This document shows positions 1 through 64,000 of a DNA stretch of 64,000 nt, piece after piece. Made by a program: the position numbers and the translations under genes. The stretch spans positions 186,001-250,000 of the forward strand of contig NZ_JAHNZT010000008.1 in assembly GCF_019039035.1 (NCBI RefSeq), read 5' to 3'. Below the pieces are notes generated by a model that saw only the letters and a program-made list of their open reading frames with translations, searched no databases and was not told the origin of the DNA. Positions within the stretch are counted from its first letter, which is position 1. Each line of letters opens with the position of its first letter. The stretch is from Citreicoccus inhibens (GTDB lineage Bacteria > Myxococcota > Myxococcia > Myxococcales > Myxococcaceae).

Positions 1-23
1 TGTCCCGAGGGCTGTGAGCGCCC

Positions 24-743
24 ATGTCGCGCCCGCGCCGCATCCTCGATGAGCCCGGTGGTGCCTCGGGCGAGCCGCCGCCGCCGGAACCGCGTCCCGG
101 TCCCCGGCCTCGCCCCTGGGTGTGCTACGGCATCATCGCGGGCGCGGTGGCGATGTTCGTGTTGGACCGCTCCCTGGCCCGGCCTCTCGTGGATGCGAAC
201 GGGACGACGGTGGGCTCGCTCGCCCCGCTGGCGCTCTTTGGCCCGCTGGTCCAGCGGGGCGAGTACTGGCGGATGCTCGGGGCCGTGTTCGAGCACGGCG
301 GCGCCATGCACCTGCTGTTCAACATGTCGGTGGTGGTGACGCTGGGCTTCACCCTGGAGCGCGGCATCGGGAGCCTGCGCTTCCTCGGGCTGTCGCTCGT
401 CACCGCGCTGGGGGCCGCCGCGTCGTCCCTCTACTTCAACTTCAACGTCGTGACGGTGGGCGCCTCGGGGATGATTCTCGGGTGGGGCGGCGCCATGCTG
501 CCGGTGGCCACCCGCCAGGGGCGGCGCGAGCTGGGCTTCTGGCTGGCGCAGGTGGCCGTCATCAGCCTGCTGCCCGGCGTGAGCTGGGCCGGACACCTGG
601 GCGGCTTCCTCTTCGGGCTCCCCTGCGGCCTGGCGCTGCGCATGGGCCCGCGCGTGTACGCCCGCGCGCTGCCGCTCATCCTGTTCATCACCGCGGTGGT
701 GGCGCTCCTGGCGGCCCACCCCGAGCGACGAGGCATTCCGTGA
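24..743 (+). CDS. Rhomboid-family intramembrane serine protease
   Basis: 239 aa integral membrane protein that probably cleaves membrane-anchored substrates within the bilayer. A Pro/Arg-rich cytoplasmic N-terminus (residues 1-32) precedes about six hydrophobic segments. The catalytic serine is in GASGMILG (S148) and the partner histidine in AGHLGG (H191). The upstream helix carries the typical H91/H96/N100 pattern ([12 protein letters not shown]), with N100 in the oxyanion position. Both catalytic residues are present, so it should be active. The TGA stop overlaps the GTG start of the next gene by four bases (GTGA), implying translational coupling. Substrate cannot be predicted. Confidence 0.88.
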
Positions 744-1351
744 CGAAGTCCGTGGGTGAAAACGTCCGCAGCGTCTGCGTCTTCTGTGGCTCGCGGCCAG
801 GGGCACGGCCTGAGTTCCTCGAGGCCGCCACGGCGCTGGGCCAGGAGCTGGCCCGCCGGGGCCTGACGCTCGTCTACGGCGGCGCGCGCGTGGGGCTGAT
901 GGGCGCCGTGGCCGATGGCGTGCTGAAGGCAGGCGGCCACGTGGTGGGCGTACTGCCGCGCTTCATGCGCGAGAAGGAGCTGGCGCACAGCAACCTGGGC
1001 GAGCTCATCTTCGTGGAGTCGATGCACGAGCGGAAGGCGCTGATGGCCGAGCGCTCCGACGCCTTCATCGCGATGCCCGGCGGCTTCGGGACGCTGGACG
1101 AGCTGTTTGAAATCACCACCTGGGCCCAGCTCGGCCTGCACCAGAAGCCCATGGGGCTCTTGGACGTGGGCGGCTACTTCCAGCCCCTGCTGGCCATGGT
1201 GCGCGGCATGGTGGACGCGGGCTTCGTCCCCGAGGCGCAGTCCATCCCCTACGCGGTGAGCCCGGAGGCCCATTCGCTGGTGGAGCGGCTGCTCCAGGGG
1301 CCTACCTTGCCCCGAGTGGAGAAGTGGCTGCGGCGGCCGGAGCAGACCTGA
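740..1351 (+). CDS. LOG-family protein (putative nucleotide 5'-monophosphate phosphoribohydrolase)
   Basis: 203 aa from the GTG that overlaps the preceding stop. Rossmann-like LOG fold with the signature PGGFGTLDE at residues 113-121 and the upstream conserved HERK (R98, K99). LOG enzymes split AMP or cytokinin-riboside monophosphate into ribose 5-phosphate and free base; many bacterial members are annotated as lysine-decarboxylase-like in error. The N-terminal [10 protein letters not shown] is the nucleotide-binding loop. A much longer in-frame reading from position 122 is only the shadow of the rhomboid gene. The gene converges with the minus-strand lipoprotein gene over a small hairpin. 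Confidence 0.87.
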
Positions 1352-1360
1352 GGGCGAGCA

Positions 1361-1378
1361 CCGCGCCTCAACGCGCGG
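1361..1378. terminator. Hairpin at a convergent gene junction
   Basis: CCGCGC at 1361-1366 and GCGCGG at 1373-1378 form a perfect 6-bp stem around a 6-base loop, 10 bases after the LOG stop. The loop contains the stop codon of the minus-strand lipoprotein gene (1368-1370). There is no T-run on either strand, so termination is an inference from position only. Confidence 0.3.
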
Positions 1379-1994
1379 AGACCTTCAGCTCGGCCTGTCC
1401 CAGCGTGGACGCCACGCGGAGCATGACGTGCTCGGTGCCGGGCGGAATCACCGGCTGGCCGTTGGCGAACGTGGTGGGGAAGCGCACGCGGTAGCCCACC
1501 CAGAACACGCTGGTGTACGGATAGTACGCCCGGAGGTTGAGGTCGGCGCGGCCTACACGGCGCACCTCCACCGGAGTCACTTCCCCCGAAGGCGTCACCA
1601 GCGCCAACCGCCAGATGGAGCGCTTCTGCGCGAAGTCGTCGTAGCGGTAGTCGTTGACGTGAACGCCGAGGAAGAACTCGTGGAACCTGGCCGCTTCCGA
1701 CAGCTCGTCCGCGAGCAGTGACTCCACCTTCGCGGCGGGCAGCACCTGAAAGAGCCCCTGGCGGCGCACGCGCGCCTCGCGGAAGGCCGGGGTCAGGAGC
1801 GTCGCGCCCGTGAAGATGCGCGTGTCGAAGCCATCGTAGATTTCGTCGCGCGCGGAGTAGCGATCCAACACCGTGCGGTAGGCCGCCTCGGCCTTGGGGT
1901 CATCCAGCGTGGGGGCGGGCTCACCGACGAGCGGCGGCGTGCTGGCACAAGCCCCCGACAGCACCACCAGCACCGCGACGAGCAGCCTTCTCAC
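1368..1994 (-). CDS. Predicted lipoprotein of unknown function
   Basis: 208 aa from the GTG at 1994, which overlaps the pyrE stop by four bases (GTGA). The N-terminus is a lipoprotein signal: MRRLLVAVLVVLSGAC with the lipid-accepting cysteine at residue 16. The mature part has no family I recognise; it is rich in aromatic residues and predicted beta strands toward the C-terminus and could be a small periplasmic or outer-membrane-facing protein. It is the last gene of the bacNOP-padC-pyrE run, and the coupled start suggests co-translation with pyrE. In-frame sequence upstream of 1994 is the shadow of pyrE. Confidence 0.75.
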   Translation of the reverse strand: MRRLLVAVLVVLSGACASTPPLVGEPAPTLDDPKAEAAYRTVLDRYSARDEIYDGFDTRIFTGATLLTPAFREARVRRQGLFQVLPAAKVESLLADELSEAARFHEFFLGVHVNDYRYDDFAQKRSIWRLALVTPSGEVTPVEVRRVGRADLNLRAYYPYTSVFWVGYRVRFPTTFANGQPVIPPGTEHVMLRVASTLGQAELKVSAR

Positions 1995-2557
1995 GGAATG
2001 AAGTCCTTGCGGGTGAACAGCGTGGTGAGCCGGTGGCCAGTGGCCTCCACCGCCTCGCGTCCCCCCTCCAGGCGATCCACGAGCGCGAACGCGCCGAGCA
2101 CCTTGAGCCCCTCGGACTGGGCGCGCTCGATGGCCTTGAGCGTGGAACCGCCCGTCGTCACGACGTCCTCGAGGATGGCGACCGGTGCACCCGGGCCCAG
2201 GGCCGAGAGCCCCTCGATCCACTGGCCCGTGCCGTGCCCCTTGGGCTCCTTGCGCACGATGAACGCATGGAGCGGCTGGCCCGCCAGGTAGCTGGTGAGC
2301 GCCACCGCCGAGGCCAGTGGATCCGCGCCGAGCGTCAGGCCGCCCGCGCCCACCGCGGTGGGGGCCTCGCGACGGATGGCGTCCAGGAACAGCCGGCCGA
2401 TGAGGAAGTGCCCCTCGGCGAGCAGCGCCGTGCGCTTGCAGTCGATGTAGAAATCCGACTCCTTGCCCGACGACAGCACCACGCGCCGGCGCTCGAAGGA
2501 GCGCTCCGTGAGCAGCTCCAGCAAACGGGTGCGATCGCGCGCGAGTGGCTCCACCAT
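1991..2557 (-). CDS. pyrE: Orotate phosphoribosyltransferase
   Basis: 188 aa, normal length for the family. It converts orotate and PRPP to orotidine 5'-monophosphate in pyrimidine synthesis. The PRPP-binding motif VAILEDVVTTGGSTL is complete, and the N-terminal loop GKESDFYIDCKRTAL fits OPRT. The catalytic loop lysines lie in RKEPKGHGTG. The start codon lies two bases after the padC stop, so it sits inside the bactofilin/PadC transcript, an unusual place for a housekeeping pyrimidine gene. The C-terminus overlaps the start of the downstream lipoprotein gene. Confidence 0.93.
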   Translation of the reverse strand: MVEPLARDRTRLLELLTERSFERRRVVLSSGKESDFYIDCKRTALLAEGHFLIGRLFLDAIRREAPTAVGAGGLTLGADPLASAVALTSYLAGQPLHAFIVRKEPKGHGTGQWIEGLSALGPGAPVAILEDVVTTGGSTLKAIERAQSEGLKVLGAFALVDRLEGGREAVEATGHRLTTLFTRKDFIP

Positions 2558-2559
2558 GA

Positions 2560-3603
2560 CTACAGACCCTCCAGGTACGCCACGAGCTCGGACGCGTACC
2601 GCAACTGCATCAACAACTCCGCCTTGCGCGATTCATCCAGCGCGGCGAACACATCCGCGAGCAGCGAGAGGTCCTGGTTGAGCGCGCCCATCCGCTGCGC
2701 GACGTCCCCTGCCAGCTCATCCGCGTCGACTTCTTCCTCGACGCCTTCGGGCGCCAGCGACTCCTCGGTCGCGAGCGCCTTCTCCAGCATGTCGCGCACG
2801 GGCGCCGTCAGCCGGCCCTCGGACTCCAGCGCCTCGCGCTTCGCCTCGAGGACCTCCAGGTCCAGCGGCTCCGAGTGGATGGCCTCGGCCAGCGACAGGA
2901 GCAGCGCGTCCTCGTCCGAGAGATGCTCGTGGACACGCGCCTGGACCTCGTCGCGCTTCAAGAAGCGCAGCGCCGCCACCCGGCGGAAGCCGCACACCAG
3001 CTGGTAGCGGTCGTCTCCCACCGGGCGCACGTCCACGGGGAAGAGCTGCCCCAGCCGCGCGATGTCGGTGGCCAGCCCGGAGATGTCCCCCTCGGCTCGC
3101 AACCGGAACCGCGGCGCATCCTCCAGCTTCTCCAGCGCGAGCATCACCGTGGAGACCCGCCCCACCCGGCGCGGCTCGCCCCGCGAGGGCTCCGCGTCGG
3201 ACGGTGGCTCGGACGCAGCCGGCGCATCCTCGGAGCGCGCGGCCACTTCGGAGCGCGCGGCCGCTTCAGAGCGCGCGGCCGCTTCGGAGCGCGCGGAGTC
3301 CTCGGCCACGGACGCCGCCGAGTCACCCACGGACTCGGTGCCCTGGCTGGCGGCCTCGGTGAGCGCGCTCGCCGCGGCCTCCGTGACGGAGGACGGCGCG
3401 GCGCTCCCCTCGCCCGACGGTGGCGGCCCCCCCTCGGACGCGGACTGCGCGGCCTCCGGTGGTGGCTGCGCGGTCTCTTCCGGACGCGGCGACTCCCCCG
3501 GGGAATGCGGCACGGCCGCCGCCTCGGGGGAGGTCGACGGCGGACTTCCCTCTGGCGTGCCCGTCATCCCTTCCTGTCCCTCAACCCTGTGCTCGGCGTC
3601 CAT
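2560..3603 (-). CDS. padC: PadC-like ParB/Srx-domain adaptor protein (ParA/bactofilin-associated)
   Basis: 347 aa. Residues 1-150 are a low-complexity Pro/Ser/Glu/Ala linker including a tandem ARSE-type hexapeptide repeat (about 104-126). A ParB/Srx fold occupies about 165-245 with the ParB-like box CGFRRVAAL (residues 204-212). The C-terminal ~100 residues are acidic and helical. In M. xanthus the gene after bacNOP encodes PadC, an adaptor that tethers ParA to the bactofilin scaffold and whose ParB/Srx domain binds CTP; gene order and domain content here match. ATG at 3603 has a GAGGGG ribosome site seven bases upstream. There is no obvious helix-turn-helix, so it should not be a DNA-binding ParB itself. 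Confidence 0.85.
3232..3303 (-). repeat. Four 18-bp tandem repeats in padC
   Basis: Units begin at 3232, 3250, 3268 and 3286 on the plus strand; the first three share GAGCGCGCGGCC (positions 2-13 of each unit) and the fourth diverges at its end. They encode an Ala/Arg/Ser/Glu hexapeptide in the disordered linker of PadC. The unit is a multiple of three, so copy-number change would lengthen or shorten the linker without a frameshift. Confidence 0.8.
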
Positions 3604-3621
3604 GGTGGCACCCCTCGTCTT

Positions 3622-3659
3622 CCTGCCGCCGCGCCGCTTGAACTCGCGGCGCGGGCAGG
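3622..3659 (-). promoter_or_regulatory. Strong stem-loop between bacP and padC
   Basis: The core is a perfect 9-bp G/C stem (3629-3637 with 3646-3654) around an 8-base loop, extended by a further paired block with two single-base bulges. It lies in the 58-base gap just after the bacP stop and just upstream of the padC ribosome site. Possible roles are an RNA-processing or stabilising element that sets bacP and padC levels separately, or a partial terminator. Confidence 0.55.
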
Positions 3660-3661
3660 CT

Positions 3662-4357
3662 CTAGCGGGTCTTCTTCTTCACCACGACCTTCTTCTTCGC
3701 ACCAGCACCCATCAGCATGGGCGTTGGGGCGTTGGCACCGCCAGCCTGCTCGGTAGCCGCCGGACGGGGCTCAGGGAGCCGCGGCGCGACGGGGGCCGGA
3801 GGCGGAGGCGGAGGCAGCGGCTTACCGACCGGGCGGCTGACGACCGTCGGGGCGGGCGCGGCGCGCGGGGCCGGAGGCGGGGTCGGCGCGGGACGCGCGG
3901 GCGGAACCGGCGGCCGCGGCGGCGTGGCGCCCGGGCGAATGGTGGGGCGGGTGGTGGTGGTCGGACGCGCCACCACGGGGCGCTCGGCCGGCAGACGGCC
4001 CGGCTCCACGTCGCCCATGTCCACGCGGCCGCGGAAGCTGGCGCCGTCCACGATGATGACGCGCGGGGCGCGGATGTCGCCCACCATGCGGCCTTCGCGG
4101 GTCAGCTCCACGCTCTCGGTGGCGTTGATGTTGCCCACCACCACGCCGCTGACGATGGCGTTCCTCACCGCCACGTTGGCCTTCACCACGCCCGAGGGCT
4201 CGACGATGAGGGTCCGGCTGAGCGTCAGCTCGCCCTCGACGCGCCCGCGGACCGTGAGGTCCTCGTCACCCGTCAGACGGCCGCTGATGAGGATGGAAGG
4301 CCCCACCACGGTGTTGTCGACGGTGTTGCTCGCTCCCAGATCCTTCGCGGTGGCCAC
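3662..4357 (-). CDS. bacP: Bactofilin with long basic-ended C-terminal tail (BacP-like)
   Basis: 231 aa. Residues ~15-115 are a bactofilin beta-helix domain (repeated hydrophobic rungs, e.g. [17 protein letters not shown] and [18 protein letters not shown]). Residues ~116-231 are a disordered Pro/Ala/Thr-rich tail ending in [11 protein letters not shown]. It is third of three tandem bactofilins, matching bacP order in M. xanthus, where BacP places the small GTPase SofG and, with BacN/BacO, forms polar filaments that hold ParA-PadC. The GTG start lies three bases after the bacO stop. The tail is the obvious candidate for partner binding. Confidence 0.88.
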
Positions 4358-4360
4358 GAA

Positions 4361-4684
4361 TCAGCGCTCCTTCATGTCCATGTCGACGTTGCCCTTGAAG
4401 GAGGCCCCGTCGGCAATGAGGATGCGCGGGGCCTTGATGTCGCCCACCACGCGGCAGTCCGTCTTCAGCTCGACCTTGTCGCTGGCGACGATGTTGCCCG
4501 TCACGCGGCCGGCGATGTCCACGTTCTGCGTCTCGATGTCCGCCTCGACGACGCCGGAGCCCTCCACGAAGAGGCTCTCCTTCAGGGAAATCTTCCCCTT
4601 GACGGTGCCCTGGATGACCAGGTCCTCGTCGCCGGAGATCTCACCGTCGATGACGATGCTCGAACCAATGACCGTATTCGCCAT
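4361..4684 (-). CDS. bacO: Bactofilin (BacO-like)
   Basis: 107 aa, almost only the bactofilin beta-helix core, with a short charged C-terminus. Key rungs are GDEDLVIQGTVKGKISLKE and GDIKAPRILIADGASFKGNV. Middle gene of the three tandem bactofilins; it should copolymerise with BacN and BacP into scaffolds near the cell poles. An ATG start follows a GAGGGG-like ribosome site about 13 bases away. No membrane-targeting helix is visible. Confidence 0.88.
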   Translation of the reverse strand: MANTVIGSSIVIDGEISGDEDLVIQGTVKGKISLKESLFVEGSGVVEADIETQNVDIAGRVTGNIVASDKVELKTDCRVVGDIKAPRILIADGASFKGNVDMDMKER

Positions 4685-4744
4685 GAGTGTTGTCCGCCCC
4701 TCTTGAAGGTGGTGCGCCTGGGAGCCCGGTTGGGCCGGTGGATG

Positions 4745-5086
4745 CTAGATGTCGTCCGGCAACTTCACGTCCATCTCGATGGAGCCGTTGAACACGGCGC
4801 CGTCCTCGATGACCACGCGCGGCGCCTTGATGTCGCCCGCCACCTTCGCCGAGGCGTTGATGGCCACGCGCGTGGACGCGTCGATGTTGCCGCTGGCCTC
4901 GCCATTGATGGTCAACTCCTCCGCGCGGATGTCCGCCTGGACGCGACCCGTGCCCTCGATGGTGAGGTGGTTCTTCAGGGCAATCTGCCCCTCCACCCGC
5001 CCTTCGATGACCAGGTCACCTCCACCCGTGAGGTTGCCCTTGATGACGATGCCCTTGCCGATGATGCCCGTCTCACCCGTTGCCAT
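4745..5086 (-). CDS. bacN: Bactofilin (BacN-like)
   Basis: 113 aa single-domain bactofilin, first of three in tandem. The repeated pattern GGGDLVIEGRVEGQIALKN and GDIKAPRVVIEDGAVFNGSI gives right-handed beta-helix rungs. Short polar termini, no membrane anchor. It lies 54 bases after the hydrolase gene stop on the same strand, so read-through from that gene or a promoter in the short gap is possible. Assignment as bacN rather than another bactofilin rests on the order bacN-bacO-bacP-padC. Confidence 0.86.
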   Translation of the reverse strand: MATGETGIIGKGIVIKGNLTGGGDLVIEGRVEGQIALKNHLTIEGTGRVQADIRAEELTINGEASGNIDASTRVAINASAKVAGDIKAPRVVIEDGAVFNGSIEMDVKLPDDI

Positions 5087-5140
5087 GCGGTGACCCTCGT
5101 CAAGCGCCTGCTCCGTCGGGAGCCGGGCGCTCTGATTATG

Positions 5141-5977
5141 TCAGAGATGCGCGGAGATCCAGCCGGAGATGTCCCGGAACACCTCTTCGCGCCCCACCTC
5201 GTTCAGAGGCTCGTGGCGCATGCCGGGATACTCCTTGAACTTCTTGTCCGCTGTACCCGCCGCCTCGAAGAAGGCTCGCGCCGCCGCCGGCGCCGCCACC
5301 CCATCCTCCGAGCCACACAGCACGAACAGCGGTACTTGAATCTTCGGCGCCAACAGCGCCACCTGGGCCTGGGCCTGGGTGGACTCGATGAACCAACGCG
5401 GCGTCACGGTCGGGTTGTACAGCGGGTCCTCGCGGACCGCGCGCTGCACCTGAACGTCGCGGCTCAGGTCCTCTGGCTTGAGCTCCGTCTTGAGCTGCAA
5501 CCACGGCACGGCCTTCCCCACCACGCGCGCGGCCAGGACCTTGAGGGCCGGCGGGGTGATGGCCAGCTTGAGGTATGGGGCTGACAGGACCGCGCCGGAC
5601 AGGCCCGCCATGCCGCGCGCCAGTTGGTGCGCCGCCATCAAGCCACCGTGGCTGTGCGCCAGGAGGAAGGTCTTCTTCGTCCCCGCCTCGCGACGCACCC
5701 GCTGCCAGAAGCCGTCCAGGTCGGCCAGATAGTCCGGCCACTTCGCGCAGTACCCGCGACGACCATCCGCCCGACCGTGCCCGCGATAGTCCACGCCATG
5801 CACCGCGAAGCCATCCGCCACGAGCGCGTCGATGACGGGGCGGTAGCGGCCCACGTGGTCACCATAGCCATGGAGCACGGCGACATGGGCCCTCGGCTCA
5901 CCTTCGGGCAGGTCCAGCGTCCAGAAGAGCCGGGTCTGATCCTTCGCGGTGAAGAAGCCTTCGTCGTGACGCGGCAT
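5141..5977 (-). CDS. Alpha/beta hydrolase (monoacylglycerol lipase / lysophospholipase-like)
   Basis: 278 aa. The nucleophile elbow is AHSHGG, the oxyanion loop HGYGDH lies near residue 35, the acid is probably the aspartate in CGSEDGVA, and the histidine is in GMRHEPLNE near the C-terminus, so the triad is complete. The DYRGHGRADGRRGYC segment is typical of monoglyceride lipase/serine aminopeptidase-S33 proteins. No signal peptide, so cytoplasmic. Natural substrate (mono-acylglycerol or lysophospholipid) is inferred from the family only. The neighbouring TPR gene ends outside it on the same strand. Confidence 0.87.
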   Translation of the reverse strand: MPRHDEGFFTAKDQTRLFWTLDLPEGEPRAHVAVLHGYGDHVGRYRPVIDALVADGFAVHGVDYRGHGRADGRRGYCAKWPDYLADLDGFWQRVRREAGTKKTFLLAHSHGGLMAAHQLARGMAGLSGAVLSAPYLKLAITPPALKVLAARVVGKAVPWLQLKTELKPEDLSRDVQVQRAVREDPLYNPTVTPRWFIESTQAQAQVALLAPKIQVPLFVLCGSEDGVAAPAAARAFFEAAGTADKKFKEYPGMRHEPLNEVGREEVFRDISGWISAHL

Positions 5978-5989
5978 AGAGGCGAGACC

Positions 5990-7870
5990 TTAGCGGCCCG
6001 TGGCGGCGGTGGATAGCGCCTTCAACTTCCGCTCGAGGCCCAAACGCTGATCGGCCGGCTCGGCCGCTTCGGGCTCCAGGGCCAACACCTCCACCGCGCG
6101 GCGCCAGACCCGGGCCGCGTCCGTGGAGCGCCGGGCCTGCGCGTAGGCGTCACCGAGGTGTTCGAGGATGACGGGCTCGTCCGGGGCCAGCTCGACGGCG
6201 CGCTCCAGCGCGTCCACGGCCCGTTGGGTCTCTCCGCGACGAAAGTAGACCCACCCCAACGAGTCGAGGAACGCCCCCGTGTCGGGGCGAAGCCGCAGCG
6301 CGCGTGAGACCAGCCGCTCGGCCTCGTCCAGCTCGCGCCCGGAGGACGCCAGGAGATAGCCCAGGAAGTTCATCGCCGAGGCGTGGTCCGGCTCCACCGT
6401 GAGCAGCTCACGAATCCGAGCCCGCGCGGCATCAAGCTGCCCCTGTCGCTCGAGCGCCGCGGCCAGCGCATAGAGCAGGCCCTGATCTCGCGGCGACTTC
6501 GCGAGCGCCCCATTCAAGAGCGCCAGCGCCTCGGCCCCCTTGCCCTGGCGCTCCAGCGTCGCGGCCAACGCGTCGTACACGAGCGGAGGGGAGGCGCTCG
6601 TCAGCGCTTCGCGCAGCAGGGCCTCCGCCTTGGCGGGCGCCCCACCCCGCTCCAGCGCTCGGGCGAAGAGGACGCGCAGGTCCATGTCCTCCGGGGCGTC
6701 CTGCTGCGCGGCGCGAAACAGCGCGAGCGCCCGCGCGTGCTCTCCGGCCAGGGAGAGACAGCGGGCCCGACGCGTGCGGGCATCCGCGAAGACCTCGGCG
6801 CTGGCGGGGACCTCCGCGAAGGCGCCGGCCGCATCGCCGAACCGGCGCTGACGTTCCAGCACCAGCCCCAGGTAGTACGGGAGCCGAGGCTCGCTCGGGG
6901 CCACCTTCCGCGCGGTGTCCAGCACCTCGGCGGCGGCGTCCGTCTGGCGTGCGGACAGATAGCTGAACGCCACGCGCACCGCCGTCTCCGGCTCGTCCGT
7001 CAGCGACAGCAAGCGGTCGAAGTACGCGCGCGCTCGAACGGGCGACCCCGCCTTGAGTGCCGCGCGGCCCGCGGCCAGCAGGACGTCATGGCGATCCGGA
7101 TCTCCCTGGAGCGCCTTCGCCAGCGCCTCCTCGGCTTCCGCCGCGCGGCCGGCTCCGTCATACAGGTGCGCCAGCGCGGTCCACGAGTCCACGTCGGCGG
7201 GGTCGCGCTCCGTGGCCTTCTGCAAGAGGCGCTCAGCGCGGGCCGGGTCGCCGCGCTCGGCCAGGGCCAACCCCAGTCTTTGGTATCCCGAGGCCTCCCC
7301 TGGGAGCGCCACCGCGAGCGCATCCACGACCTTCACGGCTTCGGCGGGCGCCCCGCCCTCCAGTTCGAGCTGCGCCAACACCAGATAGGCCTCGGGCTCG
7401 CGAGGACGCAATGACATGGCGCGACGCAGGTGCTGGCGAGCGCGAGTCAGGCGGCCCCCTTCGAGCAGCACGCGCCCCAACATCACGTGCGCCGCGTAAT
7501 ACGTCGGGGTCTTCTCCACGGCGCGCTTCAGCTCGCGCTCGGCGCGGTCGAGGTCTCCTGCCCGCGCGTACTCCTCGCCCAAGCGGGTGAGCAGCAGCGG
7601 GTTGCCATCATCGGTGGCCAGGGCCAGCCGCAGCTCGTCCACCGAGCCCCGGTGGTCGCCGTCCCAGTGCATCAGTCGGGACTGGAGGAAGTGTGCGTAG
7701 CTGGCGGACGATGCCGTCGAGCCGTCGTCCGAGGCGGCCGCGTCCATGGCCTCGCGCATGGCCTCGCGGTCTACCCGGGGCGGCTTCGCGCGGCCCGCCC
7801 CAGAAGCGCCCTCGGCGGTGAGGGCGCACAGCAGCAGGATGACACGGGCGGAGGTCAGGACGGGGCGCAC
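5990..7870 (-). CDS. Exported tetratricopeptide-repeat protein
   Basis: 626 aa. An N-terminal signal peptide (about 1-26, ending ...EGASGAG) is followed by roughly fourteen TPR units across residues 55-600, recognisable by repeated A-x-x-x-L-x-x-A and P-x-x-A patterns such as GEEYARAGDLDRAERELKRA. No enzymatic domain. Family members work as periplasmic scaffolds for protein complexes. It lies between the sgmT-like gene (43 bases upstream) and the hydrolase (12 bases downstream) on one strand. No partner is evident. Confidence 0.82.
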   Translation of the reverse strand: MRPVLTSARVILLLCALTAEGASGAGRAKPPRVDREAMREAMDAAASDDGSTASSASYAHFLQSRLMHWDGDHRGSVDELRLALATDDGNPLLLTRLGEEYARAGDLDRAERELKRAVEKTPTYYAAHVMLGRVLLEGGRLTRARQHLRRAMSLRPREPEAYLVLAQLELEGGAPAEAVKVVDALAVALPGEASGYQRLGLALAERGDPARAERLLQKATERDPADVDSWTALAHLYDGAGRAAEAEEALAKALQGDPDRHDVLLAAGRAALKAGSPVRARAYFDRLLSLTDEPETAVRVAFSYLSARQTDAAAEVLDTARKVAPSEPRLPYYLGLVLERQRRFGDAAGAFAEVPASAEVFADARTRRARCLSLAGEHARALALFRAAQQDAPEDMDLRVLFARALERGGAPAKAEALLREALTSASPPLVYDALAATLERQGKGAEALALLNGALAKSPRDQGLLYALAAALERQGQLDAARARIRELLTVEPDHASAMNFLGYLLASSGRELDEAERLVSRALRLRPDTGAFLDSLGWVYFRRGETQRAVDALERAVELAPDEPVILEHLGDAYAQARRSTDAARVWRRAVEVLALEPEAAEPADQRLGLERKLKALSTAATGR

Positions 7871-7913
7871 GCCCCCTGAACTCTACTCCGCCCGGCGCCC
7901 GCGCGCAGGGTGC

Positions 7914-10424
7914 TCAGGCCACCTCGAGCGGCGGGGCGCCCAACTTCTCGAGCAGCTTCTCCACCGGGTCACTGTCCTGGCTGACGTCAGCCACCGCCGA
8001 GCGGTATTCAATGGACGTCACCTTTTCGACATCAGGCAGAAGCCGCCCGATGACGGTGCGCGCGGCCTCGGCGTTGCACTCGGGCAACACCACCGCGAAG
8101 ACACCACTGCCCAAGTGGGCGATTGCATCCGGGTGGCGCACCCGCTTGCGCATGACGTCACCCATGTTCGACGGCAGCGTGTCCACCAAGCGGTCCGGGC
8201 GCAGCACCGCCAGACTGAGCGCGCGGTGGTAGCGACGACTGCGCGCCACCTCCTGCTCCAGCCGCAGCAGCAGCCCGCGCCGGTCGTGCAGGCCCGTGGA
8301 CGGGTCGCTCCCCGTGCGCTTCTGCAGCGCCGAGGCCTTCTCCTGCTGCTCCTTCTCACCCTGGCGAAGCTTGAGCGCGCGCTCGGTGCGGCTGAGCAGC
8401 TCCACCGCGTTGAACGGCTTGCTCATGTAGTCCACCGCGCCCAGGTTCAGCGCGCGGACCTTGTCGGCCACGCCCTGGTGGGCGGACAGCAGGATGACGG
8501 GGATGTGCGCCGTGTCCGAGGAGGACTTCAGGTGCATGGCCGCGTCCAGGCCGTCCAGCTTCGGCAGGAACACGTCCATCACCACCAGGTCCGGCCGCGT
8601 CGCGCGAGCCTTGGCCAGGCCCTCCGCTCCGTCGCGCGCCACCTCCACGCGGTACTTGGAGCGCAGCACCTCGGTGAGCACCGCGGCGATCTCCGGCTCA
8701 TCCTCGACCACCAGCACGCGCGGCTGCTCGGGCACGGCGCTGGGCGCGGGCTGCGGCCGGGGGTTACGCGCCGCCTCCTGCGCCAGCGGCAGCGTGAAGA
8801 CGAACGTGCAGCCGCCCTCGGCCGGGCTCTCCGCCCAGATTTCTCCGCCGTGCAGCTCGACGAACTCCTTGCAGATGGCCAGCCCCAGCCCCGTCCCCTT
8901 CGGGCCATGGCGATAGCGGTCGAACACGAGGTGCAGCTCGTCCGGCGGAATCCCCACGCCGTCGTCGGACACCATCACCCGCACCGCGTCGCCATCCGGG
9001 CGCGACAGCCGCTGCGTGCGCACCACCACCTCGCCCGAGGCGCTCGCGTGCTGGATGGCGTTGCTGATGAGGTTCTGGAGCACCTCGTGGAGCTTCATCT
9101 CATCGCCGATGAGCATGAGGCTGTCCGGGCACTCGGAGCGCAGCGACACGCCGCGCTCGGCCGCGAGGATCTCCAGTTCGCTGACCGCGTCGCGGCACAG
9201 CTGCGCCACGTCCAGCACGCGCGGCTCGATGGACAACCGCGCCGCCTCGCCCTTCCCCTTCTCCAAGAGCGACTCGACCAGCGTGAGGATCTTCCGGCCC
9301 TGGCGGATCATCGCCTCGGCGGACTGCTTCTGCTGGGGCTCCAGCGGCCCTTCGAGGAGCAGGCGGCCATGGCCCAGCAGCACCTGCAGCGGCGCGCGCA
9401 GGTCATGGCTGCACACCGCGATGATCTCATCCTTGAGCCGGTTGAGTTCCTTCAGGCGCCGGTTGGCTTCGTTGAGTTCGCGGTAGCGCTCGACGTACGC
9501 CAGCTCCAGGTCCTCGCGCTTCTTCTTCACCGCGGTGTGCAGGCGCGCGTTGCGGATGGAGTTGGCCAGCACGCCGGCCACGGCCTGAGCGAACTCCTGC
9601 TCGTCCCGGCCGAACGACGCGTCCACTCGCGACACGCGCAGGAACAGCGCGCCCAGCAGATCGTCCTGGCAGATGAGCGGCTGCACCAGGATGGACTTCA
9701 CGCCCAGGGGCAAGAGCGAGGTGCGCACCTCGGCCATCAGCGGATCCCGCTGCGCCTCTTCAATCAACACCGGCTGGCGCGTCTCCAGCGCGCGCCGCAG
9801 CTCCGGATAGCGAGCCACCTCGATGTCGAGCTGAACGAGGCTCGGATCCTCCTGCGTGGCCACCACGGTGGCGGTGCGCGCGTGGCTTCCCTCCACGAGC
9901 ACCACCGAGCAACGGTCCGTTCCCGTCACCCGGCCCACCTTCTCCACGGCGATGCGGAGGATCTCCTCCAGCTCCAGCGAGCTGGTCGCCGCCTGGGTGA
10001 TCTCCAACAGCATGCCCATGCGCAGGCGGATCCGCTCCTCGCGCTCACGCAACCGCCACGCGCGCAGGGCGGACTCCAGCCGCGGCACCAGTTCGTCCGC
10101 GCCGCGAACGAAGTCGTCCACCGGCAGTTCCTTGAAGGCCCCCGCCGAGCGCGTGCGTCCCTGGTCCACCAGCACGGGCAGTCGCTGCAGCTTGTCCACC
10201 TTGCGCACCGACTCCAGCAGCGCCGCGGCCCGCTTGGCCGTCACCGCGAGCAGCACCACCTCGGGCTGAAGCTGATCCACCACCTCTTCCAGGCCCGTGG
10301 CCTTCTCGGCGGCGGCGCACTGATAGCCACTCGCGGTGAGCCGCTCCAGCAACGCGGCGCCCGGGCCCTTCTCCGCCAGCACCAGGACACGCCCGCGCTG
10401 CTCCGCCAGGAGGTCCATCCTCAC
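7914..10424 (-). CDS. sgmT: SgmT-like hybrid histidine kinase with degenerate GGDEF (c-di-GMP receptor)
   Basis: 836 aa. Domains in order: pseudo-receiver without phospho-aspartate (~10-115), GAF (~140-300), coiled coil, HisKA with CSHDLRAPL, HATPase with VLQNLISNA, DDGVGIP and GTGLGLAI boxes (~430-560), a true receiver with VVMDVFLPKLDG (~575-690), and a GGDEF-like domain (~700-825). In the last, the A-site reads GSGVF (772-776) instead of GGDEF, while an intact inhibitory-site motif RHPD (763-766) remains. That is the pattern of a c-di-GMP receptor rather than a cyclase. M. xanthus SgmT, near bacNOP, is an orphan kinase of this type controlling extracellular matrix composition. GTG 10424 or ATG 10418 can start it; both follow GGGGAGG. 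Confidence 0.83.
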   Translation of the reverse strand: MRMDLLAEQRGRVLVLAEKGPGAALLERLTASGYQCAAAEKATGLEEVVDQLQPEVVLLAVTAKRAAALLESVRKVDKLQRLPVLVDQGRTRSAGAFKELPVDDFVRGADELVPRLESALRAWRLREREERIRLRMGMLLEITQAATSSLELEEILRIAVEKVGRVTGTDRCSVVLVEGSHARTATVVATQEDPSLVQLDIEVARYPELRRALETRQPVLIEEAQRDPLMAEVRTSLLPLGVKSILVQPLICQDDLLGALFLRVSRVDASFGRDEQEFAQAVAGVLANSIRNARLHTAVKKKREDLELAYVERYRELNEANRRLKELNRLKDEIIAVCSHDLRAPLQVLLGHGRLLLEGPLEPQQKQSAEAMIRQGRKILTLVESLLEKGKGEAARLSIEPRVLDVAQLCRDAVSELEILAAERGVSLRSECPDSLMLIGDEMKLHEVLQNLISNAIQHASASGEVVVRTQRLSRPDGDAVRVMVSDDGVGIPPDELHLVFDRYRHGPKGTGLGLAICKEFVELHGGEIWAESPAEGGCTFVFTLPLAQEAARNPRPQPAPSAVPEQPRVLVVEDEPEIAAVLTEVLRSKYRVEVARDGAEGLAKARATRPDLVVMDVFLPKLDGLDAAMHLKSSSDTAHIPVILLSAHQGVADKVRALNLGAVDYMSKPFNAVELLSRTERALKLRQGEKEQQEKASALQKRTGSDPSTGLHDRRGLLLRLEQEVARSRRYHRALSLAVLRPDRLVDTLPSNMGDVMRKRVRHPDAIAHLGSGVFAVVLPECNAEAARTVIGRLLPDVEKVTSIEYRSAVADVSQDSDPVEKLLEKLGAPPLEVA

Positions 10425-10562
10425 GGCGCCTCCCCGCCCGCGCGGGCCAGAGAGGAGCGCTGCTGAAAGCCTGTGGGTGCGTAAGGCGTCATGGTCGAAT
10501 CCGGATCATGCCGTCTAACCCGTCCGCGAGCCAGCATGCGAACGGATCCTCCCTGGCGGGAA

Positions 10563-10590
10563 TTGTGAGAGAAGGGGCGCGACATATACT
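10563..10590 (+). promoter_or_regulatory. Sigma-70-like promoter giving a probable leaderless mRNA
   Basis: TTGTGA (10563-10568), 16-base spacer, TATACT (10585-10590). The expected start of transcription (about 10597) coincides with the GTG start codon at 10599 of the OmpA-family gene, so the mRNA would have no 5' leader. It lies in the 174-base region divergent from the sgmT-like gene. Confidence 0.5.
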
Positions 10591-10598
10591 CGCTCGCC

Positions 10599-12701
10599 GT
10601 GCGTGTCCCTAGAATCCTTCGTCAGGGTCTCGTCGTGCCCTCTTTGAGCCTGACGGCCGCGGTCGTCTGCGCAGCGGGCCTGGCTCGGGCCCAGAACGTC
10701 GACGAGACGACTTCCTTCCCCACCCACGTCCAGGCCGCCGGGTCGCCCGGCCCCCGGGCATCCAGCCAATCCCCCGGCGCGCTCCCCGCGAGCGCCCGAG
10801 CCGAGAACGACGCGGAGCTCATCTCCACGCGAGAGGTCATCGTCGCCGGCAACGAGCCTCACAGCCCCGCCACCCTGCACAACGCCTACGCGGATCCACG
10901 CAACCTCCGCCGAGGCTCCAGCAGCACGGGCGGGGTGGGTCTGCTGCGCATCGCTGGCGCCGATCTGGGGTCGCCCGGACTGCTCCGCTTCGGCGTGGTG
11001 GGCGAGTACTCCCACGGCAGTGATTTCCCGGTCCGCGACGCGACGAACTCGCGCACGTCCGGGACGTTCTCCCTGGCGTACACGCCGGTGGAGTACCTCC
11101 AGGCCTACGCGGCCTACTCCGCGTCCGCCAACACCAACTCCCGCACCTCGCCGCGACTCATCCAGGCGCTGGGAGACGTGACATTCGGAGCGCGCGCGTC
11201 GCGCCAGTGGCTGCCGGGACTCTGGGCCGGTGTGGACGTGCGCCTGATGACGTTCTCGGGCGTGGGCGACGCGTCCGTGGACAAGACGGCGTGGGGCTTC
11301 GCGCCCAAGCTGGTGGGCACGTATGACCTGCACCAGCTCGATGCGCGGCTGCCGCTGCGCGTGCACGCCAACCTGGGCCTGCTGTTCGATGGCACCCAGA
11401 GCCTGGCGGGCGACGCGAAGCTGAATGCCTCGGAGGAGTACGCGCTGGGCATCAACCGCTACAGCCGGCTGGCGCTCGCGCTCGGCGTGGAGGCGCCGCT
11501 TCCCGGGGTGACGCCCTTCCTGGAGTACAGCCGCGCGCAGCCGCTCGGCACGGGGGGCCCGCTGGTCTCTCCGGATGGGCGCACCCTGTCCGCCGGAAGC
11601 GTCGCGCCCCAGGTGCTCGGGCTGGGCGCACGCCTCACGGCCCTGAAGGACCTCTCGTTCACCGCTGTCGCCGAATTCGGCCTCCAGCGCAACGTGGGCC
11701 TGGGCGTGACGCCGGTGCCGCCCTTCAACCTCGTGGTGGGCGCGGCCTACACGGTGGACGTCCTGGGGCACGAGCCGACGAAGGTGGTGGAGCAGGTTCG
11801 CGAGCGGAAGGTGGCACCGCCCGCGCCCAAGCTCGCGCAGGTATCGGGAACGGTGATGGATGCGGAAACCCACAGGCCCGTGGGCGGCGTCCTCGTCGCG
11901 GTGGCGGGCCTGCCGCCCGTGGCCACGGACGCCGAGGCCGGCCGATTCCTCACGTATGAGCTGACGCCCGGCGCGGTGAAGCTGCTCGTGCGCAAGGAGG
12001 GCTACCACGCGCTCACGCGGGAGCTCATCCTCCAGCCTGGAGAGAAGTCCGTGGTGGAGCTGACGCTGGAGCGCGAGGCGCGGCCTGCCCAGGTCTCCGT
12101 CTCGGTGGCCTCGAAGAAGAAGCCCGTGACGGCGACCGTGGCGCTCCAGGGCCCGAAGCCGGCGCAGCTTGACCTGTCCGAGTCCGCATCCAGCCCCACG
12201 CTCGCGGAGCTGCCCGCGGGCGCCTACGTGGCCGTCGTCACCGCGCCGGGCTACCTGGCGCAGACGCGCGCCGTGCAGGTGGCGGAGGGCGCGCCCCTGA
12301 CGCTCGCGTTCGACTTGGAGCCGGAGCCGAAGAAGAAGCTCGTGAGCATCAAGGACAACAAGCTCGAGCTGCTCCAGCCGCTGCACTTCGCCGAGGGCAA
12401 GGCCCTGCTCTTGCCGGACAACGACGCGGTGCTGGTCCAGGTGGTGGATGCGCTCGTGCGCGCGGGCAACCACCGCGTGCGCGTGGAGGCCCACACGGAC
12501 AACCAGGGCGACAAGGCCGCCAACCTCCAGCTCTCCAAGGACCGGGCGAAGGCCGTGGTGAGCGCGCTGACTCGGGCGGGCATCGACGCGACGCGCCTGG
12601 AGTCGGAGGGTTATGGCGACAGCCGGCCGGTGGCCCCCAACCTCACCCCGAGGGGACGGGAGCTGAACCGCCGCGTGGAGTTGCTCATCCTGGACCGGTG
12701 A
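10599..12701 (+). CDS. Exported OmpA-family protein with PEGA/carboxypeptidase-regulatory-like repeats
   Basis: 700 aa. Signal peptide about 1-31 (basic RVPRILRQ followed by a hydrophobic core, cut after ARA). Residues ~70-390 resemble a beta-barrel/porin-like region with repeated aromatic strands. Around 405-560 are two carboxypeptidase-regulatory/PEGA-like beta-sandwich segments (e.g. GTVMDAETHRPVGGVLVAV). The C-terminal ~110 residues are an OmpA-type peptidoglycan-binding domain, with LQLSKDRAKAVVSAL and the RGRELNRRVELLI end. It probably links outer membrane and cell wall. A start at GTG 10635 has a better ribosome site but would remove the basic part of the signal peptide, so 10599 is preferred. 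Confidence 0.8.
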   Translation: MRVPRILRQGLVVPSLSLTAAVVCAAGLARAQNVDETTSFPTHVQAAGSPGPRASSQSPGALPASARAENDAELISTREVIVAGNEPHSPATLHNAYADPRNLRRGSSSTGGVGLLRIAGADLGSPGLLRFGVVGEYSHGSDFPVRDATNSRTSGTFSLAYTPVEYLQAYAAYSASANTNSRTSPRLIQALGDVTFGARASRQWLPGLWAGVDVRLMTFSGVGDASVDKTAWGFAPKLVGTYDLHQLDARLPLRVHANLGLLFDGTQSLAGDAKLNASEEYALGINRYSRLALALGVEAPLPGVTPFLEYSRAQPLGTGGPLVSPDGRTLSAGSVAPQVLGLGARLTALKDLSFTAVAEFGLQRNVGLGVTPVPPFNLVVGAAYTVDVLGHEPTKVVEQVRERKVAPPAPKLAQVSGTVMDAETHRPVGGVLVAVAGLPPVATDAEAGRFLTYELTPGAVKLLVRKEGYHALTRELILQPGEKSVVELTLEREARPAQVSVSVASKKKPVTATVALQGPKPAQLDLSESASSPTLAELPAGAYVAVVTAPGYLAQTRAVQVAEGAPLTLAFDLEPEPKKKLVSIKDNKLELLQPLHFAEGKALLLPDNDAVLVQVVDALVRAGNHRVRVEAHTDNQGDKAANLQLSKDRAKAVVSALTRAGIDATRLESEGYGDSRPVAPNLTPRGRELNRRVELLILDR

Positions 12702-12737
12702 TGCCGGCCACGCGACGCGGCGATAGAGTGCGGGGCC

Positions 12738-14294
12738 ATGCACCCCGCTCTCCTATCCCGTCGCGCGCTGCGCACCTCGCTCCTGAGCCTCGCCCTGGTG
12801 GGGGCCACCGCCTGCGGTGACCCCAAGCCGCCTCCCCAGCCAGACCCGCCCCAGGTCGCGCTCACCATCCCCGAGCCCAACACGGCGGCCCGCTCGCTGA
12901 AGGTCACCGTCACGGTGTCTGGCTGCGACAAGGTGGCGGAGCTGTCCCTCTACGACCGCGACACGTTCCTCAAGACGTTCACCTACGCGGGCCCGGATAC
13001 GCCGTTGGAGCTGGCCTCCAACGACATCAAGTACACCAGCGGCATCGCGGCCAGCCTGGCCCTCAAGGCACAAGCCACCTGCTCGGATGGGCGCAAGAAC
13101 GTCTCGCAGCCCCAGTCCGCCACGTTCTTCCCGGTGGAGCAGCTCATCACCGACCCCAAGGGTGAGCAGGTCGTCACGGACCTGTTCCTCGCCGAGGGCC
13201 GGGGCACCAAGGTCAACTTCATCGGCTGCGGCAATCCCGCGACGGGGCAGTCCACCCTCTACCGCGTGGACTCGGCGGGCAACGTCCTCAAGACGGTGGA
13301 CATGGACATCGTCTGCAGCCCGGACACCGTCGTCACGCCGCGCAACGAGGCCTCCGGCAAGCGCTGGGTGTGGACGCCGGGCTCGGGCGCGCTCGCGGTG
13401 GACGACAGCTTCGTCATCACCGGACGCACGTCCTCGGGCCTCAACATCGCGGGCCTGTCCGTCATGTCCAACGGCGACGCGCTCATCACCGAGAGCGTCA
13501 CGCGCGTCTCGCGCCTGAAGCACACGGCCACGAGCGGCAGCTTCACCTGGACGTACGCGCCCACCCTGCTGGATGAAATGGCCGCGCAGCCCATCGAGCG
13601 CGGCGCCGACGTGCTCATCGGCGTCTCGCGGCAGAAGGGCACCACCGACATCCTCCAGGTCGTCGTCACGCAGCTCAACGCCACGACGGGCACCGTCGTC
13701 ACCGAGCACGCCCTCGCGGACTACAACGGCCTGCTGGAGAACGTCCCCACCGTGGCCTTCAGCCCCGACGGCGCCGTCGCCTATATCGGCTTCGTCCAGG
13801 CCAACAACCAGTCCAAGGTCATGGCCTGCGTCACCAGCCAGGATGGCTGCGCGGGCACCAACCAGAAGTGGACCCGCGGGACGCTGCCCGGCACCATCGC
13901 GGCGCTCGTCCCCTACGCCGCCGGCACGCGGCTGGCCGTCGTCAGCGCGCAGCGCGTCTGGTTCCTCGACACCGCCACCGGCACCATCAAGAACAAGGGC
14001 GGGCTCTCCGTGGACGCGAGCGGTGCGCTGCGCATCCTCCAGATTCAGACGAGCCGCTCCACCAGCTCCGAGTTCTACCTGCTGAACGGACCGGCCCGCA
14101 GCGCGACCGGGCCGGCCACCCTGCCCGTGGAGATTGTCGGCGTGGACTCGGCCGAGTTGGGCGAGGTGTTCCGCTACGAGGTGGCCAGCAGCCTCGCCGC
14201 CTCAGTGGATGATGACGGCCGCCTGTGGATCCGCGTGGGAAACAAGCTGGTGCAGGCCCTCACGCTGTCCCAATACCGTCAGGTCCACCCGTAG
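12738..14294 (+). CDS. Predicted lipoprotein, beta-propeller-like, unknown function
   Basis: 518 aa. The N-terminus MHPALLSRRALRTSLLSLAL runs into VGATACGDP, with a likely lipidated cysteine near residue 26; aspartate two residues after the cysteine could affect sorting. A Pro-rich tether follows, then an Ig-like stretch (~40-120) and repeated beta-strand blocks with W/T/G-rich loops that look like a propeller or NHL/WD-type fold. No catalytic motif. The 36-base gap after the OmpA-family gene suggests co-transcription; both products are probably envelope proteins. Confidence 0.75.
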   Translation: MHPALLSRRALRTSLLSLALVGATACGDPKPPPQPDPPQVALTIPEPNTAARSLKVTVTVSGCDKVAELSLYDRDTFLKTFTYAGPDTPLELASNDIKYTSGIAASLALKAQATCSDGRKNVSQPQSATFFPVEQLITDPKGEQVVTDLFLAEGRGTKVNFIGCGNPATGQSTLYRVDSAGNVLKTVDMDIVCSPDTVVTPRNEASGKRWVWTPGSGALAVDDSFVITGRTSSGLNIAGLSVMSNGDALITESVTRVSRLKHTATSGSFTWTYAPTLLDEMAAQPIERGADVLIGVSRQKGTTDILQVVVTQLNATTGTVVTEHALADYNGLLENVPTVAFSPDGAVAYIGFVQANNQSKVMACVTSQDGCAGTNQKWTRGTLPGTIAALVPYAAGTRLAVVSAQRVWFLDTATGTIKNKGGLSVDASGALRILQIQTSRSTSSEFYLLNGPARSATGPATLPVEIVGVDSAELGEVFRYEVASSLAASVDDDGRLWIRVGNKLVQALTLSQYRQVHP

Positions 14295-14305
14295 GAAGCA
14301 GGCCC

Positions 14306-15046
14306 TCAGGCCCGCTCGGCGACGAGGAGCGCTTCCACGTTGCCAGCGGGCCCAGGGACGGGGCAGTCCATCCACCCGCGCACGGCGAGCCCCTGCGTGC
14401 CCACGAACGCCGTCATCGCGTCGATGCACTCCTGGCGCGCGACGGCGTCCCGCACCACCCCGCCCTTGCCCACCTTGTCCGGGCCCACCTCGAACTGCGG
14501 CTTCACCAACGCGACGAGCAGGCCCCCCGGCTCCAGGTACGGCAGCACCGAGGGCAGCACCTGCGTGAGCGAGATGAAGCTCACGTCGATGACCACGACG
14601 CTCACCTTCTCTGGCAAGTCCTCGTCCGTGAGGTAGCGCGCGTTGACGCGCTCGCGCGAGCGCACCCGCGGGTCCTTGCGCAGCTTCTCGTGAAGCTGGC
14701 CATAGCCCACGTCGATGGCGTGCACGCGCACGACGCCATGTTGAAGCAGGCAGTCCGTGAAGCCCCCGGTGCTCGCGCCGATGTCCGCGCCCACGCGTCC
14801 CGTGACGTCGAGTTGGAACTGCTCCAGCGCGGCCTTCAGCTTCAGCCCACCTCGGGACACATAGGGCAACACCTCGCCCTTGAGGCGCAGCTCGGCGTCA
14901 ACGGACACCTGCGCCCCCGGCTTGTCCACGCGCTGATCCGCCACCACCACCTGCCCGGCCAGGATGAGGGCCTGCGCCTTGGTGCGTGACTCGGCCAGCC
15001 CGCGCTCCACCACCAGGACGTCCAGGCGCTCCTTCCTCGACTTCAT
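14306..15046 (-). CDS. tlyA: TlyA-family rRNA 2'-O-methyltransferase / hemolysin-like protein
   Basis: 246 aa. An N-terminal S4 RNA-binding domain (RKERLDVLVVERGLAESRTK, residues ~3-60) is fused to an FtsJ/RrmJ-type methyltransferase (~65-245) with the SAM-binding motif ADIGASTGGFTDCLL and the catalytic-region KPQFEVG. TlyA proteins methylate 16S/23S rRNA 2'-hydroxyls; the haemolysin name is historical. ATG 15046 overlaps the dxs stop by four bases. Gene order xseA-xseB-(RR)-ispA-dxs-tlyA is a common bacterial arrangement. Confidence 0.92.
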   Translation of the reverse strand: MKSRKERLDVLVVERGLAESRTKAQALILAGQVVVADQRVDKPGAQVSVDAELRLKGEVLPYVSRGGLKLKAALEQFQLDVTGRVGADIGASTGGFTDCLLQHGVVRVHAIDVGYGQLHEKLRKDPRVRSRERVNARYLTDEDLPEKVSVVVIDVSFISLTQVLPSVLPYLEPGGLLVALVKPQFEVGPDKVGKGGVVRDAVARQECIDAMTAFVGTQGLAVRGWMDCPVPGPAGNVEALLVAERA

Positions 15047-16797
15047 CGAAGGACCTCTCCGCGCAGCAGGGCCTGGCCCGCGCGCCGCAACCCCGCGGCA
15101 TCCAGCCCCAGCTCCGCCCGCTGCGTGCGCGCATCGCCATGGGGGATGAAACGGTCCGGCAGGCCCACCAGGCGCACGCGCGGCGTCACGCCCGCCGCCG
15201 CGTACAGCTCCAGCACCGCGCTGCCCAGGCCTCCGCGCACGGTGCCCTCCTCGGCCACCACCACGTGACCTCCCGCGGCGGCCTCGAGCAGCGCGGCCTC
15301 ATCGAGCGGCCACGCACTCCGCGCATCCAGCACGCTCCATGAGGGCTCCTCGCGTGCGGCCTCCAAGGCGGCGAGCCCCAAGGGTCCCAGCGTCACCAGC
15401 GTCAGGCGAGCGTCCGGGACGCGGCGCAGCCACCGCGCGCCCGTCGGCGAAGTCGGCTCCGCGCGCAGCTCCGGCGGCAGCGGCACCAACGTCCCGCGCG
15501 GGAAGCGGAGCACCGCGGGGACTCCACCGTCGAGCGCGGCCTGGAGCATGGCCCCCAGGTCCTCGCCCACCACGGGCGCCCACTGCCGCATGCCCGGGAT
15601 GGGGCGCAGGAAGGACACGTCATAGGCCCCCTGATGCGTGGCCCCATCCGCGCCCACCAACCCGGCGCGGTCCACCGCGAAGACGACGGGCAGCCCTGGG
15701 AGGCACACGTCGTGGATGATCTGATCGTACGCGCGCTGAAGGAACGTCGAGTAGATGGCGCACACGGGCCGGGCCCCCGCCGCCGCCAGCCCCGCGCAGA
15801 ACGTGACCGCGTGCTGCTCGGCGATGCCCACGTCGTGGACGCGGTCCGGGAAGCGCCGCTTGAGCCCCGTGAGCGCCGAGCCCTCCAGCATGGCCGGCGT
15901 CACCGCCACCACCCGAGGGTCCTTGGCCATCGCCTCCTCGAGCACCGCGGCGAAGGCCTCGCTGAACGTGCGCTGGCCGCCGCGCGAGCGCACGAGCTTG
16001 CCGTCGCGCCACTCATACGGCCCCATGGCATGGCCACGCGTCTGCTCATCCGCCTCGGCGGGTGGAAAGCCGCGCCCCTTCTGCGTCATGGCGTGCACCA
16101 CGACGGGACGGGACGCGGACCGGGCCTCGCGCAGCGCCCGCACGAGCGCGCTCAGGTCATGCCCATCCACGGGCCCCAGGTACGTGAAGCCGAGCGCCTC
16201 GAAGAAGGCCCGCGCGTTGCGGGTGCGCAGCAGCGCGGGCACCGCCCCCACGTTGGCGCTGATGGACATCTGGTTGTCGTTCACCACGACGACCAGCGGC
16301 AGGTGGCTGCCTCCCGCGTTGTTGAGCCCCTCGAAGGACAGCCCACCCGTGAGCGCGCCATCGCCCACCACCGCCACGACGTGGCCGCGATGACCCAGTT
16401 GGCGGCGCCCTTCTAGGAGCCCCAACGCCGCGGACACGGCCGTGCACGCATGTCCCGCGAGCAGCGCATCGTGTGGGCTCTCGCGCGGGTCCAGGAACGG
16501 GCCAATGCCCCCTTCCTGCCGCAGGGTGTGCATCCGCTCGCCGCGCCCCGTCAGCAGCTTGTGCGCGTAGGCCTGATGGCCCACGTCGAACAGGAGCGCG
16601 TCCGAGGGCGAATGGAACACGCGGTGCAGCGCGACGATGAGCTCCACGGCGCCGAGCGACGCGCCCAGGTGTCCACCCACCCGGCCGCAGACGGTGATGA
16701 TGGCCTCGCGCAACTCCTCGCACAGCCGAGGCAGCTCCGCCTCGGGCAGCGCGCGCAGGTCCGAGGGCGAGGCGACCCGCGCCAGCACCCCCGCCAT
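15043..16797 (-). CDS. dxs: 1-deoxy-D-xylulose-5-phosphate synthase
   Basis: 584 aa, somewhat shorter than the usual 610-640. It makes DXP from pyruvate and glyceraldehyde 3-phosphate, the first step of the non-mevalonate isoprenoid pathway. Thiamine-diphosphate domain at the N-terminus with GGHLGASLGAVEL (catalytic histidine) and VVAVVGDGALTGG; pyrimidine-binding domain with VGIAEQHAVTFCAGLA (catalytic glutamate); transketolase C-domain at the end. ATG 16797 shares one base with the ispA stop (TGATG). Together with ispA it supplies prenyl precursors for carotenoids, quinones and undecaprenyl phosphate. Confidence 0.95.
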   Translation of the reverse strand: MAGVLARVASPSDLRALPEAELPRLCEELREAIITVCGRVGGHLGASLGAVELIVALHRVFHSPSDALLFDVGHQAYAHKLLTGRGERMHTLRQEGGIGPFLDPRESPHDALLAGHACTAVSAALGLLEGRRQLGHRGHVVAVVGDGALTGGLSFEGLNNAGGSHLPLVVVVNDNQMSISANVGAVPALLRTRNARAFFEALGFTYLGPVDGHDLSALVRALREARSASRPVVVHAMTQKGRGFPPAEADEQTRGHAMGPYEWRDGKLVRSRGGQRTFSEAFAAVLEEAMAKDPRVVAVTPAMLEGSALTGLKRRFPDRVHDVGIAEQHAVTFCAGLAAAGARPVCAIYSTFLQRAYDQIIHDVCLPGLPVVFAVDRAGLVGADGATHQGAYDVSFLRPIPGMRQWAPVVGEDLGAMLQAALDGGVPAVLRFPRGTLVPLPPELRAEPTSPTGARWLRRVPDARLTLVTLGPLGLAALEAAREEPSWSVLDARSAWPLDEAALLEAAAGGHVVVAEEGTVRGGLGSAVLELYAAAGVTPRVRLVGLPDRFIPHGDARTQRAELGLDAAGLRRAGQALLRGEVLR

Positions 16798-17690
16798 CAG
16801 GACGACCGCTCCACCGTGAAGCGAGCCAGCGCCGCCAGCGGCCCATCCTCGCCCTCCAGGAGGCGCACCGCCTCCACCGCCTCGTCCACCTTCTCGCGCG
16901 CCATGCGCCGCGAGGCCTCCAGCCCGAGCACCGCGGGGAACGTGAAGCGCCCGGCCTCGGCGTCCGCGCCCACCGGCTTGCCCATGACCTCCGCGCTGCT
17001 CGTCACGTCGAGCACGTCGTCGGCGATCTGGAACGCCAGCCCCACCGCCGAGCCATAGATGTCCGCGCGCGCCAACGCCTGCGCGTCGCCACCGCCCGCC
17101 AGCACGCCCATGCGGCACGAGGCCCGGATGAGCGCGCCGGTCTTCAGCCGGTGCAGCCGCAGCAAGTAGTCCAACTCGGCGGGCCGATCCTCGGCGATGT
17201 CCAACACCTGTCCGCCCACCATGCCCGCCGCGCCCGCCGCCTGCGCCAGCTCCGCGCACAGCGAGGCCCGCACGGGCTCGGTCCCCGACGCCACCAGCGT
17301 GAACGCCTCGGTGAGCAGCGCGTCGCCCGCCAGGATGGCCATGGCCTCGCCGTACACCTTGTGGTTCGTGGGCCGGCCTCGGCGCAGGTCATCGTCGTCC
17401 ATGGCCGGCAGGTCGTCATGGATGAGTGAGTACGTGTGCACGTACTCCAGCGCGCACGCCGCGTCCTCGGCGGCGGGCGCGGACACGCTCGCGCGCGCCA
17501 CGGTGTCCGCGAAGGCGAGGCACAACACCGGCCGCAGGCGCTTGCCCCCCGCCATCAAGGAATAGCGCATGGCCTCCAGCAACCGAGGGGGTGTCCCCGC
17601 CGGGCGGAGCCGCTCGGAGCGGTCGTTCAGCAGGGCCTCCACGCGCTCCTGCTGCACGCGAAGGAACGAATCCAGTTGGAATGACGCCAT
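16797..17690 (-). CDS. ispA: Farnesyl/geranyl(geranyl) diphosphate synthase
   Basis: 297 aa trans-prenyl synthase. First aspartate-rich motif in HDDLPAMDDDDLRRG, second in FQIADDVLDVT; GGKRLRPVL is the substrate-binding lysine/arginine motif. It condenses IPP with allylic diphosphates. Product length (C15 or C20) cannot be fixed by eye. ATG 17690 is used; an in-frame GTG at 17699 overlaps the upstream response-regulator stop (GTGA) and is an equally possible start. Lies directly between the response regulator and dxs. Confidence 0.93.
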   Translation of the reverse strand: MASFQLDSFLRVQQERVEALLNDRSERLRPAGTPPRLLEAMRYSLMAGGKRLRPVLCLAFADTVARASVSAPAAEDAACALEYVHTYSLIHDDLPAMDDDDLRRGRPTNHKVYGEAMAILAGDALLTEAFTLVASGTEPVRASLCAELAQAAGAAGMVGGQVLDIAEDRPAELDYLLRLHRLKTGALIRASCRMGVLAGGGDAQALARADIYGSAVGLAFQIADDVLDVTSSAEVMGKPVGADAEAGRFTFPAVLGLEASRRMAREKVDEAVEAVRLLEGEDGPLAALARFTVERSS

Positions 17691-17695
17691 GGGCC

Positions 17696-18085
17696 TCACG
17701 GCTCCTCTGCCGACCGGGACGGGATGAGCGCGCGGATGCGGCGCACGAGCGTCTCCAGGTCCAGCGGCTTGACGAAGTAATCCGCGGCGCCCGCCTCCAT
17801 GCCGCGCCGCTTGTCCTCGGGGTCTCCCCGCCCACTGATGAAGATGATGGGGATGTCCCGGAAGTGTTCGTTCTTCTTCACGGCCCGGCACAGCTCGAAG
17901 CCGTCGATCCAGGACATGTTCACGTCCAGGAGGATGGCGTGCGGCCGGTGCAATTGGAGCGAGGCAATCAGCCTCAGTCCGTTCGCGGCCGACGTCACGT
18001 CGAAGCCCTCTTCCTCGAGGGCCGCCGACAGCATGTCGCGCGTGTCCCGGTCGTCGTCGACGATGGTGATTTTCAGCTTCGACAT
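17696..18085 (-). CDS. Single-domain response regulator (receiver only)
   Basis: 129 aa. Complete receiver: acidic pair in VDDDRD, phospho-aspartate in AILLDVNMSW, serine in FISGRG and lysine in FVKPLDLE. There is no output domain, so it acts by protein contact (CheY-like) or in a phosphorelay. ATG 18085 (MSKLK) is chosen; an in-frame GTG at 18097 is possible. Its place inside an exonuclease VII/isoprenoid operon is unusual, and no kinase gene is adjacent. Confidence 0.87.
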   Translation of the reverse strand: MSKLKITIVDDDRDTRDMLSAALEEEGFDVTSAANGLRLIASLQLHRPHAILLDVNMSWIDGFELCRAVKKNEHFRDIPIIFISGRGDPEDKRRGMEAGAADYFVKPLDLETLVRRIRALIPSRSAEEP

Positions 18086-18106
18086 GCCGGCGTCCACCCG
18101 CTCGAG

Positions 18107-18457
18107 CTAGAACGGGACATCGTCCTCGGGAGGAGGCTTCGCCACAGGCGCCCGCGGGGCCACCGCCGAGGCCCCGCGCGACGCGACCGCCAGAGGCGCC
18201 GCCACGTCCTTGCCGTCCTCGTCCACCAGGAGTTGCTCGATGCGCTGCTCGGCCTCGGTGAGGAGCTTCTCGCCGCGGCGCACCAATCGGATGCCCTCCT
18301 CGAAGGCCTTCAGCGAGGCCTCCAGGGACAGGTCCCCGCTCTCCAGCCGCGCCACCGTCTCCTCCAGGCGCGCCACCACATCCCCATATTGCTCTGGCAC
18401 CGCCGCCTCCGCGGTCGCATCCGCCTTCGGTGCCTTGTCCGACTTCGCCACGGCCAT
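18107..18457 (-). CDS. xseB: Exodeoxyribonuclease VII small subunit
   Basis: 116 aa. The core (residues ~24-82, YGDVVARLEETVARLESGD onwards) is the conserved XseB helical hairpin that binds the large subunit; a Pro/Ala-rich tail of ~35 residues is extra relative to the usual ~80 aa. ATG 18457 lies only three bases after GGGGAGG; the in-frame GTG at 18451 has a more normal nine-base spacing and may be the real start. Operon partner of xseA, 41 bases upstream. Confidence 0.9.
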   Translation of the reverse strand: MAVAKSDKAPKADATAEAAVPEQYGDVVARLEETVARLESGDLSLEASLKAFEEGIRLVRRGEKLLTEAEQRIEQLLVDEDGKDVAAPLAVASRGASAVAPRAPVAKPPPEDDVPF

Positions 18458-18498
18458 CCACCTCCCCTGTGGGGCGCGGGAATCTAGAGGGTGCCCCG

Positions 18499-20259
18499 CT
18501 AGCAGTCCACCGGCCCTTTCACGGCCGTGACCGTGGCTTCGATTTCCTCACAGCCACCCAACGTTTGCGCCCCGTTGTTGGCCAGTTTGATACCCAGCGT
18601 CTCCCCGACCTGCACGTCGGAGACGGAGCGCACCACCGCACCATCGCGCTGCCGGAAGGCCACCGCGTAGCCTCGAGACATCACCTTCAGCGGGCTCATC
18701 GCGTCCAGCCGCCCGCTCAGCGTCTCGAAGCGCCGCCGTGCCTCGGAGAGCGATTGACGCGGCAGAGCGACCAGGCGGGCATGCTGCGCCGCCAGCCGCA
18801 TCCGCTCGCGCGCCACCTGCGCGGTGGGGGACGCTCGCTCCAGCCCTAACCGAGCCTCCGCCAGGGCCCCGCGCCGCGAGGCCACTCCCGCGCGCGCCGC
18901 CTCCGCCAGCCGGCGAGACAGCTTGTGCAGATGGGCGCGCTGCTCGCTCAGGCGCGCCTGGGGTCGCGCCCGCTGGAGTCGCTCATGCAAGGCGCGCAAG
19001 CGCTCGCGGTGCTCGCGCACGGCGGGGCGCAGCACGCGCATCATCGCCTCCACCTGCTCGGACATGTGGAGGCGCTGCTGATTGATGGCGCGGCGGGGAT
19101 CCGCCAGCCGCGCCCCGAGCGCGCCCTGCCGCTCGCGAAGCTCCAGGACGCGGCGCTCCATGGCCCGACGCAGCCGGCCCGCCTGAGTGGCGAGGCTCAG
19201 CTCCAGGTCCGCGAGCACGGGGGACAGCCGCTCGGCCGCCGCGCTCGGCGTGGGCGCGCGCCAGTCCGCCACGAAGTCGGAGATGGTGAAGTCAATCTCG
19301 TGGCCAATGGCGGAAACCACCGGGACGGGCGAGGCGAAGATGGCCCGAGCCACCCGCTCCTCGTTGAACGTCCAGAGGTCCTCCACCGAGCCACCGCCGC
19401 GCGTCACCACGATGACGTCCACGTCGGCGCGGCCCAGGCGCTCGATGGCGCGAGCCACCTCCTCCGCCGAGCCCTCGCCCTGCACGCGCGCATCCGCGAG
19501 CAGCACGCCCATGCGCGGGTTGCGCGAGTGCAGCACGCGCAGGAAGTCTTGAAGCGCGGCGCCGGTGCGGCTCGTCACCACGCCGACGCGCCGGGGCAGG
19601 AACGGCAACGGACGCGGCAGCCGCACGCGTCGGTCGCCAATCAACCCCTCGGCGGCCAGGCGTGCCTTGAGCTGCTCGAAGGCCAGCGCCAGCGCGCCCT
19701 CGCCTACCGGCTCCAGCCGATGGACGATGAGGCTGTAGCGGCCCTGCGGCTCGTACAGGTCCACGCTGCCCTCGGCCAGCACTTCCATGCCGTCGCGCAG
19801 CGCGAAGCGCAGCCGGCCCGCCATCGACGCCCAGACCTTCGTGTCGATGGACGCATCGGCGTCCTTGAGCGTGAAGTACCAATGGCCCCGCGCGTTGGCG
19901 CCCCGGAAGCCGGACACCTCGCCGCGCACCACCACGCGCGGGAAGCGGGACTCCACCGTGTGCTTGAGCTGTCGCGTGAGCTCGCCCACCGACAGCACCA
20001 CCCGCTCCGCGCGAGGGGGCACCGCAACAGGCGCCGGCGTCACAACGGGCGCGGCCGCGACGGGCGCCGCCGCAGGAGCCGCGGGGGGGGCTGCATCCAC
20101 GGTCCCCACGGGAGCGGGCGTGGATGCCTTGGCGGCCTTCTTCGAGGCCGCGCGCGGCGCCGGGCGGAGCGGTGGCAGGAGCGACGTGCCGAAGAGGTCG
20201 CCCTGGTTCGGGTCGACCGGTGGGGGCGACTCGCCGCCCGCGCCCTTGCGCTTCTTCAT
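18499..20259 (-). CDS. xseA: Exodeoxyribonuclease VII large subunit with N-terminal extension
   Basis: 586 aa, over 100 longer than typical. Residues 1-85 are a Lys/Pro/Ala-rich unstructured extension; an OB-fold (~88-185) follows, then the exonuclease VII catalytic core with GVVTSRTGAALQDFL, VTRGGGSVEDLW and AIGHEIDFTISDFVADWRAPTPSAAAE, then a long coiled coil and the C-terminal MSRGYAVAF segment. It degrades single-stranded DNA bidirectionally to oligonucleotides. The extension is encoded with an 8-base C run (20083-20090, G on plus). ATG 20259 overlaps the FHA-TPR gene stop by four bases. Confidence 0.93.
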   Translation of the reverse strand: MKKRKGAGGESPPPVDPNQGDLFGTSLLPPLRPAPRAASKKAAKASTPAPVGTVDAAPPAAPAAAPVAAAPVVTPAPVAVPPRAERVVLSVGELTRQLKHTVESRFPRVVVRGEVSGFRGANARGHWYFTLKDADASIDTKVWASMAGRLRFALRDGMEVLAEGSVDLYEPQGRYSLIVHRLEPVGEGALALAFEQLKARLAAEGLIGDRRVRLPRPLPFLPRRVGVVTSRTGAALQDFLRVLHSRNPRMGVLLADARVQGEGSAEEVARAIERLGRADVDVIVVTRGGGSVEDLWTFNEERVARAIFASPVPVVSAIGHEIDFTISDFVADWRAPTPSAAAERLSPVLADLELSLATQAGRLRRAMERRVLELRERQGALGARLADPRRAINQQRLHMSEQVEAMMRVLRPAVREHRERLRALHERLQRARPQARLSEQRAHLHKLSRRLAEAARAGVASRRGALAEARLGLERASPTAQVARERMRLAAQHARLVALPRQSLSEARRRFETLSGRLDAMSPLKVMSRGYAVAFRQRDGAVVRSVSDVQVGETLGIKLANNGAQTLGGCEEIEATVTAVKGPVDC

Positions 20260-22016
20260 CGCGACAGCTTCTCGACCCAGGTCTGCGCCTTGGTGTGGAA
20301 CTCATCGTCCACGGGCGTCATCGAGACGACGTCCTTGAACTTGGGAAGCGCGTCCTCGGGGCTCGAGTCCTTGATGGAGTAGGCCTGTAGGTACAGGTCG
20401 CGGGCCTTCGTCTTCAGGTCGTTGACGATGTTGGACGCGCCCGCGTGTCCAGGGTCGGCCTGGAGCGCCTTGCGCGCGTACTCCATGGCCCGCGCCCACT
20501 GGCCGGAGGCCTTCGCCGCGCTGGCGCTCTTGTAGAAGATGGTGGCCGCGCGCGTGCCCGCGTTGCGCGCCATCTTGCTGCCCTTGCCATCGGTGATCTC
20601 CTTGTCGAGCGAGAGCAACCGCGACAGTCCCTTGGCGTCCAGGTCCTCCAGCTTCTTGTAGAGGCCACCGAACTCCGTCATCTGCCCCATCAGCGCCTTA
20701 CAGCGCGGCTGCCGAGCGGAGCAGGCGTTGAGGATGGCCACCGCGCCCGACAGGTCACCGTCGCGGAAGCGATCCACCGCGGGCTCCCAGGGCTTGGGCG
20801 TGACCACGGGCCCGGTGGGCTTGGGCTCCTTCGCGATGCGGATGGCCACCACGGCTTCATCGTTGATGAGCTTGGCGTCGCGGTGCTCCGGGAAGGCCGC
20901 CAGCACGTCGTCCGTGATGGCCTTCGCCTTCTCCATGTTCTCCAGCGTCTTCGAGTCCTGCAGCCCCCGCGCCTCTCGCGCGCGCTTGTCCGCGGCCTCG
21001 ACCAAGGACTTGCGCGCGATCTTCACCTGCTCGTAGAGCTGCGTGTCCGAGCTGACCTTCCCCAGTTCGGCGGTGGCCTTGGCCAGCTCCCCCTTCTTCA
21101 CCGCCTCGCTGACGGCCGTCAGGTGCGTCTGGTTGGGGATCTCCTTGTCCGCCGCCTTCAGGTAGTCCGCCACGCCCGGGTAATCCGGCGCCTGCGCCTG
21201 GAGTTCCTCCAGCTTCGTGCGGGCCTCCTGCCAGCGTCCCTCGCGGACCAGGTTCTTCGCGTCCTGGAAGAAGGCGCTGAGCTGCTCGCGGCGGCCCTTC
21301 TCCGCCATCGCGCGCTGCGCCTCCAATGACTCCTGCTGGCGCACGCGCATGCGCACCACGCCCAGGCCGGCGAAGAGCACCACCACCACGCCCGCGGCCA
21401 GCAGCTTCAGCCGCGTCCGCTTGCGAATCGCCTCGGGGCTGAGCTGCTCGACGTTGGTCCCCCGGCCCTGCGGACGCACCCGGCCCTCGGGCCGAGCCCC
21501 GGGCCGTGGCGGCACGCCCCCCGCGGCACGCCCACCCGCGGCGGGACGTGGCCGGGACGGCGCTGGAGGCGCCACCATCGCCGTGGAGTTCGCGGCGTCC
21601 TGGAAGGACAGCTCCGTGTCCCCCATGGTGATGGTGTCCCCGTTGGCCAGGAGGGTCTCCTCGGCGATGGGCTCACCATTGACCAGCGTGCCGTTGCCCG
21701 AGCCCAGGTCACTGACCATCCAGCCCGAGCCATCGTTGCGCACGGAGACGTGCCGGCGCGACACGGACGTATCGGGGATGCAGATGGGGTTATCCGTGGA
21801 GCGTCCGATGACGTACTCGGTGCCATCGAGGACGAACTCCTCGCCTTCCTTGGGCCCCGCGGTCACCACGAGGCGAGGAGACGAGCGAGGGGCCGCCGCG
21901 GGACGCGCACCCGACGCGCCGGGCGCCGGACGCCGGGCCGCGGGGCGCTGTCCGGTCCCGCCCGAGGGCGTCCCGGAGGTGGGCCTGCGGCGCGCAGGAG
22001 GGGAGCCGTTCGACAT
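20256..22016 (-). CDS. FHA-domain membrane protein with TPR-like C-terminal region
   Basis: 586 aa. Pro/Arg/Ala-rich N-terminus (1-45), FHA domain (~48-140) with GRSTDNPICI, SRRHVSV and GSGNGTLVNG motifs, linker, one transmembrane helix (about residue 205, LLAAGVVVVLFAGLGVV), and a large helical TPR-like region (~230-586). FHA domains bind phosphothreonine, so it may respond to Ser/Thr kinases, abundant in myxobacteria. It directly follows the second FHA gene of the Tad-like locus and precedes xseA; remembered M. xanthus gene order suggests it belongs to the Kil/Tad cluster. Confidence 0.83.
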   Translation of the reverse strand: MSNGSPPARRRPTSGTPSGGTGQRPAARRPAPGASGARPAAAPRSSPRLVVTAGPKEGEEFVLDGTEYVIGRSTDNPICIPDTSVSRRHVSVRNDGSGWMVSDLGSGNGTLVNGEPIAEETLLANGDTITMGDTELSFQDAANSTAMVAPPAPSRPRPAAGGRAAGGVPPRPGARPEGRVRPQGRGTNVEQLSPEAIRKRTRLKLLAAGVVVVLFAGLGVVRMRVRQQESLEAQRAMAEKGRREQLSAFFQDAKNLVREGRWQEARTKLEELQAQAPDYPGVADYLKAADKEIPNQTHLTAVSEAVKKGELAKATAELGKVSSDTQLYEQVKIARKSLVEAADKRAREARGLQDSKTLENMEKAKAITDDVLAAFPEHRDAKLINDEAVVAIRIAKEPKPTGPVVTPKPWEPAVDRFRDGDLSGAVAILNACSARQPRCKALMGQMTEFGGLYKKLEDLDAKGLSRLLSLDKEITDGKGSKMARNAGTRAATIFYKSASAAKASGQWARAMEYARKALQADPGHAGASNIVNDLKTKARDLYLQAYSIKDSSPEDALPKFKDVVSMTPVDDEFHTKAQTWVEKLSR

Positions 22017-22052
22017 GGGAGTTCACCGCTTCCTACAAAGTGGGCACGGGCT

Positions 22053-23537
22053 TCACAGCTCGTGCTCGTATGCTTTTTCCAGGGCCAGATTGTGGCAGCG
22101 ATGGTCGGTGGTAGGGAAGCGCCGCCGCACGTCTTCCAGGGCCGCCTTGGCCTTCTTCCGGTTCCGGTACTGCACGTGGCGCTGGAACTCCAGCATCAGC
22201 TGGGCGCACTTCTGATCCAACTCCGACACGATGATGCCCAGCTGGTCGCGGACGTCCTCGTACAGGTCGGGCTTGGTCTCCAGCGCCTCCAACGTCACCC
22301 AGGCGAAGCGGTACTGCTGCCACGCCTTGAACAGGTTCTCCGCCCCCACGTCCCGCAGCTCGTAGAACTGCTTGCCCGCGGACGCGTACTGGCGCGCGCT
22401 CGCCAGGAGTTGATCCGGCGGCAGCTCGGGAACGGGGATGACCTCCAGCCGCAGGTTCCACACGCGCCACGTCTCGTGGCCCGGGGGATTGCGGACGTTG
22501 TCGAAGAGAATCTGGTTGTGCTGTCCCCGGCGCAGCACGTTCACCGGGAGGAGCTGCTCAATCTCCCGCTCCGCCGTGGCGTTCGTGTCCGCGGGCACCC
22601 AGCCCACCTCCACGCCGTTGAGCACCAGGTTCACTTCTTCCTTCGAGATGTCTCGCGCCTGGTAGTGGAGCACCGCCAACGCGCGCGTGGGCGACACGAA
22701 GGTGAAGTCGAACGCCTTCTGGTCCACCCGCTCCCACGTGACGTCCTTGCCCAGGCCGAAGGAGTCTGCCAGCGCCTCTGCCCCCACCAACGACGGCTCC
22801 GCCCCCCGGCCCAGTCCACCCTCCGAGCGGAACACCGCGGCCCAGAGCACCACGGCCACGAGCGACAGCAATCCCAAGCCGGCGACGCTCACGGCGCCCC
22901 AGCGGGCCACCCGGGGCATCCCTTCCCACCACAGGCGCACCTGTCCCCGCGCCGAGCCCTTCAACTCTCGGCGGTGGCGCGCGCGCTCCGCGGCGGACAG
23001 CGGCTCCTTCGCGCCCGCGGCCCGGACCGGCGCCGGGCCAGGCGCGACCTTGTCGAGCGCGCTCGGGCCCGCACTGGCGCCACCACTGGCCGCGGCGGGC
23101 TCGGGAATCACGAGCGCGGGCCGGAAGCCCGTGGGCGCGACTTCCAGCGCGGCCAGCTCCGCGGTCCCCTTCCCCGCGGGAGACACCTGGGCGCGGAGCA
23201 ACTCGCGCCGGATGGGGCGCGTGGCGTCCTCGTCGCCCTCGGGAGGAACCCAGACGAAGGTGAACGACACGGGCCCCACGGTGATGAGGTCGCCGTCGCG
23301 AAGCTGCTGCTCCGCGGTCAGCTTCTGGCCGTTGACCAGGGTGCCGTTGGAGCTCCCCATGTCGCTGGCGAAGTACTGACCGCCCCGCTCCACGAGGTTC
23401 GCATGTCGGCGAGACACCCCGTGGTCGTGCAGGACCAGGTCGTTCTCCGAGGTGCGACCGATCTTCACCTCGGCCGACTCGAAGACGAGCTCCCGCCCCT
23501 GCTGGAGCCCCTGGGTAATGGTGAGCCGGATAGGCAG
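22053..23537 (-). CDS. FHA-domain membrane protein of the Tad-like locus (CTG start)
   Basis: 494 aa if read from CTG 23537, four bases after the tadC stop. From there the product begins LPIRLTITQGLQQGRELVF, which is the normal first strand of an FHA domain; the first ordinary start (GTG 23468) would cut that strand off. Motifs: GRTSENDLVL, SRRHANL, GSSNGTLVNG. A GGGG stretch seven bases upstream of the CTG serves as ribosome site. A transmembrane helix lies near the middle (GLGLLSLVAVVLWAAVF), followed by a periplasmic beta-rich and helical region. Probably a phosphothreonine-binding regulator of the secretion apparatus. Confidence 0.8.
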   Translation of the reverse strand: MPIRLTITQGLQQGRELVFESAEVKIGRTSENDLVLHDHGVSRRHANLVERGGQYFASDMGSSNGTLVNGQKLTAEQQLRDGDLITVGPVSFTFVWVPPEGDEDATRPIRRELLRAQVSPAGKGTAELAALEVAPTGFRPALVIPEPAAASGGASAGPSALDKVAPGPAPVRAAGAKEPLSAAERARHRRELKGSARGQVRLWWEGMPRVARWGAVSVAGLGLLSLVAVVLWAAVFRSEGGLGRGAEPSLVGAEALADSFGLGKDVTWERVDQKAFDFTFVSPTRALAVLHYQARDISKEEVNLVLNGVEVGWVPADTNATAEREIEQLLPVNVLRRGQHNQILFDNVRNPPGHETWRVWNLRLEVIPVPELPPDQLLASARQYASAGKQFYELRDVGAENLFKAWQQYRFAWVTLEALETKPDLYEDVRDQLGIIVSELDQKCAQLMLEFQRHVQYRNRKKAKAALEDVRRRFPTTDHRCHNLALEKAYEHEL

Positions 23538-23541
23538 AGGA

Positions 23542-24432
23542 CTACCCCGCGAGCTCGCCGAAGAAGAACTGGAAGACGATGGGGCCGAACAGCACCATGA
23601 AGACCGTAGGGAAGATGCACGCGATGAGCGGGAACAGCATCTTCACCGGGGCCTCGCCGGCCAGCTTCTCCGCGCGCTGGGTGCGGTCGATGCGCATCTG
23701 GGTCGACTGGATGCGCAGCACCTTGCCCAAGCTGGTGCCCATCTTGTCCGCCTGGATGAGCGCCGTGACGAACGTGGTGAGCGGCGGCAGGTCCACGCGG
23801 ACGATCATGCTCTTGAGCGCCTCTTCACGCGTCTTGCCCATCTTGAGCTGCTTGAGCACCAGCTGCAGCTCCTCGCGCAGCGCGCCCGCCTTGCCCTTCT
23901 CCACCACCTTCGCGAGCGCGCCCGTGAAGTCCAGACCGGCTTCCACCGACAGGGTCAGCAGGTCCAGGCTGTACGGCAGCGCGCGGCTGATGGCCAGGTG
24001 GCGCTTCTTCACCTGATCGTTCAGCCACAAGAGCGGGTAGTACAGGCCGATCAACATCACCAGCAGCGCCCACGCGAACGTCGCGTTGAACGCATTGCAG
24101 GCGAACAGGCCGAAGATGAGCGCCAGCACGGCGCTGACCTCCTGCATGGCCATGATGTCCTCGGGCTTGTAGCCCTGGGGCTCACCCGCCTTGATGAGCT
24201 TGCGCCGCGCCTTGGCCTCGTACGACGGCCACATGAAGCGCCGGTTGATGACGCCCAGCTTGCGGATGGCCACCGAGCCGGCGCCCTTCATGCCGCCGCC
24301 CGACTCGTCGCGGACCTCCGACAGGAAGCGCTCGAAGACGTTCTGGTACAGACCGATTCCCAGGAACGCCACCGCCGCAGCGGTGAGAAGCGCCGAGCCG
24401 ACAATCAGGATGACTGTGAGGATGTCCTGCAC
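23542..24432 (-). CDS. tadC: TadC-type inner-membrane platform protein (T2SS F family)
   Basis: 296 aa. N-terminal transmembrane helix, cytoplasmic loop with VINRRFMWPSYEAKARRKL, two central helices, then a T2SSF domain (DLLTLSVEAGLDFTGALAKV, TREEALKSM) and C-terminal helices. Together with TadB it forms the platform on which the pilus ATPase acts. Ten bases after the tadB stop. The motor ATPase gene normally next to tadB/tadC is absent from this window. Confidence 0.9.
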   Translation of the reverse strand: MQDILTVILIVGSALLTAAAVAFLGIGLYQNVFERFLSEVRDESGGGMKGAGSVAIRKLGVINRRFMWPSYEAKARRKLIKAGEPQGYKPEDIMAMQEVSAVLALIFGLFACNAFNATFAWALLVMLIGLYYPLLWLNDQVKKRHLAISRALPYSLDLLTLSVEAGLDFTGALAKVVEKGKAGALREELQLVLKQLKMGKTREEALKSMIVRVDLPPLTTFVTALIQADKMGTSLGKVLRIQSTQMRIDRTQRAEKLAGEAPVKMLFPLIACIFPTVFMVLFGPIVFQFFFGELAG

Positions 24433-24442
24433 GGTACGCCTC

Positions 24443-25288
24443 TCAGATGTCGATGTTGACGATGCGGCGGATGATCAAGATCCCGAGGATCTCCATGATG
24501 GCGATGATGGTCACCAACACGTAGCCGAAGATGTGGTTCATCATCGGCTCCATCAGGTCCGGACGCATGTAGTTGAGCACCATGCCCAGCACGCCCGGCA
24601 TGGCCGCCACAATCCACCCCTGCAACTTGCCCTGGGACGTGAGCGCGTCGATCTTGCCTTCCAGACGGAAGCGCTCGCGAATCACCGCGGAGATGGTCTC
24701 GAACATCTCCGCCATGTTGCCGCCCAGCTGGCGCGCGATGTTCGTGGAGACGACCACCAGCTCCAGGTCGTCACTGCCCACGCGGCGCCCCATGTTGATG
24801 AGCGACTCCTCCAGCGGCACGCCCAGCTTCACCTCTTTGACGAAGAGGCCGAACTCCTGGGACAGCGGCGGCTGCGCCTCGCGGGCCACGTGCTCGATGG
24901 CCTGCGGGAACGTGAGACCCGCCTTGAACGCGTTGGCCATGGCCTGCAGCGCGTCCACCAACTGGACGTTGAACTTCTTGATGCGGCGCTTGCGGTAGTA
25001 CTTCACCAGGATCATCGGCAGGAAGAAGCCGAACACCGTCGACGCCACCGCGAGCACGGGGTTGAAGACGATGTAGCTCAGGATGCCGAGCAAGCACATG
25101 CACGCGATGTTGAGGACCAACATCTGCCGTGCGTCGATGAAGAGGAACATGTCGCTCAAGTCGTTCATCGACTTGGCGACGTACCGCTCCTGGTATTGCT
25201 CATACGCCTTCGACAGGACGCTGAAGATCACCAGGCTGAAGAAGAAGACCGAGCCGGTGACGAGGAGGAGGACGATTCCTGCAAGCAT
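24443..25288 (-). CDS. tadB: TadB-type inner-membrane platform protein (T2SS F family)
   Basis: 281 aa. N-terminal helix (~3-25), paired helices (~58-95), T2SSF domain with LVDALQAMANAFKAGLTFPQ and VKLGVPLEESLINMG, and two C-terminal helices ending in NIDI. Partner of TadC in Tad/Flp pili and in the Kil apparatus. It lies 53 bases after cpaB on the same strand, consistent with a cpaB-tadB-tadC operon from the promoter upstream of cpaB. Confidence 0.9.
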   Translation of the reverse strand: MLAGIVLLLVTGSVFFFSLVIFSVLSKAYEQYQERYVAKSMNDLSDMFLFIDARQMLVLNIACMCLLGILSYIVFNPVLAVASTVFGFFLPMILVKYYRKRRIKKFNVQLVDALQAMANAFKAGLTFPQAIEHVAREAQPPLSQEFGLFVKEVKLGVPLEESLINMGRRVGSDDLELVVVSTNIARQLGGNMAEMFETISAVIRERFRLEGKIDALTSQGKLQGWIVAAMPGVLGMVLNYMRPDLMEPMMNHIFGYVLVTIIAIMEILGILIIRRIVNIDI

Positions 25289-25341
25289 GCGCGCGGTTCC
25301 CTGGGGGACGGGGGCGAGACGTCGCGATCAGCGCGCGGCGC

Positions 25342-26160
25342 TTACGGCGAACCGGCGGCGGCGGCCTTCTCGGAGGTGCCGCCCTTGATGATCTGGATGA
25401 TCTCCCGGCGCTTCTGCTCCAGGACGCGGGTGCGCTCGCCAGACAACAGCGTGCTGATGGTGGCGCGGCCACGCTCCTCGATCATGTCCACGTCGTCCTC
25501 GTTGCGCAGCGACAGGGTGAGCTGCCCCAGCTCCGTCGCGAGCACCAGGATCTCCGCCTCCTCCGGCAGCACCATCAGCGACACGTTCGCGTAGTCGCGC
25601 TGGTTCTCCGGGATGAGGTTCACGTTGGTGGTACCGGTGATCTTTCCGGTCGCCACCACGATGATGTTCTGCAGCAGCGTCACGGCCACGTTCTCCTGGG
25701 ACTGCGGATCCAGGAACGTCCCGATGATGTCCACGTGGTCGTTCGGACGAATCCAGCCACCCACGGCCGTGGTCGGCTTGGCCTCGATGGTGATGGCGCG
25801 GGCCTTCTTCTGCACCTTGGTGGAGAGGCGCTCCGCCGCCTTCGTCGTCTCGAACTGGCTCCAGAGGATGGGGTCGCCGGCCTGCAGCGCCACCAGCACC
25901 TTCTGGTTCACGATGTAGCCCGCGGAGTCCGGCTTCACCACGGACGACGTGACGAACTGCTCGGGCACCGAGCGCTGGGAGATCATCTCGTAGTTGATGA
26001 CCGTCCCCTCGGGCATGTCCTGGGCCGCCACGACCACCGGCACGAGGTTCCAGCCACGACGAACGTCGGCTTCCTTCTTCTTGATGGCCGAATAGGCCAC
26101 GACGCCCGCGAGCAGTCCAAGCACGAGCGCGACGATGAGGGGAGTCTTACCCTTCAGCAT
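25342..26160 (-). CDS. cpaB: Flp pilus assembly protein CpaB/RcpC
   Basis: 272 aa. N-terminal membrane anchor (LIVALVLGLLAGVVAYSAI), then an SAF domain (VVVAAQDMPEGTVINYEMI) and an RcpC/CpaB domain (KARAITIEAKPTTAVGGWI through GQLTLSLRNEDD). CpaB proteins stabilise the outer-membrane secretin of Tad systems from the periplasm. ATG 26160 follows a GGAGG site ten bases upstream. No secretin gene is nearby, so the partner must be unlinked. Confidence 0.92.
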   Translation of the reverse strand: MLKGKTPLIVALVLGLLAGVVAYSAIKKKEADVRRGWNLVPVVVAAQDMPEGTVINYEMISQRSVPEQFVTSSVVKPDSAGYIVNQKVLVALQAGDPILWSQFETTKAAERLSTKVQKKARAITIEAKPTTAVGGWIRPNDHVDIIGTFLDPQSQENVAVTLLQNIIVVATGKITGTTNVNLIPENQRDYANVSLMVLPEEAEILVLATELGQLTLSLRNEDDVDMIEERGRATISTLLSGERTRVLEQKRREIIQIIKGGTSEKAAAAGSP

Positions 26161-26247
26161 GGTTCAGGAACCTCCAGAACGGGGGGGCGCCGTCATGGCG
26201 GCGAGTCTTTCCAAGGGGGTACGGCGCCCAGCGGCAAACGGCGGCGG

Positions 26248-26277
26248 ATGTTAGCCGTGTGATAGAGCAGGTGTCAA
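26248..26277 (-). promoter_or_regulatory. Sigma-70-like promoter upstream of cpaB-tadB-tadC
   Basis: On the minus strand TTGACA (26277-26272) and TAACAT (26253-26248) are separated by 18 bases; the -35 is a perfect consensus. Transcription would begin near 26241, leaving a leader of about 80 bases before the cpaB ATG. It sits in a 174-base gap that contains no ORF of note, allowing the platform genes to be expressed separately from the pseudopilin genes upstream. Confidence 0.55.
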
Positions 26278-26334
26278 AACCACCTCTCGCGACAGAGCAG
26301 TTTCCCGCGCCATCCCCTCCCCGTCCACCTCACG

Positions 26335-27009
26335 TCACAGTTCGGCGAGCGCCGCGCGATCATCCGCGGTCAGGCCGCTGCCGTCGGTGATGTGCCAGAG
26401 GGCCTCCTGGACCACCTCTACCTTGGAGCCATCCTCCGCGATGTGCTTGCCCTTGATGAGCGAGATGAGCTCCTTGACCTGCGCGTTCTGGGTGACGGGG
26501 CCCAGCGTGTAGCGCGCCTTCGGCTCAGAGGCGGAGCGGTTGTGGTTGAGGCAGAAGGCGTAGAGGGGCAACGGCCCGCTCTTCACCTGAGGGCCCGCGT
26601 CCGCGCCGCCGGGGTAGATGACCACGTGGACATCCTCCAACAGGATTCCGTGCTGGAAGTCGGGAGACGACGCCACGAGCACGAGCCCCGCCGGCAGGTC
26701 GAGCGGAACCCCCACGACGCCATCATTGCGAACCGGCACGCACGCGCGAACCATGAACCCCGAGCCCAACGGATCCAACTGCACCGGGGCGCAGTAGCCG
26801 TCGTCATCCGTGCCCGTCAGCTCCCCCTCGAGACGCAGCCCCGTCGGCAGCGACCACGCCGTCCCCACCGGGCGGCCTCGGTCATCCCCGAACCCGGCCT
26901 TGTCACCGGCGCCTCCACCGCCCCCTCCCCCGCCGTCCTTGTCTTCGCTGCACCCCGACAGCACCAGCAGGCCCACCGCCGCCATCCGCAGCCACGTCAT
27001 CGACTTCAT
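26335..27009 (-). CDS. Predicted lipoprotein of the Tad-like locus
   Basis: 224 aa. Lipoprotein signal MKSMTWLRMAAVGLLVLSGC with lipidation at C20, followed by an acidic and poly-glycine tether. The mature domain has two well separated cysteines and a PxxVQLDPLGSGFM-like beta segment; no known family. A strong ribosome site (GGAGG, eight bases) supports ATG 27009. Position between the pseudopilin genes and cpaB suggests an accessory, possibly outer-membrane, component; some Tad systems carry a pilotin-like lipoprotein, but similarity cannot be judged here. Confidence 0.72.
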   Translation of the reverse strand: MKSMTWLRMAAVGLLVLSGCSEDKDGGGGGGGGAGDKAGFGDDRGRPVGTAWSLPTGLRLEGELTGTDDDGYCAPVQLDPLGSGFMVRACVPVRNDGVVGVPLDLPAGLVLVASSPDFQHGILLEDVHVVIYPGGADAGPQVKSGPLPLYAFCLNHNRSASEPKARYTLGPVTQNAQVKELISLIKGKHIAEDGSKVEVVQEALWHITDGSGLTADDRAALAEL

Positions 27010-27040
27010 GCGTCATTCCTCCCGGAGACCCACGCGATGT

Positions 27041-27058
27041 CGGGTCCGTCAAGACCCG
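27041..27058 (-). promoter_or_regulatory. Hairpin in the gap upstream of the lipoprotein gene
   Basis: CGGGTC (27041-27046) and GACCCG (27053-27058) make a perfect 6-bp stem with a 6-base loop, in the 113-base gap between the membrane-protein gene and the lipoprotein gene. No T-run follows. It may be an mRNA processing or attenuation element within the operon. Confidence 0.3.
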
Positions 27059-27122
27059 GCCTCGCACAGCGTCGCCGAGTGAGGCGGTCCGCGCAACAGG
27101 ACAGTGCGGGCCCGGCCGCGGC

Positions 27123-27860
27123 TCAGGGCTCGCGAGGCTGGGTGGGAGGCAAGTCCGGATTGAACAGGCCGCGCAGGACGACGGGGGCGCCCGTCTCGTC
27201 GTGGAGGAACACGGGCTGCCCCGCCTCCACCCCCACCGCGCGGACCTCGAACGAGATGCCGTCCGGTGACACGAAGACCCAGACGTCCCCCGGCACGAGC
27301 GGCGTGGGCCGGGCATCCGGCGCGGTCAGCCACACCAGTCGCGGCGACACCGGCCGGAAGAAGCGATTGCTGACGCGCGAGCCGGACTGAGTCACCGCCC
27401 CGAGCGACTCCACCCACGGCTCGGGGCGCGCCGGCACCTCGCCCTCCTCTTGCAGCACGCCCACCCAGCGCAGGTGGACGCGACGCGCGGAGGACAGGAT
27501 GGACAGGTTCGCGGCGCGCTCGGAGCGCTCCAGGGGCGGCCCCCAAGAGCCCGTGAGCATCGTGGCCAGCACGCCCAGGAGGATGCAGACCGAGGCCCAC
27601 AGCGGCGCGGAGACGGAGCGCACCAACGCCACGCCCAACCTCAGGACGCCCACCGCCGCGAGCACCGAGCCCACCAGCAGCACGCCGCGCGGCGGCTCTC
27701 CCGTGTGATAGGGCCAGCCCACGACTTCGCCCAGGTACTGCCACTCGGGAATGGCGGCGCCGAAGACGAGGGCCGCCAACCCCAGGAAGATGATGGCGTG
27801 CACCCAGCGCAGACCCGCGGAAGAGGAGGTCGCGCGCGCGTCCTTCGAAGACGACTTCAC
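27123..27860 (-). CDS. Membrane protein of unknown function in the Tad-like locus
   Basis: 245 aa from GTG 27860, overlapping the previous gene stop by four bases. Three or four hydrophobic helices occupy residues ~18-100 (WVHAIIFLGLAALVFGA and following); the C-terminal ~140 residues look like a soluble beta-rich domain. No family recognised. Translational coupling to the small pilin-like gene indicates that it belongs to the same machine. Confidence 0.72.
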   Translation of the reverse strand: MKSSSKDARATSSSAGLRWVHAIIFLGLAALVFGAAIPEWQYLGEVVGWPYHTGEPPRGVLLVGSVLAAVGVLRLGVALVRSVSAPLWASVCILLGVLATMLTGSWGPPLERSERAANLSILSSARRVHLRWVGVLQEEGEVPARPEPWVESLGAVTQSGSRVSNRFFRPVSPRLVWLTAPDARPTPLVPGDVWVFVSPDGISFEVRAVGVEAGQPVFLHDETGAPVVLRGLFNPDLPPTQPREP

Positions 27861-28087
27861 GGGAACGGCAGGTTCAGCACGAAGTAATACGAGTCGTAAT
27901 AAACTTGGTACGCCTCCATGAAGAGGTCGATGACGTTGGCTTGCTTGTCCGCGCTCCAGCGAACCTTCACCGAGGCGCCCACCACGAGCGCCACGACGAG
28001 GACCCAGTTGAGCATGGAGTACTCAACCATCGCCTGACCGCGACGGGCGCGGCGAGCAGCGCGCTGCGACGACTTCGCGGGCTTCAT
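27857..28087 (-). CDS. Small Flp/TadE-like pilin
   Basis: 76 aa. Basic leader RAARRARRG is followed by QAMVEYSMLNWVLVVALVVGA: a glycine at the cleavage point, glutamate at +5 and tyrosine at +6, then a hydrophobic helix, the signature of type IVb (Flp) prepilins. After the helix only ~35 residues remain, rich in Tyr and Phe. ATG 28087 overlaps the upstream stop (ATGA) and its own stop overlaps the next start (GTGA). It is the best candidate in this window for a major filament-forming subunit. Confidence 0.75.
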   Translation of the reverse strand: MKPAKSSQRAARRARRGQAMVEYSMLNWVLVVALVVGASVKVRWSADKQANVIDLFMEAYQVYYDSYYFVLNLPFP

Positions 28088-28878
28088 GGGTGGGGCTCCT
28101 CTTCCTGCAACCACGGCAGCTTGCCGAAGGCCTGGTCCGCATACTCCAGCCGGACGGGCACCTCGTTGGGGGTGGGCATGCGGATGCGCGGCTGCGCGTC
28201 CACGCCATGCTCCACGACCTCCATGCTCTGGCCGATCCCCGGAATCTCGATCTTCGCCAGATGCATGATGGGAATCTCTCGGCTCATCCACATGCGCTTC
28301 AACACGGTGGACCGCAACACCACCTCGACCGGCACCGCGGTGACGGAGCCGGCCTGCGTCATCAACCTCGCCTCGCGGCCCGACCGTATCACGGGCGGAG
28401 GCAGCGCTCGCTCCGCCGGGGTGGGCGGGGCCTCGGGAGGCCCCTCCGGACGCTCGCGCCCCTCTTTCAACACGTGCTCCAGGGCCTCGGGCGAGTACTC
28501 CTGCGGCTTGCCATACCCCGCCGAGGCGATGAGGCGGGTGATGGGCTCCTGCGTCCCCGCCCCCTCCAGCGCCACCAACATCTTCATCTGCCCCAGCGGC
28601 GCGCGCATGGCCGGATGGGTGCCAATCTCAATCTCCAGCCACATCGCGTCGCGGCCGTGCCGGTCCTTCTCCTGCCCCACGAAGGCCAGCCGCCAGTAGT
28701 GGACGCGTGCCCCACCGCCATCGAGCTTGTACGTCACCCAGTCGCCCACCTGGGCGCTGCGCACGCCACGCGCCATGTGGTCCATCAGGGCGCGCATCAT
28801 TGGCGGGGGCGCACTCGCCCGGCCGGGCGAAGCCACCAACCCCACGGCCAACGCCACCATCACCACCAGCCCCCTCAC
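28084..28878 (-). CDS. Exported protein of unknown function in the Tad-like locus
   Basis: 264 aa from GTG 28878 (GTGA overlap with the upstream gene). Signal peptide of ~22 residues (MRGLVVMVALAVGLVASPGRAS). The mature protein has a beta-rich N-terminal part (VGDWVTYKLDGGGARVHYW), a Pro/Glu-rich linker in the middle and a second domain of ~90 residues. No cysteine pair or catalytic motif seen. Coupled genes on both sides imply a periplasmic part of the apparatus. Confidence 0.75.
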   Translation of the reverse strand: MRGLVVMVALAVGLVASPGRASAPPPMMRALMDHMARGVRSAQVGDWVTYKLDGGGARVHYWRLAFVGQEKDRHGRDAMWLEIEIGTHPAMRAPLGQMKMLVALEGAGTQEPITRLIASAGYGKPQEYSPEALEHVLKEGRERPEGPPEAPPTPAERALPPPVIRSGREARLMTQAGSVTAVPVEVVLRSTVLKRMWMSREIPIMHLAKIEIPGIGQSMEVVEHGVDAQPRIRMPTPNEVPVRLEYADQAFGKLPWLQEEEPHP

Positions 28879-29657
28879 GGCGCCGCCTCCTTCTGAGCCT
28901 TCTGCGCGCGCTCGTACGCGGCCTTGCTCTCACGCACGGCCGCGTCATTGGGGACCGCGTCCGGGCGATCCGAGCCGACCCACATCTGCAACATCGCGGT
29001 GACGCCCTCGTCCACGGGGCTGAGGTTGGTGACCACCTGCTCGCCCTTGCGCGCGTGCTCCAGCGTGACGCGCGTCTGTCCGCCGACCTTGACCGCGGAC
29101 TCGCGCACGGGCGCATAGCCTTGCTTGCTCATCTCCTGCACGACGCGCTGGCGCACCGTGGCCATGTCGCCCTCGACGAGCGCCGAGCGATGCTGAGACC
29201 CTCCAGCCGCGTCGCGCGACGCGAGGTCCTCGCTGAACAAGGTGCCCTCCAACTTCACCAGCCCCGACGCGGGACTCTTGGGCGCGCTCATCCACAGGTC
29301 GCGCAGCACCGTGAAGCCCAGCGTCTTCCCCAGGTGCCGCCGCAGCACCACGCCGCGCTGGAGCCCCTCGCGCGTGTAGAGCGCCGACACGACCGCCTCT
29401 TCCTTCAGGTCCCCATCCACCGCGGTGGGGTAGCCCTGGGAGCGCCACTGCTTGACGAAGTAGTCCACGACCTTGTCCATCGGGTCGTCGGTGAGGAAGT
29501 AGGCCATGCGGTAGTACTCCCCCGCGATGACCAGATCGTTCCCGATGCGCGTGTGCACGGTGCCCGGATACACGGGCAGCTCCTGCTGAGCGCTCGCGCT
29601 GAGCGCACCCAGCAGCAACATGAGGACGAGGCCGCGCCGCGCCGCCGCGCTACTCAC
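28875..29657 (-). CDS. Exported protein of unknown function in the Tad-like locus
   Basis: 260 aa from GTG 29657, which overlaps the upstream tadE-like stop; from there the product starts with a regular signal peptide (SSAAARRGLVLMLLLGALSASAQ). An in-frame start 24 bases earlier would add MRTRTSEI. The mature domain contains repeated alpha-beta blocks (VVDYFVKQWRSQGYPT and VVQEMSKQGYAPV), suggesting an internal duplication. No family recognised; probably periplasmic. Confidence 0.75.
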   Translation of the reverse strand: MSSAAARRGLVLMLLLGALSASAQQELPVYPGTVHTRIGNDLVIAGEYYRMAYFLTDDPMDKVVDYFVKQWRSQGYPTAVDGDLKEEAVVSALYTREGLQRGVVLRRHLGKTLGFTVLRDLWMSAPKSPASGLVKLEGTLFSEDLASRDAAGGSQHRSALVEGDMATVRQRVVQEMSKQGYAPVRESAVKVGGQTRVTLEHARKGEQVVTNLSPVDEGVTAMLQMWVGSDRPDAVPNDAAVRESKAAYERAQKAQKEAAP

Positions 29658-30825
29658 AATTTCGGATGTCCTGGTTCTCATCGCCCTTGGTGGCGGCCAC
29701 GCTGTTGGCGGCGGAGGGGTCCTCGGCCTGCGCGTTCTTGCAGCCCATGAAGTTCTCGCCGCGCGCCTCGAAGATCTTGATGTACTGCGACTTCTCCAGC
29801 TCCCGGTCGCGGAACGGCGCGGTGTCGAAGCACTGGGGCCGCTCGTAGTCCAGCAGGGACTTGGACTTGGTCATCTGGTCCTGGAGACCGTGGACGCCAT
29901 TGGCGGGGAACGTGTTGATGCCCGTGCACTCCAGCGTGCCTGGCAGGCCGTAGTTCTTGGAGATGACGAACGTGCCCAGGAACGCGGGCGAGAACTTCTT
30001 GAAGAAGTCCAAGACGCTTCCCAGCGGCGAGCTTTCAATCTTCGCCTTCACGCCCAGGAAGGTCATGCGATTGACCTGCTGGTAGAGGCCGTGCGGATCT
30101 CCGCCCGCCGTGTGCCCACCCGCGCGCCGCCCATTGATGACCGCGTCGCCGCCGTCCGGCAGATTCCAACCCGTGGCGTACATGGAGAAGTGAGACTTCA
30201 ACTCCAGGTTCGCCAGGTTGCGATTTCCGAACGTGTTCACCTTGAAGAAGCCCCCCGACCCGGACTCCTCCAGGTACCGCTTGGGCAGGATGGAGTTGGC
30301 GAACTTCATGCTCACGCTCGTGTCCACCCACCCCTTGGTGTTGAGCTTCCAGAAGTTGAGCAGGCCCTTGGCGCCACCATTCACCGCGCCCAGCACGTCC
30401 GAAGCCCAGCCCTCCCCTGAGTTGCCCAACACCAGGCCGCCCTCGATGAACGGCACCTCGCGGTTGGTGACCTCGGCCTTCACGTTCGTGTAGTTCGCGA
30501 TGAAGTTGCCCGCGCGGGCATTGGGCTCCACCGAGTCCATGTCCTTGTAGCGCTCGAGGGCCTCCTCCAGCGCCTCCTTCTTCGCGTCATCGAAGGCGGC
30601 GTCATGCTCCGCCTTGGCGATGTCCGTCAGCGTGTAGCTGGTCATCTCGAAGGTGGTGTACCGCGCCATCTCCAAGAGCTTCAGCTTCGCCCGCACCAAC
30701 TCGGTGAGGTACATGCTGAACATCAGGATCATCACCAGCACGGGGACGATGACCGCGAACTCGACGGTGGCGGCGCCCCGTCGCGTCAACTTCCGTGTGC
30801 GCGCGTGGAACATGGCGGGGCTCAA
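29650..30825 (-). CDS. TadE-like pseudopilin with large C-terminal domain
   Basis: 391 aa, against ~150-200 for ordinary TadE proteins. Basic leader then RRGAATVEFAVIVPVLVMI: glycine cleavage point, glutamate at +5 and phenylalanine at +6, and a hydrophobic helix. The remaining ~340 residues form a large exported domain with three cysteines toward the C-terminus. Similar oversized pseudopilins occur in the M. xanthus Kil system and were proposed to act at the prey contact tip (recalled, not checked). ATG 30825 overlaps the tadG-like stop. Confidence 0.83.
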   Translation of the reverse strand: MSPAMFHARTRKLTRRGAATVEFAVIVPVLVMILMFSMYLTELVRAKLKLLEMARYTTFEMTSYTLTDIAKAEHDAAFDDAKKEALEEALERYKDMDSVEPNARAGNFIANYTNVKAEVTNREVPFIEGGLVLGNSGEGWASDVLGAVNGGAKGLLNFWKLNTKGWVDTSVSMKFANSILPKRYLEESGSGGFFKVNTFGNRNLANLELKSHFSMYATGWNLPDGGDAVINGRRAGGHTAGGDPHGLYQQVNRMTFLGVKAKIESSPLGSVLDFFKKFSPAFLGTFVISKNYGLPGTLECTGINTFPANGVHGLQDQMTKSKSLLDYERPQCFDTAPFRDRELEKSQYIKIFEARGENFMGCKNAQAEDPSAANSVAATKGDENQDIRNCE

Positions 30826-32912
30826 TGGGTGATGACCTTGGCCGCGATGCCGCGCACCTGGGTGGGGAGCTGTGACTCCAGCGTCGTGATGAGCGGGAGC
30901 GTCCCTCGCCCCTGGTACACGGACGCCAGTCGCGGGCGCCAGTAGGGGTTGAAGAAGTTCGGATGCTCCGTCCAGTTGCCCGGCCGGTGGTAGTACGTCT
31001 GGCCGCGGGTGATGACGTTGAGCCCCTCGACGAAGCCGGCGAACTTCTTCCGGTCGTTCTTCATCTCCAGGCCGTGCGTGTCGCTCGTGAAGGAGAACTT
31101 CACCTTGCCCTGGTCGTTGAGCTGCGCGGGCGCGTTCGTGCCAGCGTCCTTGTCCTTGAGGTCCTTGTTCATGACCTCGTCCGGGGACTTGTTCAGCGCC
31201 ACCCAGGTGGACGGCTGGTTGAAGTCGAACCGGTCGCGCTTCGCGGCGGTCTCGGTGCTCGCCTTGCGATCACAGACACCGTCGAACTGACCGGGCTCGA
31301 AGTGCATGAACGGGACGACGCCGCCCCACGGATGGTTGGTGTCCTCCGCCGGGTGCACGTTCGCCGTGTACACGCTGATCTTCCCTGCCCCCAGGAAGCA
31401 CACGGGCAAGGTGCAGATCTTGTGCTCCGTGACGCCCACCTCGCCCTCGGGCCCGCTGGGGCGCGTGTAGCCGCGCCACGTCGTGTCGCCCGTGGGCATG
31501 CGCTGCGGATGCACGCGCCAGTGCACGCCGCCGTTCTGGAATGAGCCTTCCGTGGCGTTCATGGCCCAGATGCTCGTCTTGGCCATGTACTGGTACGGCA
31601 TGTACTTGCCGCCGGTGTCCTTGAGGCCCTTGCGCGGATCGCCCCAGCACTCGCTGGGGTCCTTCACGTCGGTCTTGCAAGACAGCGGGTTGCGGAAGCC
31701 CGGGATGTTGGCCGGCCCGAACTTCAGCCAGTACAGGTCATCCGAGCCCATGTTGTCTCCCTGGGCCATGCTGCCGAGCGACGGAGCGATGCCCTCGCGC
31801 CAATCCCGGATGTAATTGCGCGCGGTGTTCGTCTTCACGATCTTCGCGCGGTCCGGGTTGTTGACCGTGAGCAGACGCGTCTGGCCCAGCTTGCCGAAGC
31901 TGAACACGCCCGGGATGTCGATCTCGTTGTTGAGCCAGTCGCGGAGGATGCCCAGCCAGTCCGGCAACGGGATGAGATCCCCCAGGCGCCGGGACGTGAT
32001 GAAGCGCTCCTGGCAGGAGATGAGGTCCACGCTGCCCACGCCCAGACTCCCCTTCGAGTCGCAGGCATAGCGGGTGGCGTTGGCCACCGCGCCCATGGCG
32101 CGCTTGGCGCGGGCCTCCTTCTCATCGTGGCGCCACGCCTCGGGTTTGATGGGCTTGAAGGGATTGACGGGCATGCCCAGCGGGCGCCCACCTGCCTCTG
32201 GGAAGTGCGACTGATCGAAGAGGCATTGGCTGATGACGCCCGTGACCCCCTGGCTGACCAGCGAGTTGATGTTCTTGTCGTTATCCGCGATGACCGTGTC
32301 GGTGGTCTGCAAGACGTGCGTGGACGCCGACATCATCACCGCTTGTGAGGCGAAGAACAGGACGCTGTTGAGTATCCGGTGGGTCGGGATGATGAATTTG
32401 CCAATGAGCTTGTCTGGGTTGGTCGTCCGGATGAGCGTATGGAAAGCCTTGACGATCATCCGCCAGGCATCCATCGCCTTGTCTATGATCTTCAAAACCT
32501 GCCCGATGTAAGGCAAGGCTTCGAGAATGGGACAGGCCACCTTCCAGAAGATATTCTTGGATTTACCCGCGCATGGGTTCAGCGTCTTCATGAACCCATA
32601 CGTGTCCGCGAGGAAGGCCTCCGCGAAGTAGATGAGCGACAGCAGCGACTGCCACATCATCGCGGAGACGTAGTGTGATGCCTGGGTGCGGTTGGCGTAG
32701 GCGTAGAAGTTGAACGCCCGCGCCTCCATGGCGGACATGGAGTAGGCGGCCGCGTCCGCGGTGTTCTGCAGGCGAATGCGCTCGTGGACGGTATGGCCGA
32801 TGTTGACGGTCGTGACGACCGCGATGGACATCACCAGGACCAGCAGCGCGGCAAGCACCAGCGCCTGGCCTTCCTGGCGACGAAAACTCTGTCGGAGGAT
32901 CCGGGTGAACAT
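30822..32912 (-). CDS. TadG-like pseudopilin/Flp-assembly protein with very large C-terminal domain
   Basis: 696 aa. The N-terminus RRQEGQALVLAALLVLVMSI matches the TadE/G-like leader and helix, followed by the conserved QNTADAAAYSMSAMEARAFN segment common to TadG proteins. The rest (~600 residues) is unique, with at least eight cysteines that may form disulphides. No von Willebrand motif was seen, unlike many TadG proteins. Flanked by two TadE-like genes in the same operon. It may be a tip or anchoring component. Confidence 0.82.
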   Translation of the reverse strand: MFTRILRQSFRRQEGQALVLAALLVLVMSIAVVTTVNIGHTVHERIRLQNTADAAAYSMSAMEARAFNFYAYANRTQASHYVSAMMWQSLLSLIYFAEAFLADTYGFMKTLNPCAGKSKNIFWKVACPILEALPYIGQVLKIIDKAMDAWRMIVKAFHTLIRTTNPDKLIGKFIIPTHRILNSVLFFASQAVMMSASTHVLQTTDTVIADNDKNINSLVSQGVTGVISQCLFDQSHFPEAGGRPLGMPVNPFKPIKPEAWRHDEKEARAKRAMGAVANATRYACDSKGSLGVGSVDLISCQERFITSRRLGDLIPLPDWLGILRDWLNNEIDIPGVFSFGKLGQTRLLTVNNPDRAKIVKTNTARNYIRDWREGIAPSLGSMAQGDNMGSDDLYWLKFGPANIPGFRNPLSCKTDVKDPSECWGDPRKGLKDTGGKYMPYQYMAKTSIWAMNATEGSFQNGGVHWRVHPQRMPTGDTTWRGYTRPSGPEGEVGVTEHKICTLPVCFLGAGKISVYTANVHPAEDTNHPWGGVVPFMHFEPGQFDGVCDRKASTETAAKRDRFDFNQPSTWVALNKSPDEVMNKDLKDKDAGTNAPAQLNDQGKVKFSFTSDTHGLEMKNDRKKFAGFVEGLNVITRGQTYYHRPGNWTEHPNFFNPYWRPRLASVYQGRGTLPLITTLESQLPTQVRGIAAKVITH

Positions 32913-32925
32913 GGGGCAATTCCTC

Positions 32926-33936
32926 TTACAGGCCCCAGTCGGGCTTGAGGTGCATGATCCACTTGCGGTGGAAGTTGGACTGCATCCGCATGGTGTATGT
33001 GGCCGTCAAGGGCAGGAAGTAGCGCTTGCCGACCAGCTTCGAGACGAGGGGGATGCTGCCATCCGCCAGCCCCCAGAGGACCCACATCTCCGGGGCGTAG
33101 ACCGTGTTGTAGCCCTCTTCGTGGTCCATTCCGCGAGCCTTGCCACGCAGGGCGCTGATGTCCTTCGTGCGGTTCGTCATGTTCGCCTTCTGCTCCAGCG
33201 TCGGGCGATCAATGGCGCCACGCAGCGCGACCTGCGCGTTGGAGGCGTACCACGCGTAGAAGATGACCCAGTTGGCGAATGGCACGCGCATCTCGTACCA
33301 GTAGCGCAGGCGAATGGTGAGACGCGTGGCCTTGCGGTAGACGGTCTCGGACTCATCCGGCTGGGGCAGGTTGAAGAACTTGATGATCTTCGACTCGAGG
33401 CCGGGCACTTCCGGGAAGCTGTCCGCGCCGTCGAAGTCCAACTCCTGCCAGTTGTAGCCCGCGCGCAGCTTCCAAATCGTGTCGATGGGCGTGAAGTAGG
33501 CCGGGTTGACGGTATCCACCCGGATGATGCCGAAGAGGTTGGAGCCGTTCAGCGACTCCGGCACGACGCCGCCGCCCCACGCCAACGCGCGCATCGCCTT
33601 GTCATAGAGCTGGTGCTTTCCCCACGTCTTTCCCAGCTCGACGATGTCGTCGGTCCGCCCCATGGTGGGCAGCAACGCGACGATGGCCGCGTCGTGCATG
33701 CGCTCGTTGTTGCCGTTCCAGACGATGCCTGCGCGCGCGGCTTGATACGCCGCGTACTCCGTCATCAGTTTCGCGTGCTGGATCATCGTGAGCTGGATGA
33801 TTCCCAGCGCCAGGAAGACCATGAGCGGCATCACGAGTGCCGACTCGACGGCCACCTGGCCAGACTCCCGCCCCGCCCCAACCTTCTCAGACCGCCTCAT
33901 GTCGTCATTATCGAGAACAGCGCCCACATGACGCAT
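32926..33936 (-). CDS. TadE-like pseudopilin with large C-terminal domain
   Basis: 336 aa. After a charged N-terminus the helix begins ESGQVAVESALVMPLMVFLA: glycine, then glutamate at +5, the TadE pattern. About 270 residues of extra domain follow, rich in Trp and Tyr and free of cysteines in its middle part. ATG 33900 (MRRSEKVG) is an alternative start giving a more usual short leader; neither has a clear ribosome site. First gene of the pseudopilin operon, directly downstream of the anti-sigma gene. Confidence 0.82.
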   Translation of the reverse strand: MRHVGAVLDNDDMRRSEKVGAGRESGQVAVESALVMPLMVFLALGIIQLTMIQHAKLMTEYAAYQAARAGIVWNGNNERMHDAAIVALLPTMGRTDDIVELGKTWGKHQLYDKAMRALAWGGGVVPESLNGSNLFGIIRVDTVNPAYFTPIDTIWKLRAGYNWQELDFDGADSFPEVPGLESKIIKFFNLPQPDESETVYRKATRLTIRLRYWYEMRVPFANWVIFYAWYASNAQVALRGAIDRPTLEQKANMTNRTKDISALRGKARGMDHEEGYNTVYAPEMWVLWGLADGSIPLVSKLVGKRYFLPLTATYTMRMQSNFHRKWIMHLKPDWGL

Positions 33937-33955
33937 CGGTCAAATGGCCTGTTGC

Positions 33956-33970
33956 GCAACACTCGCTCCC
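33956..33970 (-). promoter_or_regulatory. Possible sigma-54 promoter before the pseudopilin operon
   Basis: Read on the minus strand, GGGAGCGAGTGTTGC keeps the GG at -24 and GC at -12 with correct spacing and the TTGC block, but departs from consensus at three other positions. Transcription would start near 33944. It lies in the 73-base gap after the anti-sigma gene. Weak; an ECF- or sigma-70-driven read-through from the sigma gene is equally possible. Confidence 0.25.
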
Positions 33971-34009
33971 AGGGTGTCTCAAATTCTCACACTGAGCATA
34001 TCAATTCTC

Positions 34010-35392
34010 TCAGCGGGCTCCACCGTTGGGCGGCTCGGTTCGAGGAAGCGCGGGCGCGGCAGAAGCAGGAGCTGGCTGCGACACGGACCGCTTCTTCATC
34101 TTCCGCAGCGCAACCTCGGCCGCTCGTGAGTTGGGGGACTCGGCCAGGGCGCGATTGCAGGACTCGTCCGCCGCGGAGTCCTGCCCCAGGGCGGATTCCA
34201 GCTCACACAATCGGTTGAGAATCCTCACGCGCTCCGTCCTGGGAGCCCCCGCGCTCAAGGCCTCCCGCAAGAACCGCAGCTCGCGGAGATCATCGCCTTG
34301 GCTCGCCGCCGCTTGCGCCTGCCGGGACAGGTCCTGCCAGGACAGCGCCGGAGGCGACGCTGGGGTCGGGCTGGGGGCCTGATCCGCCTTGCCCGCCAGG
34401 GCGCCCCCCACAGCCGAGCGCGGGGCGTCTTCCTCCACGGCGGCCCGCGACGCAGCGGGCGCGGCCTTGCTCACGGACTTGGATGCGGCGACGGGCTTCG
34501 GAGCCTCGGCCGGGGCTCGGCCCGCTGGCGCGGCCGCACTGGGGGCATTCGCCATGAGCCCATCGGGCGCTTCCGCTTCATCCGCCACTTCCCGCGCGAG
34601 AGAAGCACCACCGAGGCGCAAGGACGAGCGCTCCTCCTTGGCGAGGTCGTCATAGCGCGGTCCGGCGACAGCCTGGGCCACGGGCTGGGGCTCGGCGGCG
34701 ACAGCCACCGTCTGCGCGGGCGGAGGCGGCGGCGGCGGCCGCTCCTTCTGGCCGAAGTCCGCCAGCTGCTTCTTCGCGGGCGCCAGCTTCGAGGCGCGCG
34801 TGTCCAGACCGCCCCCGCTGCCGGCGTTCATCCACTCCACCGAGCGCTCCGGGTAGGCCCCTCGGTCCCTGCGCTTGGGAGCCTTGTCCAGTGGGAGGTC
34901 ATCCGCGAGCGGCGCCGCGGCCGGAGCCGGGGCGGCCTCGGCCTTGGCCTCGAGCGCGGACGGCGCACTCACCTCGGGAGCCGCGCCGGGCGACTTGGCG
35001 CCCACGACGTCCGCCGCCTTCATCGCGGGGGCCAGGTTCAGGTTCTCGTTCACCGTGATGGACAGGATGCCCAGGGTGCCCACCGCGGCCAGTCCCGCCA
35101 CGGGCAGCAGCCAGCGGCGCCACCGCGAGGGCTTGGGCTCGGGGCCCGCCGCCGCGCGACGGGCGGCCTGGTTCGCGTAGGCGAGCAAGGACTCCAGCCC
35201 CGCGTCGGGCGCGGGCTCGTCGGAGAGCTGGGCCATGGTGACGCGGACGCCCCGGATGTCCTCCAGGGCCCGAGCGCACCGGACACACCCTTGCAGGTGC
35301 GCCTCCAAGGCCTGAGCCTCGGTGCTGGGCAGTTCGCCATAGGCGAAGTCGAGGAGCCGGTCCTCGTGCGCGTGTGGATTCTGCGCTTTCAT
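34010..35392 (-). CDS. Zinc-finger anti-sigma factor with long periplasmic region
   Basis: 460 aa. N-terminal zinc-binding anti-sigma domain with HLQGCVRC (H-x3-C-x2-C pattern, residues ~32-39), one transmembrane helix (~95-117, LLPVAGLAAVGTLGILSI), then ~230 residues of Pro/Ala/Lys-rich linker and a C-terminal helical TPR-like block (WQDLSRQAQAAASQGDD onwards). It should hold the co-encoded ECF sigma at the membrane until a signal reaches the periplasm. ATG 35392 overlaps the sigma stop. The location next to the Tad-like operon makes that operon a likely target. Confidence 0.87.
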   Translation of the reverse strand: MKAQNPHAHEDRLLDFAYGELPSTEAQALEAHLQGCVRCARALEDIRGVRVTMAQLSDEPAPDAGLESLLAYANQAARRAAAGPEPKPSRWRRWLLPVAGLAAVGTLGILSITVNENLNLAPAMKAADVVGAKSPGAAPEVSAPSALEAKAEAAPAPAAAPLADDLPLDKAPKRRDRGAYPERSVEWMNAGSGGGLDTRASKLAPAKKQLADFGQKERPPPPPPPAQTVAVAAEPQPVAQAVAGPRYDDLAKEERSSLRLGGASLAREVADEAEAPDGLMANAPSAAAPAGRAPAEAPKPVAASKSVSKAAPAASRAAVEEDAPRSAVGGALAGKADQAPSPTPASPPALSWQDLSRQAQAAASQGDDLRELRFLREALSAGAPRTERVRILNRLCELESALGQDSAADESCNRALAESPNSRAAEVALRKMKKRSVSQPAPASAAPALPRTEPPNGGAR

Positions 35393-36063
35393 CCCGCCAC
35401 CGTCCTTCCATCCTCCGCCAGATCGCCGTCCACGCCCAGTTCGCCCAGGCGTCGGCGCAGCGCTTCCAGCGCGTAGCGCATCCGACTCTTCACTGTGTTC
35501 TCGGACACGCCTGTCACCTCGGCGATCTCCTTGAACGGGATGCCGCTGTACTCACGAAGGATGAAGACCTCGCGTTGCTCTTCCGGAAGGCTGGCGAGCG
35601 CGCGCTCCAACAAGGGACGCAGCCGCGCATTGTGAGCGCCCCGCTCCGGGCTGGCGCCTTCATCGGGAAGGCTCTCCCCGAGCGCACGCCCCTCGTCGCC
35701 GTCCGTGCCGGCGGCGGGCGCCTCCAAGGAGGAGGCCTGGCGGTAGCTCTCTTTGCGCGTGCTGTCCACGCAGAGGTTCCTCGCAATGGTGTAGAGCCAC
35801 GTCGTCAGCTTGGCCTTGGGCTCGTACTCCCGGGCGCTGCGCACGACCTTGAGCCACGTCTCCTGCAGCACGTCCTCCGCCCGCGACCGGTGACCGACGA
35901 AACGCAGGATGAAGTTGAAGACCGGCGCTCGGTGCCTGCGCACCAGGGCCTCGAATGCACGAGCGTCTCCCGCCTGGAAGGCGAGCATCAGCCGCTCGTC
36001 TGAGATCTCCGGTCCCAACACTCCCCCATTGCTCATGGAGCCACGGGTGCTTCCCTTTCCCAC
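35389..36063 (-). CDS. ECF-family RNA polymerase sigma factor
   Basis: 224 aa. Region 2 (FEALVRRHRAPVFNFILRFV, then EDVLQETWLKVV and TWLYTIARNL) and region 4 (LPEEQREVFILREYSGIPFK, then VSENTVKSRMRYALEALRR) are complete; no region 3, as in ECF factors. GTG 36063 has a GAGGG ribosome site eight bases away and is chosen; ATG 36036 (MSNGGVL) is an alternative. Co-encoded with its anti-sigma, and upstream of the pseudopilin genes on the same strand. Confidence 0.9.
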   Translation of the reverse strand: MGKGSTRGSMSNGGVLGPEISDERLMLAFQAGDARAFEALVRRHRAPVFNFILRFVGHRSRAEDVLQETWLKVVRSAREYEPKAKLTTWLYTIARNLCVDSTRKESYRQASSLEAPAAGTDGDEGRALGESLPDEGASPERGAHNARLRPLLERALASLPEEQREVFILREYSGIPFKEIAEVTGVSENTVKSRMRYALEALRRRLGELGVDGDLAEDGRTVAG

Positions 36064-36077
36064 CGCCCAGGCCCTCT

Positions 36078-36108
36078 AACGGACCAAGGCGCGGTCAGGG
36101 TCTATTCC
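36078..36108 (-). promoter_or_regulatory. Possible ECF-type autoregulatory promoter
   Basis: On the minus strand GGAATAG (36108-36102), 17 bases, then GTCCGTT (36084-36078) resembles the GGAAC/GTC architecture of ECF promoters. It lies in the short gap upstream of the ECF sigma gene. A start near 36072 would remove the GAGGG site used by GTG 36063, favouring ATG 36036. Tentative. Confidence 0.22.
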
Positions 36109-36509
36109 GGACGTGGCCTCCGGTAAGTAGCCAGAATGACAGGGACCGCGACGGCTGTCACCCATGCGCTCTGCGCCAGGAGGACCGTGGGCAATGGCCG
36201 CTGAACGTGAATGAACAGCGAGCGCCCCAGCCCCGCCCCCAGCAAGACGCCCGTCAAGGAGCGCAGGAGGTTGGACCCCGCGGCGGGCCGAAAGCGTCCC
36301 ACCGCCCAGTCGATGAGCGCGGGCGACACGAGCATGAGCCCCAGTGGCACCTCCGCGTCGAACGTCAGCGGCGCGCGCAAGGCGAAGAGCGCGAGGAAGA
36401 CCGCGACCAGGACGGGGTACGTGCCCAGGCAACGCGCGCACACGCGCACGCCGCCCAGCAGGTAGGTGCGGTTGTACTCATCCGGGTGATGATGGCTGAG
36501 CCAGAACAC
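36102..36509 (-). CDS. DUF2085 membrane protein
   Basis: 135 aa from GTG 36509, supported by a perfect AGGAGG five bases upstream. Begins [20 protein letters not shown] and carries [10 protein letters not shown], the DUF2085 signature (a histidine-rich start and two cysteines), followed by three hydrophobic helices. Function of the family is unknown. Its start overlaps the end of the upstream ABC ATPase gene by 32 bases. A longer reading frame is the shadow of that gene. Confidence 0.8.
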
Positions 36510-37518
36510 CGGAACCTCCTGCGAGTGAAGAAGCCTGGGTGGAACCGAGCGCATCGCCTTCCGCGAGGAAGCAAGCGACCGAATGCCCCGAGGCCACTGG
36601 ATACAGCGGGGGTGACTCGCGCCGGCACCGCTCCGTCGCCTGCGGGCATCGCGGATGGAACGCGCACCCGCCCGGCGGAGACATCGGGGACGGCGGCTCA
36701 CCGGGCAGGACCTGGCGCGTGCGCGGATGCGTCGGGTCGGGCACGGGCACCGCGGACAGCAGCGCGCGGGTGTACGGATGCCGAGCCCCCTGAGACAACC
36801 GCCGCGCCGGAGCCAGCTCCACGATGCGGCCCAGGTACATCACCGCCACGCGGGTGGACAGGTACTCCACGACCTTGAGGTCATGCGCGATGAAGACATA
36901 GGTCAGCCCGCGATCACGCTGGAGCTCCACCAGCAGGTTGACGATCTGCGCCTGGATGGAGACATCGAGCGCGCTGAGCGGCTCATCCGCCACCACCAGC
37001 TCCGGGCGCAACGCAATGGCACGTGCAATCCCGATGCGTTGGCGCTGACCGCCGGAGAACTCGTGCGGAAAGCGCTCCAGCGCGTCCTTCGGCAGCCCGA
37101 GCACGTCCAGCAGGCCGTGCAGCTCCCGCTCCGCGCCGCGCGACAGGCCGTGGATGACGAAGGGCTCGCTCAGGATGTCCCGCACCGTCATCCGAGGATT
37201 GAGCGACGCGAACGGATCCTGGAAGACGAGCTGCATGCGCCGCCGCAGCGGCCGAACGCGGCGCGGCGAGAGCCCCACGAGTTCCTGTCCATCGAAGCGG
37301 ACCGAGCCATGGGTGATGTCCACGAGTTGCAGCAAGGCGCGCCCGAGCGTGCTCTTGCCGCAGCCACTCTCCCCCACCACGCCGAGCGTCTCGCCGCGCG
37401 CCACGTCGAAGTCCACGCCGTCCACCGCGCGCACCCAGCCGCGGGGCCGCCCCAGCAGCCCTCGGCGCACCGGGAAGTGCACCTTCAAGTCACGGACTTG
37501 GATGAGCGGCGCGGTCAT
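36478..37518 (-). CDS. Oligopeptide/dipeptide-type ABC transporter ATPase (OppF/DppF-like)
   Basis: 346 aa. Walker [10 protein letters not shown], signature [14 protein letters not shown], Walker [13 protein letters not shown] and H-loop FIAHDL are all present; the C-terminal oligopeptide-transporter extension has the cysteine-rich [19 protein letters not shown] motif. It powers import of peptides with the OppD-like partner. ATG 37518 overlaps the partner stop (ATGA). No permease or binding-protein gene lies next to the pair. Confidence 0.9.
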
Positions 37519-38540
37519 GACGTGGGCACCGGATGATGACAGGCGGCGAGCTGCGCCCCTCGCTTCACCTCCAGCGCCGGCGCGACTTGGGCGCAGCGGT
37601 CCACGGCTCGCTCGCAGCGCTCGCGAAAGGCACAGCCCGTCGGCAGCTGTCGCAAGGACGGCACCATGCCCGGGATGGCTCGCAGCCGAGGTCGCGCACC
37701 TTCCGCCGAGCCCCCGCGCGCCGCATCCCAGGAGGGAATCGAGCGCAGCAGCCCCGCCGTGTACGGGTGCGCGGGATGCGCGAACAGCTCGCGCACGGGC
37801 GCGTACTCCACCACCTTGCCCGCGTACATCACCGCGACGGTGTCGCACTGCCCTGCCACCACGCCGAGGTCGTGGGTGATGAGCAGCACCGCCATGTATC
37901 GCTCGGCCTGCAGGCGCTTGAGCAACTCCAGAATCTGCGCCTGGACGGTGACGTCCAGCGCGGTCGTCGGCTCGTCCGCGATGAGCAGCGAGGGGTCACA
38001 CGCGAGCGCCATCGCGATCATCACCCGCTGGCGCATGCCCCCGGAGAGTTGATGCGGATAAGCGTCCACGCGCTCCTCGGGCGCCGGGATGCCCACGGTG
38101 CGCAGCAACTCCACGGCCCGCTCGCGCGCGCGCCGACGGGACTCACCCAGGTGGAGCCGAGGTCCTTCGGCGAGTTGCTCGCCCACCGTATGCACGGGAT
38201 TGAGCGAGGTCATCGGCTCCTGGAACACCATGCCCAGCGAGCGTCCGCGCACCTCGCGCATCCGCGCCTCGGGGAGCGACAGGAGGTCCACGCCGCGCAG
38301 GCGCACTTCACCCGCGACGATGCGCGCGGGGGGCTCGGGGACGAGCCGCATCACGGACAGCGCCGTCAGGCTCTTTCCGCAGCCGCTCTCGCCCACCACG
38401 CCGAGCGTGCTCCCCGCCGGCACCGAGAACGACACGCCATCCACCGCGCGCACCGGGCCGTCCTCCAACCGCAGCTCCGTGGTCAGCCCGCGCACCTCCA
38501 GCACGGGCTCGGCGGAGGCGGGGTGCGTCCCGACGGTCAC
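37515..38540 (-). CDS. Oligopeptide/dipeptide-type ABC transporter ATPase (OppD/DppD-like)
   Basis: 341 aa. Walker A GESGCGKS, signature [14 protein letters not shown], Walker [14 protein letters not shown]-loop LITHDL; C-terminal [15 protein letters not shown] motif of the Opp/Dpp group. Partner of the following OppF-like subunit. GTG or ATG start at 38540 overlaps the stop of the upstream MshEN-like gene, so this transporter is translated with genes of another pathway. Substrate unknown. Confidence 0.9.
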
Positions 38541-39472
38541 TTCCGCGCCAGCTCCTCCAGGAACTCCAACTCCTGGATGAGGCCCTTGCGAATCAACAGC
38601 CGGATGAGGCTCGCCACCATGCGCGCGGGCTTCACCTTCTCCGTGTCGAGGCTCGGCTCCTCGCCCTTGGACAGCCGGTCGAGGTCATCCAGCACCGCCA
38701 GGTCCTCCTCCGAGAAGCTGGGCGTGGGCGTGAGCACCACCGACGGCCGAGAGCCCTGCGCGGCGCCGCCGAACATCACCACCGGGACGCGGGGCTTGCC
38801 CGAGCCGGGCTCTGGCTCGTCGTCCGGCACGGGCGGCGGGGGCGGCTTCACGGAACCCGGGCGCGCCTTCGCGCCGAGCAGGTCCTCCAACACATCGACG
38901 CCAGAAGCGTTGGACTCGGCGGGCGGCGGCGGTGGCAGCTCCCACGGCATCGCCGCGGCACTCGCGGCGGGGCGCGGACGCGGAGGCGCAGCGACGGGCT
39001 CCTCGTCCAGAGGTTCGGCCTCCACGATGTCCAAGGGCTCTCCCCGGGCACGCGCCAGCGCGGTGTCCATGTCGTCCGGCGACGCGACGAAGATGCGCAG
39101 CTGCTTGCTGAGCTGAAAGCGCAGCTCATCCACGATGGTCAGGTCCGCCGGGTCCTCCACCGCCACGTGCAGCTTCTCGCCCCGTCCCTCCGACTCCAGA
39201 CGGAACGGGAGGATGCGGTGCTCGGTCTGGAAGTCCACCGACACGAGCGACGACACCGCGACGGGGATGTTCTCGGGCAGCTCCACGAAGGGCAGCTCGT
39301 ACTGAGTCGCCAGCGCCCGCGCGATGTCCGTCGTGTTGCACGCGCCTTGGGAGATGAGGACCTCGCCCAGCTTCCGTCCCTGGCCGCGACGCACGGACGC
39401 CAGCGCCGTCTTGACCTGCTCCTCGGTCACCACGCCGGCCTGGACCAGCAGCTCGCCAATCTTCTTGCGCAT
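38537..39472 (-). CDS. Stand-alone GspE-N/MshEN-domain protein
   Basis: 311 aa. Residues 1-145 are a GspE N-terminal (MshEN) domain: two tandem motifs beginning [19 protein letters not shown] and [19 protein letters not shown], followed by the QYELPFVEL strand. A long Pro/Ala-rich linker (~150-270) leads to a C-terminal helix. There is no ATPase domain, so it is not an assembly motor itself. MshEN domains of pilus/secretion ATPases bind c-di-GMP; here the second motif keeps the arginine and the first has lysine. Sits ten bases from a second such gene. Confidence 0.8.
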
Positions 39473-39481
39473 GGGTGAGGG

Positions 39482-40258
39482 CTACCGCTTGACCTTCGCG
39501 AGGTACTCCTCGCGCGAGAAGATGCCCTTCTCGATGCACAGCTCGACCATCGCCTTGAGCGCGGCCACTTCCTTGCGCTGAACGTCCTCGACGCTGCGGA
39601 GCATGTCCGCCGGGCTGCCTCCCGCGGCGCGGGCTGGAGGCGACTCCACCACGGGCGCCTGCGGACGTGGCGCCGGGGCGCTCCGGGCCGCCGCGCTCGG
39701 AGGAGGACCGGCGCTCACCACCGCGGCCGCGGCGGGATCCAGGTCCTTGAGGTTCTTGACGACGGTGCGCCCCTGCGCGTCCACCACCTTGAAGTTGGTG
39801 TCCGCGTCCTCCAGTTCGGCCGTCTCCTCGTAGATGCGGGCGAAGGCGCGCGCGATGGAGGTCCGGCCCGCCACGTTCACCACGATGCGGCACTTGGTGA
39901 TGGCGCGCAGTTCGTCGAGCATCCGCACGTTGAGCGGATCCGACATGGCCACCACCAGCGTCTTGCCCTCATCCCGAAGCTGGAGCGGCAGCACGGAGAA
40001 GTCCCGCGCCGTCTGCGTGGAGATCTTCGCCTTCACGTGCGGCTGCACGCTCTGCACCGCCTCCAGGTTCACGGCGGGCATCCCGAGCTGTTTGGACAGG
40101 GCGCGGACCAGGATGTCCTCGGACACGAGGTTCATCCGGACCAGGATCTCCCCCAGCTTTCCGCCCCACTTCGCCTGTTCGGCGAGCGCGGCCTTGAGCT
40201 GGCTCTCCTGGAGCACGTTCGCCTTGATCAGCAGTTCGCCAAGCTTGATCTGTGCCAT
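39482..40258 (-). CDS. Stand-alone GspE-N/MshEN-domain protein
   Basis: 258 aa from ATG 40258; a TTG 33 bases upstream would add an N-terminus without the family pattern. Domain ~1-150 with two repeats (IKLGELLIKANVLQESQLK and GKLGEILVRMNLVSEDILV) and the KQLGMPAVNL strand, then an Ala/Pro linker and a helical C-terminus with LCIEKGIFSREEYL, which recalls a short conserved tail found in other myxobacterial MshEN proteins. Both repeats have lysine where c-di-GMP binders have arginine. No ATPase domain. Confidence 0.8.
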   Translation of the reverse strand: MAQIKLGELLIKANVLQESQLKAALAEQAKWGGKLGEILVRMNLVSEDILVRALSKQLGMPAVNLEAVQSVQPHVKAKISTQTARDFSVLPLQLRDEGKTLVVAMSDPLNVRMLDELRAITKCRIVVNVAGRTSIARAFARIYEETAELEDADTNFKVVDAQGRTVVKNLKDLDPAAAAVVSAGPPPSAAARSAPAPRPQAPVVESPPARAAGGSPADMLRSVEDVQRKEVAALKAMVELCIEKGIFSREEYLAKVKR

Positions 40259-40318
40259 GTCGTACGGGCCAGTGTACCCGAGTTGCGCCAAACCACTGAT
40301 TCTTCCGCGCCCGGCCGC

Positions 40319-41149
40319 CTAGGAGCCCGGCACCGGTGGCGGAGGACCCACCGGGTGGGGGCCCGACAGCTCGCGCCCCTGGGCGTCCACGTCCACCACC
40401 TTCGCGCCTTCCGGGGCCGCCAACTCGTAGAGTGTGAGGTCCGGCCGTCCGTTGAGTGTCACCCGCTGATACCGCAGCTCCAGCTTCGTATTGGCCGAGG
40501 CGGCATCCAGGGAGACCTTTCCTGGAAAGAGCAGCTCGCCGCGCAGCTTGAAGTCATCGAATGCCAGGTCGTAGCCCGGCACGCCGCTCACCTCGCTCTT
40601 CACCACGCGCAGGTAGCGCGGATCGACGCGGAGCGTCTGACGCGCGGGGCCTCGGTAGAGCGTGAGCACGTAGACCCGGTTCTTCTCATCCAGCTCCAGC
40701 GTCATCCGCTCCGGAGGAATGAGCGGGGTCTGGCCGAGCATGACGGCGACCAGCTCCTCGCTCGGCAACACCACGGGCAGGAAGCGAGAGACGTTCTCCG
40801 GGCTCGACGGCCCCTGGTAGTAGGTGTTGTCGCGCGCCTGGAGCAGGCCGAACCGCTCGCCGTCGCTGGTGAGCGAGGCGACGGGCCGGTTGAAGAAGTC
40901 GAACGTCTCCAGGTGGACGAGCGCGGGGCGGCTGATGCCCACGAACATGCTGAGCGTGCCGCTGCCCTGCGGGGACTCGATGTGCACCTTCGCGTCGCCC
41001 TCCAAGGTGACGACCTGGGACTGGCGCTCGCGCACGTGCTGGTAGAGCACCTGCGGGTCGCTGATGCGGCCTTCTGGACCAAACTCGAGTCGCTTGGGGC
41101 AGGCCGAACAAAGCAGGGCCAGGAAGATTGCAGCGGCTGCGCGGTTCAT
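40319..41149 (-). CDS. DUF4292/LolB-like lipoprotein
   Basis: 276 aa. Signal MNRAAAAIFLALLCSAC with lipidation at C17. The body matches the DUF4292 pattern, a LolA/LolB-like half-barrel: LEGDAKVHIESPQGSGTLSM, SRPALVHLETFDFFNRPVA and later paired beta strands. Likely an outer-membrane or periplasmic lipid/lipoprotein carrier, but only the fold is suggested. Divergent from exbB across 42 bases, so both promoters must be very close. A Pro-rich tail ends the protein. Confidence 0.78.
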   Translation of the reverse strand: MNRAAAAIFLALLCSACPKRLEFGPEGRISDPQVLYQHVRERQSQVVTLEGDAKVHIESPQGSGTLSMFVGISRPALVHLETFDFFNRPVASLTSDGERFGLLQARDNTYYQGPSSPENVSRFLPVVLPSEELVAVMLGQTPLIPPERMTLELDEKNRVYVLTLYRGPARQTLRVDPRYLRVVKSEVSGVPGYDLAFDDFKLRGELLFPGKVSLDAASANTKLELRYQRVTLNGRPDLTLYELAAPEGAKVVDVDAQGRELSGPHPVGPPPPVPGS

Positions 41150-41191
41150 ATGTCCTAGTCTGGGCCAGGCGGCCCTGCCCGGTCATCCTCC

Positions 41192-41911
41192 ATGAGCCTG
41201 AACGATCTCCTGCACTACCTTCGCCTCGGCGGTGTCACCCTCGCCCTGCTCCTGGCCGCTTCGGTGGTCGCACTGGGCGTGGCCATCGAACGTTTGCTCG
41301 CCCTCTGGGGAGTGAGCGAGCGCTCGCGCGCCCTGGGGGAAACCATCCACAAGCACCTGCTCCGAGGTGACGTGCCCGCGGCGCGCACCACGGCCGAGCG
41401 CTCGGACGCGGTGGCCGCCGACATCTTCCTCGCGGGCTTCGAGCGCTGGGAGCGCGCCCGCACCACGGGCGGCTCGGGCATCGAGTCCGCGGTGGAGCGC
41501 GAGCGCGCCCAGGTGGGCCTCAAGCTGCGCCGCAACCTGTGGATCCTCGCCACCATTGGCTCGACGACGCCCTTCGTGGGCCTGTTCGGCACCGTGGCCG
41601 GCATCATGCGCTCGTTCAAGGACCTGGGCCTGGACGTGGAGGCCGGCGGAACGGGCGGAACGTCGGCGGTGATGACGGGCATCTCCGAGGCGCTCGTGGC
41701 CACCGCGGTGGGCATCCTCGTGGCCGTCATGGCCATGGTCTTCTACAACTACTTCCAGGCCCGGCTGTCTCGCGTGCTCGTGGAGCTGCGCCTCTTGGGC
41801 GACGAGTTCGTGGAGCTGCTCAAGGAGCGCGCCGCGGGCGTGCCCCCCGCCGTGGAAGCCCCCGCCTCCCCTCCCCGCCCGGACGCGCAGCCGGCGCCCT
41901 CGTCCACGTAA
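41192..41911 (+). CDS. exbB: ExbB/TolQ/MotA-family proton channel protein
   Basis: 239 aa. Helix 1 near the N-terminus (LRLGGVTLALLLAASVVALGV), cytoplasmic loop, then two helices with the conserved TIGSTTPFVGLFGTVAGIM and GISEALVATAVGILVAV. Forms a proton-driven stator with the ExbD partner 12 bases downstream, energising an outer-membrane or envelope process through a TonB-like protein, which is not encoded nearby. Pro-rich C-terminus. Whether ExbB or TolQ cannot be settled without the partner set. Confidence 0.9.
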   Translation: MSLNDLLHYLRLGGVTLALLLAASVVALGVAIERLLALWGVSERSRALGETIHKHLLRGDVPAARTTAERSDAVAADIFLAGFERWERARTTGGSGIESAVERERAQVGLKLRRNLWILATIGSTTPFVGLFGTVAGIMRSFKDLGLDVEAGGTGGTSAVMTGISEALVATAVGILVAVMAMVFYNYFQARLSRVLVELRLLGDEFVELLKERAAGVPPAVEAPASPPRPDAQPAPSST

Positions 41912-41923
41912 GGAGACCGCGCC

Positions 41924-42373
41924 ATGGGCATGGGAAAGACGCCAGGGTCGGACGACGAGAACGAGGGCGTGTTCGCGGAGATCAACATCACGCCGCTCAC
42001 GGACGTGATGCTGGTGCTCCTCATCATCTTCATGGTGACGAGCACCGTCATCGTTCAGCAGGGCCCGGGCGGCGGCGTGAAGACGGGCCTCAAGGTGAAC
42101 CTGCCCAAGGGCGGCGCCGCCGACGTCACCGCGCGCACCACGGACCTGTCCGTGGCGGTGCTGGCGGATGGGCGCTTCGTCGTGTCGGGCAACGTGGTGT
42201 CCCAGGACGAGCTCAAGAAGGCCTTCGAGCAGGCCCGGGGACAGAACCCGGACACCGTGGTCATCGTCCAGGCGGACGAGGGGGTTCCCCATGGCACGGT
42301 GGTCCAGGTGATGGAGCTGGCGAAGAAGGCCGGGCTGGCCCAGCTCGCCATCGGCGTGCGCGAGGGCGAGTAG
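41924..42373 (+). CDS. exbD: ExbD/TolR-family proton channel protein
   Basis: 149 aa. Short cytoplasmic head, one transmembrane helix preceded by EINITPLTDVMLVLLIIFMV, in which the aspartate is the conserved proton-carrying residue, and a periplasmic domain (~65-149) with the VVIVQADEGVPHGTVVQVM strand-helix of the family. Operon partner of ExbB. Ends 24 bases before the convergent acyl-CoA dehydrogenase stop. Confidence 0.92.
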   Translation: MGMGKTPGSDDENEGVFAEINITPLTDVMLVLLIIFMVTSTVIVQQGPGGGVKTGLKVNLPKGGAADVTARTTDLSVAVLADGRFVVSGNVVSQDELKKAFEQARGQNPDTVVIVQADEGVPHGTVVQVMELAKKAGLAQLAIGVREGE

Positions 42374-42397
42374 CCCCCGCGCACCCCGCCCTTCGCC

Positions 42398-44242
<1,845 letters not shown>

Positions 44243-44367
44243 GGCCACTCCTGCGTGAGGGCTCGCTGCCCGCCGCTCCCCACGCGGAAGAGCGGTTTGG
44301 GGTCAGAGGCCCGGTAAGGACGCAGGAAGTTTGGCGTCGCCTGATTTTTGAGTCAACCTTGAATGAC

Positions 44368-44413
44368 ACCCTGCGTTGAGGGGCGGTCAGAGCCACCGGG
44401 CTGAACGCAGGGT
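44368..44413 (-). terminator. 10-bp inverted repeat after the MaoC operon
   Basis: ACCCTGCGTT (44368-44377) and AACGCAGGGT (44404-44413) are perfect complements with a 26-base loop that itself can pair (CGGT with ACCG). It lies 16 bases after the MaoC stop and ~125 bases before the acyl-CoA dehydrogenase start, both on the minus strand. It may terminate the MaoC transcript or serve as a repressor operator for the dehydrogenase promoter. The rest of this 187-base gap shows a TTGACT-like -35 but no convincing -10. Confidence 0.4.
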
Positions 44414-44429
44414 CGCTCCCCGGGCAGGC

Positions 44430-45095
44430 CTACTTCTTGGGCTTGCGCGCCGAGGGCAGGGTCGCCGTCTTGGCGGCGGGCTTCTCTCGGGGCGCGGTCT
44501 TCTTGGACGAGGCGCCAGTGCGGGGCTCGCCCGAGTCCTCGCCCTCTTCGGGGGCGCGGGGCACGGAGGACCCGCCCGCGTTGGCGCTGGCGGTGGCCAG
44601 GCTCTCGCGGGGCACCTCGACGACAATGGGCGCCTGGCCGGAGCGCTGCCGGCTCTCGTCCTCGAGCGAGTAGAAGAGCTGGATTTGAGAGCCGCCCTTC
44701 ATGACGAGCTCGCCCCGCTGGTTCTCCGCCCAGAGGTCGATCTCCACGAAGTAACGGCCGCCGGAGCCGTGCCGGTCGCTCACGCGGCCCTTGCAGACCA
44801 CGGTGTCTCCGGGCCAGACCATCTTGATGAAGCGGACGTTGTAGCGCCGCAGCTGGCCGCCCCGGGCCCAGTCGCTGATGAGCTGGCCGAGCATGCCCAT
44901 CACCAGCATCCCCGGCGCGTAGACGGAAGGCATGCCCACGCTCTTGGCGTAGAGCTCGTCCACGTGCACCGGGTTGTAGTCACCGGAGGCCCCCGCGTAG
45001 CGCGACAGCTGCACGCGGTCGATGGGGGCCTTGGCCAGGGCCGGCAGTTCGTCACCGACGCGGATGGTCTCGAAGTAGAGCTTGCGCGCGGGCAT
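44430..45095 (-). CDS. MaoC-like hydratase (HadB-like half) with basic C-terminal tail
   Basis: 221 aa. Hot-dog fold over residues ~8-150 with the hydratase motif ASGDYNPVHVDELYAKSVGM, where D and H are catalytic. A disordered Lys/Ala/Pro tail (~160-221) is extra for the family and ends in KPKK. Pairs with the upstream MaoC-N gene, one base overlap (TGATG), as HadA/HadC and HadB do in actinobacterial fatty-acid dehydratases. Reaction: reversible hydration of trans-2-enoyl-CoA/ACP to (R)-3-hydroxyacyl. Confidence 0.83.
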   Translation of the reverse strand: MPARKLYFETIRVGDELPALAKAPIDRVQLSRYAGASGDYNPVHVDELYAKSVGMPSVYAPGMLVMGMLGQLISDWARGGQLRRYNVRFIKMVWPGDTVVCKGRVSDRHGSGGRYFVEIDLWAENQRGELVMKGGSQIQLFYSLEDESRQRSGQAPIVVEVPRESLATASANAGGSSVPRAPEEGEDSGEPRTGASSKKTAPREKPAAKTATLPSARKPKK

Positions 45096-45544
45096 CAGGG
45101 AGTCTCCTTGGAAGCACGCACCACCAGGGTCCTGCGGGCACGGAACACGAGGTTGCCTTCCTCGTCGCGGCCCTCATCCTCGATGACCGCGATGTCCATC
45201 TTCCCCGCGATGCCAGGCCGCTCGAAGACGTCCGCCACGCGCGTGGAGACGAAGATGCGGTCTCCAGCGAAGATGGGGCGCTCGTAGTCGAAGCCCTGCT
45301 CGGCGTGGAGCAAGCTCTTGATGCCTACGCCGAGCAGCTCGCGCAGGTCAGCGGCGGAATGAAACGATGCCGGGAAGGTGGGGGGCGCGACAATGGTGGG
45401 GTAGCCCGATGCACGGGCGTACTCCTCGTCGTAGTAGATGGGATTGTAGTCTCCGATGGCCTCCGCGAAGCGCCGGATGGACCCCTTCTCCACTTCATTC
45501 AGCGTCGGCGGCGAGGCACGGCCGATCGCGTTCTTGTCGAGCAT
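45095..45544 (-). CDS. MaoC N-terminal-type dehydratase subunit
   Basis: 149 aa hot-dog protein. It begins with the conserved IRRFAEAIGDYNPIYYDEEYA and VAPPTFPASF segments of the MaoC_dehydrat_N group, which lack one catalytic residue and form heterodimers with a HadB-like partner. Followed immediately by that partner. Pathway (fatty-acid synthesis, branched-chain or beta-oxidation) cannot be decided; the neighbouring acyl-CoA dehydrogenase favours acyl-CoA metabolism. Confidence 0.83.
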   Translation of the reverse strand: MLDKNAIGRASPPTLNEVEKGSIRRFAEAIGDYNPIYYDEEYARASGYPTIVAPPTFPASFHSAADLRELLGVGIKSLLHAEQGFDYERPIFAGDRIFVSTRVADVFERPGIAGKMDIAVIEDEGRDEEGNLVFRARRTLVVRASKETP

Positions 45545-45560
45545 GTCCCTCTCCTGACAG

Positions 45561-46562
45561 TTACCGTCCTGCCGGAAGCTCGAGCACCGTGAGGAGCCCT
45601 GCTTCGGCGGCCGTCAAGCGTGGCGCGGCATTCACCAGCGCATTCGCGGTGGCCCGGTCCCCCGCCACCCCCCCCGGAACTTCCAGCACCAACTTTGGAT
45701 CCGCGTCGATTTCGATCCGATCCTTGAGGTCTTCCGCCCCTACAGCGATAGTCAACTCCAGCCGCACGCGCTCCTGGCCATCCTCCAGTCCCACCACGGA
45801 CTGGAACATGCCCGCCACGCGTCCCTTCTTCACCGCGAACGCGCCCCCGGAGATGTCTTCCTCCGCGAACACGGGCGCGACTTCCTCTTCGTAATCATCA
45901 CAGTCCAGCCCCAACCCCAGCGCGGCGAGCGCGGCGGACTCCACCAGGCCCACGTGGCCCAGCTGCTCGCTGTCCACCAGGGCGAAGAACTCATCCTCGC
46001 TCAGCCCCGCGCCCACCTTGCGCTGGAGCGCCTCGCGGCGCGTGCGCGCGTCCACCACCCGCGTCGCCGTCACCTTGCGCACCGGACCGCAGACCTGCCC
46101 CGCCGTCGCGATGAGCCGATCCAACACGAAGCCCGGGTTGACGCCCGTGCCCACCACCGCCACGCCGGCGCGCTGCGCGGCGCGATCCAACTTGTCCGCC
46201 AGCTCCGGGTGCTTCAGGTACGGAAAGGCCAGCTCCTCGCAGGTGCTCGCCACCGGGAGGCCCAGCTTCACCGCCTCGAGCAGCTGCGCCATCACCTCGG
46301 GCAGCCGCGAGCCCGTCGCATGCAAGAGGACCACGCCCTGGCGGCGCCCCACGGCGCGCTCCAGGGAGTCCATCACCTTTACTTTGGGTGCGGGCTGACC
46401 GAGCACCTCACCGAGCGCGCGCCCCACCAATGACGGCTGGGTATCCACGGCTCCAATGAGCTCGACCTCCTGCGAAGACAGGGCTGCCTTGGCAATTTCC
46501 TGCCCAATGAACCCCAGCCCCATCACCACCACCGGCACCGGCCCTGCGGGGGCTCTAGCCAT
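45561..46562 (-). CDS. NAD(P)-binding dihydrodipicolinate reductase-like / diaminopentanoate dehydrogenase-like protein
   Basis: 333 aa. N-terminal Rossmann fold with VVVMGLGFIGQEIAKAAL and the loop HATGSRL; then a middle VGTGVNPGFVLDRL segment and a C-terminal domain like 2,4-diaminopentanoate dehydrogenase. True DapB signature residues are not evident, so lysine biosynthesis is unlikely. It lies 16 bases upstream of the MaoC pair on the same strand and may be co-transcribed. Substrate unknown. Confidence 0.77.
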   Translation of the reverse strand: MARAPAGPVPVVVMGLGFIGQEIAKAALSSQEVELIGAVDTQPSLVGRALGEVLGQPAPKVKVMDSLERAVGRRQGVVLLHATGSRLPEVMAQLLEAVKLGLPVASTCEELAFPYLKHPELADKLDRAAQRAGVAVVGTGVNPGFVLDRLIATAGQVCGPVRKVTATRVVDARTRREALQRKVGAGLSEDEFFALVDSEQLGHVGLVESAALAALGLGLDCDDYEEEVAPVFAEEDISGGAFAVKKGRVAGMFQSVVGLEDGQERVRLELTIAVGAEDLKDRIEIDADPKLVLEVPGGVAGDRATANALVNAAPRLTAAEAGLLTVLELPAGR

Positions 46563-46812
46563 CGGAGATTGCTCCAGAATTACAAGGGGTTACATCAACA
46601 AACAGGCGATTTCGTCACCATAGACCACGCATTGCCGGGCAGGCAAGCATCACTTGGATCCTCCAGACTTCCAGTTTGGAACATTCTCCAAGGATTTCCA
46701 TGGCTTGGCGGCCCGGAATCGTCAGGGGGGGTCCTGTATGGGCAGGAGGCAAGGGATGTATAAGGGCGGGACGGCCTGCGAGAAGGCCCGCCGCACTGGA
46801 GACCTCGCCGAC

Positions 46813-47934
46813 ATGGACCGCATCCTCGTGGTGGATGACGACGTGCTCATCCTGGCCGCGCTGTCTCGGATCCTGCAGACGGAGGGGTACGACGTCGTCA
46901 CGCACAGCGATCCCGTACTCGCAGCGCGAGAGGTGGGCTTCCACGTCGTCCTCACGGACTTCATGATGCCGTACCTCAACGGCATCGAATTGCTCTCCGC
47001 ACTGCGTGAGAAGAACCCGCGCGCGGTGCGGCTGATGCTGACGGCGGCGGCGGACTTCCGCACCGCCTCCGAGGCGGTCAACCGAGGCGAGGTGTTCCGC
47101 CTCTTGGGCAAGCCCTGGGCGCTCAGCGAGCTGACCAGCAGCGTGCGTCAAGCCTTCGAGCACTACCGACTGGTGGAGGCCAACGAGCGGCTGACGCGCG
47201 AGGTGGCGGAGAAGAACGCGGAGCTGCTCGCCATCAATCGAGAGTTGGAGCACCGCGTGGTGGAGCGCACCACGGGCCTGCTGGACGGACTCATCAGCGC
47301 GCTCGACTACCGCGACACCGAGACGCAGTGGCACTCGCGTCGCGTCTCGCTCTACTCGCGGCGGGTGGCCGAGGAGATTGGCCTGTCCGGCTACGCGCTG
47401 GACGTGGTGGAGCAAGGCGCGCTGCTGCACGACATCGGCAAGATTGGCGTGCGCGACTCCATCCTGCTCAAGCCCGGCCCGCTCACGCCCGAGGAATGGG
47501 TGGAGATGCGCAAGCACCCCGAGTTCGGCTACCGCATGCTCGCGAAGATGCCCTACCTGCACGATGCGGCGCTCATCGTGATGCAGCACCAGGAGCGGTG
47601 GGACGGCAAGGGCTACCCGCAGAACCTGGCCGGTGAAGAGATCGTCATCGGGGCCCGCATCTTCTGTCTGGTGGACACGCTGGATGCCATCACGTCGGAC
47701 CGCCCCTACCGCAAGGGTCGGCCGCTCGCGGTGGCCAAGGATGAGATCCGCCGGTGTTCCGGAACGCAGTTCGATCCGGCGCTCGCCGAGGCGTTCCTGC
47801 GCATCCCCGACAGCGAGTGGGCCCGCATCCGCCAGGACGTCGAGCAGATGGAAGAGACGGAGAACCGCCGCTGGAACCTCGAGCCGCTCGGTGGCGGCCC
47901 GCCCGTTCCGCCCGCGCGAGCGAGCGGAAGCTGA
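46813..47934 (+). CDS. HD-GYP response regulator (putative c-di-GMP phosphodiesterase)
   Basis: 373 aa from ATG 46813. Receiver (~1-120) with phospho-aspartate in VVLTDFMMP and lysine in LLGKPW, a coiled linker (~125-160), and an HD-GYP domain (~165-355): LLHDIGKIGVRDSILLKPG, KHPEFGYRML, HQERWDGKGYP and DTLDAITSDRPYR. All metal-binding histidines/aspartates and the GxGYP are present, except that the usual HHE is HQE. RpfG-type organisation. The 250-base divergent upstream region holds a TTGGA/TCCAA inverted repeat (46676-46691) and no riboswitch that I can identify. Confidence 0.9.
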   Translation: MDRILVVDDDVLILAALSRILQTEGYDVVTHSDPVLAAREVGFHVVLTDFMMPYLNGIELLSALREKNPRAVRLMLTAAADFRTASEAVNRGEVFRLLGKPWALSELTSSVRQAFEHYRLVEANERLTREVAEKNAELLAINRELEHRVVERTTGLLDGLISALDYRDTETQWHSRRVSLYSRRVAEEIGLSGYALDVVEQGALLHDIGKIGVRDSILLKPGPLTPEEWVEMRKHPEFGYRMLAKMPYLHDAALIVMQHQERWDGKGYPQNLAGEEIVIGARIFCLVDTLDAITSDRPYRKGRPLAVAKDEIRRCSGTQFDPALAEAFLRIPDSEWARIRQDVEQMEETENRRWNLEPLGGGPPVPPARASGS

Positions 47935-47943
47935 GGCTCGGAT

Positions 47944-50034
47944 TCAGGCGCCGGGCTCGATGACCTCCACCGAGGTCATCACGTCGCCCTCCAGCAACCC
48001 GTCCACCACGTCCATCCCCGAGACGACCTCGCCGAACGCGGTGTAGCGACCGTCCAGGTGGGGCTGCGGCGCGTGCGTGAAGAAGAACTGGCTGCCGCCC
48101 GTGTCCTTGCCGGACAGGGCCATGCCCACGACGCCCCGGCGGTAGAGTCGCCGCGTCATCTCGCAGCGAATCGAGTAGCCAGGCCCCCCTTCCCCATCGC
48201 CGCGCGGATCCCCGCCCTGCGCCACGAAGTCCGGGACGACGCGGTGGAACGCGACGCCCTGGAAGTAGCCACGACGGGCCAGGGCGAGCAGGTTGCCCGA
48301 GGTGACCGGGGCCTCGTCCGTATCCAGGCGGACGTCGAAGGTCCCCTTCGCGGTGTGGAAGCGCAGCCGCGCTCCCGCGGGCTGCGTGGGCGCGAGGGTC
48401 TCACCGAGCAGGGCCACGCGTGCCGAGCGCACCGGCTGGCCCGTGAGTTCCGTGAGTGCGTCGGCCGCCACGCGGCGCACGTTCGCGTGGGGATGATGGA
48501 GCCACTCGCGCAGGAGCGGCTCGGCGCCCTTCCCCTTGAGCGCCACCAGCGCGCCCGCGACCGGCTCCGCGAGATCCGTCGCATGGGCCACTCGCGCGGC
48601 CAGACGCTCCACTGCGGGCAGCGCCTGGGCGTCCTTCAGTCGCCCGGCCACGGACGCCGCGGCGCCGGCCTCCACGAGGTCCGTGCCCTCGAGCAGCGCG
48701 CGCACGGGCTCGGCCGCGCTCGGCACGGGGCGCTCGGCGACGGCCTCCAACGCGGCGAGGCGTACGCGCGAATCCGGGTGGCTCAGCAGCGCGACCGCGA
48801 AGTCCGCGCCTCCCGCGCCCTGGCTGCGCGCGACCTCCCGAAGGCCCAGCGCCAGGCGCCGCGGCTCCGCCACCCGGCCGTCGCCACAACGCAGCACCTC
48901 GGAGAGCGCACCCGTCTGATGATCCATCGCCGCGGCCACCCGACAATCGAGCCACGCGAGGTCGCCTCGCGCGACCTCCGACCCTGCGTGCGCCATCGCG
49001 CCCGAGAGTTCCTTCCGAAGCGCGACCCACAGCGGGCGAGCGAAGCCCGGGAGGCCCAGCTGCGCGATCGCCAGCACCGGATGACTCCAAGCAGCCTCGC
49101 CTCGCGCCACGTGCGCCAGGCTGGGCATCACGCCCTTCAGCGCATCCAAGGGCAGGCAGGGCCCACTGCACGACGCCGTCAGCTTCGCCAGGGCACGCGC
49201 CGCCTCGGCCGCCACTCGGGGCGTCGTCTCTCTCGACAGCAGCGCGCCCAGGGTCGCGGCGTCCTCGGGGCCCCCCACGTCCCCGACTCCCTTCGCACAC
49301 AGCGCGCGCACGTCCGGCGAGGAATCGCTCAGGCACGTGCGCAGGGCCGACAGCGTCTCGGCACGGCGGAGGTTCGCCAGGAGGTACGCGCCCGCGTAGC
49401 GCGCCTCTTCCGGGAGCCCGGCCGCGAGGAGCTGCGCCGCCGGCGCCATCGGCACCTCGCGCACGCCCGCCGCGCCACCGCGCCGCGCCACCACGCCCAG
49501 GGCCAGCGCCGCGCAGGCACGCCACTCCGGGGAGCCTTCCGTCATCCGCCCCGTGAGGTGCCGGATCGCGCCGCCCGTGCCCAGCTTCCCGAGCGCCTCC
49601 ACGAGCGAGGCCCGCACGCGCCCCTCGGACTCTTGGGCCTCGGCGGCGATCAACGCCGTCGTGAGTTGCTCGCGGGCCGTCTCGGGCAGTGGCTCCCAGG
49701 ACAGCGCCAGCTCGCCCGCCGCGAAGGCCGCTTCGTCCCGCACGTCGGCCGCCGGCGCCGTCAGTCCCGCCACCACCGCGGTCAGCGTGGAGACATCCTG
49801 GATACGGGCCAGCGCGCGAAGGGCCCGCGCCCGCACCGATGGGTCCTCGCCCCCCACGGCCCACGCCACAAGTTGCCCGTCCCCGAGCGAGCGCTGATCC
49901 TCCCAGCGCGCGATGTCCTGGCGTGCCCGAGCCGAACTCGCGGAGCCTGGGGACGCGGGATTGGAGTGAGCACATCCCGCGAGCGAGGAGAGCAGCGCGA
50001 GGCGGACGAACAGGGCGACGGGCAGGCGGCGCAT
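47944..50034 (-). CDS. Lipoprotein with HEAT repeats fused to a cyclophilin peptidyl-prolyl isomerase
   Basis: 696 aa from ATG 50034 (TTG 50052 is also open). Lipobox SLAGC near residue 21. About 500 residues of HEAT/PBS-type helical repeats (e.g. DPSVRARALRALARI, HANVRRVAADALTEL) are followed by a cyclophilin domain (~540-690) with the motif FHRVVPDFVAQGGD and GGSQFFFTHAPQPHLDGRYTAFG. The key residues for isomerase activity are present. It may be a tethered periplasmic chaperone that holds a client with the HEAT array. Fusion of the two domains in a lipoprotein is uncommon. Confidence 0.86.
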   Translation of the reverse strand: MRRLPVALFVRLALLSSLAGCAHSNPASPGSASSARARQDIARWEDQRSLGDGQLVAWAVGGEDPSVRARALRALARIQDVSTLTAVVAGLTAPAADVRDEAAFAAGELALSWEPLPETAREQLTTALIAAEAQESEGRVRASLVEALGKLGTGGAIRHLTGRMTEGSPEWRACAALALGVVARRGGAAGVREVPMAPAAQLLAAGLPEEARYAGAYLLANLRRAETLSALRTCLSDSSPDVRALCAKGVGDVGGPEDAATLGALLSRETTPRVAAEAARALAKLTASCSGPCLPLDALKGVMPSLAHVARGEAAWSHPVLAIAQLGLPGFARPLWVALRKELSGAMAHAGSEVARGDLAWLDCRVAAAMDHQTGALSEVLRCGDGRVAEPRRLALGLREVARSQGAGGADFAVALLSHPDSRVRLAALEAVAERPVPSAAEPVRALLEGTDLVEAGAAASVAGRLKDAQALPAVERLAARVAHATDLAEPVAGALVALKGKGAEPLLREWLHHPHANVRRVAADALTELTGQPVRSARVALLGETLAPTQPAGARLRFHTAKGTFDVRLDTDEAPVTSGNLLALARRGYFQGVAFHRVVPDFVAQGGDPRGDGEGGPGYSIRCEMTRRLYRRGVVGMALSGKDTGGSQFFFTHAPQPHLDGRYTAFGEVVSGMDVVDGLLEGDVMTSVEVIEPGA

Positions 50035-50098
50035 GGGCTTGGCGTAGGTCAATTCCCCGCGAAAATCCAGGGGTTAGGACTCACGGGGTTTGACAGCC

Positions 50099-51055
50099 AT
50101 GGCCCGGCGCCTCGAAGATGCGCGCACGTTTTCTCTCTCAGGAGCGCCGGCCCTGAACTGCCCTGGCTGCGACACCCAGGTGGCGGAAGGCTCGTCCATC
50201 TGCCCCGTCTGCGACTACATCATCGACTCCGCGTTCCTCTCCGCCGAACCGCCGCCCGAGCAGGGAGATGATGAGTCCACCGGCGCGGGGGAGGATCCCC
50301 GCACGGCGGCCAAGCCCGCAGCGCGTGCGCGTCCCGCCAAGCCCGCTCGCCCCGCGCCGTCCGATGACGCGACGAACGTGAAGAGCATGGAGCAGATCAC
50401 CCGCGAGCGCGCCCAGCGCCCAGCATCGCGCCCCGCTCCAGCGGCCCGACCGAGCAGCTCGGGCAGCGGAGGCCGCGCCGCTGCCCCCGCGCCGCGCCGC
50501 GCTCCGGCTCCGCCTCCCGAGCCCTCGTATTCCGACGTCGAGGACGCGTGGGAGCGCTCCGAGCGGCGTCCCGGCGGCAGCGCCATCGAGGACCCCGAGG
50601 TGCTGATGCTCCAGGGGCGCGACTTCCTTCGGGAGCTGAAGGGCGCGGATCGCATCGCGTTCTGGGGCGCCGCGGCGGTCGTCCTCTCGTGCTTCCTGCC
50701 GTGGAAGGAGACGGCCGCGGATGGCGACATCCTCGGGCTGATGAGTTCGGGAGTCGGCGCGTGCCTGCTGTCGGTGGGCGTGATGATCGCCATCGGCGTC
50801 CGCGTACGTCGCTCGCTCGCGCAGCTCAACCCGATGGTGCCGTGGCTCGCGCAGCTCGGCATGTCCATCGTGACGCTGCTCTGGGGGCTCATCTTCATGA
50901 AGCTGGCCTCGGACACCGCGCGCGTGCCCACCCCCATGGGCAACACCGAGATGATGAACTCCTCGCCGAGCATGGGCGTGTTCCTCGCGGTGCTGGGTGC
51001 CCTGGCCGCCCTGGGCGGCACGCTCATGGGCCTCAAGGACAAGTCCGCGCAGTAG
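50099..51055 (+). CDS. Zinc-ribbon protein with C-terminal membrane domain
   Basis: 318 aa from ATG 50099. Zinc ribbon [20 protein letters not shown] (two CxxC pairs, ~18-38), Pro/Ala/Arg-rich linker (~60-180), then four hydrophobic helices from ~195. A TTGACA lies at 50090-50095 and a CTG at 50153, preceded by AGGAG, begins exactly at LNCPGC, so the real translation start may be there. Located immediately before moxR and DUF58 genes on the same strand. Function unknown. Confidence 0.77.
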
Positions 51056-51067
51056 CGGACTCCCGAC

Positions 51068-52003
51068 ATGACGAGCGCCACGCCCCTCGACCGCCTCCTC
51101 GCCTCGCTGGGCGCCGCAGTCCAAGGCCAACCGCGCGTGCTCGCGGACCTGGTGACGGCGTTCCTCGCGCGCGGCCACGTGTTGTTGGAGGGCGTGCCCG
51201 GCGTGGCCAAGACGCTCACCGCGCGCAGCATGGCCGGCGCGCTGGGCCTCCTGTTCACGCGCGTCCAGTTCACGCCGGACCTGATGCCGGCGGACATCCT
51301 CGGCACCAACGTCTTCCAGCCGCAGGAGCACGGCTTCCGCTTGGTGAAGGGACCCATCTTCACCGAGGTCCTGGTCGCGGATGAGATCAACCGCACTCCG
51401 CCCAAGACCCAGGCCGCGTTGCTGGAGGCCATGGAGGAGCGCCAGGTCACCATCGACGGGGTGACGCATCCCCTGCCCCCCCAGTTCTTCGTCGTCGCCA
51501 CGCAGAACCCGCTGGAGCTGGAGGGCACCTATCCGCTGCCCGAGGCGCAGCTCGACCGGTTCCTCATGCGCGTGCGCGTGAGCTACCCGGACGCGGACGC
51601 CGAGGGCGCCATGCTGCGCGCCTTCCACCAGCGAGAGGGGCGCCCCATCGACGTGGAGCGCGTGCTGGATGCGCCCACCCTGGTCGAGCTGCAACAGCGC
51701 GCGGCGCGTGTCGCGTGTGACGAGTCCATCCTCCAGTACGTCGTGCAGGTGACGCGCGAGACGCGCACCAACCCGCGCGTGCGCTTGGGCGCCAGCCCTC
51801 GCGCGGCCCAGGCGCTCCTGGCGGCATCCAAGGCCCGCGCCGCGCTCCAGGGCAGCGACTTCGTCACGCCGGACGACGTGAAGGCCGTGGCGGGCAGCGT
51901 GCTCAACCACCGACTCTTGCTGAAGGCGGAGGCCGAGGTCGAAGGCATCACCGCGGACGAGGTGCTTCGCCAGACGCTCGAGCGGGTGCGAGTGCCGAGG
52001 TGA
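51068..52003 (+). CDS. MoxR-family AAA+ ATPase
   Basis: 311 aa. Walker A GVPGVAKT, Walker [23 protein letters not shown], sensor region [24 protein letters not shown] and a C-terminal helical lid. MoxR ATPases act as chaperones that assemble metal centres or envelope complexes, usually with DUF58 and VWA proteins. Stop overlaps the DUF58 start (GTGA). The VWA/Bat-type partners normally seen next are missing. Confidence 0.92.
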
Positions 52004-53328
52004 GCATCGGACGTCCGGTCCCCACGGGCCTCGCGGTGTCGCTCCTCGTCGCGGGCCTCATCCCCGCGGCGCTCGCCGGGGTGTCGCCCGCCTTCGCGTG
52101 GCTCGTGCTCGCGGTGGACCTCGCGGTCGTCTCGCTCATCGCGCTGGACTTCGCTCGCGCCCCCCGCGCCGAGGACGTGGACGCGCGCCGGGATGTGGAG
52201 CCCATCCTCTCCTCGGGCGTGGACAACCGGGTGCACCTGCGGCTCCACGCGCGAGGCGCCGCCGTCATCCGCGGCGAGGTGCGCGACGAGCCCCCACCCG
52301 AGGTGGACAGCCTCGGACACCGCCAGCCCTTCGCCGCGCGGCCGGGGCCCGTTCCCACCACCGTCTCCTACCGCGTCCGTCCCACCGCGCGCGGCGATGC
52401 CCACTTCGGCGACCTGCACCTGCGGCTGATGGGCCCCTTGGGCCTGTGCGCAAGACAAGTCCTCGTGCCCGCGGCGCGGGACGTGAAGGTGTACCCGGAC
52501 CTCACCGCCCTCTCGCGGGAGGCGCTCGCGCTCACCCGCGCCGAGGACGCATCCTCCGCGCGCACCGTCCGCCTCAAGGCCACCGAGGGACGCGAGTTTG
52601 AATCCCTCCGCGAGTACCGGCCCGGCGACGACTACCGCCACATCGACTGGAAGGCCTCCGCGCGGCAAGGCGACATGCGCGTGCGCACCTGGCAACCCGA
52701 GCGGCACCAACCCGTGCTGCTGCTGCTCGACTGCGGGCGGCACATGGCCGGTGAAGTGGGCGGACGGCGCAAGCTCGACCACGCCGTGGACGCGGCGCTG
52801 CGACTGGCCCGCGTGAGCCTCGACGCGGGCGACCGCGTGGGCGTGCTCGCCTTCGCCAGCGACGTGCGCGCGTTCCTCCCCCCCAGACAGGGACGCGAGC
52901 ACCTGCGCCTCATCACCGAGGCGCTCTACCGCGTCGAAGCAGCCCTGGAAGAGAGCGACTACGGCCGGGCCTTCGACTTCGCCTTCGCTCGCCAGACGCG
53001 CCGCGCGCTGGTGGTCCTGTTCACCGACCTGGTGGACCCCGGTGCCTCCGGAGCGCTCCTGACGCGGACGCTGGCCCTGCGTCCGCGCCACCTGCCACTG
53101 GTGGCCTCGCTGCGCGACGAGGACCTGGAGGCCGCCGCCACCGACGTGCCCGCGGACGTCACCGCCGCTTATGCGCGACAGGTCGCCAGCCGCCTGGAGC
53201 GCGAGTACCTCCGCACCGCCAACACCCTGCGCGACGCGGGTGCGCTCGTGGTGCGAGCCCCCGCACACGGCTTCGGCGCCGCGGCGCTCAACGCGTACCT
53301 GGATGTCAAGGCTCGCGGACTGCTCTGA
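52000..53328 (+). CDS. DUF58 (VWA-related) membrane-associated protein
   Basis: 442 aa. Two N-terminal hydrophobic segments (~10-48), a beta-rich region, the DUF58 signature [21 protein letters not shown] (around residue 208) and a VWA-like domain to the end ([20 protein letters not shown] resembles a MIDAS start). Typical partner of MoxR. GTG 52000 overlaps the moxR stop by four bases. Its end is followed by a 178-base gap containing a palindrome and the leader of the helicase gene. Confidence 0.88.
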
Positions 53329-53418
53329 GCCCGTTCGTCAAGCCCCCTGGAACTTTTCATCCACTGCATGCGCCGGAGGGTGTAGATGCCGCCGACGCGA
53401 GCGAGCGCCGATCGCGCG

Positions 53419-53438
53419 GAGGCCGATTTTTCGGCCTC
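53419..53438. repeat. Perfect 8-bp palindromic hairpin in the moxR-DUF58 / helicase gap
   Basis: GAGGCCGA, TTTT loop, TCGGCCTC. It lies 90 bases after the DUF58 stop and ~14 bases upstream of the TTTACA element of the helicase leader. Without a T-run after the stem, an operator or a weak terminator are both possible. Confidence 0.45.
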
Positions 53439-53451
53439 GGAGAAGACCCCC

Positions 53452-53479
53452 TTTACATGCATGTTGCGGTCAACAAAAT
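53452..53479 (+). promoter_or_regulatory. Possible promoter of the SNF2 helicase gene
   Basis: TTTACA (53452-53457), 16 bases, CAAAAT (53474-53479), in an AT-richer stretch unusual for this window. Expected transcription start near 53486. The palindrome at 53419-53438 just upstream could be a regulator site. Confidence 0.35.
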
Positions 53480-53506
53480 GGCGCGCTTTATCGGTTCGCC
53501 CGGCTG

Positions 53507-56281
53507 GTGGACGGGCTCGACACGACGGATGGAGACAGGGTCTTGGCGGAGGTCGCGAGGGGTTTGAGGGTCGAGGTCGAAGCGGACGCGTCACCGCCGC
53601 GCGGTGATGGCGAGTCCTCGCGGACGCTGACGCCCTTCCATGAGCGGCTGCTCGCGGAGGAGCTGCTGGCGAAGAGCGCGGACTCTCAGCACCGGCTCGC
53701 GGGCGCGCTGTCCGAGGCCAAGGTGGACCTCAACCCGCACCAGGTCGAGGCGGCCATGTTCGCGCTCGACGCCCTGTCGCGCGGCGGCTGCATGCTCGCG
53801 GACGAGGTCGGCCTGGGGAAGACCATCGAGGCGGGCCTCGTCGTGGGCCAGCTCATGGCCGAGGGCAAGGCGCGCATTCTCATTCTTGCGCCCGCCGTGC
53901 TGCGCGCGCAGTGGAACGCCGAGCTGCGCGAGAAGTTCGACCTGGACAGCGTGCTGATCGACGGCCGCAACGTGCGCGCCAACGGCAACTGCTTCGATCA
54001 ACCCTTCCCCGTCATCTGCTCGCACCCGTTCGCCGCCAACAAGTCGCACCTGGTGGCCGAGATTCCGTGGGACCTGGTCATCATCGACGAGGCCCACCGA
54101 CTGCGGAACGCGCACCGGCCCAACAACAAGACGGGCCAGGCGCTGCGCGCGTCGCTGGCGGGCCGCCCCAAGCTGCTGCTCACCGCCACCCCGCTCCAGA
54201 ACAACCTCATGGAGCTGTTCGGGCTGACGTCGCTCTTGGACGAGCAGATCCTCGGGCCCGAGCACGCCTTCCGCAGCCGCTACCGCGTGGACGAGGCGGG
54301 CGGCATGTCCGAGTCCGCCGCCTGCGAGCTCAAGGAGCGACTGGCCCCGGTGGTCCAGCGCACGCTGCGCCGACAGGTGCGCGAGTACGTGCGCTACACC
54401 AACCGGCGCAGCATCGTGGAAGACTTCATGCCCTCGCCCGAGGAGCATGACCTCTACGAGAAGGTCAGCGAGTACCTCCGGCGGGCGGAGTCGTGCGCCA
54501 TCGAGCCGGGCAAGAAGACGCTGCTGACGCTCTGCTACCGCAAGCTGCTGGCCTCCTCGACGTACGCCATCGCCCCCACCCTGCGGCGGCTCTCCGACAA
54601 CCTCCAGAAGCGCTTGGACGCGGCCCGGCTGGGACAGCAGGCCCTGTCGCTCTTCGAGCCCGAGGAGGCCAAGCAGTTCGTCGAGGAGGGCGAGGAGTGG
54701 TCGGATGATCCCGCGAAGGCGCCCAGCCTGCGCGCGCTGGAGCAGGAGGTCTGGGAGCTGCGGCAGTACGCGGACCTGGCGGACTCCATCCGGATCAACG
54801 CCAAGGGCGAGGCCCTCAAGCGCGCCCTGGATCGCACCTTCACGGTGATGCGCGCGCACAGCTGGCCGGAGAAGGCGCTCATCTTCACCGAGTCCAAGCG
54901 CACGCAGCAGTACCTCACCGAGCTGCTGTCCGCGCACGGCTACCGGGGGAAGATCTCCCTCCTATCGGGCGACGCGGGCGGCACCCCGGAGGAGCGCCGG
55001 GCGCTGGTGGACGAGTTCCGCAACAAGACGCAGATCCTCATCTGCACCGAGGCGGGCGCCGAGGGACTCAACCTCCAGTTCTGCAACCTGGTCGTCAACT
55101 ACGACCTGCCCTGGAACCCGCAGCGCGTGGAGCAGCGCATCGGCCGCTGCCACCGCTACGGCCAGCAGCGCGACGTGCTGGTGGTCAACTTCCTCAACCG
55201 GCAGAACGCGGCGGACGCGCGCCTGTTCGAGCTGCTGGAGAGAAAGCTCAGCCTCTTCGACGGCGTGTTCGGCGCCTCGGATGAAATCCTGGGCGCGCTG
55301 GAGAGCGGCGTCGACTTCGAGCGCCGCGTGCTGGACATCTACCAGTCGTGCCGGCACCCGGATGAGATCAACAGCGCCTTCGACAAGCTGCGCGGCGAGC
55401 TGGAAGGCACCATCAGCAAGCGCATGACGGAGATGCGCTCGGTGGTGCTGGAGCGCTTCGACGGCGACGTGCGCCGGCGCCTGCGCGTGGCGGGAGATCA
55501 GGCCAAGGAGAGCCTGGCCAAGCGCCAGCAGGAGGCGCGCGCGCTGACCGGCTCCGTGCTGGGCAGCCGCGCCTCGGGCCGCCTGCAGGTGGCCAAGGCC
55601 GCGTACGCGGTGCGCGACCGGACGCAGGACGCCATCAGCTACCTCCAGCTCGACGCGGCGGGTCTGCCGTCTCGGCTGGCGCGACTGGCGGGCAGCGAGG
55701 GCTGGTGGTTCGTCTACAAGTTCGAGACGACCGGCCTGAAGCCCGAGGAGAAGCTCGTGCACCTGGTCCTCGTGAAGGACCGGGATGGCAACTTCCGCGC
55801 CCTGCCCCTGGCGGACGGCAGTCACTTCGTGAAGCTGGCGGCGAAGGAGGAGAAGCGCCGGCAGCCCGCGCCCGTGTCCGTGCAGCTCATGCACGAGCAG
55901 GCGCTCATGGCCGCCAAGGATGAGATCATCCGCGCCGCCGAGCGCCGCAACGCGACCGAGCTGGACAAGTCCAAGGAGCGCGCGGACCGCTACGTGGAGG
56001 ACTGTCTGCTGGAGTCGCGCGAGTCCGTGGACACCGCGCGCGAGGCGTGGTTCGAGGCGCGCAAGGTGGTGGCCCACACCGAGGACATCGCGGAGCGGGC
56101 CAAGGCGAGAGCGCACTCGGACCGCATGGAGCGCGACTACCGCCGCAAGCTGTCCTCGCTGCGCAACGAGGAGGAGAAGCGCTATGCCTCCAAGGACCGG
56201 CAGCTCGCGGAGCTGGCCAACAAGGCCCGCGTCACGGAGAAGCGGTCGATGATCGCCTCCGCCTACTTCTGGCTCTCGTAG
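53507..56281 (+). CDS. SNF2-family DEAD/DEAH helicase, orphan
   Basis: 924 aa from GTG 53507. Motif I DEVGLGKTIEAG, motif II VIIDEAHRLRN, motif III TATPLQNN, then the helicase C-terminal domain with EAGAEGLNLQFCN and QRIGRCHRYGQQ. Residues ~640-924 are a coiled-coil-rich tail with KSKERADRYVEDCLLESRES. It resembles RapA-like and DISARM DrmD-type SNF2 translocases. The start is uncertain: TTG 53543 has a GGAG ribosome site; any ATG farther upstream lies inside DUF58. No partner methylase or nuclease gene is next to it. Confidence 0.85.
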   Translation: MDGLDTTDGDRVLAEVARGLRVEVEADASPPRGDGESSRTLTPFHERLLAEELLAKSADSQHRLAGALSEAKVDLNPHQVEAAMFALDALSRGGCMLADEVGLGKTIEAGLVVGQLMAEGKARILILAPAVLRAQWNAELREKFDLDSVLIDGRNVRANGNCFDQPFPVICSHPFAANKSHLVAEIPWDLVIIDEAHRLRNAHRPNNKTGQALRASLAGRPKLLLTATPLQNNLMELFGLTSLLDEQILGPEHAFRSRYRVDEAGGMSESAACELKERLAPVVQRTLRRQVREYVRYTNRRSIVEDFMPSPEEHDLYEKVSEYLRRAESCAIEPGKKTLLTLCYRKLLASSTYAIAPTLRRLSDNLQKRLDAARLGQQALSLFEPEEAKQFVEEGEEWSDDPAKAPSLRALEQEVWELRQYADLADSIRINAKGEALKRALDRTFTVMRAHSWPEKALIFTESKRTQQYLTELLSAHGYRGKISLLSGDAGGTPEERRALVDEFRNKTQILICTEAGAEGLNLQFCNLVVNYDLPWNPQRVEQRIGRCHRYGQQRDVLVVNFLNRQNAADARLFELLERKLSLFDGVFGASDEILGALESGVDFERRVLDIYQSCRHPDEINSAFDKLRGELEGTISKRMTEMRSVVLERFDGDVRRRLRVAGDQAKESLAKRQQEARALTGSVLGSRASGRLQVAKAAYAVRDRTQDAISYLQLDAAGLPSRLARLAGSEGWWFVYKFETTGLKPEEKLVHLVLVKDRDGNFRALPLADGSHFVKLAAKEEKRRQPAPVSVQLMHEQALMAAKDEIIRAAERRNATELDKSKERADRYVEDCLLESRESVDTAREAWFEARKVVAHTEDIAERAKARAHSDRMERDYRRKLSSLRNEEEKRYASKDRQLAELANKARVTEKRSMIASAYFWLS

Positions 56282-56529
56282 GTCGGCGTCGCGTAGCGCG
56301 CGTCCTCGGCCTGCTGCTTCTGCTCAGCGGCCAGGCGCTGCTTCTGGCGCGCGGCGCGGTACTCCTCCTTGAGGGAGGAGATTTCATTCTTCAGGGCCGC
56401 GACGTCCTTGCCCAAGTCGCCCCCGCGCCCCGGGGTCGCGGGACGTGGCGCCGGCCGCGCGCCGGTTCCGCTCGCGCCACCGGCAGTCGTGAGCTGAATG
56501 AGCAGCGCCGCCACGGTGATGGCATTCAT
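56263..56529 (-). CDS. Small exported/membrane protein with coiled coil
   Basis: 88 aa. Short hydrophobic N-terminus (MNAITVAALLIQLTTAGGAS) followed by a Pro/Arg linker and an ~35-residue helix (VAALKNEISSLKEEYRAAR and on) with heptad leucines. Its 3' end overlaps the tail of the helicase gene by 19 bases on the opposite strand. Could be a cell-wall- or membrane-linked coiled-coil protein; no family recognised. Confidence 0.5.
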   Translation of the reverse strand: MNAITVAALLIQLTTAGGASGTGARPAPRPATPGRGGDLGKDVAALKNEISSLKEEYRAARQKQRLAAEQKQQAEDARYATPTYESQK

Positions 56530-56568
56530 GACGCTTCACGGTAAGCAACAGATGCGCTCGCAGGCAAG

Positions 56569-57630
56569 CTACGACTGACCGGGGACGGCCCGCTGGCTGC
56601 CTTGCTCGCGGTAGGCCATGACGCGCTCGGCCAGCCGGATGGCGGACAGCGGAGCGCTCCCCTCGGCCTTGTTGTTGATGGTGAGGAAGGCGGGGCGACC
56701 TGCGCGCACCGCGGCCAGACACACGCGGGCGAGCACGTCTCGCGTGGGCGCATCCTCCTCCACCAACTTGTCGAAGGGCGCGTAGCGAGCGCGTGCCTCC
56801 TCGTAGCCCAGGTTCGGCGGCAGCATCCAACGCGCCACCACCGCTCTCGCCTCGAACGTCTTGGTGAGCCGCGCCTGTCGGGCCACCGGAGGCATGTGGC
56901 TCCAGGCCGCGAGCACGGGGCTCGTCCCGGTTTCCGCCAGGGCCTGGGCGAAGTCCTCGGTGAGCAGGGATTCGTTGCGCACCTCGACCGCGTAGAGCGG
57001 CCCTTTCGGCAGAGCGGCGAGGAAGGCATACAGGCGCTCCACGAAGCGCGCGGGCCCGCCCAGCGCCGCCGGGTCCTGCGGCGGGAACTGGAAGACGAGC
57101 GGCCCGGCCTTCGCGCCGAGCCCCTCGACGAAGGGCCCCACCACGTGCTCGGCCGCGTAGGCGGCGTGCAGGAAGCGCTCGTTGGGCTGGCCCCGTTGCG
57201 CGCCATAGCGCTCATGCAGGGGGAAGCGGGCCAACGTGCAGGCCTCGTGCGCCTTGACGAGGAAGCGGAAGTGCTCGGGCACCTGCGCGGCGTAATCGGC
57301 GAAGGCCGTGGCGGGGATGGGCGCGTAGAACGTCCGATCGATTCCCACCGTGCGCAGGATGGGATGGCGCGCATAGGCGGACAGCCCCTCGCGCGCGAGC
57401 TGGGACGTGCTCGCGTCTTGATCGAAGACGATCCCCGCCCACCCCGGGAACGTCCACGACGAGGTGCCCAGGTAGATGCCCTGCGGCAGCGCATGGCCCA
57501 GCGCGCGAAGGGTGTCGGAGACTTCCGCGGGGCCCACCTGCTGTCCGCGCCGAGCGCGGGCGGTAGCGGGTGTCTCCACGGCGGCTCCGGTGAAGAGGTC
57601 GAGCTGTGCCGGTCCTCGCTGTGGCGCCAT
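56569..57630 (-). CDS. DUF72-family protein
   Basis: 353 aa. TIM-barrel-like DUF72 core beginning with IYLGTSSWTFPGWAGIVF and EHFRFLVKAHEACTLARF, PLVFQFPPQDPAAL, and YAVEVRNESLL near the C-terminal half; an ~45-residue Ala/Pro/Arg-rich N-terminal extension is extra. Function of the family is not established. A 153-base gap with a weak GCCTC/GAGGC hairpin separates it from the lipid-kinase gene upstream on the same strand. Confidence 0.85.
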   Translation of the reverse strand: MAPQRGPAQLDLFTGAAVETPATARARRGQQVGPAEVSDTLRALGHALPQGIYLGTSSWTFPGWAGIVFDQDASTSQLAREGLSAYARHPILRTVGIDRTFYAPIPATAFADYAAQVPEHFRFLVKAHEACTLARFPLHERYGAQRGQPNERFLHAAYAAEHVVGPFVEGLGAKAGPLVFQFPPQDPAALGGPARFVERLYAFLAALPKGPLYAVEVRNESLLTEDFAQALAETGTSPVLAAWSHMPPVARQARLTKTFEARAVVARWMLPPNLGYEEARARYAPFDKLVEEDAPTRDVLARVCLAAVRAGRPAFLTINNKAEGSAPLSAIRLAERVMAYREQGSQRAVPGQS

Positions 57631-57783
57631 GGTCTGCTCCTTCCCGCCTCACCCCGGGCTCCCATTCGGGACAACACCGGGGCGCACACAATGCAGGAGG
57701 TTGCCTCAAACCGAGGCGACGCACCACGTCCGCGAAGGAATGGGCGTGTCCGCTCGCGCGCCGACAGGGGCGGCGACGGCGCG

Positions 57784-58704
57784 CTACACCTTGAGGCGGA
57801 TGGCCGAGGGGACCAGCGACATCGTGCACGGCAGGCGCCCCGGCGTCTCGCCATCGACGTCGAGGAACACGTCCCCATCCTCGGGCTCGGCGTGCAGCGT
57901 GCGGCAGCGCAGCCGGCGCGTGCCCTTCCAGGTGACGTGGTCGCCGTTGTAGACGCCCTTCGACTTCAGCACGAAGTCGCTGAGGCCGTAGCCGGACCAG
58001 AGCGTGACGTCGAAGTAGCCATCGTGCGTCACCGCCTCCGGGGCCACGAACATGCCGCTGCCGAAGTAGCGCCCGTTGGCCACGGCCACGGTGGTGATGG
58101 ACACCGACTCGGCCGGCCCGCCGTCCACGGACAAGCGCACCTTGCGGTCCGAGTATTTCACCAGGCCCTTCACCGTGCCCCACACGAAGCTGAGGTTGCC
58201 ACCGAGCGCCTTGCTGCTCTGGTTCACCTCCTTCGCCACCAGTCCGCTGACGCCGAACGAGGCGATGTTCGCGAAGTAGCGCGTCTCCGGCTGGCCCTCG
58301 TTGTTGGTGAAGTCGATGCGGCCCACGTCGAAGGGCTCGGTCTTGTCCGTGCGCAAGCGCTCCAGCGCCGAGTCCAACTCCAGATCCCACCCGAAGGTGC
58401 GGCGGAAGTCGCCTCCCGTGCCGCGTGGGATCAGCCCCAGCGCCGCGTTCGGGTTGATGGCTTGCCCGTCGCGGAAGAAGCCGTTCGTGACCTCGTTCAG
58501 CGTGCCGTCTCCGCCCACCGCGACGATGCTCTCGTAGCCGTCCTCGATGGCCTGGCGCGCGAGCCTCGCGGCATCCATGCCGCCCGAGGTGAACGCATGC
58601 CCGAAGTCGCCCAGCGCCCGGCTCACCTGAGCGGAGATCTCCGCCCATCGCTTCCCCGTCTGCCCGTTGGCGCTGCGCGGGTTGACCACGAGGAACGTCT
58701 TCAT
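57784..58704 (-). CDS. YegS/DagK-family lipid kinase
   Basis: 306 aa from ATG 58704, with an AGG site five bases away. Diacylglycerol-kinase catalytic fold: VNPRSANGQTGKRW, GGDGTLNEVTNGFF, GLIPRGTGGDFRRTFGWD, and a C-terminal beta-sandwich. The usual PxGTxND loop here reads PRGTGGD. It phosphorylates a lipid alcohol (diacylglycerol or similar) with ATP. An upstream extension of the frame to 58773 is not supported. Confidence 0.88.
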   Translation of the reverse strand: MKTFLVVNPRSANGQTGKRWAEISAQVSRALGDFGHAFTSGGMDAARLARQAIEDGYESIVAVGGDGTLNEVTNGFFRDGQAINPNAALGLIPRGTGGDFRRTFGWDLELDSALERLRTDKTEPFDVGRIDFTNNEGQPETRYFANIASFGVSGLVAKEVNQSSKALGGNLSFVWGTVKGLVKYSDRKVRLSVDGGPAESVSITTVAVANGRYFGSGMFVAPEAVTHDGYFDVTLWSGYGLSDFVLKSKGVYNGDHVTWKGTRRLRCRTLHAEPEDGDVFLDVDGETPGRLPCTMSLVPSAIRLKV

Positions 58705-58826
58705 CGTCACCTGCCCCTCCGAGATGGCCCTCTGTTTACGCGGTTGTGGCGCCCCGCTCCACTCCGCGACCACAAATCCAGGCCGTGCGATGCTGCGCCG
58801 GTCGCCTCGCCACCTCCGGAGTCTGG

Positions 58827-59498
58827 ATGGAACCCCCGGACGCCCCAGAGCAGTTCGCGCCCCACCTCCGCGCCACGCTCGCGCTCGATTGGCGACTGCC
58901 CTCGCTGCGCGCGGACCTGGAGGCCGCTTCCTCCCGCCCCTTCGCGGAGACCGGCGCGCAGGAGGACTACCTCACGCACTTCGACCTGCCCGCCCACGCG
59001 CCCGTGGACGACGCACGAGGTCCGCGCTTCCGATTGGCCCTCGCGCTGGTGCGCGCCCTGGCCGATTCGGGTGCCGCGCTCACCTCCGCGCGACTGGAGG
59101 AGACGCAGTCCCTGCTGATGGGGCGTCCCGTCCACTTCCGCCAGGGCGAGGCCTTTGCGCACCGCGGCACGCACCGCTATCGCTACACCCCCGACTTGGA
59201 GGCGACGTTCGCGCGCAAGGTGGAGGAGGACGCGCGGGATGGATGCCACCCAGTGGCACAGGCCACTCGGTTGTACTTGGACCTGTGTTTCTTCCACCCG
59301 TTCCCGGACGGCAACGCCCGAGCCGCGCGCCTGTGGCTCGAGTACGTGTTGCGACGGGCCGGCCTGCCGACCCCCGCGCTGCACCCGCTGGTGTTGCACC
59401 CCAAGCGTCCGGGAGACACCGAGAGCTACGTCCGGTTCGCGCGGCGCATGGCGCGCGCCATCGCGGGCTCCGCCGCTCCGTGCCAGAACGCATCCTGA
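58827..59498 (+). CDS. Fic-family protein with altered active-site loop
   Basis: 223 aa from ATG 58827, GGAG six bases upstream. The Fic core runs from LTSARLEETQSLLMG through HPFPDGNARAAR (H157). The canonical loop is HxFx(D/E)GNGRxxR; here the second glycine of GNGR is alanine. Fic enzymes transfer AMP (or, in Doc, phosphate) to target proteins, and this position is the one where Doc has lysine. No inhibitory (S/T)xxxE(G/N) motif was found in it. A second gene of unknown function follows 12 bases later. Confidence 0.83.
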   Translation: MEPPDAPEQFAPHLRATLALDWRLPSLRADLEAASSRPFAETGAQEDYLTHFDLPAHAPVDDARGPRFRLALALVRALADSGAALTSARLEETQSLLMGRPVHFRQGEAFAHRGTHRYRYTPDLEATFARKVEEDARDGCHPVAQATRLYLDLCFFHPFPDGNARAARLWLEYVLRRAGLPTPALHPLVLHPKRPGDTESYVRFARRMARAIAGSAAPCQNAS

Positions 59499-59510
59499 AA
59501 GGACCTCTCC

Positions 59511-60212
59511 ATGTCCCACGCCCAGAACGGTTCTTGGGAGACGCTCCACGCCAGCCTGGATGGCTATCAGCCCGAGCGCATCGCCGCGATGCTGCGCGAG
59601 TACCTGACGCCGCGCGTGCCGCCCGGGACGCGCAAGCTCACCGACTCCGAGCGCGAGCGCATGGCCCGCGACGTCCAAGCCCTTCTCCGCGAGAACCTGG
59701 GTCCCTGGTACACGGCGACGGGCGTGGAGCTCGGCAACGAGAGCCTCGGCGGCTACTGCTGGTGCCACACGTTCTTCAACGAGAAGCCCGTCACCAATCT
59801 GGGCGTGGAGCACAACGTACAGCGCATGCTCCAAGCGCTGGGCCGGGCTCACGCGTGGCTGCGCCAGCTCGGGGAGCTGTTCGAGAAACTGTCACGCGAG
59901 CTGCCCTCCGTGGAGACCGACGCGGACATCCGCGCGCTGGCCATCGCCGAGGCCCTGGTGCACGTGGTCGAGCTCACCGAGAAGGCCACGTCCTGTGAGG
60001 AGGCCTGGTACTTCTTCGCCGACGAAGCGCTGGACTGGCTGCTGGAGTCGCAAGGCCTGAGGTTGGATCACACCGCCAAGAAGCTCTGGCGGCAGGCCTT
60101 CCGCTTCGAGTCCTGGTGCGCGCCTCCCCCTGAGCGCCTCCGAAGCGGCTCCGAAGAGGTCGCGCGCGCCTTGGTGCGCGGCGAGGAGCACCGCCTGGAA
60201 CGGAAGCGCTGA
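59511..60212 (+). CDS. Unknown protein encoded with the Fic gene
   Basis: 233 aa. AAGGA ribosome site before ATG 59511. Rich in helices and Trp; a central conserved-looking block is LGGYCWCHTFFNEKPVTNLG. No recognised domain, signal or membrane segment. Placement 12 bases after the Fic gene suggests a substrate, regulator or antitoxin-like partner, yet the standard FicA inhibitory motif is absent. Otherwise unassigned. Confidence 0.7.
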   Translation: MSHAQNGSWETLHASLDGYQPERIAAMLREYLTPRVPPGTRKLTDSERERMARDVQALLRENLGPWYTATGVELGNESLGGYCWCHTFFNEKPVTNLGVEHNVQRMLQALGRAHAWLRQLGELFEKLSRELPSVETDADIRALAIAEALVHVVELTEKATSCEEAWYFFADEALDWLLESQGLRLDHTAKKLWRQAFRFESWCAPPPERLRSGSEEVARALVRGEEHRLERKR

Positions 60213-60226
60213 GAACCGCTGCCCGG

Positions 60227-60242
60227 TGCATATTCCTGCATA
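60227..60242. promoter_or_regulatory. Paired TGCATA repeats upstream of the aminotransferase gene
   Basis: TGCATA occurs at 60227-60232 and 60237-60242, ten bases apart, one helical turn, in the 150-base gap before the aminotransferase. A related GCATA occurs again near 60302. Could be a regulator site; an arginine box match was tested and is poor. Confidence 0.3.
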
Positions 60243-60362
60243 CCTGAACCACTCGCACTCTGTGACGCAGTGCCTCACGTGCCGCTTGCACCAGGGTAGG
60301 CCGCATAATATTCACGGCACCTCTCCAGTGGCCGCGCCCCTCGCGCGCAGAAGGCTCTGTCC

Positions 60363-61511
60363 ATGACCGTGTCGTCCAAAGTCCCGGCGCTCCTGCCGAC
60401 CTATGCGCCCTACCCCTTCGCGGTTCATCGCGGAGAGGGGGACCGCGTGTTCGACGCCGAGGGGAACGCCTACCTGGACTGGTATGGCGGGCACTGCGTC
60501 TGCGCGACGGGGCACTCGCACCCGCGCGTGGCCGAGGCGGTGGCCACGCAGGCACGCTCGCTGATGTTCTACTCCATGGCGGCGTCGCTTCCGGTGCGGG
60601 ACGTGGCGGCCCAGAAGCTGGTCGACTTCGCGCCCGAGTCCATCGCGTCCGTCTTCTTCTGCAACTCGGGAACGGAGGCGAACGAGAACGCGCTGAAGCT
60701 CGCCATCCTGCTCACAGGCCGAAAGAAGCTGGCCGGCTGTGAAGGCGGCTGGCACGGCCGCACGCTGCTGTCGCTCTCCGTCACGGACGACGCGCCCATC
60801 ACCCAGCCGCTCGCGGGTCTGCTGACGCCCGCGAAGACGCTGCCCTTCAACGACGTGGCGGCGCTGGCACAGGTGGACCTGACGGACGTGGCCGCGGTCA
60901 TCGTCGAGCCCATCCAGTCCATGGCGGGCGTGCGGACCGCGACGGTCGAGTGGCTGCGCGCGCTGCGCCAGGCCTGCGACGCGAGCGGCACGCTGCTCAT
61001 CTTCGACGAAATCCAGACGGGCATGGGCCGCACGGGCTCGCCGTTCGCGGCGCAGCACTTCGGCGTGACGCCGGACATCCTCACGTCCGCCAAGGCCCTG
61101 GCCTCGGGCGTCCCCATGGGGGCGACCCTGGTGTCCGAGCAGGTGGCGCGGCGGATCAAGCCCGGAGACCTGGGCTCGACGTTCGGGGGAGGCCCGCTCG
61201 CGTGCGCGGCGATGATCGCCACGCTCGACATCCTCCACGACGAGCGCTTGATGGACCGGGCCTCCTACGTCGAAGCGGTGCTGCGCCGAGAACTGAACGG
61301 CACGGTGGTGCGCCAGATTCATGGCGCGGGCCTGCTCCTGGGCCTGCGCGTGGGAGCTCACGCGGCGGCCCTGCGCAAGCACCTGCTGAGCGCGCGCATC
61401 CTGGTGGGCGGCTCACACGACCCCGAGGTGGTGCGACTCATGCCGCCCCTCAATGTGAGCGAGGACTCCGTCGCGAAGCTCATCGCCGCCATCCGCGCCT
61501 TCGCGGCGTAG
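60363..61511 (+). CDS. Class-III aminotransferase, acetylornithine/ornithine type (ArgD-like)
   Basis: 382 aa. Pyridoxal-phosphate fold with FFCNSGTEANENALKLAI, GGWHGRTLLSLS, DEIQTGMGRTG and the PLP lysine in LTSAKALASGVPMGA. Closest in pattern to acetylornithine aminotransferases (arginine pathway) but related paralogues use other omega-amino acids, and no arg gene is adjacent. ATG 60363 preferred. Stop overlaps a CGTAG/CTACG inverted repeat with the convergent protease gene. Confidence 0.85.
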   Translation: MTVSSKVPALLPTYAPYPFAVHRGEGDRVFDAEGNAYLDWYGGHCVCATGHSHPRVAEAVATQARSLMFYSMAASLPVRDVAAQKLVDFAPESIASVFFCNSGTEANENALKLAILLTGRKKLAGCEGGWHGRTLLSLSVTDDAPITQPLAGLLTPAKTLPFNDVAALAQVDLTDVAAVIVEPIQSMAGVRTATVEWLRALRQACDASGTLLIFDEIQTGMGRTGSPFAAQHFGVTPDILTSAKALASGVPMGATLVSEQVARRIKPGDLGSTFGGGPLACAAMIATLDILHDERLMDRASYVEAVLRRELNGTVVRQIHGAGLLLGLRVGAHAAALRKHLLSARILVGGSHDPEVVRLMPPLNVSEDSVAKLIAAIRAFAA

Positions 61512-61525
61512 TGGTTTGGGCTACG
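61507..61525. terminator. Inverted repeat at the aminotransferase / protease junction
   Basis: CGTAG (61507-61511) and CTACG (61521-61525) with a 9-base loop, holding the stop codons of both convergent genes. Short stem and no T-run; weak. Confidence 0.2.
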
Positions 61526-62330
61526 GGTACATCTTGCGGATGAAGGCCTTGTCTCTTGACGAGGCCTGGGTGTTCTCCGGTGTGCCCGTGGCCAGCAGCG
61601 ACGGAGGGCCTTTGATCAGCGCCTTCGGGAACGCGTAGAGCATGATCGACTTCACGTCGAAGCGCGTCGCGTTGAGCTGATCAAGCGAATACTTGTCGAT
61701 GATGTTCGAGCGGATCTCCGCCTCGGACCAGTTGTTCGGAGGGCCGCCGAACATCGCGAGCACCGCGGGCACGTTCCACACGATGCCGCCCTGCGGGTTC
61801 TGGTGCTCGTGGATGCAGCCCAGCGCGTGGCCGAACTCGTGGACGACCACGCGGCGGTACTCGACATCATCCGTATCGTCCCGGAGCCAACCGAAGTTCA
61901 TCGTCGGTCCGGACTTCGGGAAGTACTGGGTCAGCAGACAGTCGGTGCCCACGGCGGACCACGAGCCCGGATCCGCGGTGAACGAGATGCGCAGCTCCGC
62001 AGCGCCACTCGCCACCCAGAGGAACTTCACGTTCGCGTCCGCCAGCCAGGTGTTCGCCTGCTCCGTGACGCGCTGGCGCTGGAGCTTGCTGCCATCGAGG
62101 AAGCGCACGCGCAGCGTCTGCCCGGGCTTCCACCGCTTGCCCGTCTCCAACGCCATCTTGAGCGGGTGCAGCGCCACGCCCGGCCGCTTCACCTTGAGGA
62201 GATAGGGCGCCGGGTCATTCAGCGGATTCTGCGCGATGGCGCCCCGAGCGGCCTCACGTTTGAGGTCCATGGGAACGACGCGGTCGACGCACAGGCGGGC
62301 CTCCGCCGCGGTCTGGAACTTCTTGCTCAT
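61521..62330 (-). CDS. Astacin-like zinc metalloprotease (M12-type), no signal peptide
   Basis: 269 aa from ATG 62330, preceded by a GGGGGG ribosome site. Zinc motif HEFGHALGCIHEHQNP and Met-turn SIMLYAFP identify an astacin/metzincin-type peptidase. Residues ~1-80 look like a propeptide or helper domain. The N-terminus (MSKKFQTAAEARLCVDRV) has no signal peptide, so it is cytoplasmic, exported by another route, or released on lysis. Predatory myxobacteria encode many such proteases. Confidence 0.85.
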   Translation of the reverse strand: MSKKFQTAAEARLCVDRVVPMDLKREAARGAIAQNPLNDPAPYLLKVKRPGVALHPLKMALETGKRWKPGQTLRVRFLDGSKLQRQRVTEQANTWLADANVKFLWVASGAAELRISFTADPGSWSAVGTDCLLTQYFPKSGPTMNFGWLRDDTDDVEYRRVVVHEFGHALGCIHEHQNPQGGIVWNVPAVLAMFGGPPNNWSEAEIRSNIIDKYSLDQLNATRFDVKSIMLYAFPKALIKGPPSLLATGTPENTQASSRDKAFIRKMYP

Positions 62331-62690
62331 GACATCCCCCCCAGGCGCGTGGCCGGACCGCGGCCCGCGCGGCACGGAGCCCGAGCCACGGCGCGAGTCC
62401 ACCGCGGCGGGGCCCTCCCCTGAGACGTTGAGCACGAGACGTCCCGCATGCCGCGCGGGCGTCATCGGTGCTATGGATGCGGGCGCAGCGCGGCGATGGA
62501 CGCCGCCCGCGAACCGTCGGAGGCACCATGAACTCGCCCCTTGTCCTTGCCTCGGCCGCAGTCCTGTTCGCTCAGCGGGCGCTCGCCGCCTAGGTCGGTC
62601 CCGAAGGTCCGGCACCGCGTGGCTTCGCTCCCGGCTGGGCGCCCTGAAACCAGGTGCGCCGTAGGCACCGCTCTGCCTGGAGTACTTTCC
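62331..62690. other. 360-base region between divergent genes
   Basis: Region between the protease (minus) and rsgA (plus). It contains a small open frame (62528-62593), a 7-base direct repeat GAGACGT (near 62422 and 62436) and a CCCGC/GCGGG palindrome near 62445. No clear promoter was identified by eye. Confidence 0.6.
62528..62593 (+). CDS. Possible small peptide of 21 residues upstream of rsgA
   Basis: An ATG with GGAGG four bases upstream reads MNSPLVLASAAVLFAQRALA plus one alanine, then TAG. It looks like a signal-peptide-like or leader peptide. It lies 97 bases before the rsgA start and could be a real short gene, an upstream regulator, or the remnant of a lost exported protein. Confidence 0.35.
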   Translation: MNSPLVLASAAVLFAQRALAA

Positions 62691-63794
62691 GTGTCCATCG
62701 CGTCATTGTCATCACTCGGCTGGGGCCCCGACCTCGCCGACGCCTTCTCACACCTGTCATCGCAGTCCTCCTCGTCCCTCGTCCCCGGCCGCGTCGTGCG
62801 CTACACGCGCGGGCTGCTCAGCGTGCGCACCGCCGAGCGGACCTGGTTGGCTCGCACGGCGGGCCGCCTCCTGCACCGCGCCGCCAGCACCGAGGCACTC
62901 CCCACCATTGGAGACTGGGTGGCGCTGGCGCCCCCGCCTACTGGAGAAGGCGACGCGCTCCTGCACGCCGTCCTCCCCCGCCGCTCCCTCCTGGCGCGGC
63001 GCGAGGCGGATACCGAGCACGAACCCCAGCTCATCGGGGCCAACGTGGACGTGGCGTTCCTCGTCGCGGGGCTGGACGCGAACTTCAATCCCCGCCGCAT
63101 CGAGCGAGCCCTCACCCTCGCCTGGCAGAGCGGCGCCACGCCCGTGGTGGTGCTCACCAAGGCCGACCTGCTGGAGGACCCCACCGAGCGCGTCCGCGAA
63201 GTGGAGGCCCTGGCCCCCGGCGTCACCGTCATCGCGGTGAGCGCGCCGCGCGACCTGGGACTGGACGCGGTGCGCAGTTGGCTCCCCGAGGGGAAGACGG
63301 GCGTCCTCCTCGGCTCCTCCGGCGTGGGCAAGTCCACCCTGGTCAACCACCTGTTGGCCGAGGCACGCCTCGTCACCCAGTCCGTCCGCACCGAGGATGA
63401 CAAGGGCCGGCACACCACCACTCATCGCGAGCTGTTCGAGCTTCCCGGCGGAGGCATGCTCATCGACGGGCCGGGCATGCGCGAGTTGGGGCTGTGGGGC
63501 GCCGACGAGGATGGCGTGGACGCGACGTTCGCGGACATCCTCGAGCAGTCCGCGGGCTGCCGCTTCTCGAACTGCCAGCACCGCGCGGAGCCTGGCTGCG
63601 CGGTGCGCGAAGCAGTGGCCAGCGGCACGCTCCCCGCGGAGCGCCTGGAGAACTTCGAGAAGCTCCAGCGCGAACAGGCGCGTCAGGCCCGGCTCACGGA
63701 TCCACTCGCGCAGGCAGACCACCGACGGTGGCTGAAGCAGCGCACGGAGGCGGGCCGCGATCGGAGTCTGGCCAAGCGGCGAGGCGGCAAGTAG
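62691..63794 (+). CDS. rsgA: Ribosome small-subunit-dependent GTPase A
   Basis: 367 aa from GTG 62691 with GGAG eight bases upstream. OB-fold, then a circularly permuted GTPase: G4 LTKAD, G1 GSSGVGKST, G3 IDGPGMRELG, and a C-terminal zinc-binding segment GCRFSNCQHRAEPGCAV. It aids late assembly of the 30S ribosomal subunit. A frame extending to 62541 reads through the leader region and lacks family similarity. A strong terminator follows. Confidence 0.92.
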   Translation: MSIASLSSLGWGPDLADAFSHLSSQSSSSLVPGRVVRYTRGLLSVRTAERTWLARTAGRLLHRAASTEALPTIGDWVALAPPPTGEGDALLHAVLPRRSLLARREADTEHEPQLIGANVDVAFLVAGLDANFNPRRIERALTLAWQSGATPVVVLTKADLLEDPTERVREVEALAPGVTVIAVSAPRDLGLDAVRSWLPEGKTGVLLGSSGVGKSTLVNHLLAEARLVTQSVRTEDDKGRHTTTHRELFELPGGGMLIDGPGMRELGLWGADEDGVDATFADILEQSAGCRFSNCQHRAEPGCAVREAVASGTLPAERLENFEKLQREQARQARLTDPLAQADHRRWLKQRTEAGRDRSLAKRRGGK

Positions 63795-63846
63795 CGCCCC
63801 GCCGAACACCGCCCTCGTGGCGAATGACGCCCGCGAGGAAATGAAG

Positions 63847-63884
63847 CGGGGGCGACCCAAGTCCTGGGCCGCCCCCGTCTTTTC
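63847..63884 (+). terminator. Intrinsic terminator of rsgA
   Basis: CGGGGGCG (63847-63854) pairs with CGCCCCCG (63870-63877), with a further CCCA/TGGG pairing inside, followed by TCTTTT. It lies ~50 bases after the rsgA stop, and could also act on the minus-strand gene that ends at 63895. Confidence 0.78.
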
Positions 63885-63894
63885 TAGAGCCGGC

Positions 63895-64000
63895 TCACGC
63901 CGCGGCGGTGTCCCCGTCGCGCGCGGCCATCAGCTCCGCGAGCAGCACCTTGAGCTTCTCCTTCGCGCGAATCTCCAACTGACGCGCGCGCTCGCGGCTG
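63895..64000 (-). CDS. Sigma-70-family RNA polymerase factor, C-terminal end only (RpoH-like)
   Basis: The window cuts this gene. The visible 34 residues read SRERARQLEIRAKEKLKVLL followed by AELMAARDGDTAAA and a TGA stop. SRERARQ(L)E is the region 4.2 recognition helix of sigma-70/sigma-32 factors. The short tail after it fits a heat-shock-type or group-2 factor, not an ECF factor. The rest lies beyond position 64000. Confidence 0.65.
   Translation of the reverse strand, partial: SRERARQLEIRAKEKLKVLLAELMAARDGDTAAA

Follow-up and report, generated by a model that had tools for sequence, protein, structure and literature searches.

The locus analysed here raises the question of what is formed by three oversized pilin-like proteins encoded side by side in a 64,000-nucleotide stretch of DNA (the window), for which a first-pass annotation had suggested either a contact tip or a pore on the prey cell. 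Predatory myxobacteria recognise and kill prey on contact with the tip of the Kil pilus, a pilus of the Tad type (PMC12075869). The available text of that paper describes the products of mxan_4660, mxan_4659 and mxan_4658, named KilM4, KilN4 and KilL4 respectively, as modelled in the form of a heterotrimeric spearhead with a helix bundle at the pilus tip, reports genetic studies in Myxococcus xanthus in which four such tips act with partly redundant roles in both pilus formation and prey killing, and identifies KilK as the adapter for Tip1, Tip2 and Tip4.

The three pilin-like proteins

The open reading frames of three oversized pseudopilins in tandem (Table 1) were confirmed, and are designated KilM (336 aa), KilN (696 aa) and KilL (391 aa), or M, N and L when gene order is described. 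Their leaders matched TadE, Tad and TadE respectively, in each case above the curated Pfam cut-off, with the Tad domain of KilN being TadE/G-like and an additional TadF match in KilL falling under the cut-off. A single hydrophobic segment lies close to the N-terminus of each protein, beyond which there extend, by simple arithmetic, about 280, 650 and 345 residues in KilM, KilN and KilL respectively, as against the ~270, ~600 and ~340 residues given initially. The kilN and kilL genes share a four-base overlap.

Leader and hydrophobic helix are those of the TadE and Tad families, as in the canonical TadE, TadF and TadG minor pilins; ordinary TadE, TadF and TadG proteins, however, are usually far smaller, with shorter exported parts, and a VWA domain is found in many members of the TadG family; no match to such a domain was obtained with the exported part of any of the three proteins (Pfam, E<=0.1). 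The MIDAS-like pattern DxSxS was absent from KilM and KilN, and occurred once in KilL outside any Pfam VWA match. KilM contains no cysteine, KilL four and KilN ten, and KilN is accordingly the cysteine-rich protein devoid of a VWA motif that had been singled out at the outset. No adhesin, pore, toxin or enzyme family was detected in the three proteins by Pfam at E<=0.1.

The prepilin cleavage motif G/XXXXE is present in both KilM and KilL, whereas the corresponding segment of KilN (G15-QALVL) lacks the Glu at +5, as do all 18 aligned KilN sequences. The same residue is likewise missing from GspK, the tip pseudopilin of type II secretion, and its absence from KilN would fit a terminal position on the pilus.

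Together with their surroundings the three genes make up a Tad pilus cluster; the ECF sigma factor and zf-HC2 genes, which lie upstream beside it, could possibly serve to regulate the tip genes.

Table 1. Genes of the tip cluster in window coordinates, with strand and supporting matches (values after Pfam names are E-values; L-numbers are loci in related genomes, L016 being that of M. xanthus AM003)
Feature	Coordinates	Strand	Evidence
FHA + TPR protein adjoining platform genes	20256..22016	(-)	FHA 7.2e-19, TPR; also adjoins cluster in L020
FHA-domain protein adjoining platform genes	22053..23468	(-)	FHA 2.7e-19; also adjoins cluster in L020
Tad inner-membrane platform protein (KilG/KilH pair)	23542..24432	(-)	T2SSF 1.6e-18; 84% to M. 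xanthus AM003
Tad inner-membrane platform protein (KilG/KilH pair)	24443..25288	(-)	T2SSF 3.1e-17; 93% to M. xanthus AM003
KilB orthologue (CpaB/RcpC)	25342..26160	(-)	RcpC 9.1e-22, SAF 1e-8; 91.5% to M. xanthus AM003
Conserved cluster gene, 224 aa, start resembling that of a lipoprotein (by eye)	26335..27009	(-)	Homologue in 10/17 loci; no Pfam match
Conserved cluster gene, 245 aa	27123..27860	(-)	Homologue in 14/17 loci; no Pfam match
Probable adapter of the tip: KilK-like Flp pilin (76 aa)	27857..28087	(-)	G/QAMVE motif; 77% to 75-aa copy of M. xanthus AM003; Flp label from motif, size and synteny, no Pfam match
Conserved cluster gene, 264 aa	28084..28878	(-)	Homologue in 15/17 loci, one truncated by contig end; no Pfam match
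Conserved cluster gene, 268 aa	28875..29681	(-)	Homologue in 15/17 loci; nothing above Pfam cut-off
KilL4 orthologue, TadE-type minor pilin, extended C-terminal part	29650..30825	(-)	391 aa, TTG start; TadE 1.2e-5; G/XXXXE at G17
KilN4 orthologue, TadG-type large minor pilin, variable head	30822..32912	(-)	696 aa, ATG start; Tad 9.6e-8; 10 Cys; no VWA
KilM4 orthologue, TadE-type minor pilin	32926..33936	(-)	336 aa, ATG start; TadE 2.5e-12; G/XXXXE at G26
zf-HC2 zinc-finger protein, probable anti-sigma factor	34010..35392	(-)	zf-HC2 6e-6; adjoins cluster in L010, L011, L016 (cut), L020, L021
ECF sigma factor	35389..36063	(-)	Sigma70_r2 1.6e-18, r4_2 6.2e-18; 86-88% identity in L010, L011, L020, L021

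Orthology and synteny with Myxococcus xanthus

The reference deployed for M. xanthus was strain AM003, which carries no locus tags, and the correspondence of its relevant locus (L016) to mxan_4658-4660 was consequently set by cluster content. Relative to that locus, sequence orthology extended to all three proteins, with identities of 76% for KilM (residues 23-336), 59% for KilN (1-696) and 52% for KilL (6-391), divergence being greater in KilN and KilL than in KilM. Protein lengths are alike, and the order of genes is the same in both: after M-N-L come counterparts of the adjoining genes, the gene for the KilK-like Flp, the CpaB gene and the genes for two T2SSF proteins. The region mxan_4648-4661 has been described as kil cluster II of M. 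xanthus, comprising KilG, KilH, KilB and KilK together with pseudopilins (PMC8460266, available text), and the cluster in the window is assigned to the kil cluster II type because its gene content matches KilG, KilH, KilB, KilK and KilL4/N4/M4.

With M-N-L thus situated inside a Tad cluster alongside KilK, KilB, KilG and KilH, the three genes very probably encode the Tip4 complex (KilM4, KilN4 and KilL4) belonging to a predation pilus of the Kil type, in a myxobacterium related closely to Myxococcus and Pyxidicoccus. A tip of this type was described in a relative in 2025 (PMC12075869), and the feature in the window is accordingly real but known.

The ECF sigma factor and zf-HC2 genes (34010-36063) were found to keep their place beside the kil cluster even in Archangium lansinium (L020), in which the cluster is rearranged.

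Distribution among relatives

A contig scan conducted with the 696-aa protein yielded 17 loci. Two of them lie in Comamonas sp. KCTC 72670, and the records of the other 15 bear the names Myxococcus, Pyxidicoccus, Hyalangium, Archangium or Myxococcaceae. Homologues of the 336- and 391-aa proteins flanked that of the 696-aa protein in 15 of these loci, a frequency which argues that the arrangement is not due to chance. The proposal that the exported sequences are unique did not survive: as judged from match coordinates, 15 of the 17 KilN homologues span 685-699 aa and both Archangium examples 656 aa, so that the size is normal for the family. Homologues in other genomes of the family likewise ruled out proteins confined to this genome.

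When 58 genomes of the family were scanned with a further KilN4-like protein of M. xanthus AM003 (L019, described below) at E<=1e-60, 29, including that of the window, gave a match and 29 did not. From at least 31 matches, 30 loci were given, the 31st match, in genome G029, being without a locus; in 27 of the 30 (the window's included, and with L100 cut at both ends) M and L lay beside N. Of the remaining three, L101 lacks M and is cut by a contig end, while L074 and L075 lack both M and L.

The same cluster is present in the record bearing the name Comamonas sp. KCTC 72670 (L010, L018), whose KilN4 shares 93% identity with the M. xanthus AM003 protein; this record is probably a mislabelled Myxococcus.

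Conservation of KilN and KilL

The KilN alignment comprised 18 rows, among them the solo copies L018 and L019 described below, and counts derived from it therefore mix solo and Tip4 genes. Ten cysteines proved invariant in all 18 rows. The mean majority fraction, computed over segments of 30 residues, was 0.89-0.98 over residues 1-90 and 0.95 over 631-660, as against 0.54-0.80 over the intervening residues 91-630; invariant positions in this more variable head nevertheless include D386, D391, D392, H464, H527, H537 and E539. Conserved ends, a more variable middle and ten invariant cysteines together fit a base that is conserved and a head that can be exchanged, an arrangement proposed from models in PMC12075869.

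The KilL and KilM alignments each combined the window sequence with those of 13 of 15 loci, L013 and L017 being omitted from the former and L006 and L009 from the latter, in which the mechanically assigned start of the reading frame lay far upstream. L022 contributes a divergent, gapped row to the KilM alignment. Three of the four cysteines of KilL were present in all 14 rows and the fourth in ten; predicted intramolecular disulfides are among the traits by which a Kil Tip4 complex is characterised, as is an additional distal domain of KilN dissimilar to known structures.

AlphaFold predictions returned mean pLDDT values of 37.1 for KilN (18 sequences) and 45.6 for KilL (14 sequences), and the resultant models were unusable. 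Searches of PDB sequences with the KilN alignment gave nine matches with E-values of 0.2-0.29 to one 18-residue stretch, and with the KilM alignment two matches (0.75-0.77), both sets being taken as chance; the KilL alignment gave nothing at E<=1.

Other Kil components in the genome

The genome from which the window is drawn amounts to 9.05 Mb in 123 contigs. A gene pair resembling the secretin KilC and the ATPase KilF of the separate kil cluster I was located on contig C48, where a secretin gene (2.2e-43) adjoins genes for an FHA+T2SSE ATPase (3.7e-66) and an FHA protein. Contig C52 contains a 115-aa reading frame for a putative KilP-like Flp pilin, with a G/QGMTE motif and a hydrophobic helix, for which the Flp_Fap match (E=4.4e-5) fell below the curated cut-off.

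Solo kilN4-like genes

Three full-length kilN4-like genes were found to stand alone, at L019:2959-5034 in M. xanthus AM003, L018:7501-9588 in KCTC 72670 and L074:1501-3594 in G029, with no kilM or kilL homologue in the available flanks in these three genomes. L075 represents the same place as L018, and G029 belongs to the genus group of KCTC 72670; among the 58 genomes of the family a solo gene occurred in two, both from that genus group, of which five members were searched. Comparison of the three copies gave dN values of 0.09-0.13 against dS values of 0.43-0.60, indicating that solo kilN4 is subject to purifying selection. The product may possibly be an alternative head for the Tip4 base; the word 'orphan' is absent from the main text of PMC12075869.

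The genes on either side of the solo gene in L019 encode a DUF6585 protein and a glyoxalase. Nearby (L019:6655-11795) there lie two genes for type-2 encapsulin shell proteins with cyclic-nucleotide-binding domains, and a terpene synthase gene.

Proposed mode of action and alternative explanations

By analogy with M. xanthus, we infer that tip position, a role in pilus formation and killing, the adapter function of KilK and killing independent of the T3SS* hold in this organism too. The prepilin leaders of KilM, KilN and KilL would be cleaved, the three N-terminal helices would form a base, docked to the terminus of a KilP pilus by way of the KilK-like Flp adapter, and the central part of KilN would constitute the outermost head, meeting the prey and contributing to its killing. 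Of the strands on which this scheme draws, the orthology, gene order, conserved ends and other Kil components were computed here, while tip position (from models), the requirement in pilus formation and killing (from genetics), the role of KilK and the T3SS*-independent killing by Tip4 are taken from the M. xanthus work.

Between the two functions initially proposed, the contact tip is favoured by orthology to the M. xanthus KilM4/N4/L4 proteins, for which models and genetics are reported in the available text of PMC12075869, and the pore finds no support here, no pore-forming family having been detected by Pfam at E<=0.1 and the structure models being unusable. The guess that the oversized pilins most likely form a contact tip was accordingly sound. 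The counter-description offered with it, of minor-pilin folds with ordinary roles, applies in its first half, these being minor pilins; it fails in its second, the role being predatory in the characterised relative.

How Tip4 kills prey independently of T3SS* is a question on which the present data touch. In the available text of PMC12075869, where that independence is reported, it is considered that a toxin may be borne by Tip4 or be associated with it, and a toxicity of its own is also left possible by the authors. The KilN4 head might thus itself be the killing agent, as a pore or an enzyme, rather than a mere recognition head or toxin carrier, a reading compatible with the Tip4 assignment and one with which the ten invariant cysteines and the invariant Asp, His and Glu residues of the head would agree. 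Such residues can, however, be structural, the PDB sequence matches are at chance level, no toxin or enzyme family emerged from Pfam at E<=0.1, and the same authors place prey recognition probably in the distal head domain of KilN; on balance, this reading is regarded as unlikely. Still less probable is its conjunction with the solo genes, whereby the KilN4 head would be a killing domain in its own right, with a new toxin or membrane-puncturing fold, and some Myxococcus would in addition keep a solo kilN4 with which to mount an alternative head on the KilM4/KilL4 base. That the three proteins are merely the TadE/F/G minor pilins of an ordinary Tad adhesion pilus, with large heads devoted to surface attachment and no part in predation, is very improbable, for although their leaders are generic TadE and Tad domains and TadEFG tips are present in Tad loci of other bacteria (PMC12075869, available text), the VWA match is lacking and the cluster is syntenic with kil cluster II of M. 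xanthus, the tips of which act in prey killing.

For the Tip4 assignment, the window contributes one further genome with the M-N-L order, together with an independent view of conserved ends and a more variable head.

Further tip loci

Two further M-N-L loci were located in the genome of the window, on contigs C43 and C47 (L041 and L042 respectively); their identification came from BLAST matches, the order of the genes and visual inspection of the leaders. Only their M proteins, both with TadE, passed a Pfam cut-off; the N protein of C43 gave no Pfam match and that of C47 one below the cut-off, while neither L protein gave any. A simple motif scan, by which variants may be missed, found no KilO-like Flp beside either locus. 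The genome thus contains three KilN-type genes as against five, one of them solo, in M. xanthus AM003; in the strain of PMC12075869, 14 minor pilins are counted in the available text.

Both KilN paralogues match the window KilN near its ends alone (residues about 6-92 and 633-670), and their heads gave no BLAST match to the Tip4 head. The M-N-L order and conserved KilN ends are common to the window's tip, to Tip1-Tip3 of M. xanthus and to the fifth tip type (PMC12075869). In other genomes some paralogue matches extend further inward (5-191 and 524-687), and the middle of KilN is therefore not wholly unrelated between paralogues.

Among AM003 loci, the closest partners of the two further tips are L063 and L060, with N identities of 50% and 68% respectively, whereas for the third AM003 tip, L069, the best N match among them was only 31%, from which it would seem that tip repertoires differ between species. 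That of Hyalangium versicolor is possibly large, nine KilN-type N-terminal matches being recorded in its genome (G005, the source of L009), a number above that of the tips (four) described in M. xanthus.
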